A stretch of DNA of 64,000 nt, from NCBI GenBank assembly GCA_030998015.1, contig JARWMV010000240.1:1364001-1428000 (forward strand), read 5' to 3'. The position numbers and the translations under genes were made by a program. Positions 1 to 64,000 of this stretch are shown here, in pieces. The first letter of the stretch is position 1, and every line of letters starts with the position of its first letter. Under the pieces are notes generated by a model. It did not search any database and had not been told where the DNA came from. It worked only from the letters and a program-made list of their open reading frames with translations. This DNA is from Ceratorhiza oryzae-sativae (taxonomy: Eukaryota; Basidiomycota; Agaricomycetes; Cantharellales; Ceratobasidiaceae).

Positions 1-429
1 GCGTCTGGCTTGAACAACACCCTTGCACATGATGGGCTAAACTCGGCGAAATTGGAATTCCAGCAATAATAGAAGAGTACAGTATGTCAGTATCTTTGAT
101 CCCATTTCAAATTGAACAGCCTTCGGGGATGCTGGACAGACATCTTGATCTCCTTGCTTATAAGAGCTGGCACTAAAACAGAGGCCGAACACAGAGGTCC
201 TCACGACCGATTCCATCCCAGCAAACCCCACGAAAGGCACCTGGCTTTGTGATAGCCATGGAAGATGTGAAAAAGTACGTTATTGCCTAGTTATCAAAGC
301 ACACACCCCTGCGACGCAAGTTATTCTAACGCAAGTTAATATAGCCAGAGTGCGGTCGATCAAAATAACAATCAGGATTCAAACCCCGATATATCAAATA
401 CGAGTAAGGTCTTTTTAGAGATACAGCGA
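1..429. other. No recognised gene
   Basis: I see no recognisable protein or RNA gene here. The stretch precedes the TPR-CHAT gene and may hold its promoter and a first exon. A short open start at 258 closes after ten codons and is not convincing. Confidence 0.3.
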
Positions 430-3400
430 TTGCAACTCTGCATCTCAAAGCCTTTTAGCCCAACCAGGCGTTTCCCATGGCAATGTTACAGACTTTGATA
501 ACGCGCTAGATGACTATATCAACGGATTAAAGGCCTACCTTGATGGTCTAGAATCTGGGGTAGTGGAGGGTGTCCCCGATCCCGCCAGGTATGCCCAACT
601 TAGTTTCCTGAACTACATACGACTCTGGTTTACTTATTGGCTCGCAATCGGAAGCCCGTTGAAATTTCTGCGCATACTTTTAACCTCCATCAACGACCTA
701 AAATTGCAAGGCGAATCGCATGGGGATGTGGATGGATTAGAAGAGTCACTCGAGTTTCAAGATCAGAGTTTATCATCAATCAATGCGGGAGTCACGCCAA
801 CGCTTGAGCTACCCGTGGGGTAGGAGATTTGCTAAACTTTCGGTTCGAGCGACTAGGAAATCTAGCAGACATTGGCGACGGTATCAAATACGCGACACGA
901 GCATTGGCACTGAGTTCGAACGACAACACCCAGACGCCTAGCTGTTTGAATAGTCTTGGTGTGTGGCGCAAACGTCGGTTCGAGCGGTTGGGAGAACTTG
1001 AAGATTTGGACAACGCCATCGAATGCCTTTCGAAATTGCTCGAGCTTACTCCCGAGCACCACCCAGACCGAGCAGCCTGTTTGATCAATCTGGGGAACTC
1101 GTGGCAGATTAGGTTTAAACAACTTGGGGACATCATAGACTTGGACAAGGCGATCGAGTGTCATAGTCGTCTCTCAGCCTCATTCCAGACGGGCATCCAC
1201 ATAAAGCTGGTTGTCTGAGTAATCTAGGAAACTCTTGGAGAATTCGGTTCGAGCGGCTCGGGCGCGTCATAGATATCGACAAGGCTATCGAAAGCCATGC
1301 GCTGGCGGTCGATCTCACTCCTGATCGGCATCCACATAAACCAGGTCGCCTCAGCAACCTTGGAAACGCGTTCCAGAGCCGATTTGGGCGTCTTGGCATC
1401 GAATCGGACTTGGACAAAGCAATCGAATTCCATACCATATCCGCCGAGCTCACTCCAATTGGCATCCGCACAAGTCGGCGTGCATAACCAATCTCGGAAA
1501 CTCGTTGCGGGGTCGGTTCGGCGACTGGGAAACATTGAAGACATCGACAAAGCAATCGAATATCATGCGTTGTCGGTCGAGATCACCCCCGAGGGTCATC
1601 CAGAGCGGCCAAACTGTTTGCAAAACCTCGCCAAGTCGTGGCAGAGTCGATTCGAGCGGCTCGGTGGCGTCGCGGATATCGACAAGGCGATTGAATGCTA
1701 TTCAAAATCACTCGATCTCGTTCCCGAGGGTCACGCGATCAGGCCAGGTCTTCTATACGGCATTGGCAGCCTAAGGATCACTCGATATGAGCACTTTCAG
1801 GAGGCCTCAGACCTCGAATCTGCTTTCGCATTCTTCGAGAAGAGCGCTCTGCTTCCAGTCGTTGATCCTCGAATCCAATTCGTCTCTGCATTGAACTGGG
1901 CTCGCTGTTCACATCTATTTGACGTGTCTCCTCTTCAAGCGTACCAAACGGCATTTGGCTTATTTCCGCATCTTGTTTGGCTAGGGCATACTGTTCAAGA
2001 GCGGTATCAGATAATTGCCAGCACAAGCAAATTGGCCGGAAGCCTTGCTTCAGAAGCAGCAGCCTGGGCTATCTCAGTCGAATCCTATGACACTGCTCTC
2101 GAGTGGCTGGAGCAGGGGCGCTCGATCGTGTGGAGCCAAATACTACAACTTCGTAAACCGTTGGACGACCTTGATCTCGCGGACCCGGAGCTAGCCAATC
2201 GCTTAAGCTCACGGCCTCTCAACTTGATGCCGCCAGCTCGTACTCGGGTGGAATGTCTCAGATAGATTTAGAGTCGCAGGCTCAGTATCATCACTCCTTG
2301 GCAGACCTCTGGGATAAGCTGCTTCCGAAGATTCGTCAGCTTCCTGGCTTTGAAGGCTATATGCTACCTATGAAGTCGTCCGACATCAAGAAAGCCGCTA
2401 CTGACGGACCGGTTGTCATTATTAACGCTGCTGAAAAACGCTGCGACGCTCTAGTGATCTTACCGCAGCGTGAAGATCTCCTTCATGTCCCGCTCAAGGG
2501 GGTGACGCAAGAGAGGCTCGTCGCGCTCCGCACGCAAACTATGATGTCAGTCGGTCACCGCGGACACAGGGGCGAGGAGACTCGGGGGTTTAAACGGAAA
2601 ATCGACGCCAATGACCCAAAAAAGAAGCTTCGACCGCTCGTAGAGCTATGGTCGGATATAGTTGGACCGATAGTCAGTTTGCTCGGCGGTCAGGTATGCA
2701 TGCCCATCGCTATTTTTTGATGAGATTGATAAATTGTCGCAATACTATAGCGTGGTACTCCCGTCGAAGAACTGCCTCACGTCACCTGGTGTACCACTGG
2801 ACTGTTGTCGTTCCTTCCGCTTCATGCTGCTGGTCCCTACGACGGTGTATCTCCGAACGCATTCGATCTTATCGTTTCCTCGTACACCCCAACCCTCGGA
2901 GCTTTGCTGCTCAGAAGCACTCAGGCCACTTCAGTACAAAGCGGAGTACTCGCGGTTGGCCAGGCAAATTCTTCAGAGCTCTCCCCACTACCAAAGACCG
3001 TAGACGAACTGGCCATCATCCAAAAGTATTGCCATGCAACTGGATTCCGCCAACTAGACGGAGGAGACGCGACAGTTTCGAGTGTGCTGAACGCTATGGA
3101 ACATTATGGCTCGGTCCATTTTGCATGCCATGCCGTTCAAGACCTCAAGAACCCAAGTCACAGCGCCTTCTATTTGCACGACGGTAAACTCACTCTAGAA
3201 GAAATCAGCAAACGCGCGTTTACGAACAAGGTGCTTGCTTTCCTATCTGCATGCCAAACGGCTACAGGCGACGAGGAATTACCCGATGAGGCGATGCACC
3301 TGGCAGCAGGGATGCTTATGGCTGGGTACCCGAGCGTGATCGCGACGATTTGGTCGATTATGGATAAAGACGCGCCAGAGATAGCAGACGCAGTGTATTC

Positions 3401-3536
3401 AGCGCTCGTACAGGATGGAAATCCCTGTCATAAAAATATCGCGAAAATACTTCATGTAGCTGTGGGGAGGCTGCGTGAAAAGGTAGGGGTAGAGTCGATT
3501 GAGTGCTGGGCACCATTCGTTCATATTGGCCTGTGA
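430..3536 (+). CDS. TPR-CHAT (caspase-like) protein, frameshifted
   Basis: About seven tetratricopeptide units, each with a D-[IL]-D-K-A-I-E core, lie at 830-1800. A helical linker follows, then a CHAT domain (Caspase HetF Associated with TPRs). The CHAT catalytic pair is visible as His in HFACHA (about 3118-3135) and Cys in LSACQTA (about 3244-3264). CHAT proteins are clan CD-type proteases or scaffolds linked to cell death and defence; the target here is unknown. A 56-nt intron (about 2694-2749, gtatgc...atag) lies before the CHAT core. Translation needs frame changes near 825, 1172, 1465, 1522 and 2203, each explained by one lost base. The stop is TGA at 3534-3536. The 5' end is uncertain: no in-frame ATG is seen before about 480. 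It may be a real gene with sequence errors or a recent pseudogene. Confidence 0.75.
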
Positions 3537-4107
3537 TTCAACGCTAGAAATTTGCGTATTCTGTTATTGTGTTAGCTATGGCGGTTAGGCTTTTCTCGTA
3601 CATAGGGTCATTTAATAGCGTTGCTGCTCGGTATCGATTATGAACCACGGATCGATCGCTAGGTTCAGTTTATTTGACATCTGAGTAACAATGCTGGGTT
3701 TATGTCGACCGCTATATAAATCCATGTATGCGCGGCCGAATGCATTGGATGTTTCGTCGCTTGTGGTATCGGTCCATCTGAATTCAGAAAAACAGGGACT
3801 CATTTCGCGTAGTGCTTTCGGGAAGCCACCCAATATACTTGTTTTGAAACACATAAATGGGCCTTTTTATGGCCATCGCTCCAATGCAATCTAGTTCTTT
3901 TCTATCAATATTCAGATAGTTGATGTGGGGCACGATTCAATCCGTTTTTCTTTTGTGGAGCCTCGGTACCGTGACCGATTGCTGGGTCTCTTGTGGGATA
4001 TCTAGCCCTGATTTTGCACCTCTCTCAAAAAACAGTAATTTACACACCCGCAGAGAGTGATTCAAGCTACATAAATTATTGATTCATTCGTTGATCCGAA
4101 ACAATGA
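3537..4107. other. Intergenic, nothing recognised
   Basis: AT-rich spacer between the TPR-CHAT gene and the convergent minus-strand GWDLIG gene. An 80-codon open frame on the minus strand (3612-3854) has no recognisable motif and no splice-supported continuation. Confidence 0.3.
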
Positions 4108-4696
4108 TCATGATTTGAATAATTGGTCATCTCGCCTTCGCCCCCAGACTCTTGCCACTATAAACGCCTCCTGTGGCAGATTTGACTGGATTCTGTAACC
4201 TATTAGATCCCACCCTTGAAGGTTATGTATATCGCGATTGAGGATCTGCTTTGTGGCATGAAATATTTGCCCCGCTTGGACAATATCCTTGACATTGTGA
4301 TATTCATTCATGCGCTTGGAGTGAAGCAAGCATGCGGATATTTGATCTTCTTCGATAGGAATAACAGACTCGGGCAATACGTCTGAAGGGCCCTGATCGA
4401 CTTTGTTCCAGTCGAACTAGAGCGATTTAGTCTCGAAACGTGAGAGCGTAACTTGAAGTCTGACGTACGTTGTTCCAGTGGATTAGTACATAGCGGCAGG
4501 TTGTATTTGACCTCCTTGGGTTCACTTTAACCTGCTAATAAATGTGCTGGAGTGGTTAGTGGCAGGTAAGCTTACAGGATTGAGCTCTTACCTTTGGTGG
4601 TGCCGTTACTTCGTTACTCATTCCCGCGAGGTCAACTAATAATGCAGAATACAGTTCCAGCTGATGCGACAAGTCAAGCTTATATCCAGAGGCCAT
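4108..4696 (-). CDS. GWDLIG-family small protein, paralogue 1 (3 exons)
   Basis: I do not recognise this family. I reconstructed three exons from splice sites and comparison with the two paralogues downstream. Exon 1 starts at ATG 4696 (MASGYKLDLSHQ...) and ends ...APPK at 4592. Intron 1 runs gtaaga...agcag with a ctaac branch site. Exon 2 encodes a short strand-rich piece ending VLIHWNN. Intron 2 is about 52 nt (gtacgt...ctctag). Exon 3 carries the conserved core: PIEEDQISACL, then a helical stretch, GWDLIG, and a C-terminal VARVWG..RDDQLF. Both introns are phase 0 and the frame is unbroken, giving about 158 residues. No signal peptide or membrane segment is apparent. Conservation across three loci argues that it is real; function is unknown. 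Confidence 0.6.
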
Positions 4697-5509
4697 AAAC
4701 TAGCGGTGAAGGGGAAAGGTGTTTAGATCAAGGCTTCGCAGCCCAAGAGAAGCGGACACGTATATATGCATGGCAGGCCAATCAAGCACGCGGCCGCAGG
4801 AAAGAAGACCGCTATAAGTCGGCCCAAGTCCAAGCATCAACCTTGATCCTGCCAGTGCTCTAAAGAGACCTTATTAGGTATCAGCCCCTAGACTAAGCAG
4901 ATTCAGTGAGAATATTTTCAATCCATAGAGTGTGAGAAACATCAATCCCGGAGGGTGCTGGTTTTCAGCGATCTGACGACTCAGCCGGTCTGCTCCGATC
5001 ATTCGAATCGCGATTTGCCCTCTCCTCAGCCATGTACCGTGACCGCGCGGCCTTCGGACCCATTGGCGCTAACACCCGAAATCGTGAATATCCAGTGAAT
5101 CCTTCCCATATGCAGGGCCTCTCGGACATTATAGTGATTCATGCTCGTCCAGTGTCCAAATCACGTGCCTTTACGACTGTGCGTAAGCACCTCAGAGTTT
5201 TAGCAGTGCTGGTCCACCCACAAGACCCTACTAGCGCCAGTACCCCTTGCTCTTCTATCTCTAGCAGGCGCTCCATGGCTTACTTAGGTCCGTTATGCGA
5301 CAAATTTTTGACTATGCCATTTGTAAAATGGATGCAAATGAAGGCTCTGTTTAAACGAATTTCAAGGATCAGAAGGCACATAGATCGCTTGCTTCATTTA
5401 GGTACAGTATAACCATGAAACGGCCAGTATGTCACAATTCATAGAGAGAGGCAATCATCCCGTGGGAAATTATAATCCAATTACTAAAAGTTCACACAAT
5501 TAATCGCCG
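4697..5509. other. Intergenic, nothing secure
   Basis: Probable upstream region of paralogue 1 and downstream region of paralogue 2. A 126-codon plus-strand frame at 5032-5412 starts with ATG but shows no motif, homology or splice context that I can recognise, so it is not called. Confidence 0.3.
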
Positions 5510-6215
5510 TTAACGGAACAGTTGATCCTCAGGTCCTTTCCCCCAGATTCTCACGACCATCAGTGCTTTCGGAGGCCTTGTATTTCTTATGCGACACCCA
5601 ATCAAATCCCAGCCTCCAAGGTTAATTATGTGCTTATCGAGGGCATATTTGGCAAGGGCCACAAACTTTCCGGCGCCAGCAATGTCCTCGACATCCTCGT
5701 AATCTGAGAGGCGTCGGGTTTTATGAAGACAGGCAGAAATTTGAGATTCTTGGATGGGAACCAACGAACGAAGCGGCACATCAAAATGGCCTTCCTCGAA
5801 TTTAAGCCAATCAATCTGGTAGGGTTTAGTAGGGAATGGCGTAAAATCGGTTGTGCGTCTTACGTCTGTTACCTGGATTAACACCAAGCGTGAGGAAGCA
5901 ATTGGTACACTTGAAATACCCTCCTTAAACTCCTAATAATCACACTGTGTTCAGATTCACGAGAGGAGAAGTGTATTTTACTATACCTCGTAAGGCGGCG
6001 CATTTTCTTCAAAGTTCGCGCTCGGGATAGGTTTCGATTGAAGCCACCGTCGAACCCGTTGCATCTCGCGATACAATGGCCGACGCCGGGTAACCAGAGA
6101 CAAACCAGGTGGGACGGTTGGATCTATACACCACTCAGCGGGATCAGATGGTCGGATGATTGCGAACGGCACGGCCCGATAGGCAAAGCCAGAAGAGGAA
6201 AATAAGTCCTCGTGG
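5510..6215 (-). CDS. GWDLIG-family protein, paralogue 2 (5' end incomplete)
   Basis: Exon 3 (from about 5825 down to 5510) carries the same core as paralogue 1: PIQESQISACL, GWDLIG and VVRIWG..PEDQLF. Exon 2 ends RLVLIQVTD just before a gtaaga donor; the intron closes at ...accctaccag with an actaaac branch site. Upstream, another intron (gtatag...attattag) joins an exon ending ENAPPYE at about 5984, which parallels APPK of paralogue 1. That exon continues upstream, in frame, through an extra N-terminal part (PAEWCIDPTVPPG...) to about 6215, where a stop or a tcag acceptor is met. No ATG is seen, so another 5' exon is likely. Function unknown. Confidence 0.55.
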
Positions 6216-7618
6216 TCTGATCAAATACGGCTAGAGCCAAACAGCCTCCACGTTCCGGCGGTCCTGCTGTGCAAAAACGATACATGATTTCAAACCCAGG
6301 CTGAAGATGTAATTATATAATGGATACGAAAACCCCAAGAGATACACACTATCTTGAGCGTTACCCCTCGCAAAGTACGTATCACGTCGCTTTATTTGAC
6401 CAATGCTACTTCTGCTCAACAGAGAATGTATTTTAAATTCTCTATTTCTAAACATACTATGAACCCCATCTCACCCAATCCCCGGAAATCTAGCTAGCAT
6501 ATACTAGCTCTACAGGTCTAAGTATGCTTCTGATGACTCAATAGATCCGAAGTAGCACGGGCTACCGGTGCTATCAGCAGCTGGTTAGCGCTCAGCAGCA
6601 TATTTGGACGGTGGGGCGTTATCACTTGCAAATTAGATTTTCGGGGATTGGCTGAAAGCTTCTTTGCCCCCTTTTATAAAGGCAAATTCAACGGGTCCAG
6701 TCGTGCGCTATAGTGAATGTCATGAAAAACACTCTGACGCCAGCAACATCACATACAGCAATAACGCTTTCATGAAAAGCCCCTCTAGCGTGTCTTAACA
6801 AGAGCTCATGCCAAAATTCTCGTTCTATAGTGCAGTATATGCCGCATGATCTTGCGACATTTCCGGAGGTTATTTGCGCATGAAACCATGATATACGGCG
6901 TGTCGGATTCGGTGAGACGTCGGGCCTCGATATCATCCGAATACTGTGCGCGTCTCACATGCGACTCCGCCGGAGCATATCTCGACTGGTGCTTCTATGC
7001 GCCGACCCGGATGCCCCAATACCTGACCAAATCGCTGCAGGGATACGAAGCACGTTCGCAAATCGATGCTCATCCGCTACCCCGGAACAAGCGGGTTCCT
7101 TTTTGATCAGCCAAAGAAGGGCTATATAAAAGCCAGGTACGAGGCCCATCGTTCGCCTCCACACCCCTACTGCACCCTCGAGTGAACTCGCGAGGTCCGC
7201 CTCTACCAGATCCAAGCTAATTTTACATTTACTGGACTACATGCCATTCTGATGTGTATTATCGCATCCTCATGGATTTCCCGTTGTCCCCGAACCATGA
7301 TGCCACCTTGAACCCTCTGCTATCGGCTTTCTTTAAAGTGGTAAAAATGTTCAAGCTGCATGGGCCACTCTTTAGGATGTTGTTTGAAATATGTCTAAAG
7401 ACGGAACTGAGGCGTTCTAAAGTTGGTGGTTGACTTCAAATTCAATCTTGTTTGCTTCACCTCAGTTAATGGGCTGGATCTGGGACCAGTTCGACGTTCG
7501 ACGTATCTAGCGAGGTACAAAGTTCATCGGACAATTCTATAGTTCTGCTTATCACAGCTTCAGCCGAGATTTCGGGTCGCAGCTTTTCTCCTCAGCCTGG
7601 GTACAACTGCGGGTCTTG
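6216..7618. other. Intergenic, nothing recognised
   Basis: Several 60-90-codon frames on both strands overlap each other without motifs or plausible intron links. I see no RNA gene or repeat. It separates the GWDLIG genes from methyltransferase copy A. Confidence 0.3.
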
Positions 7619-9141
7619 CTACCTTCCTTCCTTATCATCCGCTCCCGGCTTGAACCCCCACCATATCCAATATTTCCCCAAACTCCTAATACCTTGCTCA
7701 TTGGCCTTATTCAAGTCCTCGATACACGCTGCGCTGAGCTTTTTCGCCTCTTCCTCTCCGAGACCATCTGCGGCTAGCATTCCCTCTAGTTGACGCCAAG
7801 CAAGTTGCCACATGCGGCTGAGCAAGCCCCCAACCTGTCCAACTCCAGGGTCGGGATGCCATGACCCGGCCGGCATCAATACTACTTGAGAGTTTATGGG
7901 ATGGATACCCGAAGATGCTTTCGTTACTCTGTTGACAGGAATTCTCCCCATCAGAACATCAGTTGGGCCGTTCTCTAAAAAGGAAGAACCGAGACTCACT
8001 GATATTTTTCGCCGACACGTTTCCACCATACACTCTCAGGTCTCATCCACTCTCCGACTCGGTAAATCGCATCGAGATCAATCCCTTGATTTGTGATGCC
8101 CGTTCGTATCAAGCTAATTCCTCGTGATAGGTTGGGGAGGGATTGGGAGATGGGTGTATTGAAAGGAGGTCTGTCAACTTCATAGAGACGGCTATCGACC
8201 TCGCAGATCGAAATTAGGCCTCCTGGTCGAAGGACACGCTGCAGGTCGAAGAGGAGGCGATCATATTCTTTGACCTGTGAAGTATAATTATTATTTACAA
8301 CATTCGACTCGACAAATATCGCACATACTGCTAGCTGCACATGTCGGCACGATACGTAGTCGAAAGTATTGTCGTCCTCGGCCACACCAGCGTAGAGGTC
8401 GTAGATTTCGAATGCAATATTTGGCCGTGGTGCATGTGTCGTGATTGGTGCAATGTCCACTGATGTTATGTCGCAGTGTGGAAACTCGGTGGCCATCTCT
8501 TGCGCCCTGCGGTGAGATGGAGTAGTGTGGCACAGCGGAGGAAAGGGTCCAGGTAGATATTGGAGAGCCGTGGGGCAGCGGGATAGGGCAACGAAGGTGT
8601 TTCAAGTTGCGACAATGGTAAATGCCAAATGTGACAATTGCGAGGTGCATGAGTTAATTGAGCATAGCACCCAATCAAACGGCCCGCTCACCAAGCTCCA
8701 TCACATGTCCTGATATCAAGGATCCTTGGTCTTCTGCCGTCTGCTCGAGGTCGCAGCACATGAGGAACTGGTCCGACATAGTTCCCGTGGAGAAGTGCTT
8801 TGAGTGCGACATGTTGCATCTCGTGTCTTCTGTTTTCGATTTCATCGGCTGGATATGTGAAAGGTAGATTTTCATCCACGGGGTACATTCGCCCATAGGC
8901 TCGACGAAAATACTCTGCCATAGCTCTAGTTGAAATTGTGAAAGAGAGTTACGAGACACTTACCTCCGATTTCGTCCGAGGCAATGGTGCTGGAAGTGCG
9001 CCGAGTACTTGCGCTCGATATGGTGTCCATGTCCGAATCGGTATACGCCCCGTAATAGTCCATCTCGTCGTCATCGTCTACGCCGGGTGTGACGAGATAT
9101 ACCATGTCCTCTGTTTCTTCATCATAGTACGGACGAGCCAT
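7619..9141 (-). CDS. LaeA-like SAM methyltransferase, paralogue A
   Basis: Five or so exons on the minus strand. Exon 1 starts MARPYYDEETE at 9141, contains an acidic run, and ends SDEIGG before gtaagt. Exon 2 (about 8922-8688) runs from EYFRRAYGR to DIRTCDGAW. Exon 3 carries [18 protein letters not shown] and the acidic FE.YDLYAG segment. Exon 4 carries [18 protein letters not shown]. Exon 5 ends KYWIWWGFKPG. This is the class I methyltransferase order (motif I, post-I acidic strand, LRPGG), most like fungal LaeA/TAM-type proteins. Motif I is RTCDG, not GxGxG. The frame appears intact, which makes this the best-preserved of the four copies. The substrate is unknown. Confidence 0.7.
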
Positions 9142-10025
9142 TGCGAGCGACAGCCAGGAAATGAGGGCCACGACATTTTAACCCGTCGGGTCACGAGGAG
9201 GTGTGTGCATAACAGACGTGGGAACGCATTCAAGCTGGCCAAGCTTGGCGCCAACAAGGGTCATACTTGATCTGTGGGTTTGCTCGCCACTGCACCCTGG
9301 CGAGGTGCTTCTATGGGACAGTACGTAAGTTCGAGCTTTGTGAACACAAATCACTTCTCCCCGAGATTGGGCATCACATCAACATCGACCCTCGGTTCTC
9401 GATAATGGTATCCAACTTGCTGGCGGGTTTCAAACACGTGTTGTTAGGGGGGTTTCGTTCCACGCATAATCCAGAGCGCGTCAGCAAAGCACAGATGGGG
9501 TCAGATTTTGAGCTGAATGGATTAGCGCTCTCGAGTATGAATTTGGATTTCAATCAAATATTCAATTCAGTACGACAGTGATCCTCTGTTCGAATTGAGA
9601 AGAATACTTGGGGCTCAACTTGCATGCCGTGGCTTTTTTGATTTGCGCTATTCACCGAAACGAGCTATGGTATGACAACTATCTTTTTGTATTGCATATT
9701 CAATCTGCCCATGCCCGAAAACCATTGCGAACACATGCCACCACATACCGAAATGTCCAGACTAGGCGAGTGGGAATCATGAGGCGAAAAATTCAAGCAA
9801 GGATATCAAGGATTCTTAAGCTTAGGTGGATTACCTTCCACCTATCTATAAAGAGTAAATCGCTGCGTAGAAGACATATAAAATGGGCTTATGTTTGAGT
9901 TGACTGAATCAGAAGACTATTCTAACCGCACCCATTCACTATGGATTTTATTTTTACATTATCGTTTGATTCCAGAGGAGATGGCAGCTGAACATTATAC
10001 AATGGAAGATACAACCACACCGGAA
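9142..10025. other. Intergenic, nothing secure
   Basis: Upstream region of methyltransferase A. Two plus-strand open frames of about 100 codons (9267-9581, 9608-9898) show no motif and no paralogue in the window, so they are not called. Confidence 0.3.
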
Positions 10026-10562
10026 CTACCAATTCTTAACTCGGTTGAGGAAAAGCCTGTCCGTAGGCTTCTTGCCCCATAGCTCAACAACTAGGGTTAT
10101 GGACACCGTCCTTGCCTCATGATTGTGCTCAAGCGCCCATCCAATCAAATCCCAGCCCTCCAAACTGTATATCTCAACTTCTAGTACCCTTCGTGCGAGA
10201 TCATGATACCTCACGGCGTCGATGAGCTGAAACTTGCTGTCCATCTCTGCTACCCTTTTAACGCCCGAGAGGCAGATTGGTACTTGCTCTTTTTCGATTG
10301 GGAGAACACAGCCAAGGCTGGGCTTAATGGATCCCAAACCGGCGTCCCTTGATACCTGCTGTATTTTAGAGATTATTTGCCTCGAATTTACAAGATATCT
10401 TACGTTTTCCAGGTAAATCATCAGGAACCTGCCTGCACCCGAACGTGAGGGGCAACTAGGGGGGGAAGGCTGTTCGCTAACATCAGGAAAACGAGCCGCG
10501 TCTAATTAGCTCTAAACAGCGCGTTGAGCTGGTCGAGGGCCCCGAAATGAAACCTGCAATCG
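10026..10562 (-). CDS. GWDLIG-family protein, paralogue 3 (5' end uncertain)
   Basis: The 3' exon (about 10360 to 10026) has LPIEKEQVPICL, GWDLIG and VVELWGKKPTDRLF, aligning with paralogues 1 and 2. A phase-0 intron (gtaaga...aatacag) separates it from an exon ending RFLMIYLEN, equivalent to VLIHWNN and VLIQVTD. Upstream, a frame reading FHFGALDQLNALFR, then LDAARFPDV after an apparent one-base loss, resembles the leucine-rich N-terminus of paralogue 1. That 5' portion is duplicated in inverted orientation at 11052-11211. The start codon could not be settled. Function unknown. Confidence 0.5.
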
Positions 10563-10649
10563 TTAGCGCTCTTGAGAGCTCATAAGAGCTCGACCGGCAC
10601 GGGGTAGAATCGGACTCCGATGTCAGTTAGTTGGCAATTGAGTGATATC
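10481..10649. repeat. Inverted repeat, left arm
   Basis: 169 bp that match the reverse complement of 11052-11211 almost base for base, apart from an extra 8-10 bp near 10590 and a few substitutions. The arm covers the presumed promoter and first coding part of GWDLIG paralogue 3. The spacer between the arms is about 400 bp. Confidence 0.8.
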
Positions 10650-11051
10650 GGCTTACCCTGGCAGATAACGCCAACAGTGGTCATAAATGGAACATTTTAT
10701 AGATACAGTTCATACATGCGTGATATCGCAGCCTCGCCTATCGGCAGATTAATCATGGCTGTGCATGCCTCCACATGCCACACCTATTGCACTTGTTCGC
10801 TAGAGTGGGGCTGACTTGATCTGTTGGCCTGAACATAGCCATTCCGCCCATGTGAAGTCACCCACGAAGGGGGTAGCAATGTTTACTTAGTCGCCCATCA
10901 TGCACACGGGGGTAGTTTTGCTTTGCGCATCTACTGGCATTAAAACCATTCAAAACGCCCCGCTAGTTCCAGATATTGATGAATGATGCAAATAACTTTA
11001 TTCACTGCCACAAAGTCACTAGCCAATAGGAGACTTCGACACGCATATATG
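10650..11051. other. Spacer between inverted-repeat arms
   Basis: No gene recognised. It begins beside the presumed upstream region of paralogue 3 and ends at the right arm. Confidence 0.3.
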
Positions 11052-11211
11052 GACATCACTCAATTTCCAACTAACTGACATCGGAGTCCGATTCTACCCC
11101 GTGCTCTTATGAGCTCTCAAGAACGCTAACGATTGCAGGTTTCATTTCGGGGCCCTCGACCAGCTCAACGCGCTGTTTAGAGCTAATTAGACGCGGCTCG
11201 TTTTCCTGATG
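11052..11211. repeat. Inverted repeat, right arm
   Basis: 160-bp partner of 10481-10649. It repeats the exon-like stretch of paralogue 3 (coding FHFGALDQLN in the plus orientation) and then diverges immediately after the sequence ttttcctgatg. It is a truncated inverted duplication, not a full gene. Confidence 0.8.
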
Positions 11212-11276
11212 AATGAGTCAGTATAAAATCGCGGGTAATTCGGTACGTGCTCGGGCGCTGACCTCTTCCCAGTCAC

Positions 11277-11580
11277 TCATAGTTCTCGAATATGGAGTTG
11301 TGATAGTAGTGGTGGTGGTCGAGTTGAACGGTACGTTCGGAGAATTGATCCGTGACCGAGCCTGTGTCTTCGATTAGACGCCCTCAGGAATAAGTTACGG
11401 ATGCTCTCATCAAAAGACACATTTGCGGTAATTGGAAGTTGAAGGAGCCCAAGTTTGTTATCGCGATATATCAAGGTTGTCTGGCACTCTATCCGGGAGG
11501 GTGAGCGACGCAGATTTTCACTCTCTACGTCTACTATGACAGGAGAAATGTAGTCTGACAAAACGAATTGGCCTGCACAT
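11277..11580 (-). CDS. Hypothetical fragment, low confidence
   Basis: A minus-strand frame reading GQFVLSDYISPVIVDVE and later LGLLQLPITANVSFDE has protein-like composition up to about 11390, then becomes Arg-rich as though it left the true frame or entered an intron. No start codon or family was recognised. Confidence 0.25.
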
Positions 11581-12393
11581 TTTCACCCGCATGTATCGTG
11601 CCGAGGTTAAGAATTCTCCTCGTCAATGTCGGTTTCGCTTGATTATCACTCTTGTGATTGGTTCGTGATGCGAAATTCCACCGAGGGTATCCAACAATCA
11701 TTCAAAGACGCCACATACAGGTATACCGTAGATACGGCGCACCCGAATTTCTTGAAGGATTCGACGTGATTTCATTAAAAAAGCTAGAAAAATCTAATAT
11801 TCATCTGATGTATAGAACTCGCAGTGAATTTTTGCATGTAAAATCCCGAAGGAAAAGCCGTTTCCCTGATTGGAGGCTCGTGTTTTTGGATGCACTAGGA
11901 TGTGTTTCTGATGAATTGTAATAGTTTCGTTCAATCTTTCGATGTCTTGGATGAGCGGGCACACTATTCTGAGGAACTTCGAGTAATGCACTGGGTCTGG
12001 CCATGACCGACTGGGACGTAGTCGAATATGCCGGGTGCATCATATACCCCTGTGTTGCATCCCCGAATCCACCATGCGATCGTATCTTGTCAAGATGCGG
12101 ATGTCCTCATGCGACGTTTCAGGAAACACCTCTAGATTTTTTCATTCCATCACCACAGTGGATGTGGAAACGAGTGGCAAAGTAACGATCTTTATTTACG
12201 GGTAGCTAGCAACTCTTCGATGCCGGAGGTCACGTGCACCACAGCCGATGCTGCCCATAAACTCGGGAATCTCGGCCTCGGGGAGGGCTCGGGCTTCTCT
12301 CGGGCTTGCACGCGTCGCGAGTCTAGTATCCCGCAAGTCTATTTAATGCTTGTGCATAAAGAACATGCGCAAGTCAGTAAACGGACCACCACG
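11581..12393. other. Upstream region of the ABC transporter
   Basis: No gene recognised. The last 230 bp (gaaacgagtggcaaag...tttattta) resemble the sequence upstream of the second ABC copy near 22770-22810, so the duplication includes promoter sequence. Confidence 0.4.
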
Positions 12394-15300
12394 ATGAACT
12401 ACCAGTTGGACCAGGGGGATAGCAATGAGCGGTATCGGAGGCATTGGTATGGTCTGCCTATCTTGTTCTGCCAGCCTTTTATTTACCTTCTCACAGGTAT
12501 CAGCTCTGGATACCAGCATCCCGTCCACCCCCGCCTCCTTCCTCGCTCGACGATGCTTCACTCACCCCTCTTGCCGCTGCTTCGTTCGTATCCGTCTTAA
12601 CCTACGCATGGCTGACTCCGATGATGACGCTTGGGTACCAGCGTGCACTCCAGGCACCTGACTTGTGGAGAGTAAGGCCTGAGGAGGAGGCAGCGCCACT
12701 GAGCAAAGCGCTAGACGATGCATGGGAGTGCAGGGTAGAAAGGGCGAAGAATAGTACAGGAGGGAAGAAGAAGTGGTTTGGCCAAGGCAAGGCAAAAGGT
12801 TCACCAGAGGACTCTCCTAGTCTGGCATGGGCAATGAATGACGCACTCGGCAAGGACTTTTGGCTCGCTGGTACGTATTATGCATCAGTTGATCATCAAG
12901 GTCGACACTAGTGTTAACTGCCAACAAGGCTTATTCAAGGTCGTTGGTGATGTTAGTCAACTTGTGTCCCCTCTTCTCGTCAAGGTAGATCTTCCTTTTT
13001 AACAGCGAGCATAAGGTACTTAGTCTTCTACTAGGCCATCATTAAGTTTGCGCAAGAGCGAGGTCGTGGTGGTCCAAACATTCCTCATATTGGCAACGGC
13101 GTTGGACTCGCGATCGGCCTGCCTCTGTTAACAATTCTCACTTCCGTCTGCACCCACCAATTCTTCTGGCGGTCCATGTACGTATTTCATCTCTATATCT
13201 AATGCATGCCTCGCTCACGTTTTACAAAAGGATGGCTGGAGTTGCAGCGCGCGCAGCGCTTACTGCTTCACTCTACTCGCGTGGACTCAAGTTCCGTCCG
13301 GGTCAAGAAGATCATGATCTCATTAACCATCTCAGTACCGATGTGAGCAGGATCGACTATTGTGCTCAGTGGTTCCACGCCATCTGGACCGCGCCTATCC
13401 AAGTTGTGAGTCGTTTGCATTCGCACAAGAGCCAGCCTGATCCAACCTGATCCAGTCAATATGTCTTATTCTTCTTTGTCTCCAAGTACGTTTGCACATC
13501 TAATATCTTGTTTCGCTCGCCAACGCATTTTCTAGCTCGGCCCCTCGGCACTCGCGGGCTTTTCCCTTTTTATTCTACTCATCCCCATCCAGCAAGGCCT
13601 CATGGCTTACCAACTCAAGATGCGCAAAGGTTCTATGCAATATACAGATAAGCGCGCTTCGCTTCTTCGTGAACTACTTGGGAGTATGAGGGTTGTCAAG
13701 GTCTGCGCCTATGAGGCCCAATTCGAGAAGCGTCTTGGGGATGTGCGGAAAAAAGAGCTGGGCGGGGTGAGGGCTGTGCTTTTCATCAAGGCGGCCAAGT
13801 ACGTGTTAGCATTCCCGTCTTGTGGGACGTTGAACTAATCGTAGTTTAGCCAAGCCGTAGCGTTTGCTATTCCGACCTTGGCCGCCGTGTTGAGTTTCGT
13901 GACATATGCATCGACGCACAAGGGAGGCCTGGATCCGGCCGTGATCTTTCCGTCTATGGGGTTCTTCCAACTACTTCGGTATGTCGATTTTGTCTCCAGT
14001 TCGAATATGAACTAAGTGGGGTAAATCAAGTCAACCCCTCATGTTCCTGCCCCGCGCGCTCTCCAGTGTTGTTGATGCCAGGAACGGTACGTCGTTCCTG
14101 GATCTCGGCACCCTTGCTTGATTTACAAATTATTTAATTTCATCATAGCAATTGGTCGTATCCAGAAAGTCTTCCTAACTGAAACGATCGACACTCAGAT
14201 CGTGATCGACCCGAACCAGGCCGATGCCGTCGTCGTCTCTGGCGCCAATTTTGTGTGGTACAATGCCCCCAGCGCGAAAGGAAAGGCTGGAAAGAGCAAA
14301 ATCGGAAAAGGAGATAATAAAAGCACGGACTCTGAGAAAACAGCGTCTGTGAACGGCAAGAAAGAGGTGTCGTTTCGCCTGACAGACCTTTCGTTCTCTA
14401 TTCCACGGGGAAGTCTGACCGCGATTGTTGGATCTGTTGGAAGTGGTATGTTTTTGAGACTTCGTTTTTGTCAAGGGTAGGGTCAACTGATGAACTGAAC
14501 TAGGTAAATCCTCGCTCTTGCTCGGTTTGCTTGGCGAGATGCGTCAGACCAAAGGTTCGATAGTGTTCGGCGGTCGGACTGCGTACTGTGCTCAGACGCC
14601 CTGGATCCAAAATGCGACTCTTGTGAGCCGTCCAATATAGTTTACTCAGCGCGTTTTGATGGTTGATTTTAGCGGGACAATGTTGTGTTTGGGCGGCCGT
14701 GGGACGAGGAACGGTACTGGGCTTCAATCCGGGATGCGAGTCTTGAAGTTGACTTGGAGTTGCTTCCAGATGGAGACTTGACCGAGGTAAGTAGCGGCTC
14801 GCGTTTATTGAACTATCGTAACGCGTCTGTTTGTTTCGTAGATTGGCGAAAAGGGAATCAGTGAGCATACGAATGATTATATGCGTGCATGCGATTTATC
14901 TGTCTCCCGCAGACCTATCTGGAGGCCAAAAACAGCAAGTTTAATCATGCTTTGTTTCTATACTACCTATTCATTTGTGGTACTCCAATAGGCGCGTTAA
15001 TATTGCTCGTGCACTGTACGACGACTCGGCCGAGGTTTTTCTGCTCGACGACCCTCTAAGTGCAGGTAAGTTTTGCTGACTGGCCAACCAGACCAATTAA
15101 TGATTAATTTTGAACTCTAGTCGACGCCCATGTCGGACACGCCCTCTTCAACAACGCCATTCTCAACAACCTCAAGGCCCGCGGCAAAACGGTTCTCCTC
15201 GTGACCCACGCGCTCCACTTTCTACCGTCTGTCGACTATGTCTACACGCTGGCCCGGACGAACGAAACGCATTATAATGATGAAACGAGTGAGAAGCACC

Positions 15301-18300
15301 CCGACTCCGATGAAGGTCACGTTACTCTGGCTGGAGAACTGTCAGCACTAGATTCGGGGGAGAGGACTGGAGGGGTTGGATGGATTGCAGAAAAGGGTAC
15401 ATATGAGGAATTGATGCGTGCTGGGAAATCGTTCGCTAGGCTCGTTGACGAGTTTGGAGGTGGAGAAGGGCGTAAGCTCGAGGTTGAAGAGCCAAAAGTC
15501 GAGCAAGGTGTCAAGGGCAAAAATGTTCGCGAAAGGAATGAAGGAAATATCGGCGAGAAAGGGTGCCGGGACCGGCAAGGTGGAGGGAAAACTGATCCAA
15601 GCTGAGAAGCGGACGACCGGGTCTGTCAATTGGAGTGGTGAGTTGCTGTAAAAGAATAAGAGGCTCTTATGCTAATGGCGTGGTAGTTTATGGCCGGTAC
15701 TTTTCCTTTGGAAGTAGCTTGCTTATGATGCCACTTGTGCTTGCGGGAATTCTCTTGGCACAGGGTTGCTCAGGCATCAGCAATTACTGGCTTGTTTGGT
15801 GGCAAGAGAAGTAGATACACAAAAATCTACATTACGCGACGCGCTAATTCTTGGAATTGTAGCTCCTTTAATCAGTCATCCGGCGTTTACATGGCCGGTT
15901 ATGCCACGCTTGGTGTAGGATACGCTATATTTTCTCTTGTTATGTTGGTTCATCTTGATCTTTTGTGCTAAACATTATCTGATGAGCTTGTTGGATAGGG
16001 GTATCGCGTTATGCTGCTTGACCTACGAGTCCTCGAAGCATCTCCACCGCCATGCATTGAGCCAGGTCTTTCATGCTCCGGTAAGTTTAACGCAAAAGAA
16101 CCTGCAGCAGGCCGTTTACCGTTGCCCCAGATGTCGTTCTTTGATACTACGGTATGATAGCCGCATCAACTTCACCCCGCTTTTCTCATCCCATTGGGCT
16201 AGCCTCTTGGTCGAATCCTGGGTGTGTTTGGGAAAGACATTGACAGTACGCGAATCTTGTTTGTGACCAGAGCGGGAGATGATTCACCTTCGTTGTAGCT
16301 GTGGACAACTCGCTTGCCGATTCGATCCGAATGTGTAAGGCGTATCTTGCTTAGTTCATGGCGATACTTAATATTACATCATTAGATATTTACACCGTCA
16401 GCATACTTATTACTGGGGTCGTTATCATTACTATCTTGGAGTACTATTTCAGTAAGTCCCAGATCTAAATGGCCGAGCCAGCAACTGACCTCGAATAATT
16501 CACCAAGTCGCCGTGATTGCCGTAATCCTGGTTCTCTATCAGTACTTCGCAGCATTTTATCGTGCCAGTGCCCGTGAGATGAAGCGCCTTGGTGTGTGAT
16601 CTCCACCCAGAGCTTTGCCCACTCTAACCATATCTACAAAGATGCTAGCCTCCGTAGTGTATTGTATTCTCATTTTTCGGAATCTCTTACCGGGATTGCG
16701 ACAATTCGGGCGTACGGAGCGGCGACAGATTCTGAAAGACAACAAATACTATATTGACCTTGAGGATAGAGCTTTGTCATTGACAATCGGTTAGTATCCA
16801 TGCTTCGACACGACTCTGGGACTAAACCTAAGCATATAGCCAACCAAAGATGGCTCGCTATCCGGCTCGACTTTCTAGGTTCACTCATTGTGTTTGCTGT
16901 CGCCATTATGTCGGTTGTGGGCGTCAATGCGTTTCCCCAGCGGAGATTGGTTTAGTGCTCGTGTGTAGTTCGGCTCCCAGCTTGATTGTGCTAACTATCT
17001 TGCGTTAGTCTACTCTGACTGGTGTCGTCCAGGTCATGGGTGAGTTAAAGTTTGACTTTCATAATGAAACTCGCGTTGATCCCGCGCGTTAGGCGTTATG
17101 ACAAGACAGTCCGCAGAGGGTAAGCTGTGTTCCCCTTTGCCCGAATCTCCGAACCTGGCTGACTGCTTCCAGTCGAGAACTATATGAACTCAGTTGAGAG
17201 ACGTAAGATGATTGTCTAATGATCCCATAATGCCGTACTAAACCCTGTATAGTGTTACAATACACAAGCTCGGGCGATGTTCCCCAAGAAAAGCCGTACG
17301 TGGTGCCGTCACACACGCCCCCAACAACGTGGCCAAGTGTCGGGGCGATCGAGCTCCAAGATATGGTCATGACCTATCGGCCCGGACTTCCACCCGTGCT
17401 GCGTGGTGTATCGCTCGATGTGCGCGGGGGAGAGAAGATCGGCGTCGTCGGACGCACAGGGGCTGGTGGGTAATTATCGAATCACTGTGATCAATGCACG
17501 TGCTAATGAAAACACCCGATTGGGCACAGGCAAAAGCTCATTAATGGCAGCCCTGTTCCGCATTGTCGAGCTTACTTCTGGTTCGATTCGGATCGACGGG
17601 CTTGACATTGCTGACATGGGGCTCAGCTCATTACGGACCAAGATTGCGATCATTCCTCAGGAAGCGGGCATATTTTCTGGTATGTCTGTCTTTGTTCCAT
17701 AACTCACTCGACGCTGAGCTGATCTTTTACAGGGACGATACGGTCCAATATGGATCCGTTTGATGAGTACGACGACGCCACATTACACGATGCACTGAGG
17801 CGTTCACATCTGCTCGGAGACGTATCGAAGCAACCGACCTCACCACTTAGCCTAGACTCGCCGATCGTGGCAGAAGGCGGAAACCTGAGCGTGGGCCAAC
17901 GGTCATTGCTTTCCCTCGCCCGTGCACTGGTCAAGCAAACCAAGATATTGGTGTTGGACGAAGGTTCGTCTACCCTAGGCATCACATCTAGAGTATAGGC
18001 TGATGGTCTTATAATGTAGCTACTGCGAGTGTGGACCTGGAGACAGACTCGAAGATACAGTCGACCATCAAGACCGAATTTGCGGACAGAACGCTGCTCT
18101 GCATTGCTCGTGAGTTTGTACATGCTTTTCATTTTGGGTGAGTCACTGACGAGTCACGCAGACCGATTGCGGACAATCATCAGCTACGACCGGGTTGTAG
18201 TCATGAGCGAAGGTCGTATTGCTGAGATTGGCACGCCAGCTGAGCTGTATGCTCGTAGTGGTGGGGTGTTCAGGGGGATGTGTGAGCAAAGCGGGATCGA

Positions 18301-18325
18301 TGCGGTCGAAATTGGCCGAGGGTAA
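12394..18325 (+). CDS. ABC transporter, ABCC (MRP/YCF1-like) full transporter
   Basis: Multi-exon gene with roughly 20 short introns. It starts at ATG 12394 (MNYQLDQGDSNERYRRHW, then an intron, then YQLWIPASRP). Transmembrane domain 1 spans about 12.9-14.1 kb. NBD1 (about 14.37-15.23 kb) shows a Walker A split by an intron (GSVGSG|KSSLL), TPWIQNAT, LSGGQK and Walker B EVFLLDDPLSAVDAH. Transmembrane domain 2 spans about 15.7-17.0 kb. NBD2 (17.36-18.3 kb) shows GRTGAG|KSSL, GIFSG|TIRSNMDPFDEY, the signature LSVGQ and Walker B ILVLDE. This order is the ABCC family, which exports conjugates and drugs across plasma or vacuolar membrane. Single-base losses are suspected near 16715-16735 and at the intron after LSGGQK; otherwise it looks functional. 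Its degraded duplicate lies at 22996-29349. Confidence 0.85.
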
Positions 18326-20410
18326 ATTGGTGCCAATTTCTTCACTAATATGTTAGTTTTTGTATGACAAGAAATTGGTCATGGGGCATTCTGCGCTTAC
18401 CGTGTGTAACAAGACAATGATAAGTTGTACGTACTATATAGGACAATCCGCCCCTTGTGTTCATCAAAATTGTCGTGCCATGCTCAAGGTTTCCCTGCCA
18501 TAGTTTCAGATATTGTTTTTGGTCACAAACAAAGGACAGCTAGTCCCCGATGTCGTTTACTTCGGTTACAGGCTTTTCTATTTATGCTTAAAATTTGACC
18601 GCAGAAGCTGCATTTCAGCATTTCGCGAGCCTCCGATACTTGCATCTTGGTTCCTTCCTTCAGACCGATCGGCCCTTTGCTGGGGTGAAAATGGGCTCAA
18701 GTAGCTCTTCATTGGCTGAGCGTCATTCCCATCTTCACAACCCCCTGCCACAGCTAAACTTGCCAGATGATTCCTAATGATGACTGGAAAATCCGCGAAA
18801 GGGAGGTTCCGGATTCCACTCTGACCACCGGAGTAGAATTGGTCAAGTATGGGCCAGTCTTCACGAATATCTTTTAAATCAACTGTTCCGGAGCAGTAAT
18901 TATCAAATGATTTCATTAGACTGCCGTACAGCAGGAGACCTTGTTGAGAATTATAAGCCTCGGCGGATTTGCCCGAGTCTCCCGCGGTTGCATTCTCCCA
19001 AATACGAGAGAACCTATACACCTAAATATTTACCTGCCCATCGCAACACACCCTGCACAGTATTCCTCATCCTGGTCCCATTTTGCACAGTTACGGTTAT
19101 GATAATACTCGCCCCCCCCCGGCTATCAACCACGACTGCACGAAATCGTTCACGACAGGATGCCTTCCCGTAAAAGCTGAGGCCGGGGCTAAGCGTGGTG
19201 TGATTACAAGATGAATAATTAACCATCGATTAATACAGAAGGGCATCATCCAGACTTCAGCTTGGCCTGGTATCCATGATCAGATGGCCAATCGGCTAGA
19301 CAGTAACACCCTTGAGACGTGTGCCTTTCGGCTCGAGACTACTATCTGGGAGGAATTGGGGATTCAAATATAATTTCAGCCACTTGTGTTTAAGTCTACC
19401 TTCTGGTTTCTAATTGATTAAGGCGGTATGTTCGGGGAGGGTACCCTAGGTTGGGAGGTAAGGTTAGGCATGTCTCGGCAATCTATGGAGGAGGCTGTTT
19501 CATAAAACTTTCTAGTAGCTAAGCCCTATAAACCTCCACTCGTTCATAAATTTAGCTACACTACGCTAAGAAATCAACGAGTTCTTCCCTGGAGTTTCTG
19601 ACTGATTGTCGCGAGCCACATTAACCGAGTCCCGACCGTTGCAGCACGTTTTCTTCCCGGCCCACTACTTTGCCTCCACGCGAAACGCGCAAATTTTGCG
19701 TGGATATTCACCCGAAAACAGGAAACGCAGGGCCCAGAAAAGAAATGAGAGTCCTCAATGACTAACTACCTGCTGGAGGAATGAAAGCACCCAGAGCCCA
19801 TAACGGCGCTGGGATGTTGGATACTCCGCCTCATTGTTTCGCAGAACTCAAACCTTGCGTATAACACGATATGGCAGGAAGTCGGATTTACCGACAGCTC
19901 ATCGTTGTGTGGCTGAAATGGTGGTCCACGGTGTCATTCGATACACCAATCCGATTCTTGCCAAGGATCTAATTGAATGGTGTCATTCATCGTGTCCAGG
20001 CCTTCTAACAGGAGATTGAACTTTAATATTTTGCGTCTTACGCCGACTTTCATGCACCCACGATGTCTATCAATTCTAATCGATTGGATGGTTAGTCTGG
20101 TGACCCTCTGGAGCGATGCTTTTGGGGTGCCGTTGTGTTGTAGGCGCACGATAGGATGTGGTGTGGTGGGCTCATCTACACCGCAGCGAGCCCATTTGAC
20201 CCTGCAGATGGTTGAATGAACCAACTATGAGGAACCATAGGCGAAATCCCCTAAATGCGTTCTAGTGCTCATGGTATTGAGTCATGGCGTACGGCGCACG
20301 ATCACATGTTCGATAGGTTCAAGATACCCAATACAATCATCCGCTTCGGCGCCTGTTGATCAGAAACTGACGAACTTGAATGTGCGTTCTCACCCATAGA
20401 AAACCTCTCG
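18326..20410. other. Intergenic with one weak ORF
   Basis: Spacer between the ABC gene and the beta-trefoil gene. Apart from the minus-strand hypothetical ORF at 18578-19021, nothing was recognised. Confidence 0.3.
18578..19021 (-). CDS. Hypothetical protein, low confidence
   Basis: A 147-codon open frame whose middle part (DLKDIREDWPILDQF...LPFADFPVIIRNHL) has natural-looking composition. No family, signal peptide or splice context was recognised. It is convergent with the ABC gene and could be chance. Confidence 0.25.
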   Translation of the reverse strand: MYRFSRIWENATAGDSGKSAEAYNSQQGLLLYGSLMKSFDNYCSGTVDLKDIREDWPILDQFYSGGQSGIRNLPFADFPVIIRNHLASLAVAGGCEDGNDAQPMKSYLSPFSPQQRADRSEGRNQDASIGGSRNAEMQLLRSNFKHK

Positions 20411-20417
20411 TATAAAA
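20411..20417 (+). promoter_or_regulatory. TATA box of the beta-trefoil-like gene
   Basis: A tataaaa element about 90 bp before ATG 20506, well placed for a strongly expressed small fungal gene. Confidence 0.5.
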
Positions 20418-20505
20418 ACGATACTCGCGCACTCATACCCAGCATCGAAAGCAATCTGCTGTGCTCTCCTTAGGTCTACTTGAATTCAAATCTACTGAAG
20501 TCATC

Positions 20506-21087
20506 ATGTCTCGTGTCGCCCCAGGTCGCTACGTCATCTTCAACCGTGTTTTGGACTCGCAAGGAAAACGTCTGGCCATGACCTTCAATGGCGAAGGCAA
20601 GTCTATTACCGTCACTCAGATGAACGAAGGCGACGTCAAGCAGCACGTATGTATTTTTCCGCTCCCCATCCACTGCGCCCGAATGATTATTGTATTTTCA
20701 GTGGGAGGTTGGTGATGGTAACCTTCAGCCCATCCGGCCTGTTAGTCAAGGCAGGCTCGAGGCTGGCTTTGGTCCTGACAAGAATATCGTCACTATCCCT
20801 CCTCACAATCTTGTCTGGAATATTCGGTCGGATGAAGGGTGGGCGTAAGTAGATAAATATGCATTAATAGTGCTTCACGTGAATGACTGATATCCTATGT
20901 ACTAGCATCCAAGATGGAGAGCGCAAGATCTACTGGAGTGTTGAAGGCGCTGTCCCTGACGCCATTGTGAGTATCAAAATATCCTCTTAGCTAAGATGAG
21001 GAGCAAAACTCACCTGCGCCAAAGGTACGGCCAATTGCTAGTGTCACCGGGCCCCAGCAGCGCTGGATTTTCCAGGCCGTGAATTAG
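20506..21087 (+). CDS. Small beta-trefoil-like protein (ricin-B/cospin type, tentative)
   Basis: Four exons with clean GT-AG introns (20647-20701; about 20847-20906; about 20969-21024) encode about 136 residues without a frame break: MSRVAPGRYVIFNRVL at the start, WEVGDGNLQPI and NLVWNIRSDEGW in the middle, QQRWIFQAVN at the end. Repeating short strands with W and G/N turns, and the length, fit a single beta-trefoil as in fungal ricin-B-like lectins and cospin-type (I66) protease inhibitors. Those proteins are cytoplasmic defence proteins; no signal peptide is seen here. It lies between the two ABC copies. The fold is inferred from pattern only. Confidence 0.6.
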
Positions 21088-22764
21088 TGTGTCGACTGTA
21101 CTGGGCCAATGTACCGTCATTCTGAATTGAATTGAATTGAATCTGAAACTCGTCGATTTGATTTTGTGGAGTCTGGGAACGTCATTCCTTCACAATCGTG
21201 AAGGAGCAAGCTGGAGTATTTGGAGAAGTTAACCGCCATAGCTGTATTGACGCTGCAACTCGCGAGAGCCCTGTTTGATCATTCCACCTTGTGAGAAATT
21301 GTGTCTCAATTCTGCTACAAAAAATAGCGAGATCCTCAAAACTGCCACGTTGGAGAAAGCCGCCTCGGTCTGGGATCCGAGGTGCTCCACTATTTCTGCA
21401 TATGTTGTTGACCCGGAAACAATATACCACTTCTCAGACTGATATTTTATGCAGGATGTGACAGCAAAACAGACTACATAAAGTGGAGACGTGTACGCGA
21501 GCAGACAGAAAGCAATTAGCTGCCAACCAAAAACTGGGCCAGATGTATTTCAGAACACCAGGAAGTTCAAGTTGAGGAGGGGAAGGTACAAAAGCGAGTG
21601 AAAATGACACACGTTTGTAGAAGAAGCGTGTACTTACTCGAGTGGAGTAGCATGAATCGAGTCACGTAACCGAGTCAAGTGTATATGCCCAGTATATGCG
21701 CAGTAAGGAGAACACCTGACTCATTGGTATTCGTAGGGTATAAATAAAGGCGCTCGCGCGCTCTCTCGTACCCCATCTTTACTTTAAACACGCTCTTTTC
21801 TTTAACACGTTTTATTTCTATCAATAGGGGCATATGAAATCGGGAAAAGCGTACACAACTACAAACATTCCGCATACATGAACGGACAAATATTGTGATT
21901 CTAACGGAAAGATAGTCCCCAGAGCCTCGCCACAGTCCTAGGGGATTAACCAATCGGAAGAGACGGAGGTGCTTCGATGACGGCACGGCTAACGAACGAA
22001 CGCAATGAGTATGGAATACGATTGGTTGACCCAGGCTAGTGACAGAAACGTGATTAGATTTTGAAGGGCCCTTTGAGGCACACTGCCGTATGTTTGTGAT
22101 AAAAATTTTGGTATAGATTGTAGGTAGTATTGAAGATCACACGCTGAGATCTCGTGAAGATCCGATGTCTCAGTTTACATGCCGTGCATGTGCACTTCAT
22201 TGCCGTTTATCTCACAGCTCTATATATATATAAGCGCATATGTAGAACGTAGAATATTATCATATCAACAAGATATTCATATGCCTTGACTTGCGTTACA
22301 TGCACACGCTAAGTCATAGCTATTAAAGCCGAAAGCCTTTAACAGCTAGAAGCCGCAATGTTTGAATTACCTTGGTAACATATATGGCTTAAATCGCTTT
22401 CAATTAGTAGGTATGACATAGGCGCCAGTTGAAGGGGCGACACTAACAATGTGGCATAGCTCAACGTGGAAGGCCACATCACAATTGCATAGTCTTCCCA
22501 GGCAGTTGTCATTTCAGCCCAAAGTCATTCCCGAAGTTTATTATGTTTCGTCGTTTAGTGGACTTGTGACGAACGCCACGGCATCTAAAATGCCGATAAA
22601 TATTGTCAAGCAGTCGAACCCCAGGTGCGAGGTGCTGAAGCGAATTTTCAATGGATCAGGTTTGAAGAAATCGGCAATTCACACGTTTGAGAACGCGAGC
22701 CAATCTTGAGAGTCACTTGAAAGTGTGTCTGTTAATTCCATTGATATCTCCAGAGTAGGCCTGC
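21088..22764. other. Intergenic, nothing secure
   Basis: No gene recognised. A promoter-like tataaataaagg at about 21738 is not followed by a credible ORF. Three GAATT units occur near 21125. Confidence 0.3.
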
Positions 22765-22995
22765 ACTCGTTGTGGGAACGAGTGGCGAAACCGTTGGATT
22801 TATTTATAGCGCATATGCAAGTCTTTGGCACCATGTGTCACGTGCACTTGGATTCAAACTCGTGCCCTCGTCTATAAAGTCTGGGTTGTCAGCCATGGGG
22901 AGATATGCAGCTTCCTTGAGATACGTACTCGATACTTTATCTGCAACCAGGGCCTTCGCTTGGCATCTTCCAACACTGCATTCGCGCCCGATTGG

Positions 22996-25900
22996 ATGAA
23001 ACGCAGAGTAATTAGCGGTATCGCAGTTATTGGTGCGTTCGCCCTATCATTTTCTACCACAAATTTGTTCACTTTCAATTTTCTCACAGGTACCAGCTCT
23101 GGATGCACTCCTCCCGTCCGCCACCACCCCCACCTTCGCTCGATGATGCCGCTCACAGCCCCTGCTGCCGCGTCGTCCGTATCTGTTCTAACCTAATCGT
23201 GGCCAACTACGTTAATGATACTCGTACCAGCGTGCACTCCAGGTGCTAGATCTTTGGAGGGTGAAGGCTGAGGAGCAGGCAGGGCCGCTGAGCAGAGCTC
23301 TGGATGAAGCACGGGTGTGCAGGGTGGAAAGGGCAAAGAATTGGTCCAAAGGCAAGAAGAGATTGTTCAGGCTAAGCGGGGTGAAGAGCTCAGCAGATGA
23401 GGTTCCTAGCCTGGTACGGACACTGAACGACGCACCCGGCAAAGACTTTTGGATCGCCGGTATGTAAACTGCCTGACCTGTGTAGTCCAACACTCATTAA
23501 CTCCCAATAATGCTCTTATAGGGTGATTGGCGACGTCAGTCAGCTGATATCTCCTCTCCTCGTTAAAGTGAGTCTGACGAACGATAAATTAGAAATGAAC
23601 ATTGAGTACTTTCTTAGGCAGTAATCCAATTTGCTCAAGAGCGTGGCCCCGGTAGCCCAAACACCCCCGACATTAGTGATGGGATTGGGCTCGCTATCGC
23701 ACTTCCTCCACTCACTGTCTGCACCTCTGTGTCCTCCTATCAGTTCTTCTGGCGGTCTATGTGAGTGTTCGACTTGTCTGATTCATACTTATCCTGTTAA
23801 TATTTTGAGAAGGACTACTGGGGTGGCGATTCGCTTGGCCCTAACCGCCTCGCTCTACTCTCGCGGGCTTAGATATCGCCTGGGTCAGGAGTACACGAAC
23901 TCATGAACCGCGTCAGTACTGATGTAAAGTCGGATTGAATGCTGCGCGTAATGGTTTCACGCTATCTGGACTGCGCCTATTCAAAGTGGTGAGTGTCGGA
24001 TCGATACCACGACAATGGTCTGACTCAATTTTACAACCCTGGTCGGCTTTCAAGTCAATCCGTCTTATATTGCTTTGCATTCAGGCATTTTTTTAAAAAT
24101 ATTCCTTCTGCCTCCCAATTGTGCTGAATACGAGCGCAGCTAGGCGCCTCGGCTCTCGAAGAGTTCACTCTTTTTGTGTTCCTTACCCCGATCTAACAAG
24201 GGCCGATGTCCTACTAGTTTAAGATGCGCAAACACTCTATGCTTCGCCCTTTGCGAACTGCTCGGAAGTATGCGAGTTGTCAAGGTGTGCGCCTACGAAG
24301 CCCAGCTTGAGAAGCATCTCAAAGATATGCGCAAGAAGGAGCTAGGCGGAGTAAGCGGTGTCTTATTTATCAAGGCTGCGAGGTACGTTTCATCTACTCT
24401 TGCTTTGAGAAACGGAGTGATTGATCGTAGTATAGTCAGACCGTGGTTTATGCGATCCCAAAATTGGCGGCTGTGTTGATATTTGTTACGTATATGGCAA
24501 CACACAAGCAAGGTCTCGACCCGGCTGTCGTTTTCATCCGTGGGCTTGTTTCATATGCTTCGGTCTGTTACATTTTTCGCTCGAACCTTAAATACCTTCT
24601 GCTGATTAATAACGCGTCCAGCCAAACCTTAGTGTTTCTTCCTCGAGCGCTATCAAGCGCCGTTGACGCTAAGAGCGTTACGTGATTCTACAGAAATGTA
24701 ATTAATATTTGCTGATAATTTCATTCCCGCATAGCTATCGGTCGCCTCAACAAGGTCTTCCTCACTGAAACTATTGCCGTCCAACCCCTGTTGAAGCGAA
24801 GCAAACTGTATGCGCTCCAGTATAAGCTAGCGTAGTGTATGAGTAGCGATTGAGCTCATAAGTTATACAACACGAGTTATAATAGTAATGTGTGGCTGAA
24901 GAGTGAGGCGATAGTATATTCGTTTATATATGCGCTACAACGGATAAGGAAGAGCGGGGATACGGAGATACATCGCTTGTGAAAGCGATGGTACATAGAA
25001 TACAATTCACATGTAAGATAAATGGGACGTACGATAGAAACACAAGAAATCACAAGCGTAAGGTTGGGTTTACATGTAGTGAATCACATTCGTTCAACAA
25101 CCCCTGGTTAACCCAAACCAAGCCGAAGCAGTGGTCATAAAGGATGCTGAATTTGTCTGGTACAAGACTCAGGAAAGAAGGGGAAGATCGATATAAGGGG
25201 GGAAAGTGTGGATTTTGTTAGTGTCCCTGCCAGTGGCAAAAAGGGTGTGTCATTCCGCCTAATAGGCGTTTCTCTCCCGGTCCCAATGGGTAGCCTGACC
25301 GCAATTGTCGGGCCCGTCGGGAGTGATAGAATCCACTTTACCCCCTCAATGCTTGAGTTGATGTAGACTTGATTAGCTAAATCATCCCACAAACCAGGGG
25401 TTCGGTTGGTTTTGGCGGTCGGACCGCGTACTATGCTCAGGCGGCCTGGATTCAAACTGCAACTCTTTTGGGCGTTAGATTTGCCCCCATGCATTATGCA
25501 ACTGAATTTCAACTGTAGAGAGACAACGTTTTATTTGGATGACCCTAGGATGAGAAATGGTATTGGGCTTCAATCCGAGATGCAAACTTGAGGTCGACCT
25601 CGAACTATCGACCATCAGTGATATGACCGAGTTCAGTCATCCATTCGCTCCAACAAATTGGCTAAAAGGGGGCCAGTGAGTTCAGCATGAGCTTGTATGG
25701 GGCACATGGCTAACGAAACTCGATAGATTTGTTGGGAGGGCAGAAGTAGCACATAGGCCTACATTCCGATCCGCATACAAGCCATTTTCTTAAAATTTCT
25801 TCAAAAGCGTCAATATTGCACGCGCTCTACGATGACTCGGCTGAATTTTTTCTGCTGGATGAACCCTAAGCGCTGGTGGGTGCATCTTTCGCATCGCAAA

Positions 25901-28900
25901 ACCGATCGTTGACGCTATGCCTATCTCAGTTGATGCTCAAGTCGGCCATGTCCTCGTTCATAACACCGTTCTCGATAATCTCAAGGCCCAAGGCAAAACC
26001 GTGCTTCTCGTTACCCATGATCTTCACTTTATCCCGGCTGTGGACAATGCCTATAGTCTGTCTCGTGCGTCCAAAGCACACTATGGCCAGAAGGACGATG
26101 AGGATCCTGAGATAACAGTGTTGAACGAGATCATGGGCTGCCGGTAGTCCAGCGCGTATAGTCCGTTATCCGATGTTATCCATTTATCTACCCTTTCAAT
26201 ATGTATATAAACCATTGTATTCGTCTATAGTATAATGGCAACTCAGCCAAATCATCCGTATCATGTGAACAGTCCCAAGCGCCAGCAACCGCTTCCCACG
26301 CGCTAAGAAGCTATTGTTCATATAGAAGTAATATTCACTTCTACAAACTGGATATCTTGTGTTGCCCGGCCAATATTCTTCGCTCACATCTGAGGAAAGG
26401 CTGAATGATGTCGCACGGATTGCGGAGCGGGGTACATGAGGCTCTAATGCGTGCAGGACAGTCGTTCTCAAGGCTAATTAGGAAGTTTGAATGCGGAGAG
26501 GAACTGAAGCAAGGGGTGGAACCTGTTGTTCAGGAAGGCGTCAGGGACAAAGATGTCCGAGAGCAGCTGGCGAAGGTCCTTGGAATAAAGGACACCGCAG
26601 TGGGTAGGTTGAAAACCAAACTCATTCAAGCCAAGAAACGAACGACTGGCTCCGTGGATTGGAGTGGTAAGTATTCTCGAAGAACTGATTGCTTTCTTAT
26701 TCTAAGAGCGGCATAGTATATGGCCGTCATTTTTCGTCTCCAAATAGCCTCCCAATGATCCGGTAGTGCTCATAGGAAATTTGTTGCCCCAAGGTTGATA
26801 CGCTGTGAACGATTACTGGCGCGTTTGGTGGCGAAAAGAGTAGGTTTAACACATTTTTCTACAGTAATTGATTCTCATTCATTGATTTATAGCACTTTCA
26901 ATCAATCGCCTGGCATTCACATGGTTGGGTAGGCCGCGCTCGGTTTGGGTAATGCACTATTTGCACTTGATATGTTCGTCATTTTCATTGCCGTTGGTGG
27001 ATCTTGACCAACAAACTTACCCACGGGCATTGCGTTATGTGGCTTAGCCTCTGAGTCTTCGGAACATTTGCATCGTCAGCCGCTGAATGGGATATTCCAC
27101 GCTTCAATACGTTCAGCCTTCAATGTTCTGTAAATGAGGTGCTGAGGCACACATTAGATGTTATTGTTTGATACAACTGTGCGACGATTTTCTCGGAATA
27201 CCATCGCTTTCCCGACACATTTCCTCAGCCTGTTGGTCATATACTGAGCATATTCGTAAAAGATATCGATACTGAGTAGCATGCGTTTTCAAGAGGGACG
27301 CCCACCGAACTCGTTTCAGCCGTGGACAACTTGCTCTCAGATTCAATTTGAGTGTGTGAGCCATGTAAACTCACTCAGAACTCCGCGATACTGGTAAAAG
27401 TTCCACCAGACATCTACACAACGGGTCAGCCTGTTGCTGGTGTGGCCATAATTACGACCTAAGAGTACTATTTTAGTAGGTGGAAGTCTAAATGATCGAA
27501 CCGACGCTAACCCGGATTCCTTTGGACAGTCGCCGTGATCACCGTGATACTCGTTCTTTGTCAATAGTATGCAAATTTTTATAGCGCAAGTGCCCGCAAG
27601 ATCAAGCGACTCGGTACGTGTGCTTACGCAATTTAGGCGTCAGCCCTGACTACCTTCAAAGAGACGTCAGCCTCCGCAGCCTCTTGTACTCGCACTTTTC
27701 CGAGTCCTCGACTAGGATTGCAACAATCAGGGCATAAAGTGCAATCAGCCATTTTTCAATTGATAACCAGTACTAGATGGATCTTGAAAATAGGCCTAGT
27801 GTTTAATGACAGGTAAGGGCCTGCAAAATCAATAGATTCAGCCGCTAAATAAACGCATATAGCCAACCAAAGATGACTTGCCATCCGACTCGACTGTCTT
27901 GTTTTGCTTATTGTGTTCGCCGTGGCCATTACATCGGTTGTAGGAGTAAACGAAGTTTCCCCAGCAGAAATTGGTTTAGTGCTCGTGAGTATTCCGTTCA
28001 TAGACCCTTCGGTTTGATTTCCGTGTTGAATGCGCCATGCCAGTCCATATTGGCCAGCGTAGTGCAGATTATGGGTGAGTTAGAGTTCAAATTTCATACT
28101 GAAAGCCCCTCTGACCACGCAATGTAGGCTTCATGGCAAGGCAGTCTGCGGAGGGTGAGGCATACGCATCTTTCCCGATATTCCGAGCCTTGCCGGCTGC
28201 CACCCAGTCGAGAACTACATGAAGTCAGTCGAAAGACGTAACCCGGCTTCCCCTTCAGCCCAGGATTCTGCACTAAACCCTGTATAGTACTGTAATACAC
28301 CAGCTCTGGTGAGGTACCCCAGGAAGAGCCATACGTCGTGCCGCCTTACACGCCGCCAACAACGTGGCCAACTGCCGGGGCGATCGAGCTCCAAGATCTC
28401 GTCATGACCTATCAGCCGGAACTTCCACCTGTACCGTGTGGTGTCTCGCTCCATGTGCGTGGAAGAGAGAATATTGGCATCGCTGGACGTACAGGGGCTG
28501 GTGAGTGAGAGTGAATGCCGGCAATTGCGACCACATGCTGATGAACGTCTCTGGCCGGCTCCAGGTAAAACTTCGTTGATGACAGCCCTATTCCACATTG
28601 TCCAGATTACTTCCTCGTCGATTCGGATCGACGGGCTCGACATCGCTGATATGGGTCTTAGCTCTTTGCGTACCGACATTGCGATCATCCCTCAGGAGGC
28701 GGGGATCTTTTCTGGTATGTTTGTCTTTGTTCCATAACTCATTCGACGCTGAGCTGATCCTTTACGGGGGCGATGCGGTCCAATATGGATCCGTTTGATG
28801 AGTATGACGACGCCACATTACACGATGCACTGAGGCGCTCACATCTGCTTAGAGACGTATCGAAGCAAGGAACCTCGCCACTTAGTCTTGTCTCGCCGAT

Positions 28901-29349
28901 CACGGCGGAAGGAGGAAACCTGAGTGTGGGTCAACACACGCGTCGTTCGTTGGTTCGTGTACTGGTCAAGCAGGCTAAGATACTGGTGCTGGACGAAGGT
29001 AGGTCCATAACCGGTGTGACATGTAGAGTCGAGGCTGAAGGGCTTGTCAGTGCAGCTACTGCGAGCGTAGACCTGGAGACAGGGGCAAAGATATAGTCAA
29101 TAATCAAAACCGATTTTGCGGACCGCACGATTACGATTTTGTGCATCGCTCATAAGTTGAGTTTGTGGAACTAAGTTTTCTGAGCTCAGGGCCGATCTGT
29201 CAGATATACATCGACTGCGCACGGTCATTAGCTACGACTGTATTACGGAGCTTAGCGCGCCAGCTGAACTGTATGCGTACCCTGGCGGGATGTTTAGATG
29301 CGTGTGCGAACAGAGTGCGATCGACACGGACGAGATCGGCCGAGCCTAG
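22996..29349 (+). pseudogene. Decayed duplicate of the ABCC transporter
   Basis: Colinear with the ABC gene at 12394-18325 over its whole length, starting with an exon ahead of YQLWMHS-like sequence. NBD2 is still readable (GRTGAG, IRIDGLDIADMGLSSLRT, NLSVGQ, ILVLDE). Decay is extensive: many frame breaks in both transmembrane domains, a 307-bp MITE in the linker before NBD1, loss of about 25 bp just after the NBD1 Walker A lysine (near 25390), a damaged signature (LLGGQK then a stop near 25745), and scrambled text around 29180-29260. Upstream homology begins near 22770, so the duplicated unit included the promoter. Unlike the one-base breaks elsewhere, this damage is too varied to be sequencing error. 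Confidence 0.85.
24791..25097. mobile_element. 307-bp MITE in the ABC pseudogene
   Basis: Compared with the intact ABC gene, foreign sequence begins TTGAAGCGAAGC and ends CATTCGTTCAA. These ends are imperfect terminal inverted repeats (TTGAA-CGAA). The insert is bracketed by the 9-bp direct repeat CAACCCCTG at 24782-24790 and 25098-25106. A 9-bp TSD suggests a Mutator-like origin; there is no coding capacity. Confidence 0.75.
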
Positions 29350-29617
29350 TTTGGCCGAACAGCCATATCCCTTTCTCCTTGATATAATACGAATAATTAT
29401 GACTTGTACAGTATGTGACCGCAATAATGAGGTGACCGTGATAAGTTATACGTTGTATACTGCGTGATGGTAAGAAATAGTGCTTACATGCGTATGCTGT
29501 TTTACAAGATTCACCCATTCTTGACTCTCGATCGTGCAGTTTAACCGTAGACAGGCACACCATTTCAGTTCATTCAAGCTCTAAACCTAGGGGCAATACA
29601 CTAGATTGCACACAGTT

Positions 29618-32600
29618 TTACAGTTCTCCAACCTTCTTGATCCCCGCAACCACACGTTCGTTTCGCCTCCAAAACTCTACGACAATCTCGGCCAGTCGCT
29701 CTGGGTTGTCCTATACAAGGAGAAAGACAGATGAAAAACATTCATCAATCAACCGAGGAGTGATAATCTTTGCCACCAGCTCCAAAATAGGAGAACGCCT
29801 TGCGGCGGCTCAAACCATGAAGATCCAAGAAGATTCGAGAAGATCCAAGGTTCACTTGGTCGAACAAAGCAGAATGACAGCTGTCAATTTGTGTGCTACG
29901 CCATCTTGCACACAGAGTTGATGAACGTCACAAGGTCCCCGCAATTTAGGCAGCGCCACTCCCAATCGCCGCGTGGCGTTTTGAATTGCGGACCTCCCAA
30001 CTTTGACAGCTCTGCCCGTATCCAGCCGCGTCGACCGAAATGAACTGCACAACTCACCTCGTGCAACATATGTCCGACATCGGGCACAACCACCATTTGG
30101 AATTTGCCTTGCATCTGACCGATCATGAGCGTCTTGTCCAGTCTGTCCGTGCCTGCCAACACAAGCAGTCGGGCCGTCCGCGCAGCGAGAAACGATTCCG
30201 AGAGACCTTGGAACCAGCCTAGGTCCGGTGTCAGAACGGGCTTACAGTGCTCAACAACCTTGTAAAAAACAAAACAAAACAAGGGACTCAACTAGTCCAA
30301 TATGGGCTCGTGTTCTTGAGTGGCGTTCTCCATTTCCAGGCTGGACTCTCCCCGTCTTTGGCCGGTACGAAGAGGGACGGGACTGAGATCCGTGCAGATG
30401 TCGGATTCCGGATCGTGTTGTTCTTTAGGCTACCCAGAACGGAGCGGATCGAGCGGAGCGGGCGGGAATATGGGGGAACAAATGGACAGTCAGGGAACAG
30501 GCTAAAGTGAATACCTGAAGATCGCGAAGAGAAGAGACACATACTGCCATTCGATCGCCTCTTCGACAGACCCAAATCCGTCCGGTCTCGATTCGAGAAG
30601 TTTATGCATATGCGGTAGCGCTTCCACTGCTGAGCCTAGAGAACACACAGTCAAACAAACCATGTGGGATGTGGATCAGCATAAAGGGGAAAGTACAAGA
30701 ACGAGTGAAATGCGTGGGCAGGGATGAGAAAAGGGGCGAAACGTGGCGAATAGATGAAAGAGTGCCGGAACGTGGTCGGTCGTGAGCGAAGTTGTTCCGA
30801 ACATATGAAACTGGGCGAGGAATAAACGTGCAGTGGTATAGGAACAAAGGTAAAATTAGGGGGCCTCCGGTATAGCATCCCCGGTAGGTGAGGCGCAAGG
30901 TTCGCTGACAAAATTGCGCCTAGCATCGGAAAGGGGTGTTGTACGCTATGAACTTGTATTGAGATGGAGGTTTGCGTGGGATAGTCTATGTCGGCTCGGC
31001 AACAAGCGTCGGTCCGTAAACTTGGTGGGTACAAGCGGCAAGGTCTTGCAAGAAGCCCCAAAAGTGAATATATGAAAGAAAATCGCAATCTCGTAAAACG
31101 AGGCTGTCGGGCATCCCGGGCAACCACATCGCCCAATAATCTGAGCGTAAGCTCGGGACACCCCACACAACGACCCGGAAACCAGTGTCCCAATAGATAA
31201 GAAACGATCAGGATGACAAGAGCACGAACCTTCGACTACGTCCAGCACCGCGACCCCCGCCACGCGGTATCCATTTTGTTGGAGCTTGGGACAGGCGTGT
31301 ACAACGGCTGTACCGCCCATACTGTGGCCGAGAAGCTGGGGGGTGTCAGCGTGGGTTGATACATAAGTAGGCTGATGAAGCCAGGTGTAAGGTGATGCGC
31401 GGGAGATTCACAATAGTATCCTCAGGGTGCGATGATTAGAAGCATCAAGTCAGGACGGACGGGGCCGTAAGATGCCGGGAAGGGGGTGGTGTTTAGAGAA
31501 AGGTCCGAAAGTGGAAGTATAGGGGAGAGCGAAGCAGAGGCACGTGGAGCGGACCAACAAGAGGCTGAAAGGACGAGGGCGAGACTTGACATCGAAATGA
31601 AATGAATCACGGTTGAGATCAAGCGGGGATTTGCTGATGTAGAATAGGCCATGGATCATGGATCATACGACCTCGAATGACGTGATTCCAGCCGAGTGAA
31701 ATGAAATCGATGCAAGGATGGGGAAATAAGAGAATAGGACGTACAACAAATGAGGGTGCATCCGCCGGATCTGGAAACACTGTGCTGAGAAGGTTGACCA
31801 TGTCCGACGCTATGACAGATAGATCAAGATTCTCGTTGGGATGCTGGGATGTCGTCTTTCCTGTGTCATTCCGAGTTAAAATACGCAAGTGATTGGATAG
31901 GGTGATGGAAGAATGTATGAGACAAGATTAAGGTTAAGTGCAGGTCGCATGACTAGGAGCGACAAGCGTAGGCTGGCCAAAGGGGAAATGTGTAGGGTGG
32001 TGAATGATGTAGGCAACCAAGGGACATACCATGCGCCCTCGCATCATAGATCAAATTCCCAGTTCATTCTCGCTCTGCTCCGCGACAGCCTTGGCGAAAC
32101 AGGCAAAGCTGAGACTTGAGTAGCCTGCGCCGTGATGGCATACCAGAACCGTTCCTGTTGACCGATGCGATGTGAGTCAAAGATCCAAGGCCAAAAGGGT
32201 CAATAGGACGGTGGGCAAACAGAGCAAGGGTGACGAAGATCTTGACGCCTGGCACACAACGCCACAAGGGTTGGAAAACGTACCTTGCCGCCCAGTGGCG
32301 ACGGGTGGCGTGTAGTATACTCTCATATCCAAATCCGACGCGGGTACCAGCACCTGCATTGCTTGGGAGAGATAGGCCGACGCGGATATTGGCGAATAAT
32401 CCGCCGTTGGCCCCGGTCTGGCCACGGTGCGTCGAGCTGGAGTAGGTGTCGTTCTATACAATTGATTAATTGATCCGGGGATCTCGATATGGTTGAGCGC
32501 ACCCGATGCGGAGAGGGGGCAAGTCGCCCAGACCGTCTTCCTCGTCTTCCTCGTCCTGCTCAGCGTCGTCCGGAAACGCCCACGGTGCGCGGGCCTGGAC

Positions 32601-32735
32601 CGGGGGCGCCTGGTTGCCCGGGAGCGCTGCCAGACGCGCGTTCATCGCCGAGCGCTGCAACGCCGACATGGGATCGGGGTTCTTCTGAGTCGGGGGCGAG
32701 GCTGAAGATGGTGGTCGACCGGACAATCCGGACAT
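29618..32735 (-). CDS. PPE1: Protein phosphatase methylesterase 1 (PME-1/PPE1)
   Basis: An alpha/beta hydrolase that removes the C-terminal methyl ester from the PP2A catalytic subunit. It starts MSGLSGRPPSSAS at 32735; the N-terminal exon has the MSALQRSAMNARLA segment and an acidic run. Further exons carry VCHHGAGYSSLSFACFAK (about 32130), DARAHG then KTTSQHPNENLDL (about 31850), the nucleophile elbow LLGHSMGGTAVVHACPK (about 31330), RPDGFGSVEEAIEW (about 30570), TIRNPTSARISVPS (about 30400), LAGTDRLDKTLMIGQMQGKF with the catalytic Asp, and PDVGHMLHE with the catalytic His. The last exon ends EIVVEFWRRNERV...KKVGEL before TAA 29618-29620. Two introns are unusually long (about 30640-31230 and 29702-30060). 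One frame break at about 32050 looks like a lost T in a T run. Confidence 0.9.
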
Positions 32736-32823
32736 CACGTCGGGACCCTGGCCGGCGCTTATCCAGGTGCGCTTAAATGAAACCACCACCGGCTCCGCAG
32801 CGACCATCTGTCCAGGCTTGACC
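32736..32823. promoter_or_regulatory. Very short divergent promoter region
   Basis: Only 88 bp separate the PPE1 start codon (minus) from the start codon of methyltransferase B (plus), so their 5' UTRs or promoters must overlap. No TATA box was identified. Confidence 0.5.
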
Positions 32824-34354
32824 ATGGCCCGCCCGTACTATGACCAAGACACAGAGGCCATCGTATACCTCGTCACCCCCAAGGCGGACGACGACGACGA
32901 CGGCGACGACCCCCACGGGCCATACATTGACTCGGACATGGACACCATATCCAGTGCGAGTACAGCTCGAACCGCGAGCACTATCACTTCTGACGAGATT
33001 GGAGGTACGCAACACGAGTCAGAATGTTTTTTTTACGGCGAATTTACCATTTTTCTGGAAGACTACTTTCGTGAAGCGCACGGCCGACTCTATCCGATGG
33101 ACGAAAATCTGCCACTGACGTATCCAGCAGATGAGCTCGAGCTGAGGCGTCACCAAATACACCACGTCGTGCTCAAGGCACTATTGCATGGAAACTATGT
33201 CGGCCCAGTTCAGCATGTGCTTCGACCGAGAGCGGATGGAAGAAGGCCGAGGATATTGCATATCCGAACTTGTGACGGGACTTGGTTAGCCCTATTTTTC
33301 TCTGCGGTTGTAGCTCCGACAACTAATATCGACCAATGCACTTTGTACCCCCTCCATTGCTCATTGTTCACAGGGCACAAGAAATGGCTACCGAGTTTCC
33401 CCACTGCGACATTACCTCTGTCGATATCGTCCCGATCACTGCGCACGTACCCAGACCAAACATCGTCTTTGAAGTCTACGACCTCTATGCAGGAGTAGCC
33501 GAAGAGGACGAGAGCTTTGACTTTATATTCTGTCGACACACTCAGTTGGCTGTAAGTGTTTTTTCACCCCCCATCGCTCTCTCCTGCAGTGCGCAGTTTG
33601 ATTGCAACTGGGCCTAGACTCGTCATGTGACGGATATCAGACTGCCCACCCCCGAACCGGGTTAGAACATAAAACCAGAACGACCATTTGACCCCATTTT
33701 ACGTAGGTCAAAGAATACGATCGTCTCCTCTTCGATCTCCACCGCGTCTTGCGCCCGGGAGGTCTTCTCTGCATCTCCGAAGTGGAAAACCGTCTGTACG
33801 AGGTCGACCAGCCACCATACAACACCTATGCCTATAAGAATTTCCCGAACGCTTGTCGTGGCTCGAATTTATGCGCAATGCAGTCGCGAACCAAGGCATC
33901 GATCTCGAGGCAATTTATCATATCGGAGACTGGATGAGGCCGGGAAGTGACTGGTGGAGGCGGGTAGGAGAAAAGTATCAGTGCGTCCATTTTTCCCCCC
34001 CTCAGCTGGCGAGCTGTCGTTAAAGGTGGACCAGGATCCCAGTCGACGTGGTTGCCCGAGCCTCGAGCGGGATCCAGCCGATGAATTCGCAAATAGTGCT
34101 CATGCCCACGGGAGGTTGGCACCCGGATCCGGCAGTTGCACAAGTCGGGTCCCTCACGTCCCGACTGTGGCAGCTGTCATTTAGACAACTCGAGGGCGCC
34201 ATGGCCGAGAGCGGAATGTCCGAGGAAGAGGCAATTCGGGTGTGCAAGGCTGTCATTGACGACTTTGCAGACGGCGACGGGATGGGCATTCCAGTGTTTG
34301 GTCAAGTATTATATGTGGTGGGGTTTCAAACCTGGCGGGGAGGCCAAGGGCTAG
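32824..34354 (+). CDS. LaeA-like SAM methyltransferase, paralogue B
   Basis: Starts [17 protein letters not shown], with an Asp-rich run, then SDEIGG. Following exons encode [52 protein letters not shown], then [19 protein letters not shown] and [21 protein letters not shown], ending [16 protein letters not shown]. The layout and intron positions equal paralogues A, C and D. Two apparent single-base changes (a loss near 33862 and a gain near 34301) break the frame; the restored stop is TAG 34352-34354. Motif I reads RTCDG rather than GxGxG. It is the first of a three-gene tandem array. Confidence 0.7.
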
Positions 34355-34861
34355 TTGTTGTACATTTGCTTTTCGTTTCTTTCCTCGGATCGAAGTTCGA
34401 CCCAGTATACACATTTATTATTTACATATATCCTATAAATGGCATCCATCTTTGTAATCAGTCTGGCCGATCCCGGTTTACGCTCATGGATGAAATCAAG
34501 CACACAGCGATTTGACTTTTTCTGGGTCAGGGACATTTATGGTCATAACCCAGGAACCAACTTTGAGGAACGTGTCAGGGTCCAAGTGCCATCCCCACAT
34601 AGACCTGTCACAAACAGGCTCCAAACGGTTAGGTCATAACCTAGCATATGCACCCTGTCAAAAAAAAAGGTGCCAAAGCCACTAGGGCAAATCCAAGCCG
34701 GGATCAGCTGATCCCACGTGTTCATTTACGAATGTAACAAAGCATATTGCCAAGGGTATGGTTCTTGACTTGAGGAGAGGTTACCGCCATCTCGAGCGCG
34801 TCGTATCTACCTCGATGAAGCGACCACCATACCTCCATTTCTGACTTGATACTACTTGACA

Positions 34862-36413
34862 ATGGCTCGTCCGTACTATGATGAAGAGACACAGGGCTTG
34901 GTGTACCTTGTTACCCCTTGCGTGGACGACGGCACGGACGTGTACCATGGACCGTACGACGACTCGGATATGGATACTCTGTCGAGCGCGAGTACGGCTC
35001 GGACCGCGAGTACGATCACGTCTGATGAGATTGGCGGTATGTCCTACCGATCCTTCTTATATATAATATATATTTCACAACGGATTTACTCTCTTTTTTT
35101 TTTTTCCTCGTAGACTACTTTCGTGAAGCACATGGCCGACTGTATCCGATGGATGAGAATCTCCCGCTGACGTATCCAGCAGACGAGATCGAGCTGAAAC
35201 GGCACCAGATACACCACGTCGTGCTCAAGGCTCTGTTACACGGAAACTATGTCGGCCCAGTTCAGCACGTGCTCCGACCCCGAGAGGACGGACGGAGGCC
35301 GAGGATACTGGATATCCGAACCTGCGATGGGAGTTGGTAAGGGCATTTGGTGTGGGACGGCGGCTGAGAAAATAGTGGTGACCTGACTTGCATCTCTCTC
35401 TCTCTCTCTCCGTAGGGCACAAGAAATGGCGACCGAGTTTCCTCATTGTGATATAACGTCTGTCGACATCGTGCCCATGAAAAAGCAGGTGCCCAGGCCA
35501 AATATCGCCTTTGAAGTTTACGATCTCTACGCAGGTGTGGCCGAGGAGGATGAAAGCTTTGACTATATATCATGTCGACATGTGCACATGGCAGTGAGTT
35601 TGTTTCCCGTAGTCAACTCCTGTGACATCGGGACGCCGTCTGGTTGCAACTCGGCCGACAACGACGGCCGGGAGGCTGTGTGACGGGTGTCATGACGCTC
35701 AGATTTTAATTGCGGCGTCGACGATTGAACTATCCCTTTTCTCTTTCGCAGGTTAGAGAATACGACAGGCTCATCTTTGATCTTCACCGCGTCCTACGCC
35801 CCGGAGGCCTAATCTTCATTGGTGAAGTCGAAAACTGGCTATACGAAGTCGACCACCCGCCATATACGACTTCTGCATACAAAAGCTTTCCCCACACGTG
35901 CCATGGGCTCAAGCTGATGCGCAAAGCGTCACGAACCAGGGCGTGGATCTCAAGGCGATATATCAGATAGGGGACTGGATGAAGCCGAAGAGCGAGTGGT
36001 GGGCTCAGGTTGGGGAAAAATATCAGTGCGTCTCTTTTGTTTTCTTCTTTTTTTCTTTTTGCTCGGTTGAGGCTTAGGCTGAGGAGTGGCCTAGAATACC
36101 GACCGAGATAGTGACTCGAGCTTCGATAGGAATCGAATCGATGAATTCGCAAGTCGTGCTTATGCCGACAGGAGGCTGGCACCCTGATCCGGCCGTCGCG
36201 CGAGTTGGGTCCTTGACAAGTTATCTATGGCAGCTTGCGTGGACCCAGCTGGATGGAGCGTTGGCTGAGAGCGAGCTGAGCGAAGAAGAGGCGAAACGTG
36301 TATGCAAGGCGGTCATTGATGAGCTGATAGACGCAAACGAAAGGGGTATCCCATGTTTAGTCAAATATTTCATGTGGTGGGGGTTCAAGCCGGGCAATGA
36401 GGTAAAACGCTAG
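34862..36413 (+). CDS. LaeA-like SAM methyltransferase, paralogue C
   Basis: ATG at 34862 opens MARPYYDEETQGLVYLV; later exons give [71 protein letters not shown] and ARVGSLTSYLWQLAW, ending [16 protein letters not shown]. Introns sit at the same places as in A, B and D, one of them behind a long T/TC tract. A single-base loss near 35929 breaks the frame in the fourth exon. The altered motif I is conserved. The substrate is unknown. Confidence 0.7.
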
Positions 36414-37027
36414 AGCGGATTTGTGACTGCTGGATTTTGTTGGGATAGTATGGTGAAGGCACTCGGGGGCAGACATTTGGATTGGATGGGTATTCCAAGT
36501 CGGGTGTAGTTTAACAAATAATGTTCGTAGGCCGCATTGAGGGGTACAGCAATGGGAGCGATGTATGCTAACAAATACACACCATTGAAGCTTAGCAAAT
36601 CAGGAGCATACATCGTCTGAACTTGAAACAAGCTTAGAGCAAGAAGCAAGGGTCCAATAAGCATCCGGGGTAGATCCCCGCATCACGACGTAAACACCTC
36701 GAGTGTACAGTGGAGATGTAGAATGTGAGTTAGTATAACATGGGCTTCTGCTACCTGTCCCTGAGAAGAAGCGACCTTCACGGAATCGGGACTTTGGCAT
36801 CAGTCTGCCACGTGTTGGTTTCTAAATTGTAACAAACCTTAAACAGAAGGTGTGTACCCTGACCTGAGCACTAGGAGCCTGTCAAATAGTATGTTTTGAT
36901 TTCGCAGGGTTTCTCTAGCTGTGGAACTACCGGCCCGATCTTATTTGGTCTAATTTGGAAACGTAATTGCGTCGACTTAAATGGAGCAACCACCGCCCCA
37001 GCCGCTCTCGCTTCCGACTTTTCGACT
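36414..37027. other. Spacer between methyltransferases C and D
   Basis: No gene recognised. The last bases before D (gagcaaccaccgcc) resemble those before C (gaagcgaccaccat), a remnant of the tandem duplication. Confidence 0.35.
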
Positions 37028-38516
37028 ATGGCTCAGCCTTGCTATGATGAGGAGACTGAGGGCTTGGTTTATCGAATTATTCCTGGAGTAGACGAAGATG
37101 ACGATGGCGTGCACCACGGCCCATACAACGACTCGGATATGGAGACCATTTCGACCGTGAGCACGGCACGGACGGCGAGTACGATCACATCTGACCAGAT
37201 TGGAGGTGTGTTCCCAAGTTGTTCAATTCACAAATTCTCACGAGTTTCTTTGGTAGAGTACTTTCGTGAAGCACATGGCCGTATATATCCTATCGACGAG
37301 AACCTACCCCTGACGTATCCAGCCGACGAAGTTGAGCTGAGGCGGCACCAAATGCAACATGTTGTGCTCAAGGCGCTGCTGCATGGAAACTACATCGGAC
37401 CTGTGCAGCATGTCCTTAGACCACGAGCAGACGGGAGAAGGCCGAGAATACTGGATATCCGGACGTGCTGTGGAACGTGGTTAGTTTTGTCACTTGCCTA
37501 TACCTGCTGATCTTTGATATCGAATGGGGCTTGCCAAAACATTTTCCTTGACCCATTACGTATAGGGCTCAAGAAATGGCTACCGAGTTTCCCCATTGCG
37601 ATATCACCTCGGTTGATATTGTGCCCATTACATCCCATGCACCTCGCCCAAATATTGTCTTTGAGGTATACGACCTGTACGCTGGCGTGGCCGAGGAGGA
37701 CGAAAGCTTTGACTACATATCATGCAGCATGTGCAGTTAGCCGTAAGTCATTCTGGTGCCGCTTTCGCATTTCTTGAACCCGATTCGATCGATGGGGCGG
37801 TTTGCGATGAACCCCAATCCTCCGGTTTTGATTAATCGTGAAAGTTGAGTGTTGACATTATTTTGCCCTTGTAGGTAAAAGAATACGACCGCCTGCTCTT
37901 TGATCTCCACCGCGTCCTACGTCCAGGTGGCCTCATCTGTATCGGCGAAGTCGAAAACTACTTGTATGACGTTGACAATCCACCCTATACCACACTGCAT
38001 ACAAAACATTTCCCCATGTTTGCCACGGAATCGAACTTGTGCGCAACTCGATCGCAAAACAGGGGGTGGACCTCGAAGCAATTTATCACGTTGGAGAATG
38101 GATGAGGCCAAAGAGCGAGTGGTGGGGGCGGGTTGGGGATAAGTACCAGTACGTTGTCTCACTATCATTCGAGAATGAGGCAGCTAACGAATGCCCAGAA
38201 TCTCAGCAGACGTAGTAGCACGAGCCTCAAGCGGCATTTACCCCATGAACTCTCAAATAGTGCTCATGCCCACCGGAGGGTGGCACCCAGATCCAGCCGT
38301 AGCCCAGGTGGGGTCAATCACTAGTCGGCTCTGGCAGTTTGCCTGGAGACAGTTGGATGGGGCAATACCTGAAAGTGGTTTGACCCGGGAGGAAGCCAAA
38401 CGAGCTTGCCAGGCTTGTATCGATGAATTCACAAAGGCGAATGAACTAGGGACTCCGTCACTGTCAAGTACTGGATGTGGTGGGGGTTCAAGGCTGGGAG
38501 TAATGTGGCAAAGTAG
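37028..38516 (+). CDS. LaeA-like SAM methyltransferase, paralogue D
   Basis: Starts MAQPCYDEETEGLVYRI at 37028. Exons encode [70 protein letters not shown] and [21 protein letters not shown]. Three apparent one-base losses (near 37727, 38000 and 38462) break the frame; with them restored the protein ends in WMWWGFKAGSNVAK at TAG 38514-38516. Motif I is RTCCG, even further from GxGxG than in its neighbours. It is the last host gene before the transposon nest. Confidence 0.68.
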
Positions 38517-39022
38517 CTTTGAGATGTGGTTTCAAGCCATATAAATGTGAGGGAGCATTTGTATTATATATGTATTTCAAAACATGGCATTGACTGGAAA
38601 CTGTTGAGGATTAGGTTGCCAAGACTGCTCTGCTGGGCTATCTGTGTTGAACTTGGCAGTGCATTGTCAAGCTTGGTCAGAACCAACCTCAGGAAAAACC
38701 TGAGGAGTAATGAAAACAGGGGAAATAACACCTTATAGTTAAAGGTAATGACATGTTATTTCAAGCCATTACCCTTGTACAAGATGTGATTACAGGTAAC
38801 CACCCCATGTTTTTCCCCCTGCTTTTCATTACCCCCTATTACCCCTGATTATCCCTAATTATCCCCACCAGATTTTGCTCAGAGCTGTGCTGTTGGACAG
38901 GATCCAGAGTCCCATGAATTGGGGCAGACAACCACACACCAGAAACTGTTTTCAGAATATAGACAAGGCTGCAACATGAATAAAACAACAGACCCACAGA
39001 GCATGTCTGCATCCAGAAAACC
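38517..39022. other. Low-complexity junction before the transposon nest
   Basis: No gene recognised. It holds repeated ATTACCC/TAACC-like text (38740-38870) and ends with aaacc, one half of a target-site duplication whose partner (as ggttt) lies at 54661-54665. Confidence 0.4.
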
Positions 39023-40334
39023 TGTTACAGGTCAGGGTACACTTGAATGTCTAGAGCTTAAGCAAATGTAGATATGTTAGTATACACTAATTGTACTCAA
39101 TACTTCTTAGACTAGAGTAAGAAGGCTCAAAGTAGTTGCAATGTGATCAAGTAACACTCAAGGTAGTCTTAATCTTTCACAGTGTAAACTGACTAAATTA
39201 TAGGTATCAAGAGCAAGACTACTATGGTCAGGTTCCCTTAGATATCTTAAATGTAGTTCAGCCCTAGTTGCTTGGACTAACTGATACTAATCTTAATACT
39301 AGACTTAAGCAATAGCTTATAGGATAGATGGTGGGCTGCCTAATGCATGTACTTCCTCAGCTACAGGTACTTAGATTTCCTCTAATAGCTGGTACTTAAT
39401 GTCACACTCAATCAGGCAATATTGTATCCTTATATATCTCTGTATATAAGATACAATGAATCAGACAGTATATAACTAATATGGTACTTTATTCCTCAGT
39501 ACTAGTTATATAAGAAATCACACACAGACAAGAGAAAAATAGAAAGAGAAAAAGGAAACCAATAACTGGTCTGGGTTGAGTAGAGGAGTGAAGGTGGTCT
39601 GGAAGGGCCTCAGAGGAGGTCCTTTTATACCCTGAGGAGGGCATTCCAGAGCCAAATAGATGCATGCATGCCAGTGCGATCATCAAAAGAGGGTACTGCT
39701 ATACTTGGGATACACCCTAGCCCAGTATAGGATATGAGAGTAAAGACAGGGTGTGGATTGAAGGCATTGATGCATCTGAGACCTGCTATTGGCTTGTAGA
39801 TCATATTATCATAGTATATACATGTAATGAATGGAGGCTACATCTCAGTGAGTCATAAAGTGAGTCAGAGAAGCTTCTGGATCAATTTGGAAGGCTCTCC
39901 TGACTCACTGGAGTCATTAGATCTTGATTGATGGTCCAGTAAGATTCTAATGATCTTCGGGCCATTCCGGCACAAGGATCCAGTGGATCGTGACAATCTT
40001 TGGGCAGCAGATACTGCTGAAGATTAGCTATCGATAGAGCATAAGGTCGCTTTGATAGCGTAAGCGGTTGCCGAGATATGAGCGGTGCAATGTTGTAATC
40101 AATATCTCCTGATAAGAGGAAATATCACAACCTCTGTATCTCTCTGAGATCTTATTGTAAAAACTTAATAAAATATGCGTTGGAAAGCGGGAAATTTGTA
40201 CTATTTAATGGAACGGAAAATAGTACAATTTGGAGTGCATACAAATTCAAGTATTTCACAATTTAATTACAGAGGCATTGCTTGAGGTTGGCAGAGCAGA
40301 CTAAAATAATAGAAAATGTTAGTGATCCATAACA
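39023..40334 (-). repeat. Solo LTR (1.31 kb), minus copy
   Basis: On the minus strand it starts TGTTATGGATCACTAAC and ends GACCTGTAACA, matching 54666-55976 in inverted orientation with scattered differences, several of them CpG-to-CpA. The TG...CA ends, an internal tataaaagg and an aataaa mark it as an LTR. Its flanks are aaacc (39018-39022) and ccagc (40335-40339), which do not match each other but match the flanks of the other copy. Confidence 0.9.
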
Positions 40335-40630
40335 CCAGCCAAGGTATTCAGGGTTTGTTGGATTTGTGCTAAGATACCACTCAGGGTATTAAGGTTTGCT
40401 GCCAGACCATCAACCTTTGTGTTGGTAGCACGAATTTCATTGGTGATCTGCTGCTGCACATCATTGTGCCTTGTTGTGGTGTTTGTGTCTATATTGCTGA
40501 CATCAGATTGGAGTGCCCTGATGGTGTCACTGATGGTGTCAATATTTGAGCACAAATATTGGACTTGTCCCTCTGTCATGTAGGTTGTCCATATTGGCTG
40601 TGTTGGCATGGCCCCTTGAGAGGTAGACAT
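40335..40630 (-). pseudogene. N-terminal part of an old retrotransposon gag
   Basis: Starts MSTSQGAMPTQPIWTTY at 40630 and runs through a heptad-like coiled coil rich in N, T and I, until interrupted by the LTR after ...LNTLAG. The reading frame resumes exactly at 55977 (GHQAAPAPQVPPPAQ), 15.6 kb away on the other strand, showing that the two pieces were once one gene. Confidence 0.75.
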
Positions 40631-40651
40631 GTTGGAGGGGAAACTAGGAAT

Positions 40652-40951
40652 CTAATTCAATTGATGGAGACAATGGGCTAATACAGGAAATTCTTGGGGT
40701 GTGTGGTTTCTGTAGAATTTCCACTTGCTGTTTACAGTTATTTCATAAATTGGGTAGTAATCTTTGCCTGAGAAAAATAGGCTAATGTCCTTAAAATCCA
40801 AACACCCCTTCTCAAACTCATCCCAGTATAGTATTGGAATTTCTTTTAACTTAGTTTGGTCCCAGCAAAGTAGTTCTGGGTAATATTGCCTCAAGGTGTT
40901 GTTGTGCAACAACCTTGATTTCTGGTTCAGGTGCAGGAGATGGCACACCAC
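40652..40951 (-). CDS. ORF upstream of the old gag, unknown
   Basis: A 99-codon minus-strand frame ending HTPQEFPVLAHCLHQLN, about 20 bp before the gag start. It is probably part of the same old element. CpG-poor; no domain recognised. Confidence 0.35.
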   Translation of the reverse strand: MVCHLLHLNQKSRLLHNNTLRQYYPELLCWDQTKLKEIPILYWDEFEKGCLDFKDISLFFSGKDYYPIYEITVNSKWKFYRNHTPQEFPVLAHCLHQLN

Positions 40952-41241
40952 TAAGTTGGTGGTTAAAAGGGGACAGTGAAGTAACTAGGGATCAGGTGTA
41001 CTGTTGGCCAATAGACTGCAAGTATACACCACTTAGTTCATTGAATTGATGTAGGAGTTTGGTGTATTCCTCCTCTTTCTTTCAGATTACACCAGTGAGG
41101 TAATCACCAATGTCTTCAGTGATTAATTTTTCTGCTTTAAAATTTTCTGCCTTGTCTTGGTAGTAGTGGGTGTTGTCCTCAGCACATTGGGCTTGATAAA
41201 GCAAGTATCAGATGAGGTCATGATCAAGGGGGTCAGCCAGC

Positions 41242-41305
41242 TTAGAGATCAGAGTGATGATGGAGGCAATATCCATATAGAAAGGCATGCTCCTTTGGGC
41301 AGTAG
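41242..41305 (-). pseudogene. 3' end of an interrupted Cys/His-rich ORF
   Basis: The minus-strand frame ...YCPKEHAFLYGYCLHHHSDL followed by TAA (41242-41244) continues the frame of 53278-53537 once the chromovirus and one copy of its TSD are removed. Confidence 0.5.
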
Positions 41306-42058
41306 TGTTATGACCTGTCAAACGGACATAACAAAACAACCAAATATTTCTACAGATTTATGGCATTTTTCCTAAGCGGAACAAGCCATAAACAAGGTCA
41401 CGTGACCGGCGCTTAGCCGATTACGGTGGTTACCCTGAACTCGCTCCAGCATTTCTCTCCCATGTTACTGGAGCGAGGAGCGAGTTGTCACGTGATCTCG
41501 GCGCTTACAATCATTGAAGCGCCGGTGGTTACCCTGAACTCGCTCCAGCATTTCTCTCCCATGTTACTGGAGCGAGGAGCGAGTTGTCACGTGATCTCGG
41601 CGCTTAGATTCACGTGACCTCAGCGCTTACGGTGTTACCCTGAACTCGCTCCAGCATTTCTCTCCCATGTTACTTGGAGCGAGGAGCGAGTTGTCACGTG
41701 ATCTCGGCGCTTACGGCAGGATCACGTGACCTCAGCGCCTACCCTCGGACCTGCGCGGCTCTATAAGATTCGGAGCCACACAAACTTAAGACAAACAATT
41801 ACCTAACCCATAGTACTGTACATAACCTACACCTACTGCGGAGTGTGCTTAGATAATACGTCCGCAGCCACCGCAGCCACAGGTATATATAAGGAGGATA
41901 AAGCAAGACTGGACCCTCAGCTTGCTTTATCTTGTCAACCACCATAGACCATAACAAACACTGTAACTAGAACACTCAATACATACTGCATAGCACCAAA
42001 CCGTCAACGCAGCCACTACTTAAGTGCTCCACAAGGGAGCCTCCAGAGGGTCACGACA
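41306..42058 (+). repeat. 5' LTR of the chromovirus
   Basis: TGTTATGACC...GGTCACGACA. It contains three imperfect copies of a roughly 95-bp unit (from 41426, 41522 and 41630), each holding an inverted pair (gaactcgctccag / ctggagcgaggagcgagttg) and a GTCACGTGA E-box palindrome. A TATA box tatatataagg lies at 41884-41894 and the R-region start is predicted at about 41915-41919. Confidence 0.9.
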
Positions 42059-42060
42059 TT

Positions 42061-42072
42061 ATAAAGCAAGCT
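42061..42072 (+). promoter_or_regulatory. Primer-binding site, self-priming type
   Basis: ATAAAGCAAGCT, two bases after the LTR, is the exact reverse complement of AGCTTGCTTTAT at 41919-41930, about 30 bp after the TATA box and so near the predicted RNA 5' end. This is the geometry of Tf1/sushi self-priming. I saw no match to a tRNA 3' end. Confidence 0.65.
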
Positions 42073-42179
42073 CTTAACTTAACTAGTGGCGAACATAAGT
42101 ATACTGCACAGATACTAAGGGCTGAGTACACGAGAAAACCAGCTAACTCCTGTGATACATAAGAGAACACAAAGAAACT

Positions 42180-44009
42180 ATGTCACAGAGACCACAAACT
42201 CGATCTCAAAGCAGAGTGGCAAATAGTAGGCCACAATCACCCAAACCCATTGCTTCCCCAGAGGCTGAAGGTAACCCAGATGAGACCCTCCAAGGAATGC
42301 CAGGGGGGTTGCCACAAAACCCACGACCAGTGGCTCAACCCAACCCCACTCGGGCCCCCATCCTGGGAGGGGAAATAGGGGGAATACCACTCCGCAGCCC
42401 TCAACCGCCAATTCACCTGATAAATCCAGACCCAGAAGATATCTCAAATCCAGAGAGGGATGAGGTAGAAGATATGACCCGAACCATATACGAACAAGGC
42501 ACGCCTTGGCGGAAGAGGCAAGGACACAACCCCAGCCAGGTCCCGGAACCATAGCCACTGCCAACCCTATTCACACCATTGCCACAGCCATCAGGGCGGG
42601 GCTCAAGGAACTTAGAGACAATAATCATAGGGAACTAGAAAAGGCAATCACGGTATAAATCAGTGTCAAATATCACTAACCCGACAAGAAGGAAACGTGG
42701 ACTGGATGGTAAGGTCATGGAAACATCCAACAAAAATGTCCTCTATGTGGCAAAGAACCAGGACGACCTAAAAGCAGAAATGGGGAACCTGATAAAAGAA
42801 TTAAAGGACATCTCCATGGAAATAAACCGGGTACTGGGAATGCAAGAGCGAAAGCTCGAAAGCTTAGAGAAGAAAACCGAAAACACAGGGGAGATCCTAA
42901 TCGCACTAGAACAACGGGTAACCGATCTAGGAAATGAGCTCCGGAAAACAACTGAAGCAGGAAGGCCAAGGGAAAGGACAGAAGAAACCAGGGGAAGAAC
43001 TAGGGTGGTCATAGGAAGCCCCTCACGATCCCCCTCAGCCTCCCCAGTACGAACACCTTTTCTGGGAAGAACCTTCCAGGCTGAGTCCACAATAAGACCC
43101 CGAACAGAACCTCCATCCCAAGCAAACCAACCTACCCTTGCTGCAAACCACACTCCTAAGGAGGCGAGACTAGGGAGACCCAGCAAATTTAATGGGAAAA
43201 AGGGGAAGGAAGCAGAGAACTTCATAATCAGCATGGAACTTTTCTTTGCTGACTATGACGAATCAGCCTTTGATGACCGAAAAAAGATATCTGCTGTGCT
43301 AATGAACATGGAGGATGGGGAAGCAGCAAACTGGGCACAACCTTACCGCCGGAAACTACTAGCAGGCGAACACACAGGTATTCTTGCATCCTGGAAGGAT
43401 TTCAGGAAGGGATTCCTGGATGCTTTTAATGACCCAGTCATAAAGGAAAAGACCATCCGGAAACTAAGGAAATTAACACAGACCAAGAGTGCATTGGATT
43501 ATGCTACCCAATTCCGGATCCTGATCCAAGAGGTAGACTGGAACCAGGAAGCCCAAGGACCAATTCAGGGAAGGGTTAAAACCCGAAGTACGACAAGAGA
43601 TCTTAAGGATTGAAGTACTGGCAAATGAGGCTGAAGGTCCATCATATACCTTAGATCAATTAATTGACTTTGCCTGCAAAATGGATGACATGCAGTTTGC
43701 AAACCAGAAAATGAATACAAGGACCAGCAACTCATCAAATTCAACCTGGGCACCAGCGAAATACAAACAAGGGGGAACAAGCCTTTAGGGACCAGCGGCA
43801 AACAGGGGAATACCCAAACCAACAACATGGTAAGGATACCAAACAGTGAAAAGGACAGGCGAAGGAAAGAAGGACTCTGTATCAAATGCGGTAAATCAGG
43901 GCATGTCCTGAAGGAGTGCCGAGGCCAGTGGACCTACGACAAAGCTAAGATACAAGGGAAGGCCAGCAGACAAGTTGAGGAAGAAAGCAGCTCTGAGTCG
44001 GAAAACTAA
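42180..44009 (+). CDS. gag: Chromovirus Gag
   Basis: Starts MSQRPQTRSQSRVANSRPQ at 42180. A Pro-rich N-terminus and a coiled coil (about 42770-42960) precede a retrotransposon-gag domain (about 43170-43600, KFNGKKGKEAENFI ... LRKLTQTKSALDYATQFR), and a CCHC zinc knuckle CIKCGKSGHVLKEC lies at about 43878-43919. Frame breaks (near 42500-42660, 43580 and 43780) need one-base corrections. It encodes the capsid/nucleocapsid that packages element RNA. Confidence 0.85.
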
Positions 44010-44104
44010 TTGGTCCTACCACTTCCATGTTGGAGGACCCCAATATAACCCCTACCGCAGATGTATGTTACCTCAAGAAGTCTAGTAATCAATCAATAAT
44101 ATAC

Positions 44105-47100
44105 ACTACGGTAGAGGGAATCATGGAACCAGCTAAACGCTGATTGACTCAGGATCTTCAACCAACTTCATCGATAAGGCCTATTCAAGGGAAAAAGGGA
44201 TTCCAACCACTCCCCTCAAACACAAGAAATCAATTGTGGCCATTGATGGAAATGAAATCAAGGATGCCATAGAAGAAAGGGCAGAACTAAACATCGAAGT
44301 GGAAGGGAAGACACTAAAATGCTCCCTTTATGTAATGACCCTAGGTGACACAGACATAGTCCTAGGGAAAGAATGGCTTGAAGAAGCAGAACCTATCATA
44401 GATTGGAAAGACCTTACCATCTCATACCCAGACGAAATCAAGGCAAGGGCAGCAAGTGAAAGCCTACAAATCCCAGAAGAATTTAGGGATTTTGAAGACC
44501 TATTTGGGGAAGAAGGTTTCCGAGAACTTCCACCCCACCGAGGTAACCTAGACTTCAAAATGGACCTGATCGAGGGAGCGGAGCTGCCAAAGCCTGCAAA
44601 GAGGTACAGTATGTCACCAGCAGAAACAAAGGCGCTCAGGGAGTACCTAGAGGAGGAACTAAGAAACGGGAAAATAAGGCCCAGCCAGTCAGTTGTAGCT
44701 GCACCCTGTTTCTATGTGAACAAAGCAGATGGAGGGCTTAGGTTGGTAGTCGACTACCGTAAGATGAATGACATCACCAAGCCAGACAGGTTTCCACTTC
44801 CAATCCAAATAGAATTGATTGAGAGACTGAAGGATGCAACCATCTATTCAAAAATGGATGTTCGATGGGGGTTCAACAACATCAGGGTAAAAGAGGGAGA
44901 CGAATGGAAAACAGCTTTCAGGACAGGAGAAGGCCAGTTTGAATGCTTGGTCATGCCATTCAGTAAAAGAAGGACCAAGAACCTTTACCAGGTTCATGAT
45001 GGAAAAGTTCCGTGACATAATAGACGATTATGTGGTAATCTACATGGACGATGTACTAGTGTTTTCCAGAAACAGGGAAGAACAGTACAACATGTCAGGG
45101 AAGTGTTAAGAAGAATGAGGGAAAACCACCTCTTCCTCAAACCACACAAGTGTCAGTTCTTTGTGAAGGAGGTAAGCTTCATTGGAATTGTCATATCCCC
45201 AGAAGGGATATCGATGGAAAAGGAAAAGGTAAAGGCAGTTCTAGAATGGCCAGAACCTAACACAGTAAAAGAAGTCCAAGCCTTCCTAGGCTTCGTGGGG
45301 TTCTATAGAAGGTGGATAGAGAAGTTTAGCACCTTAGCCAAACCCCTCACAGATCTCACCCAAAAAGATGTCAAATTCCTGTGGGAAAGAAAACAACAGG
45401 AAGCATTTGAAGCTATCAAAGAAGCAGTAGCAAGAGAACCGGTCCTGATCCACCCAAACCCAAACAGGCCATACATACTGGAAACAGACCCTCAGGAGTG
45501 GCCATGGGGGCGGTACTAAGCCAAAAGGGTGATGACAACCGATTGCATCCAATTGCCTTCCTATCGAAGAGCTTCACCCCACCAGAGAAAAATTATGACA
45601 CCTACGACAAGGAGTTGCTTGCAATTGTTAGGTCCTTAGAGCACTGGAGGTTATACTTAGAAGGGACAGAGGAACCTATTGTGATATACACTGACCATAG
45701 GAACCTCCAGTACTGGCAAAATGCCCAGATGTGGAATAGAAGGCATGCCAGATGGTATCTCACTCTGGCACCCTTCAATTTTCAGATTGTGTACAGACCA
45801 GGGAAACTCTCACAGAAGCCAGATGCCCTTTCCAGAAGGAGCGACCATGGGGATACCCCTATGGAACCACAGATCATGATTCCAGAAGAAAGGTTCATAG
45901 GTTTCATGGCAGAAGTACAGGGGAATTTCTGGGAAGAGCTTAAAGAAGCTCAGGAAGAAGACGAATCTATCAGATCCTTAAGGCTGAGTGTGGCAAATAA
46001 AGAACAACTACCGCCCTCAGTACAGAAGGAATTTAGACGGTATGAAATGAAGGAGGGCCTATTAAGGTATGACGATAGGCTCTACATCCCAGATGACAAG
46101 GACTTGAGGTTGAGTCTCCTTGAGGAGTGCCATGACGCCCCAGTGGCAGGTCATCAGGGACAAGCCCGAACACTAGAATTACTATCAAGGGATTACTATT
46201 GGCCAGGAATGAAGGCCCAAGTAAACCGATACGTGGAATCTTGTGAAACGTGTCAAAGAAGCAAAGGACACAAACAAGGCACTCCCTGAAGTCCTTACCA
46301 ATCCCATGGAAACCATGGGCAGATGTCGCATATGATTTCATCGTCAAATTACCTGTCTCAAAGGGGTACGACAGTATTTGACAGTTGTAGATCGCTTCTC
46401 CCGGCAGGCCCATTTTGTACCATGTCTGGAGAGCACCAATGCAGAAGAACTGGCAGAAATATTCATAAGGGAAGTATGGAGACATCACGGGACCCCAGAA
46501 ACCACTGTCTCAGACCGAGGGCCAACCTTTAACAGCCAATTCCTAAAAGCCCTATACAAAGGAATTGGGACAAAGCCCAGATTCTCCACTGCTTTCCATC
46601 CAGAAACAGATGGTCTGTCGGAAAGGACAAATCAATGGGTAGAAGGGTTCTTAAGAACCTTCTGCAATTATAGACAAGATGATTGGGTAAAATGGTTACC
46701 CATTGCCGAATTCTGCCATAACAACCACGTAAATGCTACAACAGGACAAACCCCATTTGAAACAGTATATGGAAAAAACCCAAGATGGGTTGTCCGAGAG
46801 GGAGAAGAACCATCTGAGGCACCCGCTGCAGACAACATGCGTAATCAAATGGAAAAGGTATGGGATGAGGCAAGAGCCTCAATGGAATTACACCAACAAA
46901 TGGAAAAGAAAGGGAGGGAATTCAAGGTAGGAGACAAGGTTTGGCTGCTCCTAACAAACCTCTCGTCCAAGAGACCCTCCAAGAAACTGGACAACCGAAA
47001 AGGGGGGCCCTTTGAAATCACAGAAAAGATCTCATCCCATGCATATCGCCTGGACCTACCTAAAACTATACGTGTACACAATGTATTCCATGTAAATCTC

Positions 47101-47435
47101 CTCTCGCCATTCACAGAAGATAAAGACTTCCGAAGAAGGCAGGCCAGCCACCACCACCAATCATAACGGAAAAAGGAGAGGAGGAATACAAGGTGGACCA
47201 CATTGCAAATTATGAATGGCGGAATGGTGAGCTGTTTTACCAAATCAGATGGAAGGGCTACGACCCAATAGAAGACACAATGGAACGTGCCAGCAAGTTT
47301 GCTGACATGAAAGAGGTTCTAAATGACTTGCAAAGGCACTTACCAGACGCACCAATGCCAGTCAAGTCAAGTCAGCACTCAGGTGACTCGAAAGGCAGGC
47401 CAAAGAGAACCAAACGAGGATCTGGAAAGCTTTAA
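44105..47435 (+). CDS. pol: Chromovirus Pol: PR-RT-RNaseH-IN-chromodomain
   Basis: Protease LIDSGSSTNFID at about 44140. Reverse transcriptase 44590-45110 with GLRLVVDYRKMND, a KMDVRWGF block and the catalytic VIYMDDVLVFS at about 45034. RNase H from about 45470 (YTDHRNLQYW). The integrase zinc finger (H...H...CETCQRSK, 46126-46260) and DDE core follow: Asp in YDFIVKL-preceding text at about 46325, SDRGPTF, and Glu in ETDGLSERTNQ. A GPF block and a chromodomain (YKVDHIANYEWRNGELFYQI, WKGYDP, 47190-47300) close the ORF at TAA 47433-47435. One-base breaks lie near 44136, 44965, 45085, 45490, 46288 and 47155. Confidence 0.9.
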
Positions 47436-47523
47436 AAAGAGCCATCCAGGATACCCAAGAAAGGCCAGAGCCTGCTCTACTACACCTCACTTGCACCACA
47501 ACACACCTGCGAAACCCCAAAAC

Positions 47524-49793
47524 ATGCCTTTCGTCACTCACCCAGTCGCACATCCCAACCGTTACACCCCACTTGCTGAAAATCAGGTGGCCCCACTTCG
47601 GCAGCCACCCACCACCAGGCGGCCAGCACCCTACCCTGGCAGGGAAAATCGTCCTAAACCAGGGATGTACTGCTCCAGTGTGGAAGACGCCCAGAGGTAT
47701 GCCAAACGACTGTTGCCAGGGGCTAACCTAGTGTACATCCCAAAGAAGTTAAGGGATGAAAGGAACTGGATTGACGATGACAAGTACCTGGATCCCAGGT
47801 TAGGGGTCCTGACATGGCATGGAAGCCGGAAGCCAACAACAAGAAACGCCTTGTTAAGAACACTGATGTATGTCGTCGACAATATCGTGGGACCAACAGT
47901 CGACGTGGTGACCAAGGCAGCAAGACAACAGAGGAGGGCCACAGGCCAAATGGCAGATGGAGGGGACTGGGAGGTGGAGCGCCAGGCAAAGGCATTGCTG
48001 GAAGAATGGAAGTTGACACCAGCTGCACTGTATGTGGGACTGCTCGAAGCAACTACCACTGATGAGATGTTTACTGCTATCAGGACAAAGCAGGCAAACA
48101 TGAATGACTTCCGAAATTGGGTGAAGGTAGAGGTGCTGTGCCAGGCTCCTGCAGCCAGAACTTGCCAGAATTCTGGCTAAAATTCCAGCGAATTCCGGCG
48201 TGCCAGTTGCCAGTGCAGGTGCCAGAATAGCCTCAAGGGTGCCAGAGTCCTAGGCGGAGTCCTGCAGTACTGGCATACCTGCATACCTGCATACCTGAAT
48301 ACTGGCACATTGTCACCTGTACACGACCACCACGGATTGCATATATTAAGCACTCATAAAATGCGCAAAATTCAGCGGATCAAATTGTACTTTACTTGAT
48401 TACAAACGGTTAAGAAATGAGCAGTATCGGCGCAGAATCGTCTAAGAAAAATATTCAGGGGGATGTGCAGATGTTCAAGCTCGCTATCCTGAGCTCTAAT
48501 TGGGGCGATATACATACCAATCGACTCTTCTCACTGAGAGAATCGAATGCACATATTTTCATAATAAACGAACGCTTTTATCGAAAGTTATCAGCGATAT
48601 AAAGGGGGAAACCCCTGAACAGCGCCACAAGCGCTAGTGAAACCAGCCGTGCAAACCTCGCTCCCTTGCGCGGAGTCGATGCGCATTATCATAAGGACTC
48701 TATATACCAAAAACCAGCCTGATTGAAGGTGTTTTAGCTGGTGAAAACTGGGGAACAGCGCCCTGATGCTGAAAACCCCCTGAAATGCGCCATGGACACC
48801 CACACAGTGCTATTCTGGCTTTCTTAGTATCACAGACAGATTCAGGGATGCTTATTGCCCTATCTCAGGTACCTGAAACATCTGGAACAAGCTTATAACA
48901 TAAATTTCCGACCATGTGCAGTGATTCTGCTGGGTTGACAGTGAGGTTGCCTGCACACACCCCGGTTCATAGTTATCCAGTCAATGTATTTACTAGATAT
49001 AATGTCAGTAGGGGTTTTTCAAGCTCAGGAGAAAAGGCTAGCTGGTCGGATAAGCTTCAAACAGCTTTCTTTGTGGTGAAATAGCATGTGCGCATTTCCC
49101 AGAATATTTCCTGAGCATCAATTTGGAGCGAACTATGCATTATCGAATTTTTTGCGCGGAGCAAATGACATATCTGTGATCTCCTGATTTTTGCGCATTT
49201 AATGAGCTACTTTGCGAGAGATTGTGGTGAGGTTTATGGCCCTGGAAATGTTGGCCACAAAGACCCGAACAAAAGAACTGCGTAAAATTTGCCAGAATGA
49301 ATTTCGTATGAAACGTGCTCTATATCATTGGAATGCTCTCTCTTCTGCGCATCTAATGAGCTATTACACAACTTGATGTGGTGAGTTCTGACCATAGCCA
49401 GTTGCAGGAGTCCCGGGATTCTGGCATGCTCCTGCACCTGCCAGAATTCTGGCACGGACTCCGGCAACTGGCGAGCCAGTGCCAGTGCCAGTGCCAGAAT
49501 GGCCAAAAAGCGCAGGAGTCCTGCTGCAGGTGCCGGAGTCCTGCAAAATTCTGGCACAGCTTCTCTAGGTGAAGGTGCACCCAAACAAAAACACCAATTA
49601 CGACACTGATATGACAAGCCTTACATCAAGCCTAGAATCACTGGTCGTGGCTGAGGAAGAAGCCAAGCCAGAAATAAAGGAACCCACCCTGGACCCAGCT
49701 GCGGAGGAAGCCAAACAGGACTGGGACCGGTGGGAAAACGAGCTTGTCGAAGCTCTGGAGGAGGTGCCACTGTTGGAACCAACCCCCATATGA
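47524..49793 (+). CDS. Accessory sense ORF of the chromovirus (split by a hAT-like insert)
   Basis: Starts MPFVTHPVAHPNRYTPLAEN at 47524, shortly after pol. It contains a Pro-rich N-terminus and a globular part (EDAQRYAKRLLPGANLVYIP ... ILSxx-like helices, EVERQAKALLEEWKLTPAAL), then reaches NWVKV at 48127, where a 1440-bp element intervenes. It resumes in frame with HPNKNTNYDTD at 49571 and ends in an acidic tail (EEAKQDWDRWENELVEALEE) at TGA 49791-49793. I do not recognise the family. The restored length is about 275 residues. It sits where envelope or accessory ORFs of other LTR elements lie, but has no signal peptide or membrane segment. Confidence 0.6.
48128..49567 (-). mobile_element. 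Non-autonomous hAT-like element, copy 1 (1440 bp)
   Basis: The ends are TAGAGGTGCTGTGCCAG and, inverted, TAGAGAAGCTGTGCCAG, bracketed by the 8-bp TSD GGTGAAGG (48120-48127 and 49568-49575). 8-bp TSDs and TA[AG]NG ends are hAT traits. Subterminal regions are packed with TGCCAG/CTGGCA words. No transposase ORF. The whole body is related in reverse orientation to 61457-62891 (for example 48600-48660 against 62385-62440). Confidence 0.85.
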
Positions 49794-49875
49794 CCACTTT
49801 GCCTCCCACAAATTGTCTCCCGAATGTATAAGAGTTTTATTTTTTCTTTTACACACCAAACTTAATACATTTCTT

Positions 49876-50415
49876 TTACTCTCTATTTTTACGTTTGCCC
49901 TTGAGGGGCTGGGTATAGGGCTTCTTGCCCCTGTTATCCTTCTTATTGGTCCAAACAACTGACCGGGTAGTGGGCTGCAGCCAAGGAGCCTCCCCCCCTG
50001 GGAGGTCGGCCATGTAGTTCTGGAAACACCCAGAACCAGACGCTGCAAAGGGCGAAGCCTCATCAAACAAGGGAGCAGAGCCCTCCTTGAAGAATTCGGC
50101 AAGAGCAGCCTGGTGAGACCGCTCCTCAAAGGACTTGTACTCCTGATCAACGAGCGCCCAGACATGCTCAAGGGTGGCCTCATGGGCCCGACCATCAAGG
50201 AGGATGCGCTCTTCTACAGAACGAGTTAGCTACGTGAGAATGATGAAGAACGAACACACATACCTGGCACCCCACAGAAGAACCAATCCCCAACACCTTG
50301 ATAGAAGTCTTCAAGGGAGGCGTCACACACAGCATCACAGTAGGCACAGTACTCCCCCTCAGGGAGACCAGCAGGTGCAGTCAAGGGGATTGTAGTTAAG
50401 GGAAATAACACGCAT
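49876..50415 (-). CDS. Antisense spliced Cys-rich gene inside the chromovirus
   Basis: It starts at ATG 50415 (MRVISLNYNPLDCTCWSP). After an apparent one-base loss it continues EGEYCAYCDAVCDASLEDF and ends VP at the donor. A 50-nt intron (50214-50263; gtatgt...ctgtag, with a gctaac branch site) joins EERILLDGRAHEATLEHVWA and a second exon with GSGCFQNYMADLPGGEAPW, closing with a very basic tail (KKPYTQPLKGKRKNRE) at 49876. About 165 residues; family not recognised. The C-x-C and C-x2-C-x3-C spacing suggests metal binding. It is divergent from the Rep-like gene. An intron on the strand opposite to the genomic RNA would survive retrotransposition, so the gene may be carried as cargo. Confidence 0.6.
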
Positions 50416-50855
50416 AGTAAAGAACGGGATGAGGAAGGAAAACAACAAAACCACAAACATTAAAAAAAATCACGGTGCAACACAATAACTTGCACAAACA
50501 TCAAAACAAGGACTGGTCAGGTGACACCAACAGACACGTGACCATCTGCCAGAAAACAAACAACAAAGCATGGGAATCACATGACCTAGCCTAGTCACGT
50601 GAATATACGCTATCCCCTAACTACCGGAGGGGTCGGAGAGGGGGCACCGACCGAAGTGGGGGAGCGGAGGCCCCGAGCGTAGCGAGGATCAAGGCCGACA
50701 CGGAGGAACGGATGGGAGGGCACCCCTCGGAGATGCGTCATCACCGAAATAAGGTCATGTGATCACAACAAATGCAAGACGGAGTCATGTGACAATCAAA
50801 ACGGACCTTGCAGCTTATATAGACAAGCACAAGGCCCGAGATAACCTGCACTCTC
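50416..50855. promoter_or_regulatory. Divergent intergenic region of the antisense gene and Rep
   Basis: Contains four GTCACGTGA-like words (about 50530, 50595, 50757 and 50787; some as CATGTG), the same palindrome as in the LTR repeats, a GC-rich block with the inverted pair GGTCGG (50631-50636) and CCGACC (50647-50652), and a tatatagac TATA-like element at about 50817 before the Rep ATG. No TAATATTAC-type nonanucleotide was found. Confidence 0.45.
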
Positions 50856-52182
50856 ATGCTCTCTTCCCAGTCCCCAAATACCGCTAAAACTGTAAACGAT
50901 GCTAAGCGGAAATGGATCGAACGCGGCAACACCCCAGCCAAGCGGATCAAGCGAAGGGCAGAGGTCGGCGTCGCCATCGCCAGCGCCCTTGGTATCAAGC
51001 CGAGCCCCCTCGCCTGCTTCTATGCGGCCTACGCCGACGGATTGAGGGTCTGAAGAGCTGACCGAAACCGCACCGGCCCCTCAGTTCCGCGTCCAGACCA
51101 GGGCGGTGCTGCTGACCTGGTCGAAGCTATGCGATCAGCCCTCAAGTGGGCTCGTCGCCCGATACGAGGCGTTCTGCCGCCAACGGCCAAATCATTGGGC
51201 GACTTTGGCAGTGGTGGAACGCCACAACCCCGAGGAACCGAACTACGACCCAGCCCGGCCCCTCCATGTCCACGCCCTCTCCATCAGTCAGGAGCGGAAG
51301 GGCGGCTGGAACACCCAGAACACCGGTTCTGGACTTCGAGGGCAACACCCCAACATCCTGCCGAAGGACCTCAAGGACGGACCAGGAGGCAACCCAGCAA
51401 GGGATGCCTTCAACTATCTTTGGAAGGACGTTGGAGCTAATGGCGAGGAGATAGAGGACCTGATGGCGGGGGACCTGACCTTGGAAAGGTTGGAGGAGAT
51501 TTTGGTAAAGGGAAAGGGCGGAAAAAGGTCAAGGATGGAGGCAGACTTGGAGGATGGGACGGAGATTGTTGCCTCAGCAACAAAACAGGAGTACTACCAG
51601 GCGTTCAAGCGCCTCCGCCCCCTCCAGATGGTGACGACGTGGAACTCGGTACAAGCATATGCCGAGTACACATACAAGGAAGACCGGGGTTGCATGCCTG
51701 CAATCCCTGTGGAGCTAGAGGTCCCGGAAGACTGGGAGCACATCGACCGAGCAGACAGATGGTTTGCCGAGGAAGTCGAGAAGAAGGGAAGAGGGGTGCG
51801 CCATCGCATCCTGGTGATAGAAGGAGAAACTGGAACGGGGAAAACGGCATATGCATGATCCAAGGGCTGCCACAGCCGGATGTGCAATGTGTGGAATATG
51901 GGCAACTTGTCGGAAGATGCCGACATTTGGATCCTGGATGACATGGTCCAGTCGAACGGGAAGTACTCGCTCAAGGCCCTGAGCCAGTACGAGGCGGACT
52001 TCACAGGCAGGTACGCGCATGTGAAATCGATGAAGGTACGGCCAACAGTCATTCTGGGAAATAGCCGGTTGGCAATCATGAAATGTTGGTCGGACATAGA
52101 GGGGGAAGAAGGGGACCTATGGGTATCAAGAAATGTGGAATGGGTGTATGCAGGAGGAAAGCCATTCTTTGTATTCCCTTAG
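50856..52182 (+). CDS. Geminivirus/CRESS-type Rep-helicase-like protein
   Basis: A basic N-terminal extension from ATG 50856 (KRKWIERGNTPAKRIKRR, possible nuclear signal) is followed, after a one-base shift near 51053, by a HUH Rep endonuclease domain. Motif I is LLTWSK (about 51112); motif II is HVHAL (about 51271), with its two histidines; a geminivirus-like HPNILP follows; motif III is YLWK (about 51415), with the nicking Tyr. A superfamily 3 helicase follows: Walker A GETGTGKT (about 51824), Walker B DIWILDDM (about 51925) and motif C PTVILGN (about 52046). An in-frame TGA at 51856-51858 stands where Arg is expected (a CGA transition). The order matches rolling-circle Rep of geminiviruses and genomoviruses. 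Its place between pol and the 3' LTR is the surprising part. Confidence 0.8.
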
Positions 52183-52314
52183 AATAATTTATGGTACTGT
52201 ACAACTTCTGCTATGCCCATCCAAACAGTTGGGCTTTCTGAGAAGAAGCAGACAAATCCTCACCCCTAAATAACCTCCACAACAAAGAAAAGAAAAACAA
52301 TCTCATGTAACGGA

Positions 52315-52409
52315 GAGGTTAAGGGGTCTAGCCTGACTCAGCCTGACCTCATCAAACGATACTGAATCAGCCGAAAGGTCGTTGGTTCAAGTCCAGCGCC
52401 CTTAACCTC
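52315..52409 (+). ncRNA. tRNA-like fold near the 3' end of the chromovirus
   Basis: An 11-bp perfect stem (GAGGTTAAGGG with CCCTTAACCTC) closes about 73 nt that include a second stem (CTGACTCAG with CTGAATCAG, one mismatch), a small ccGAAAgg arm and a T-arm GTTGG-TTCAAGT-CCAGC carrying a perfect Pol III B box GGTTCAAGTCC (52384-52394). The 5' part resembles a degenerate Ser/Leu A box. Outer words aatctcatg/catgagatt also pair. It is not a canonical tRNA: the acceptor stem is too long and no anticodon can be assigned. A tRNA-derived fragment or a structural RNA signal is possible. Confidence 0.4.
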
Positions 52410-52476
52410 CTTGGTGCATGAGATTCCTTTTGCATAAGGAACTAAACCATGTCTCGAGGTCCCCCAAGACATGTCC

Positions 52477-52490
52477 AAAGGGGGGGATAA
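52477..52490 (+). promoter_or_regulatory. Polypurine tract
   Basis: AAAGGGGGGGATAA directly precedes the 3' LTR, the position and composition expected for the plus-strand DNA primer of a Ty3 element. Confidence 0.8.
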
Positions 52491-53272
52491 TGTTATGACC
52501 TGTCAAACGGACATAACAAAACAACCAAATATTTCTACAGATTTATGGCATTTTTCCTAAGCGGAACAAGCCATAAACAAGGTCACGTGACCTTGGCGCT
52601 TAGCCGGCGTTTACGGTGGTTACCCTGAACTCGCTCCAGCATTTCTCTCCATTGTTACTTGGAGCGAGGAGCGAGTTGTCACGTGATCTCGGCACTTACG
52701 GCAGGATCACGTGACCTCAGCGCTTACAGTGGTTACCCTGAACTCGCTCCAGCATTTCTCTCCCATGTTACTTGGAGCAAGGAGCGAGTTGTCACATGAT
52801 CTCAGCGCTTAGGGAAGGGTCACGTGACCTCAGCGCTTACGGTTGTTACCCTGAACTCACTCCAGCATTTCTCTCCCATGTTACTTGGAGCGAGGAGCGA
52901 GTTGTCACGTGATCTCGGCGCTTATGGCAGGATCACGTGACCTCAGCACCTACCCCTTGGACCTTGCGCGGCTCTATAAGATTTGGAGATGCACAAACTT
53001 AAGACAAACAATTACCTAACCCATAGTACTGTACATAACCTACACCTACTGCGGAGTGTGCTTAGATAATACGTCTGCAGCCACCGCAGCCACAGGTATA
53101 TATAAGGAGGATAAAGCAAGACTGGACACCTCAGCTTGCTTTATCTTGTCAACCACCATAGACCATAGCAAACACTGTAACTAGAACACTCAATACATAC
53201 TGCATAGCACCAAACCATCAACGCAGCCACTACTTAAGTGCTCCACAAGGGAGCCTCCAGAGGGTCACGACA
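52491..53272 (+). repeat. 3' LTR of the chromovirus
   Basis: A direct repeat of 41306-42058 with the same TGTTATGACC start and GGTCACGACA end, three internal units and TATA box. It differs from the 5' LTR by small indels and base changes, so insertion was not very recent. Confidence 0.9.
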
Positions 53273-53277
53273 AGTAG

Positions 53278-53537
53278 GGGCAGTGGGCAGGGAAGGTGGC
53301 TTGGTTGGGGTGACAACAGATGCAGCACTTGGGAGCACCAGGTGGAGTTATGAACTGTTGCTGGGCACAGCTGACTTTTTGTGGTTTGACTTTGGTGATG
53401 ACAACACAATTAAAGTCAATGTGACCATTGTTTTTGAGGATGTTGTCAACAGAATTAAGGGCGAAGCAGTGGATTGACAGATGGCCAAACCAACTGCAAA
53501 GGGAGCAGTGATCTTCTTTGCTAAAGGTAGTAGCCAT
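53278..53537 (-). pseudogene. Cys/His-rich ORF, 5' part, cut by the chromovirus
   Basis: The minus-strand frame MATTFSKEDHCSLCSWFGHL... has a CCHC knuckle (CSLCSWFGHLSIHC) and a second Cys cluster (CCICCHPNQATFPAHCPY), then meets the insertion site and continues at 41305-41242. Probably an ORF of the older element. CpG-poor. Confidence 0.45.
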
Positions 53538-54496
53538 GACTGGCAGCTAGAAAAATGTGTTCCACTGTAGTGTACATGTCCAAGGCAAGGGTAACATATC
53601 CCATGTTACAGGAATAGGAAGGTGACCTCCATTACCCAACTACTTAAGGGCAAAGGGTAACCCCACCTCTTGTTGACAAAAGAGATTAGAGAACCAAAGC
53701 TTGTTCTGACACACAAGAGGCTCAATTCATTGACAAGCTGCTGTTACAGTGCTTCAGTTGGGATAGAGCTTTGTGGAGGCACAGATAGGGCAACAATTAC
53801 TCATAACTGTGGATGGGTGGAGTGGGATTGTGGAAGGCAACAAGTTGTGAGCTTTAGACAACACAAGTGGTGTTTGGGACAGCAGGGGCAGGGGTTCAGG
53901 TGATACTGAACCTACAAGGCACAAACTTGACCTAATGTCAGCAGCAACAAGCCAAGTGACAGTGTGGACACCTGAGATCACAAGGGCAGAGCCTGGGAGC
54001 AACTTGGCAGTGATGACAAGGGGAGTAAGGGCAACAACAACATGTCACAAGACAGTGAGCAGAGAGAGAACAAGACTTGTATTGATGAGGAGGTCAAGTT
54101 CAATGAGGCCTCCTCACAAACTTGACCTGGTTTATATACATTCTTCAAGCCACATCAGAACAACAACAACTCTACTATGAGTCACATTGCTAAGCAATAG
54201 AAGCTCCTGTGGAGCTGTGGAATTTCACATCAAAGTTGAAATACATCTTGGTAAGCAGTCTGGAACATTCCATGAGTCACATGAAACAGTTGTCCCATAA
54301 AAGGAAAGTGTGTTTTGAAAATGATCTTAAAAAATGTAAAAAAAATCAAGAAAATATTATATGATGAATATATGCATGTCAGGTCATGACAATTCCTATG
54401 ATCCTGGTTTATCCACATTTATCAACATCCCCCCCCCCAATTTGATAATAGGCATTAAAAGGGGGGTCTGTAATCCTTTCAACTGGTTTATCTAGT
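53538..54496. other. CpG-depleted old element sequence
   Basis: No intact ORF recognised. In the pre-inversion order this would lie upstream of the old gag. Confidence 0.35.
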
Positions 54497-54607
54497 GATG
54501 TCACCCAGGAAGAGCCCAGGTACCCACATTACAAACAGTTGCAAATGGATTGCCAAGTCTGTGTAAGACTTTGTAATTGTGGGTACCCAGGCTCTTCCTG
54601 GGTGATA
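54497..54607. repeat. 111-bp foldback (hairpin) element
   Basis: Arms of about 38 bp (gatgtcacccaggaagagcc... at 54497-54535 and its near-perfect complement at 54570-54607) flank about 34 nt. It may be a small foldback MITE; no clear TSD was seen. Confidence 0.6.
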
Positions 54608-54665
54608 TCTCTAGGTTTATCTGCAGTTCTTAGATGTTATTTACATGAATACACCCCAGGGGTTT

Positions 54666-55976
54666 TGTTATGGATCACTAACATTTTCTATTATTTTAGT
54701 CTGCTCTGCCAACCTCAAGCAATGCCTCTGTAATTAAATTGTGAAATACTTGAATTTGTATGCACTCCAAATTGTACTATTTTCCGTTCCATTAAATAGT
54801 ACAAATTTCCCGCTTTCCAACGCATATTTTATTAAGTTTTTACAATAAGATCTCAGAGAGATACAGAGGTTGTGATATTTCCTCTTATCAGGAGATATTG
54901 ATTACAACATTGCACCGCTCATATCTCGGCAACCGCTTACGCTATCAAAGCGACCTTATGCTCTATCGATAGCTAATCTTCAGCAGTATCTGCTGCCCGA
55001 AGATTGTCGCGATCCACTGGATCCTTGTGCCGGAATGGCCCGAAGATCATTAGAATCTAACTGGACCATCAATCAAGATCTAATGACTCCAGTGAGTCAG
55101 GAGAGCCTTCCAAATTGATCCAGAAGCTTCTCTGACTCACTTTATGACTCACTGAGATGTAGCCTCCATTCATTACATGTATATACTATGATAATATGAT
55201 CTACAAGCCAATAGCAGGTCTCAGATGCATCAATGCCTTCAATCCACACCCTGTCTTTACTCTCATATCCTATACTGGGCTAGGGTGTATCCCAAGTATA
55301 GCAGTACCCTCTTTTGATGATCGCACTGGCATGCATGCATCTATTTGGCTCTGGAATGCCCTCCTCAGGGTATAAAAGGACCTCCTCTGAGGCCCTTCCA
55401 GACCACCTTCACTCCTCTACTCAACCCAGACCAGTTATTGGTTTCCTTTTTCTCTTCTATTTTTCTCTTGTCTGTGTGTGATTTCTTATGTAACTAGTAC
55501 TGAGGAATAAAGTACCATATTAGTTATATACTGTCTGATTCATTGTATCTTATATACAGAGATATATAAGGATACAATATTGCCTGATTGAGTGTGACAT
55601 TAAGTACCAGCTATTAGAGGAAATCTAAGTACCTGTAGCTGAGGAAGTACATGCATTAGGCAGCCCACCATCTATCCTATAAGCTATTGCTTAAGTCTAG
55701 TATTAAGATTAGTATCAGTTAGTCCAAGCAACTAGGGCTGAACTACATTTAAGATATCTAAGGGAACCTGACCATAGTAGTCTTGCTCTTGATACCTATA
55801 ATTTAGTCAGTTTACACTGTGAAAGATTAAGACTACCTTGAGTGTTACTTGATCACATTGCAACTACTTTGAGCCTTCTTACTCTAGTCTAAGAAGTATT
55901 GAGTACGATTAGTGTATACTAACATATCTACATTTGCTTAAGCTCTAGATATTCAAGTGTACCCTGACCCATAACA
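54666..55976 (+). repeat. Solo LTR (1.31 kb), plus copy
   Basis: Inverted partner of 39023-40334, starting TGTTATGGATCACTAAC and ending GACCCATAACA, with tataaaagg at about 55371 and aataaa at about 55506. Its left flank is ggttt (54661-54665) and its right flank gctgg (55977-55981). These match one flank each of the minus copy (as reverse complements), not each other. Confidence 0.9.
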
Positions 55977-56587
55977 GCTGGGCACCAGGCTGCACCTGCT
56001 CCACAAGTACCCCCTCCTGCACAAATACCTCAACCCCAACCAACTGTTGGAGGAAGCACCATCAAGGTAAAAATGGCATCCCCTACCAAGTTTGATGGCA
56101 GTAAGCAAGAGGATGCAACCTCATTCCAAATCTCTTGTATGAGGTACATCACCACCAATATGCCCAACACTACAGCCAATCAACAAATCACCTATATCAC
56201 ATCATACCTAGATGGGGCTGCAACTGAGTGGGCAAATGCATACTTTGAACAAGAGATTATCAACCACACCAACATCCCTTGGCTGCACAATACCAACCTA
56301 TTCTGGCAAGAATTCAGGGTACAATATAGCAATGTCAACTGCAATGAAAACTATCACAAAAAATGGCAGAAGCTAAAGCAAACCAAGACAGTGCAAGACT
56401 ACCTCACACTATTCAACCTAAATTCAACAGGCCTTGGATACAACAATGCTGCCCTCCACAACCAGTTCTATGCAGGACTGTCAGATGACATCTGAAATTC
56501 CATGGTGGTCCAAAATTATGACCCAACCACACACACCCTTGCAGAAGTCACCCAGAGGGCACTGGACATTGACTGAGACCTCATCTC
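55977..56587 (+). pseudogene. C-terminal part of the old gag
   Basis: Continues the frame of the 40335-40630 fragment (GHQAAPAPQVPPPAQ), then a Ty3-type gag domain (KFDGSKQEDATSFQISCMRY ... YLDGAATEWANAYFEQEI ... NQFYAGLSDDI). TGA stops follow at about 56493 and 56575, where Arg (CGA) would fit, a cytosine-deamination signature. A copia LTR cuts it at 56588. Confidence 0.75.
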
Positions 56588-56608
56588 TGTTGAATGATCC
56601 CACACATA

Positions 56609-57280
56609 TGTCGTGACCCTCTGGAGGCTCCCTTGTGGAGCACTTAAGTAGTGGCTGCGTTGATGGTTTGGTGCTATGCAGTATGTATTGAGTGTTCTAG
56701 TTACAGTGTTTGCTATGGTCTATGGTGGTTGACAAGATAAAGCAAGCTGAGGCGTCCAGTCTTGCTTTATCCTCCTTATATATACCTGTGGCTGCGGTGG
56801 CTGTGGATGTATTATCTAAGCACACTCCACAGTAGGTGTAGGTTATGTACAGTACTATGGGTTAGGTAATTATTTGTCTTAAGTTTGTGTGGCTCCGAAT
56901 CTTATAGAGCCGCGCGAGGTCCGAGGGGTAGGTGCTGAGGTCATGTGATCCTGCCGTAAGCGCCTAGATCACGTGACAACTTGCTCCTCGCTCCAAGTAA
57001 TCAATGGAGAGAAATGCTGGAGTGAGTTCAGGGTAACAACTGTAAGCGCTGAGGTCACGTGACCCTTCTGTAAGCGCCAAGATCATGTGACAACTCGCTC
57101 CTTGCTCCAAGTAACAATGGAGAGAAATGCTGGAGCGAGTTCAGGGTAACCACCATAAGCGCCAGCTAAGCACCGAGGTCACGTGACCTTGTTTTATGGC
57201 TTGTTCCGCTTAGGAAAAATGCCATAAATCTGTAGAAATATTTGGTTGTTTTTGTTATGTCCGTTTGACAGGTCATAACA
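56609..57280 (-). repeat. Solo LTR of the chromovirus family
   Basis: 672 bp, minus orientation, TGTCGTGACC...GGTCATAACA, matching the LTRs at 41306 and 52491 but with only two of the internal units. It is bounded by the 5-bp TSD ACATA (56604-56608 and 57281-57285) and lies within the copia 5' LTR. Confidence 0.88.
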
Positions 57281-57548
57281 ACATATATATTGAGGTTATA
57301 TTGATATTTTACCCTTCCTTTGTCTTGCATCCAATATTATGTGTTTTATCCCCTTTTGTACTTTCTCTCTCTTGTATACATGCCAATGTACTGCCTGAGA
57401 TTATCCATTGTATTCTATATATAAGCAAATGTACATGTCACTCCAACCTCAGCAGCATTCTCCCCACTCATATCCAACAGGCTCAATCTGCTTCATTTAC
57501 CTGCACTAAGTCTTAACTGGGGTGCATTTATTCTTTTGTGCTTCAACA

Positions 57549-57562
57549 GGTTATGAGCCCTG
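57549..57562 (+). promoter_or_regulatory. Copia primer-binding site (half-tRNA iMet)
   Basis: GGTTATGAGCCCTG directly after the LTR end is the reverse complement of the anticodon-loop region CAGGGCTCATAACC of fungal initiator Met tRNA, the half-molecule primer known for copia-type elements. Confidence 0.7.
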
Positions 57563-57594
57563 GTCATTATTGAGCCCACCAACTGCCCAACCTG

Positions 57595-58213
57595 TTGAAC
57601 TCACAGTTATCTACACCTGCTCAGTCGCTGCATCTTTCACCCCTCTCATTGCTGACATCATCAGATCACTGTATACAAGATCTCCTCAACGCTACAGGCA
57701 TCACAGATGAATTTGCTGATTTCACTCTTAATCCAGTGCCTTACAATGTTGTGCTACCACCTTCACCATCCAACGCATCCACACTCGATACAGTCAAACT
57801 TGACCTCCACAATCAGCTCTATTTGCTACAACTTGGCACCACAGAATACCAGTTTGCCCACAATCAACTCAGCCTATACAAAGCACTACTAGGGGTGCAT
57901 ACACACACAGGTGTCAAACATCTACCACTTGACAATCACCTATACTTATTGTCACTTGCCCAGCTTGGCCTACTGTCACCCACTGAATCCATCACCCCCA
58001 TGCTCTCTATAGCACCTGCTCCTTCACCTGCTGTTACTGCCACTACTGCCATTGCTCTGCCTACTACTATGGTGTCATCATCCAAAGCCACCTCCAATGC
58101 TCCCATATTAGTCATTGCCAACAAGAACTACACAATTGCTAAACTCCAAGGCCAGGATGACTATCAAGTGTGGCACATACAGATGCAAGATATGTTTCAA
58201 GAGGTCAATGTAT
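57595..58213 (+). pseudogene. Copia Gag, N-terminal part
   Basis: An open frame of about 206 codons ending KLQGQDDYQVWHIQMQDMF and EVNV, the conserved N-terminal block of copia Gag, where the 545-bp solo LTR intervenes. The frame continues after 58758. Confidence 0.7.
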
Positions 58214-58758
58214 TGTCATGACCCAATGTCATGAACACAATTTATTATATTTTATTTTCATTTTCATCTTTTATATATTTTTCTCTAAGTTGAGTTTATT
58301 CTATTTTTTACAATATATGCATTGCCACATTATGTAATAGTGCCATGGTGCTTATTTTAGTGTTTTCCATCTCAGCTTGCTCTAGTACTGTACTTGTCTC
58401 ATCTCAGTTATTCTCCTGCAGTTGTATCTCACCTCTGTGCTGTATGAGAACTTGTACACAGTAGTTAGCTGAATATATAAGGGAAAGTCTGAGAGCCTTA
58501 AGCCTCAGAACTCAACCTCTTGTCCTGTCATCCCTTCTATCTGTGTGGTCACCAAGCCATAACAGTTCCTGCCCAGTACTCTTAAGTACAAGTGCACCTC
58601 TTATAAATCATATCCTCGGTGCCTCATTGCCTTCTACCCCTTCCTCCTTCCTTGCATGTCCCTTAGACATTGCAGGTTGACTCTCTGTATTTATTGCAAT
58701 AGAGTCGGGCATTACCCTTTGTTGGTATTTGCCCCTGTCTAAGCCTCCAGTCTTGACA
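58214..58758 (+). repeat. Solo LTR of another family (545 bp)
   Basis: TGTCATGACCC...CAGTCTTGACA bounded by the 5-bp TSD TGTAT (58209-58213 and 58759-58763). Not related by eye to the other LTRs. Orientation assumed. Confidence 0.8.
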
Positions 58759-58763
58759 TGTAT

Positions 58764-59690
58764 GGGACATTGTCAGCAGCTCTACCCCTTGACCTAGCAA
58801 CCCAAATGATCAACCTACCTGGGATAAAAAGAATACCACCACACTAGGTGCTCTATGTTGCCATGTTGACACTGGCCCTATGATCCATGTCACCTGTGAA
58901 ACCTCTGTCACCAATGCCTGGGCCCTCCTGAGGAACCAGTATCAATCCTTGGGTATTGCTGCTATGACTATGCTGCAAAACTGCTTCACTTTGCTGTGCA
59001 TGAACAAAGGGGACAACTTAGAGGTGTATATAAAAGAGTTGTGCAAGATATTCAATGATCTCAACATTGCACTCCTTGCCAAATCCTCTGACCAACTCAA
59101 AGAAATCAAATTTATTTGGCAACTCTTAGCCTGGCTGCCTGAATCCCAGCAAGTACTTGTCTCTGTCATCCCTCAGTGCCCTGAATCTGGCAATACTGAT
59201 GGGTCCAAGTTATCTATCAACATACAATCCTGCCTACTCACCAAATATCATTGCCAAAAGTCTGTCACCACTGAAAAATCCTTTTTTGCACATAATCCCC
59301 AAGTCCCTGGAAATCACTGAGGCACTCTGAGTTGCCATGCTTCAGCCATAATCAAGATTATATGCCATAACTATGGCATACCTGGTCACAAAAAGGCTGA
59401 CTGCCATAAACCTGGAGAGGTGGACACACTGGCAACAGCTGCTGAGGAACTGGCTGAGGCTGCAGTACTGGTTGTGCTAATGCCAGTGAATGCAACAATC
59501 ACTGTGAAAATGGGCATAATAACAACAATAATGGCAACAATGGCAAAAATGGCCAGTGTCACAATGGCCAAGACAATACCAATAACAGTGAGCACACAAA
59601 TTTTGTTTCATCCTCAGACTTCGCCTATGCATTCCAATTCACATGTCCCACTGTGCATACACTCACCTCATGTTCCCAACCCTCTTGCAC
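58764..59690 (+). pseudogene. Copia Gag, C-terminal part
   Basis: Carries the UBN2-like block (TNAWALLRNQYQSLGIAAMT ... WLPESQQVLV) and a damaged zinc knuckle CHNYGIPGHKKADC at 59363-59404, in which the second Cys is Tyr (a G-to-A change). Frame breaks follow. Confidence 0.7.
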
Positions 59691-61456
59691 ACTAGCCACT
59701 CAGGACCTCCTTACTACACTGAATTCACCCACACCAGCCTTTGAGGACCTACCAATGTGCATACAACACTATGTTGCCAACAATTTCAAGCATTTTTCTT
59801 TTTCCTTGCAGAATGAAACTCAATTTGGCATTGGTCTAGACAACACCTGGATCATTGATTCTGGCACATCCTGCCATGTTACCAACTGGTGCAAGCATTT
59901 AACCAATTTTATCCCAATGTCATTGAAAATCCAGGGCATCAGCAGCACAGCCACCATCTCAGGCTTTGGTGAAATCACTCTGCACACATACACATGTGTG
60001 CCCTGGGTTATTAATAACAAGCTGCAGTATGGATCACCCAACAGGCGCATATACTTTACAAATGTCACTCTTGTTGAAAACTCACTGGTCAATCTTTTAT
60101 CTCTATCTTCTTGGACCAATGAATATCCTTGTCATTCTGCTCATGTGACTCACAACACAATTGCCTTCTTTGATGAAATCAGCCCTAACAATCAATGGCT
60201 CTTTGCACTAGCCAAAAAGATTGGCAAACACTGGACTGGCAACTCCTGGTACCTTATGGCTACTACAGACCCACATCAACACACATACATTGCATGCCCT
60301 CTACATGATTGGCACATGATACTTGTGCATACAGACCTGCAAAACATTATTCACCTCAAAAATGGCAACCTTGCTTGCAGTCTCAAAATTGCTACCCCCA
60401 AATCAGTCCTGCTCAACCTGAATTTCAATTGCCTAGGATCTGTACAAGGCAAATCTCACACACATCCATTTGGTACTATCACCATCGAAACCCCTTGTGA
60501 AATCACCAATCTCATTTACTTGGATGTCTGGGGACCAGCCCCAATCAACTCTATCCAGGGGAGTAGATATTATATCATTTTCATCAATGCTGCCACTCGT
60601 TTTACTTTCATAAACTTCATGTGCAAAAAGAGTGAGGCTGTAGACTGATATGTTGCACTAGCTAACTTTATTTGCACCCAAAAAGGGCAGGAGATCAAGC
60701 ACATACACTTTGACAATGGCAAGGAACTCATCAACTGACACCTACATGAATTCTGTGACAAAACTGGGACTGAAATCACTACCACTGCACCTTACTTGTC
60801 TGCACAAAACAGCCCCACCAAACATGCACATCACACCTTAACTGAACATGCTCACGCCATGATACACAGCCACTCGAATACTTGCAGAAAGATCTATCTG
60901 TGGCAAGAAGCTGTTGCTTATGCAAATCTAATAGGCAACAACATGCCACACAAAATCCAAGGAGAATGGTGCATCCCCCAAGTCAAAATGTTCAACAAAC
61001 CAATCAATATGTCTTACTTTCAACTTTTCAGCATGACATGCCACGTTCTCATACAGTCTAAGGGGCACTCAAAACTCAAAGCCAAGACCCACCAAGCCAT
61101 ATTTACAGGGATTGACAGAAACTCCAGCAGAGTTTGGTGTTACCTTGCTTGGCCCAATCACACAATCTGCACTTTGCACAATGTTTATTTCCCATACCAT
61201 CTCCCTGATCCAATCTCACCTGAATCACCAGCCCCTATCATGTCACCTGAAGAACCTGACAATCTACTAAATGAAAATGGGTTCAAGTCTTTGCACTGAG
61301 TGAGGGGGAGATGGGCATTGGCCCTGAAGCACCACAACCTGTGCTTACAGCCACTCAGCCCCAAGACTTGACCAGCCAAGCTCAGGGGGAGCCTTCTGCA
61401 TTGTCACAATCTACTCCTCTGCCGACTGCTCCCATCTCTACTGCTAGTGTTGAACC
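59653..61456 (+). pseudogene. Copia protease and integrase region
   Basis: Protease WIIDSGTSCHVT at about 59848; a pre-integrase block (WHMILVHTDLQNIIHL); integrase Asp in LDVWGP (about 60520) and in HFDNGK (about 60712). TGA codons at about 60647 and 60736 interrupt it. The catalytic Glu is Lys (codon 60820-60822, NSPTKH for the usual NGxxER). The hAT-like element begins at 61457. Confidence 0.8.
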
Positions 61457-62891
61457 TAAGGATGCTGTGCCAGAATTTTGCAGGAGTCCACCTCCTGCAG
61501 GTGGACTCCTGGCAATTTTTTTGATTCCTGCTCCAGCTCCAGCTCCAGCAGGCCAGGAGCCGGACTCCATATGGAATTCCAGCTGGTGCAGGAGCTTGCT
61601 GGAATTGCAGGGCTCCTGCACCTGATTACGCTCGAATGTCATCACATCGAGTTGTATAATAGCTTATTAAATGCGCGCTACTGAGAGCTTTCGAATGGTA
61701 TATAGCACGTCTGGTAGAAAATCAAACCTGCTGAATCGCCTGCAGTTTTCTATTCTTGAGCCTTAAGGCCAATATTTCAGTCGCCTTGAAACCCACCACA
61801 TTCACCTCTTTAGTAGCTCATAAAATGCGCAAAACTCAGAGGATTCTGAATATGTTGTTTATATGGCGTAAAAAATTCGTTTACATGTAGATCGCAGCAG
61901 ATTAATGCTCAGAAAATATTGCTACAAGTGCACAGTTACTATTTCAGGTCTAAGATGACATTTTAGACCCAAGGCAACAAGCCAGGCGTGTTCCTGGACC
62001 TCAAAAACCACTACTAAAAATGTATCTATTTTGTACATACATTGGATTGTGATGAACTGGTGTCTGTCCATCTGTTGCTGGTAACATCTAAGCTGAATGG
62101 TTGCACACTGTCAGAAAAATTTGTTAAAGTACTGTTTTGGAGTTCACCAGGCTTGTGGGATAGGGTAATAAATGTCTCTGAATCAATCTATGGGGCTCAG
62201 AGAGCCTGTAGTCAAGTGTGCACTTGTGCAGAGGCAATTTAGGGGTATTTTAAGCATCAGGGGTGTATGTTCCCTGGATTTTGCCCACTAATACAGCTCC
62301 AATCATGCTGATTTTTGGTATACAGCATAAGTACAGTGATTTGCATCGATCTATCACAGGGGAGCAAAGTTTCCATGGCTGGTTTCACTAGTGCCTGTGG
62401 CACTGTTCAGGGGCTAACCCCCTGTATATTGCTTATATCTCCTCAGAAATGAGTTGGATTGAGATGTGAGTGAGCTCATTCGATTCCCCTCAGCAAGACA
62501 AGTCGAATGGTACATACATGTTTCTGTTCAACACTTAGTTAGGGGAGCATCAGTGGTTGTGCTTACCCCTGATTATTTCCCCAAGACTAAAATGCATGGA
62601 TATCGCTCAATTTCAACTTCGAATACATGATGTATATATCGATTGGATGCCCTGATTTTTGCGCATTTAATTGTGTATTGGACACTACAAATGGCTGGGG
62701 TCATGTAATGGTGCAGGAATGCCAGTCTGCAGGAATGCAGGAATGCAGGAGCTGCAGGACTCTGCCCAGGACTCTGGCACCCCTGGGGCAATTCCTGCAC
62801 CGTCTCCATCTCCTGTAGCACCAGAATATGCCAGAATTTTATATGGAATTCCTGCATGTTCCATCTGCAGGAGCCTGGCACAGCACCCTTA
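61457..62891 (+). mobile_element. Non-autonomous hAT-like element, copy 2 (1435 bp)
   Basis: The ends are TAAGGATGCTGTGCCAG and, inverted, TAAGGGTGCTGTGCCAG, with the 8-bp TSD GTTGAACC (61449-61456 and 62892-62899). Same family as 48128-49567, opposite orientation. Shared words AATGCGC and TGCCAG recur in the subterminal zones. No transposase ORF. Confidence 0.85.
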
Positions 62892-62899
62892 GTTGAACC

Positions 62900-64000
62900 C
62901 ACTGAGCATTTGCATTGACCTGCTGCCATGCCTACCACATCTGAGCCCTCTGATCACATTATCCCTGGCATAACCTGCCATACCACAAGAACACAAGTGC
63001 ACACTGGCAATAACCCCTATTACCATGAACAACTCAATGAGAAATCCAAACCTGAACACATACTCTGGCTCCAGGCACTCAACAATATGCATACTTGCTC
63101 CAGTTCTTACATATGTGACCCTGACAAAGTCTATTACATTGATACAACCATCATTGGGGACCATGCACATCACTCACAGCTACCCAAGCACATACACACC
63201 TGTTTTCTTACTCTAGGATCAAATTGTGATGACAACATGCCATGCTACAATGCTTGGGCTGCCAAACATTTCACCTCACTTGCCCAACCTGACCTAGTTG
63301 ACTCTGATTCTCCTAGATGGTTGGATGCTCTTCAATCTGACTGCTGTGAAGACTGGATCACTGCACTAGACACCAAATTTAAGCAGCTGCAGAAACAAAA
63401 TGTCTATAAGGTCATCCATTGTTGTGAAGTACTGCGTGGCTAACAAATACTCACCTCAGGCCCAGTACTGAAGATCAAACAAGACACTGACAGTAACAAG
63501 GTTTGTCTAAAAGCTAGACTAGTGATCCACAGGAATCAACAAATCACTGGCCTCACATATAATGAAACCTTTTCCAACACCCCCAATCTTGCATATATCT
63601 GTACTATATTTGCTCTTGTCACTTACACTGATTTTGACTGCCATATGGTTGATGTTACTAGCACATACACTCACATGCTGATGGACATTCCTCTCTACAT
63701 TGAGTTTCCTGAAGGTTATGGCAAAGGCAGACCAAACCTCATGCTTGTCACTCAGGCTCTCTGCAGCTTGCATCAAGCCAGGCATCTATTGGAGGTTTTC
63801 AGGAATAGCAAGTTTACTGCCATTGGCTATTGTCTGCCCACCAAGGACACCTCTATTTTTACCCACATGAAGGATGGTGTCTACTTGATCATTATATGTT
63901 ATGTTGATGATTTTGTTATCTGCTGCACAGCCAGACACATTGAAATTATCAAGCAGGAAATCCTAGGTTTATTCAACTGTAAAGATCTTGGCAAGACTTG
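62900..64000 (+). pseudogene. Copia reverse transcriptase region (partial)
   Basis: RVT_2-type sequence: KPEHILWLQALNNMHT..., LDALQSDCCEDWITALDTKF, then after frame breaks LKARLVIHRNQQITGLTYNE, HMVDVTSTYTHMLMDIPLYI, and the catalytic YVDD at about 63900. The sequence leaves the window before RNase H. Confidence 0.8.

What the first reader, a model, noticed from the sequence alone, without database searches (positions are those of the whole stretch)
50856..52182. A geminivirus/CRESS-type Rep gene inside an LTR retrotransposon
A Rep with HUH motifs (LLTWSK, HVHAL, YLWK) and an SF3 helicase (GETGTGKT, DIWILDDM, PTVILGN) lies between pol and the polypurine tract of a complete Ty3 element. Rep-like sequences are known as integrated relics in fungal genomes; one carried as apparent cargo of a retrotransposon would join rolling-circle and reverse-transcribing replication in one element. 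It might be domesticated, a passenger, or a relic of a DNA element that inserted into one ancestral copy.
Basis: partly seen in the sequence, partly recalled or inferred. Interest (0 to 1): 0.88.

Follow-up and report, generated by a model that had tools for sequence, protein, structure and literature searches.

The report
Virus replication gene inside a retrotransposon
In a fungal genome, an LTR retrotransposon family carries, downstream of its integrase in at least 101 places, a gene with the motifs of the Rep replication enzyme of small circular DNA viruses and the substitution pattern of a protein kept by selection, so these elements likely use a DNA-virus-type enzyme alongside reverse transcription.

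Summary
A Ty3-type chromovirus (LTRs 41306-42058 and 52491-53272, target duplication AGTAG) carries a Rep-like gene between pol and the polypurine tract. The window copy is broken; 8 of 26 fetched copies are open throughout. HUH motifs I-III and SF3 Walker A, B and C occur in order. Profile support stays below threshold (best Gemini_AL1_M 19.5 bits, cut-off 24), so this is a very divergent Rep; all named relatives found are from Ceratobasidium. It is no relic of one copy: 101 of 131 integrase places have a Rep helicase match about 3 kb downstream, same strand, including integrases only 68-70% identical to the query; no clean empty site was seen among the few unlinked places read. Between two subfamilies the Rep frame shows pN/pS 0.17, 0.12 and 0.07 in HUH, central and helicase parts, the other frames 1.19-2.25. 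Rep is therefore an old, selected gene of the element. Its role (most likely nicking and unwinding element DNA, perhaps rolling-circle amplification) is inferred; no canonical origin was found. Nearest precedents: Rep genes in rotifer Terminons and in a Tuber transposon. Nine literature searches listed none in an LTR retrotransposon.

The parts
41301..41305 (.). target site duplication AGTAG, 5' copy
   Evidence: sequence read directly
41306..42058 (+). 5' LTR, TG...CA
   Evidence: direct repeats at spacing about 11.2 kb; ends read
42059..42072 (+). likely self-primed primer binding site (12 nt complementary to LTR 53133-53144)
   Evidence: sequence comparison by eye; inferred
43087..44012 (+). 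gag region (approximate, mapped from copy L012): capsid and CCHC zinc knuckle
   Evidence: Pfam Retrotrans_gag 3.2e-12, Ty3_capsid 9.2e-9; zf-CCHC_5 0.00075, below its cut-off; all in L012
44013..47435 (+). pol: RT, RNase H, integrase, SH3 and chromodomain; broken frames in this copy
   Evidence: Pfam on window pieces and on copy L012
47436..48128 (+). ORF3, first part: unknown protein of about 300 aa, under selection
   Evidence: pN/pS 0.185 for far pairs; related ORFs in L115-L117
48129..49567 (.). separate mobile insertion interrupting ORF3; 9-bp duplication 48120-48128 / 49568-49576
   Evidence: absent at this site from the fetched copies whose alignment spans it; same unit inside pol of L025
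49568..50500 (+). rest of ORF3 and region before Rep; 49568-49881 is replaced or diverged in some copies
50515..50793 (+). Rep upstream region: a 61-bp unit (about 2 and 3 copies in the two elements measured) and TCACRTGA palindromes that are otherwise found in the LTRs
50816..50822 (+). TATATAG, possible Rep promoter
   Evidence: sequence; function inferred
50856..51050 (+). frame-A start: N-terminal stretch that seems conserved in its own frame, probably joined to Rep by frameshift or splicing
   Evidence: pN/pS 0.28 in frame A against 0.74 in Rep frame for the 180-nt overlap; joining inferred
51046..51858 (+). Rep frame, first part: HUH domain, central part, Walker A; ends at a premature stop in this copy
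51859..52182 (+). Rep frame, second part: Walker B, motif C, C terminus, stop
52183..52476 (+). untranslated stretch between Rep and polypurine tract
52477..52490 (+). polypurine tract
   Evidence: sequence
52491..53272 (+). 3' LTR with 113-bp tandem units carrying TCACRTGA palindromes
53273..53277 (.). target site duplication AGTAG, 3' copy

Best explanation
A divergent CRESS-type Rep gene (HUH endonuclease motifs plus SF3 helicase motifs) sits at a fixed place in a fungal chromovirus (Ty3) family and carries the signature of purifying selection, so it is likely a working accessory gene of the retrotransposon, predicted to nick and unwind the element's own DNA copies. Shown: position, copy number, motif conservation and selection. 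Inferred: after reverse transcription, Rep would act on linear or circular cDNA (LTR circles), helping to process or amplify it before integration; expression would come partly from its own promoter, which shares an iterated palindrome with the LTR; the N terminus would be read from frame A and joined to the Rep frame by a frameshift or by splicing. The gene was probably captured from a CRESS-DNA virus or plasmid before the element subfamilies of this genome diverged.
For: Anatomy: LTRs, duplication, Gag, RT, RNase H, integrase, chromodomain. Motif columns in alignment A2: Walker A G, K, T, Walker B DD and motif C N in 23 of 23; HUH histidines 23/23 and 21/23; Tyr 21/22, Lys 19/21; motif I Thr 16/21. 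Linkage: 101 of 131 integrase places have a Rep helicase place on the same strand under 4.5 kb downstream (median 2966, 5-95% 2870-3682); 112 of 131 within 14 kb. The old element L116 (integrase 68% identical) has a decayed Rep, 47-75% identical piece by piece. Selection between subfamilies, Rep frame (other two frames): HUH 0.17 (2.07, 1.31), centre 0.12 (1.69, 1.19), helicase 0.07 (1.80, 2.25). Rep is about as constrained as pol (0.22) and ORF3 (0.185). 51 of 95 scored Rep places have no stop in the matched part, and 8 of 26 fetched copies have neither frameshift nor stop over the whole frame.
Against: No profile match reaches a cut-off; own-genome searches with PF08283 and PF00799 did not find the Rep loci. 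Both AlphaFold models were poor (mean pLDDT 33 and 48), and fold searches with the second gave nothing. No geminivirus-type nonanucleotide lies in the window element; 1 was seen in 20 fetched copies (in L013, which holds two elements); no inverted repeat of 9 nt or more other than a palindrome was found before Rep in the two stretches searched. The selection signal rests essentially on one deep contrast (20 copies against 6), so its pairs are not independent; close pairs show no frame-specific signal (Rep frame 0.45, third frame 0.50). 18 of 26 fetched copies are damaged. 43 of 154 Rep places have no integrase in the scored list (only 131 of 914 integrase candidates were scored). The 3' half of Rep goes with the 3' end of the element (r 0.98), not with integrase (r -0.07). 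No expression, circle or nicking data exist.
Confidence: 0.6

Rival explanations
1. Rep is kept by the element as a counter-defence protein, for example to relieve silencing or DNA methylation of the element, as geminivirus Rep does in plants; its nuclease and helicase activities would not be used in replication.
For: Geminivirus Rep down-regulating plant methyltransferases is reported (work cited in PMC6338049, passage seen). CpG changes among singleton substitutions, 42 of 165 in Rep and 45 of 105 in pol, would fit methylation of the element. No origin was found.
Against: Catalytic columns of both domains are kept, and the helicase part is the most constrained, which a pure decoy or repressor would not need.
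Confidence: 0.2
2. Rep and its flanks are a selfish passenger module riding in the element: it is selected for its own spread by recombination between elements and does nothing for the retrotransposon.
For: The Rep helicase half and the element 3' end behave as one exchangeable block (r 0.98), uncoupled from integrase (r -0.07) in 25 copies; some copies pair a diverged integrase (71-82%) with a common-type Rep. 43 of 154 Rep places have no listed integrase and were mostly not read.
Against: The 26 near-complete Rep copies fetched lie between element flanks, though most were picked for carrying Rep; the HUH half does follow integrase (r 0.51); the fixed distance to integrase and template switching at the 3' end explain the block without autonomy; no termini of its own were seen.
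Confidence: 0.12
3. The sequence is a decaying relic of a DNA element that inserted into one ancestral copy and was copied along passively.
For: The window copy is broken, 44 of 95 scored places have a stop in the match, 18 of 26 fetched copies are damaged; sub-threshold profile scores.
Against: Purifying selection in one frame only, between subfamilies; open copies exist; Rep present in lineages with integrase only 68-70% identical.
Confidence: 0.05
4. The protein is not a Rep but an unrelated P-loop ATPase with chance HUH-like motifs.
For: No significant profile, PDB or fold match.
Against: Six motifs in the right order with nearly constant spacing; 0 of 60,000 shuffles; conserved catalytic columns; Gemini_AL1_M aligns over nearly its whole length just before Walker A in 5 of 9 members.
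Confidence: 0.08

Closest known systems
Ty3/gypsy chromoviruses of fungi (Tf1/Tf2-like; likeness to Tf1 priming recalled)
   Same: LTRs, 5-bp duplication, Gag, RT-RNase H-IN order, SH3_Tf2-1 and chromodomain, likely self-priming
   Different: two extra genes, ORF3 and Rep, between pol and the polypurine tract
CRESS-DNA virus Rep (Geminiviridae/Genomoviridae type)
   Same: HUH motifs I-III with YxxK, SF3 Walker A, B and C in order (motif I-III definitions from PMC6668415; the rest recalled)
   Different: below Pfam cut-offs; inside a retroelement; no nonanucleotide origin found; an extra N terminus partly in another frame
Terminons (giant Penelope-like retroelements of bdelloid rotifers; PMC6431247, passages seen)
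   Same: a reverse-transcribing element that can carry a Rep protein; the authors suggest circular intermediates
   Different: Penelope-like, telomeric, no LTR-type integrase; host is an animal
Geminivirus-like transposon of Tuber melanosporum (PMC3198968, passages seen)
   Same: 42 Rep-like genes or remnants in a fungal genome, all but one alike and in a mobile element
   Different: 37-bp terminal inverted repeats and transposase ORFs; Rep frame interrupted in the published consensus. [quoted passage not shown] 'LTR' and 'gypsy' do not occur in its text
Bdelloid LTR retrotransposons with captured ORF3s (PMC5408684, abstract and passages)
   Same: an enzymatic gene captured downstream of pol in an LTR element
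   Different: captured genes are GDSL esterase, DEDDy exonuclease or env-like; the word Rep does not occur in its main text

Membership tests
Ty3/gypsy chromovirus | LTRs with TG...CA ends and a short target duplication | tested here: met
   AGTAG on both sides
Ty3/gypsy chromovirus | gag, then RT-RNase H-integrase order | tested here: met
   Pfam on copy L012 and window pieces
Ty3/gypsy chromovirus | chromodomain at the integrase C terminus | tested here: met
   Chromo 26.0 bits, cut-off 25.1
CRESS-type Rep | HUH motifs I (UUTU), II (HUH), III (YxxK) | tested here: met
   definitions from PMC6668415; conservation (motif I Thr only 16 of 21)
CRESS-type Rep | SF3 helicase Walker A, B and motif C (definitions recalled) | tested here: met
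   23 of 23 at key columns
CRESS-type Rep | score above the curated cut-off for Gemini_AL1 or Gemini_AL1_M | tested here: not met
   best 19.5 bits against 24; Gemini_AL1 E 0.23 in 1 of 23
CRESS-type Rep | HUH fold of the N-terminal domain | tested here: inconclusive
   low-confidence models; no usable matches
CRESS-type Rep | nicking and rolling-circle initiation | not testable with these tools
   needs biochemistry
Endogenous geminivirus/genomovirus | origin with nonanucleotide in a stem-loop | tested here: not met
   none in the window element; 1 in 20 copies; no stem-loop in the two stretches before Rep that were searched
Endogenous geminivirus/genomovirus | capsid gene next to Rep | tested here: inconclusive
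   ORF3 has no match in the protein search or Pfam
Terminon | Penelope-like RT without LTR-type integrase | tested here: not met
   LTRs, RNase H and integrase present
Tuber-type geminivirus-like transposon | terminal inverted repeats and transposase ORFs | tested here: not met
   LTRs with duplication instead
Helitron | RepHel protein of over 1,500 aa | tested here: not met
   open frames of 429-445 aa with SF3 motifs; size criterion from PMC6431247

The most novel reading that the evidence does not exclude
A retrotransposon with two replication modes: it copies itself by reverse transcription and then multiplies its circular cDNA by Rep-driven rolling-circle replication before integration, using LTR or Rep-promoter palindromes as Rep-binding iterons. 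It would be the first LTR element known to merge the CRESS-DNA and reverse-transcribing strategies.
Probability: 0.22. Interest if true: 0.95.

Novelty: new variant of a known kind. Interest (0 to 1): 0.82.

Why it matters
It shows a DNA-virus-type replication enzyme kept by selection inside a reverse-transcribing element, at about a hundred places in one genome, and relatives of the protein occur in other Ceratobasidium genomes. It makes directly testable whether retroelements can use rolling-circle enzymes on their DNA intermediates, a possibility that the passages read only suggest for rotifer Terminons. It also gives a likely route by which CRESS Rep genes spread in fungal genomes.

Tried and rejected
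Pfam, NCBIfam, PHROGs and PDB sequence searches gave no match above a cut-off. Two AlphaFold jobs on shallow alignments gave poor models; Foldseek was run on the second only and was uninformative. Scans of viral contigs found no relative; one search returned 74 loci, mostly parts of contigs far longer than a CRESS genome, used only as background. tblastn of P0009 against plasmids gave only E 9 matches. ORF3 search: none of 1334 candidates passed. The idea of a tRNA gene downstream of Rep was dropped: ARAGORN and Rfam found none there. A profile of known Reps for comparison could not be built with the tools left.

Relic and single-insertion readings were rejected by selection and linkage. By eye, ten of the 40 pol places had no Rep at the expected distance and looked like possible empty sites (an eleventh, on C243, has its Rep 11 kb away). 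Nine of the ten were fetched: five have a nearly whole Rep with frameshifts or stops in some (L029, L031, L032, L034, L035), L030 a partly deleted one, L036 ends with its contig, L033 and L037 are interrupted by other sequence before Rep. One (C38:9266) was not fetched. L115 (integrase 60%) has an ORF3 relative and no Rep in 4 kb, but is interrupted by an insertion; L117 (66%) loses similarity to L116 just before Rep. Whether Rep-less outgroups exist therefore stays open. One search was a first linkage count with fewer Rep places (78 of 132); one search replaced it.

Full report
What is there. The window lies in a 48.8-Mb genome of 253 contigs. The named relatives of the Rep protein are all from Ceratobasidium (47 and 66 proteins listed, the rest unnamed metagenome entries), so the host is probably a fungus of that family; this is inference. 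The element runs from 41306 to 53272 with a 5-bp duplication AGTAG. In copy L012 Pfam finds Retrotrans_gag, Ty3_capsid, RT, RNase H, integrase zinc finger, SH3_Tf2-1 and a chromodomain, each above its cut-off, and the integrase core below it. The sequence after the 5' LTR is complementary over 12 nt to the LTR near its likely RNA start, as in self-primed Tf1-like elements (read by eye; family knowledge recalled).

The Rep gene. The six motifs are in one frame. The window copy is broken, but open copies exist: L002 has a 442-aa ORF; of 26 near-complete fetched copies 8 have no frameshift and no stop over the whole Rep frame, 18 are damaged; of 95 Rep places scored among 231 candidates, 51 have no stop inside the matched part, mostly residues 100-443 of P0022, and 44 have one or more. 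The protein family is isolated: 66 proteins at E up to 10 among 7997 scored candidates, the weakest at 1e-24. Gemini_AL1_M is hit below cut-off, best 19.5 bits over positions 11-106 of 107, just before Walker A. Key motif columns are nearly invariant, motif I less so, and a six-motif pattern did not occur in 60,000 shuffles. I call it a divergent CRESS-type Rep with that caveat.

Position in the family. Twenty loci, chosen because they carry Rep, show Rep between the same flanks (in L016 a nested insertion hides pol, L013 holds two elements). The less biased test starts from integrase: one search scored 131 of 914 candidates and listed 132 rows; I dropped one row, the second piece of a split match on C18. 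One search scored 150 of 189 helicase candidates; I added four Rep places known, with approximate starts. Of 131 integrase places 101 have a Rep helicase place under 4.5 kb downstream on the same strand (median 2966) and 112 within 14 kb; the eleven beyond 4.5 kb may hold nested insertions or be chance neighbours. By integrase identity, within 14 kb: 73 of 76 at 95% or more, 33 of 42 at 85-94%, 6 of 13 at 59-84%. 19 integrase places had no Rep within 14 kb, and 43 of 154 Rep places had no listed integrase; both lists are capped, and most of these places were not read. Integrases of 68-70% with Rep at the usual distance, and L116 (68%) with a decayed Rep, 47-75% identical piece by piece, next to ORF3, show that the association is old. 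No clean empty site was seen among the few unlinked places read.

Selection. Among 26 Rep copies, 109 of 325 pairs have dS above 0.15; their pooled pN/pS is 0.164 in the Rep frame, 1.49 and 1.19 in the others; pol gives 0.22 against 0.72 and 1.17 (118 pairs, all shallow) and ORF3 0.185 against 0.99 and 1.75 (124 far pairs). By region, over 84 far pairs of 25 copies: HUH 0.17, centre 0.12, helicase 0.07, the other frames 1.19-2.25. Close pairs (dS below 0.1) show no clear frame signal: 0.45 in the Rep frame, 0.50 and 0.85 in the others, which fits neutral decay of single copies after insertion. The far pairs are mostly one contrast between two subfamilies (20 against 6 copies), so the number of pairs overstates the evidence. 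The helicase half goes with the element 3' end and not with integrase, while the HUH half does follow integrase (r 0.51); recombination of this kind does not produce a frame-specific signal.

Expression clues. In the first 180 bases of the Rep ORF frame A is the more constrained one (0.28 against 0.74); the untranslated stretch upstream gives 0.52-0.75 in all three frames, so 0.28 is a moderate signal; the 36 nt before the Rep frame opens are too short to tell, and the next 110 nt favour neither. Some AG-Ba gene models also begin in a frame-A-like sequence (by eye). The ATG at 50856 belongs to frame A. I infer one protein that begins in frame A and shifts or splices into Rep. Upstream lie a TATA-like box and a 61-bp unit, about two and three copies in the two elements measured, with TCACRTGA palindromes. 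In 20 loci these sites fall almost only there (4-8 each) and in the 3' LTR (3-9); exceptions are L013 (11 more, a second LTR), L009 (1) and L016 (2). In the window 38 matches to the 11-mer with up to one mismatch, both strands counted, stand against 4.0 expected; 33 lie in LTRs or before Rep. They could be host bHLH sites (recalled, E-box) or Rep iterons; I favour host sites shared by both promoters.

Mechanism. Shown: a conserved, selected gene at a fixed place with endonuclease and helicase motifs. Inferred: it acts on the element's DNA. Rolling-circle amplification of LTR circles is the boldest version; the lack of a nonanucleotide and of a stem-loop before Rep in the stretches searched weighs against a canonical origin, not against a different one. 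Counter-defence is the main rival.

Known work. Passages of PMC6431247 report Rep proteins in Terminons and suggest circular intermediates. Passages of PMC3198968 report 42 Rep-like genes or remnants in Tuber, in a TIR transposon, and some endogenous ssDNA-virus sequences inserted in host genes or transposons. PMC5408684 (outline, abstract and passages) reports other captured ORFs in LTR elements. Passages of PMC6668415 give the motif definitions and of PMC6338049 the silencing lead. Searches listed, by title and start of abstract, no paper on a Rep in an LTR retrotransposon; the library holds only open-licence papers.

Noticed in passing
window 48129-49567; L025 2538-3974: A 1.44-kb mobile unit with 9-bp target duplication; in L025 the same unit sits inside pol at window position about 45922; most of it matches C3 and C38 at 99%.
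   Followed up: partly
window 54666-55977 and 40002-40334: Another mobile family: 333 bp are 100% complementary in inverted orientation, and the 1.3-kb unit interrupts L026, L033 and L115 and flanks the element in L010.
   Followed up: no
window 56608-57280: An inverted LTR of the same family, apparently solo.
   Followed up: no
window 47436-49790 (interrupted): ORF3, about 300 aa, selected (pN/pS 0.185), no homologue in protein or Pfam searches, but related ORFs in elements with integrase 60-68% identical. It is in frame with pol after one stop in L009, L023 and L028.
   Followed up: partly
window 52316-52405: A tRNA-like stretch (B-box-like word, terminal stem GGTTAAGGG/CCCTTAACC) between Rep and the polypurine tract; not called by ARAGORN or Rfam.
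   Followed up: partly
proteins P0022, P0044, P0023 (metagenomes): These Rep relatives have an in-frame insertion of about 24 aa, or a start, after GLVAR that looks like a retained intron; L002 lacks it.
   Followed up: no
C57:68444, C31:55556, C159:17116 of G000: Elements with a diverged integrase (71-82%) but a common-type Rep (helicase 95-98%), probable recombinants.
   Followed up: no
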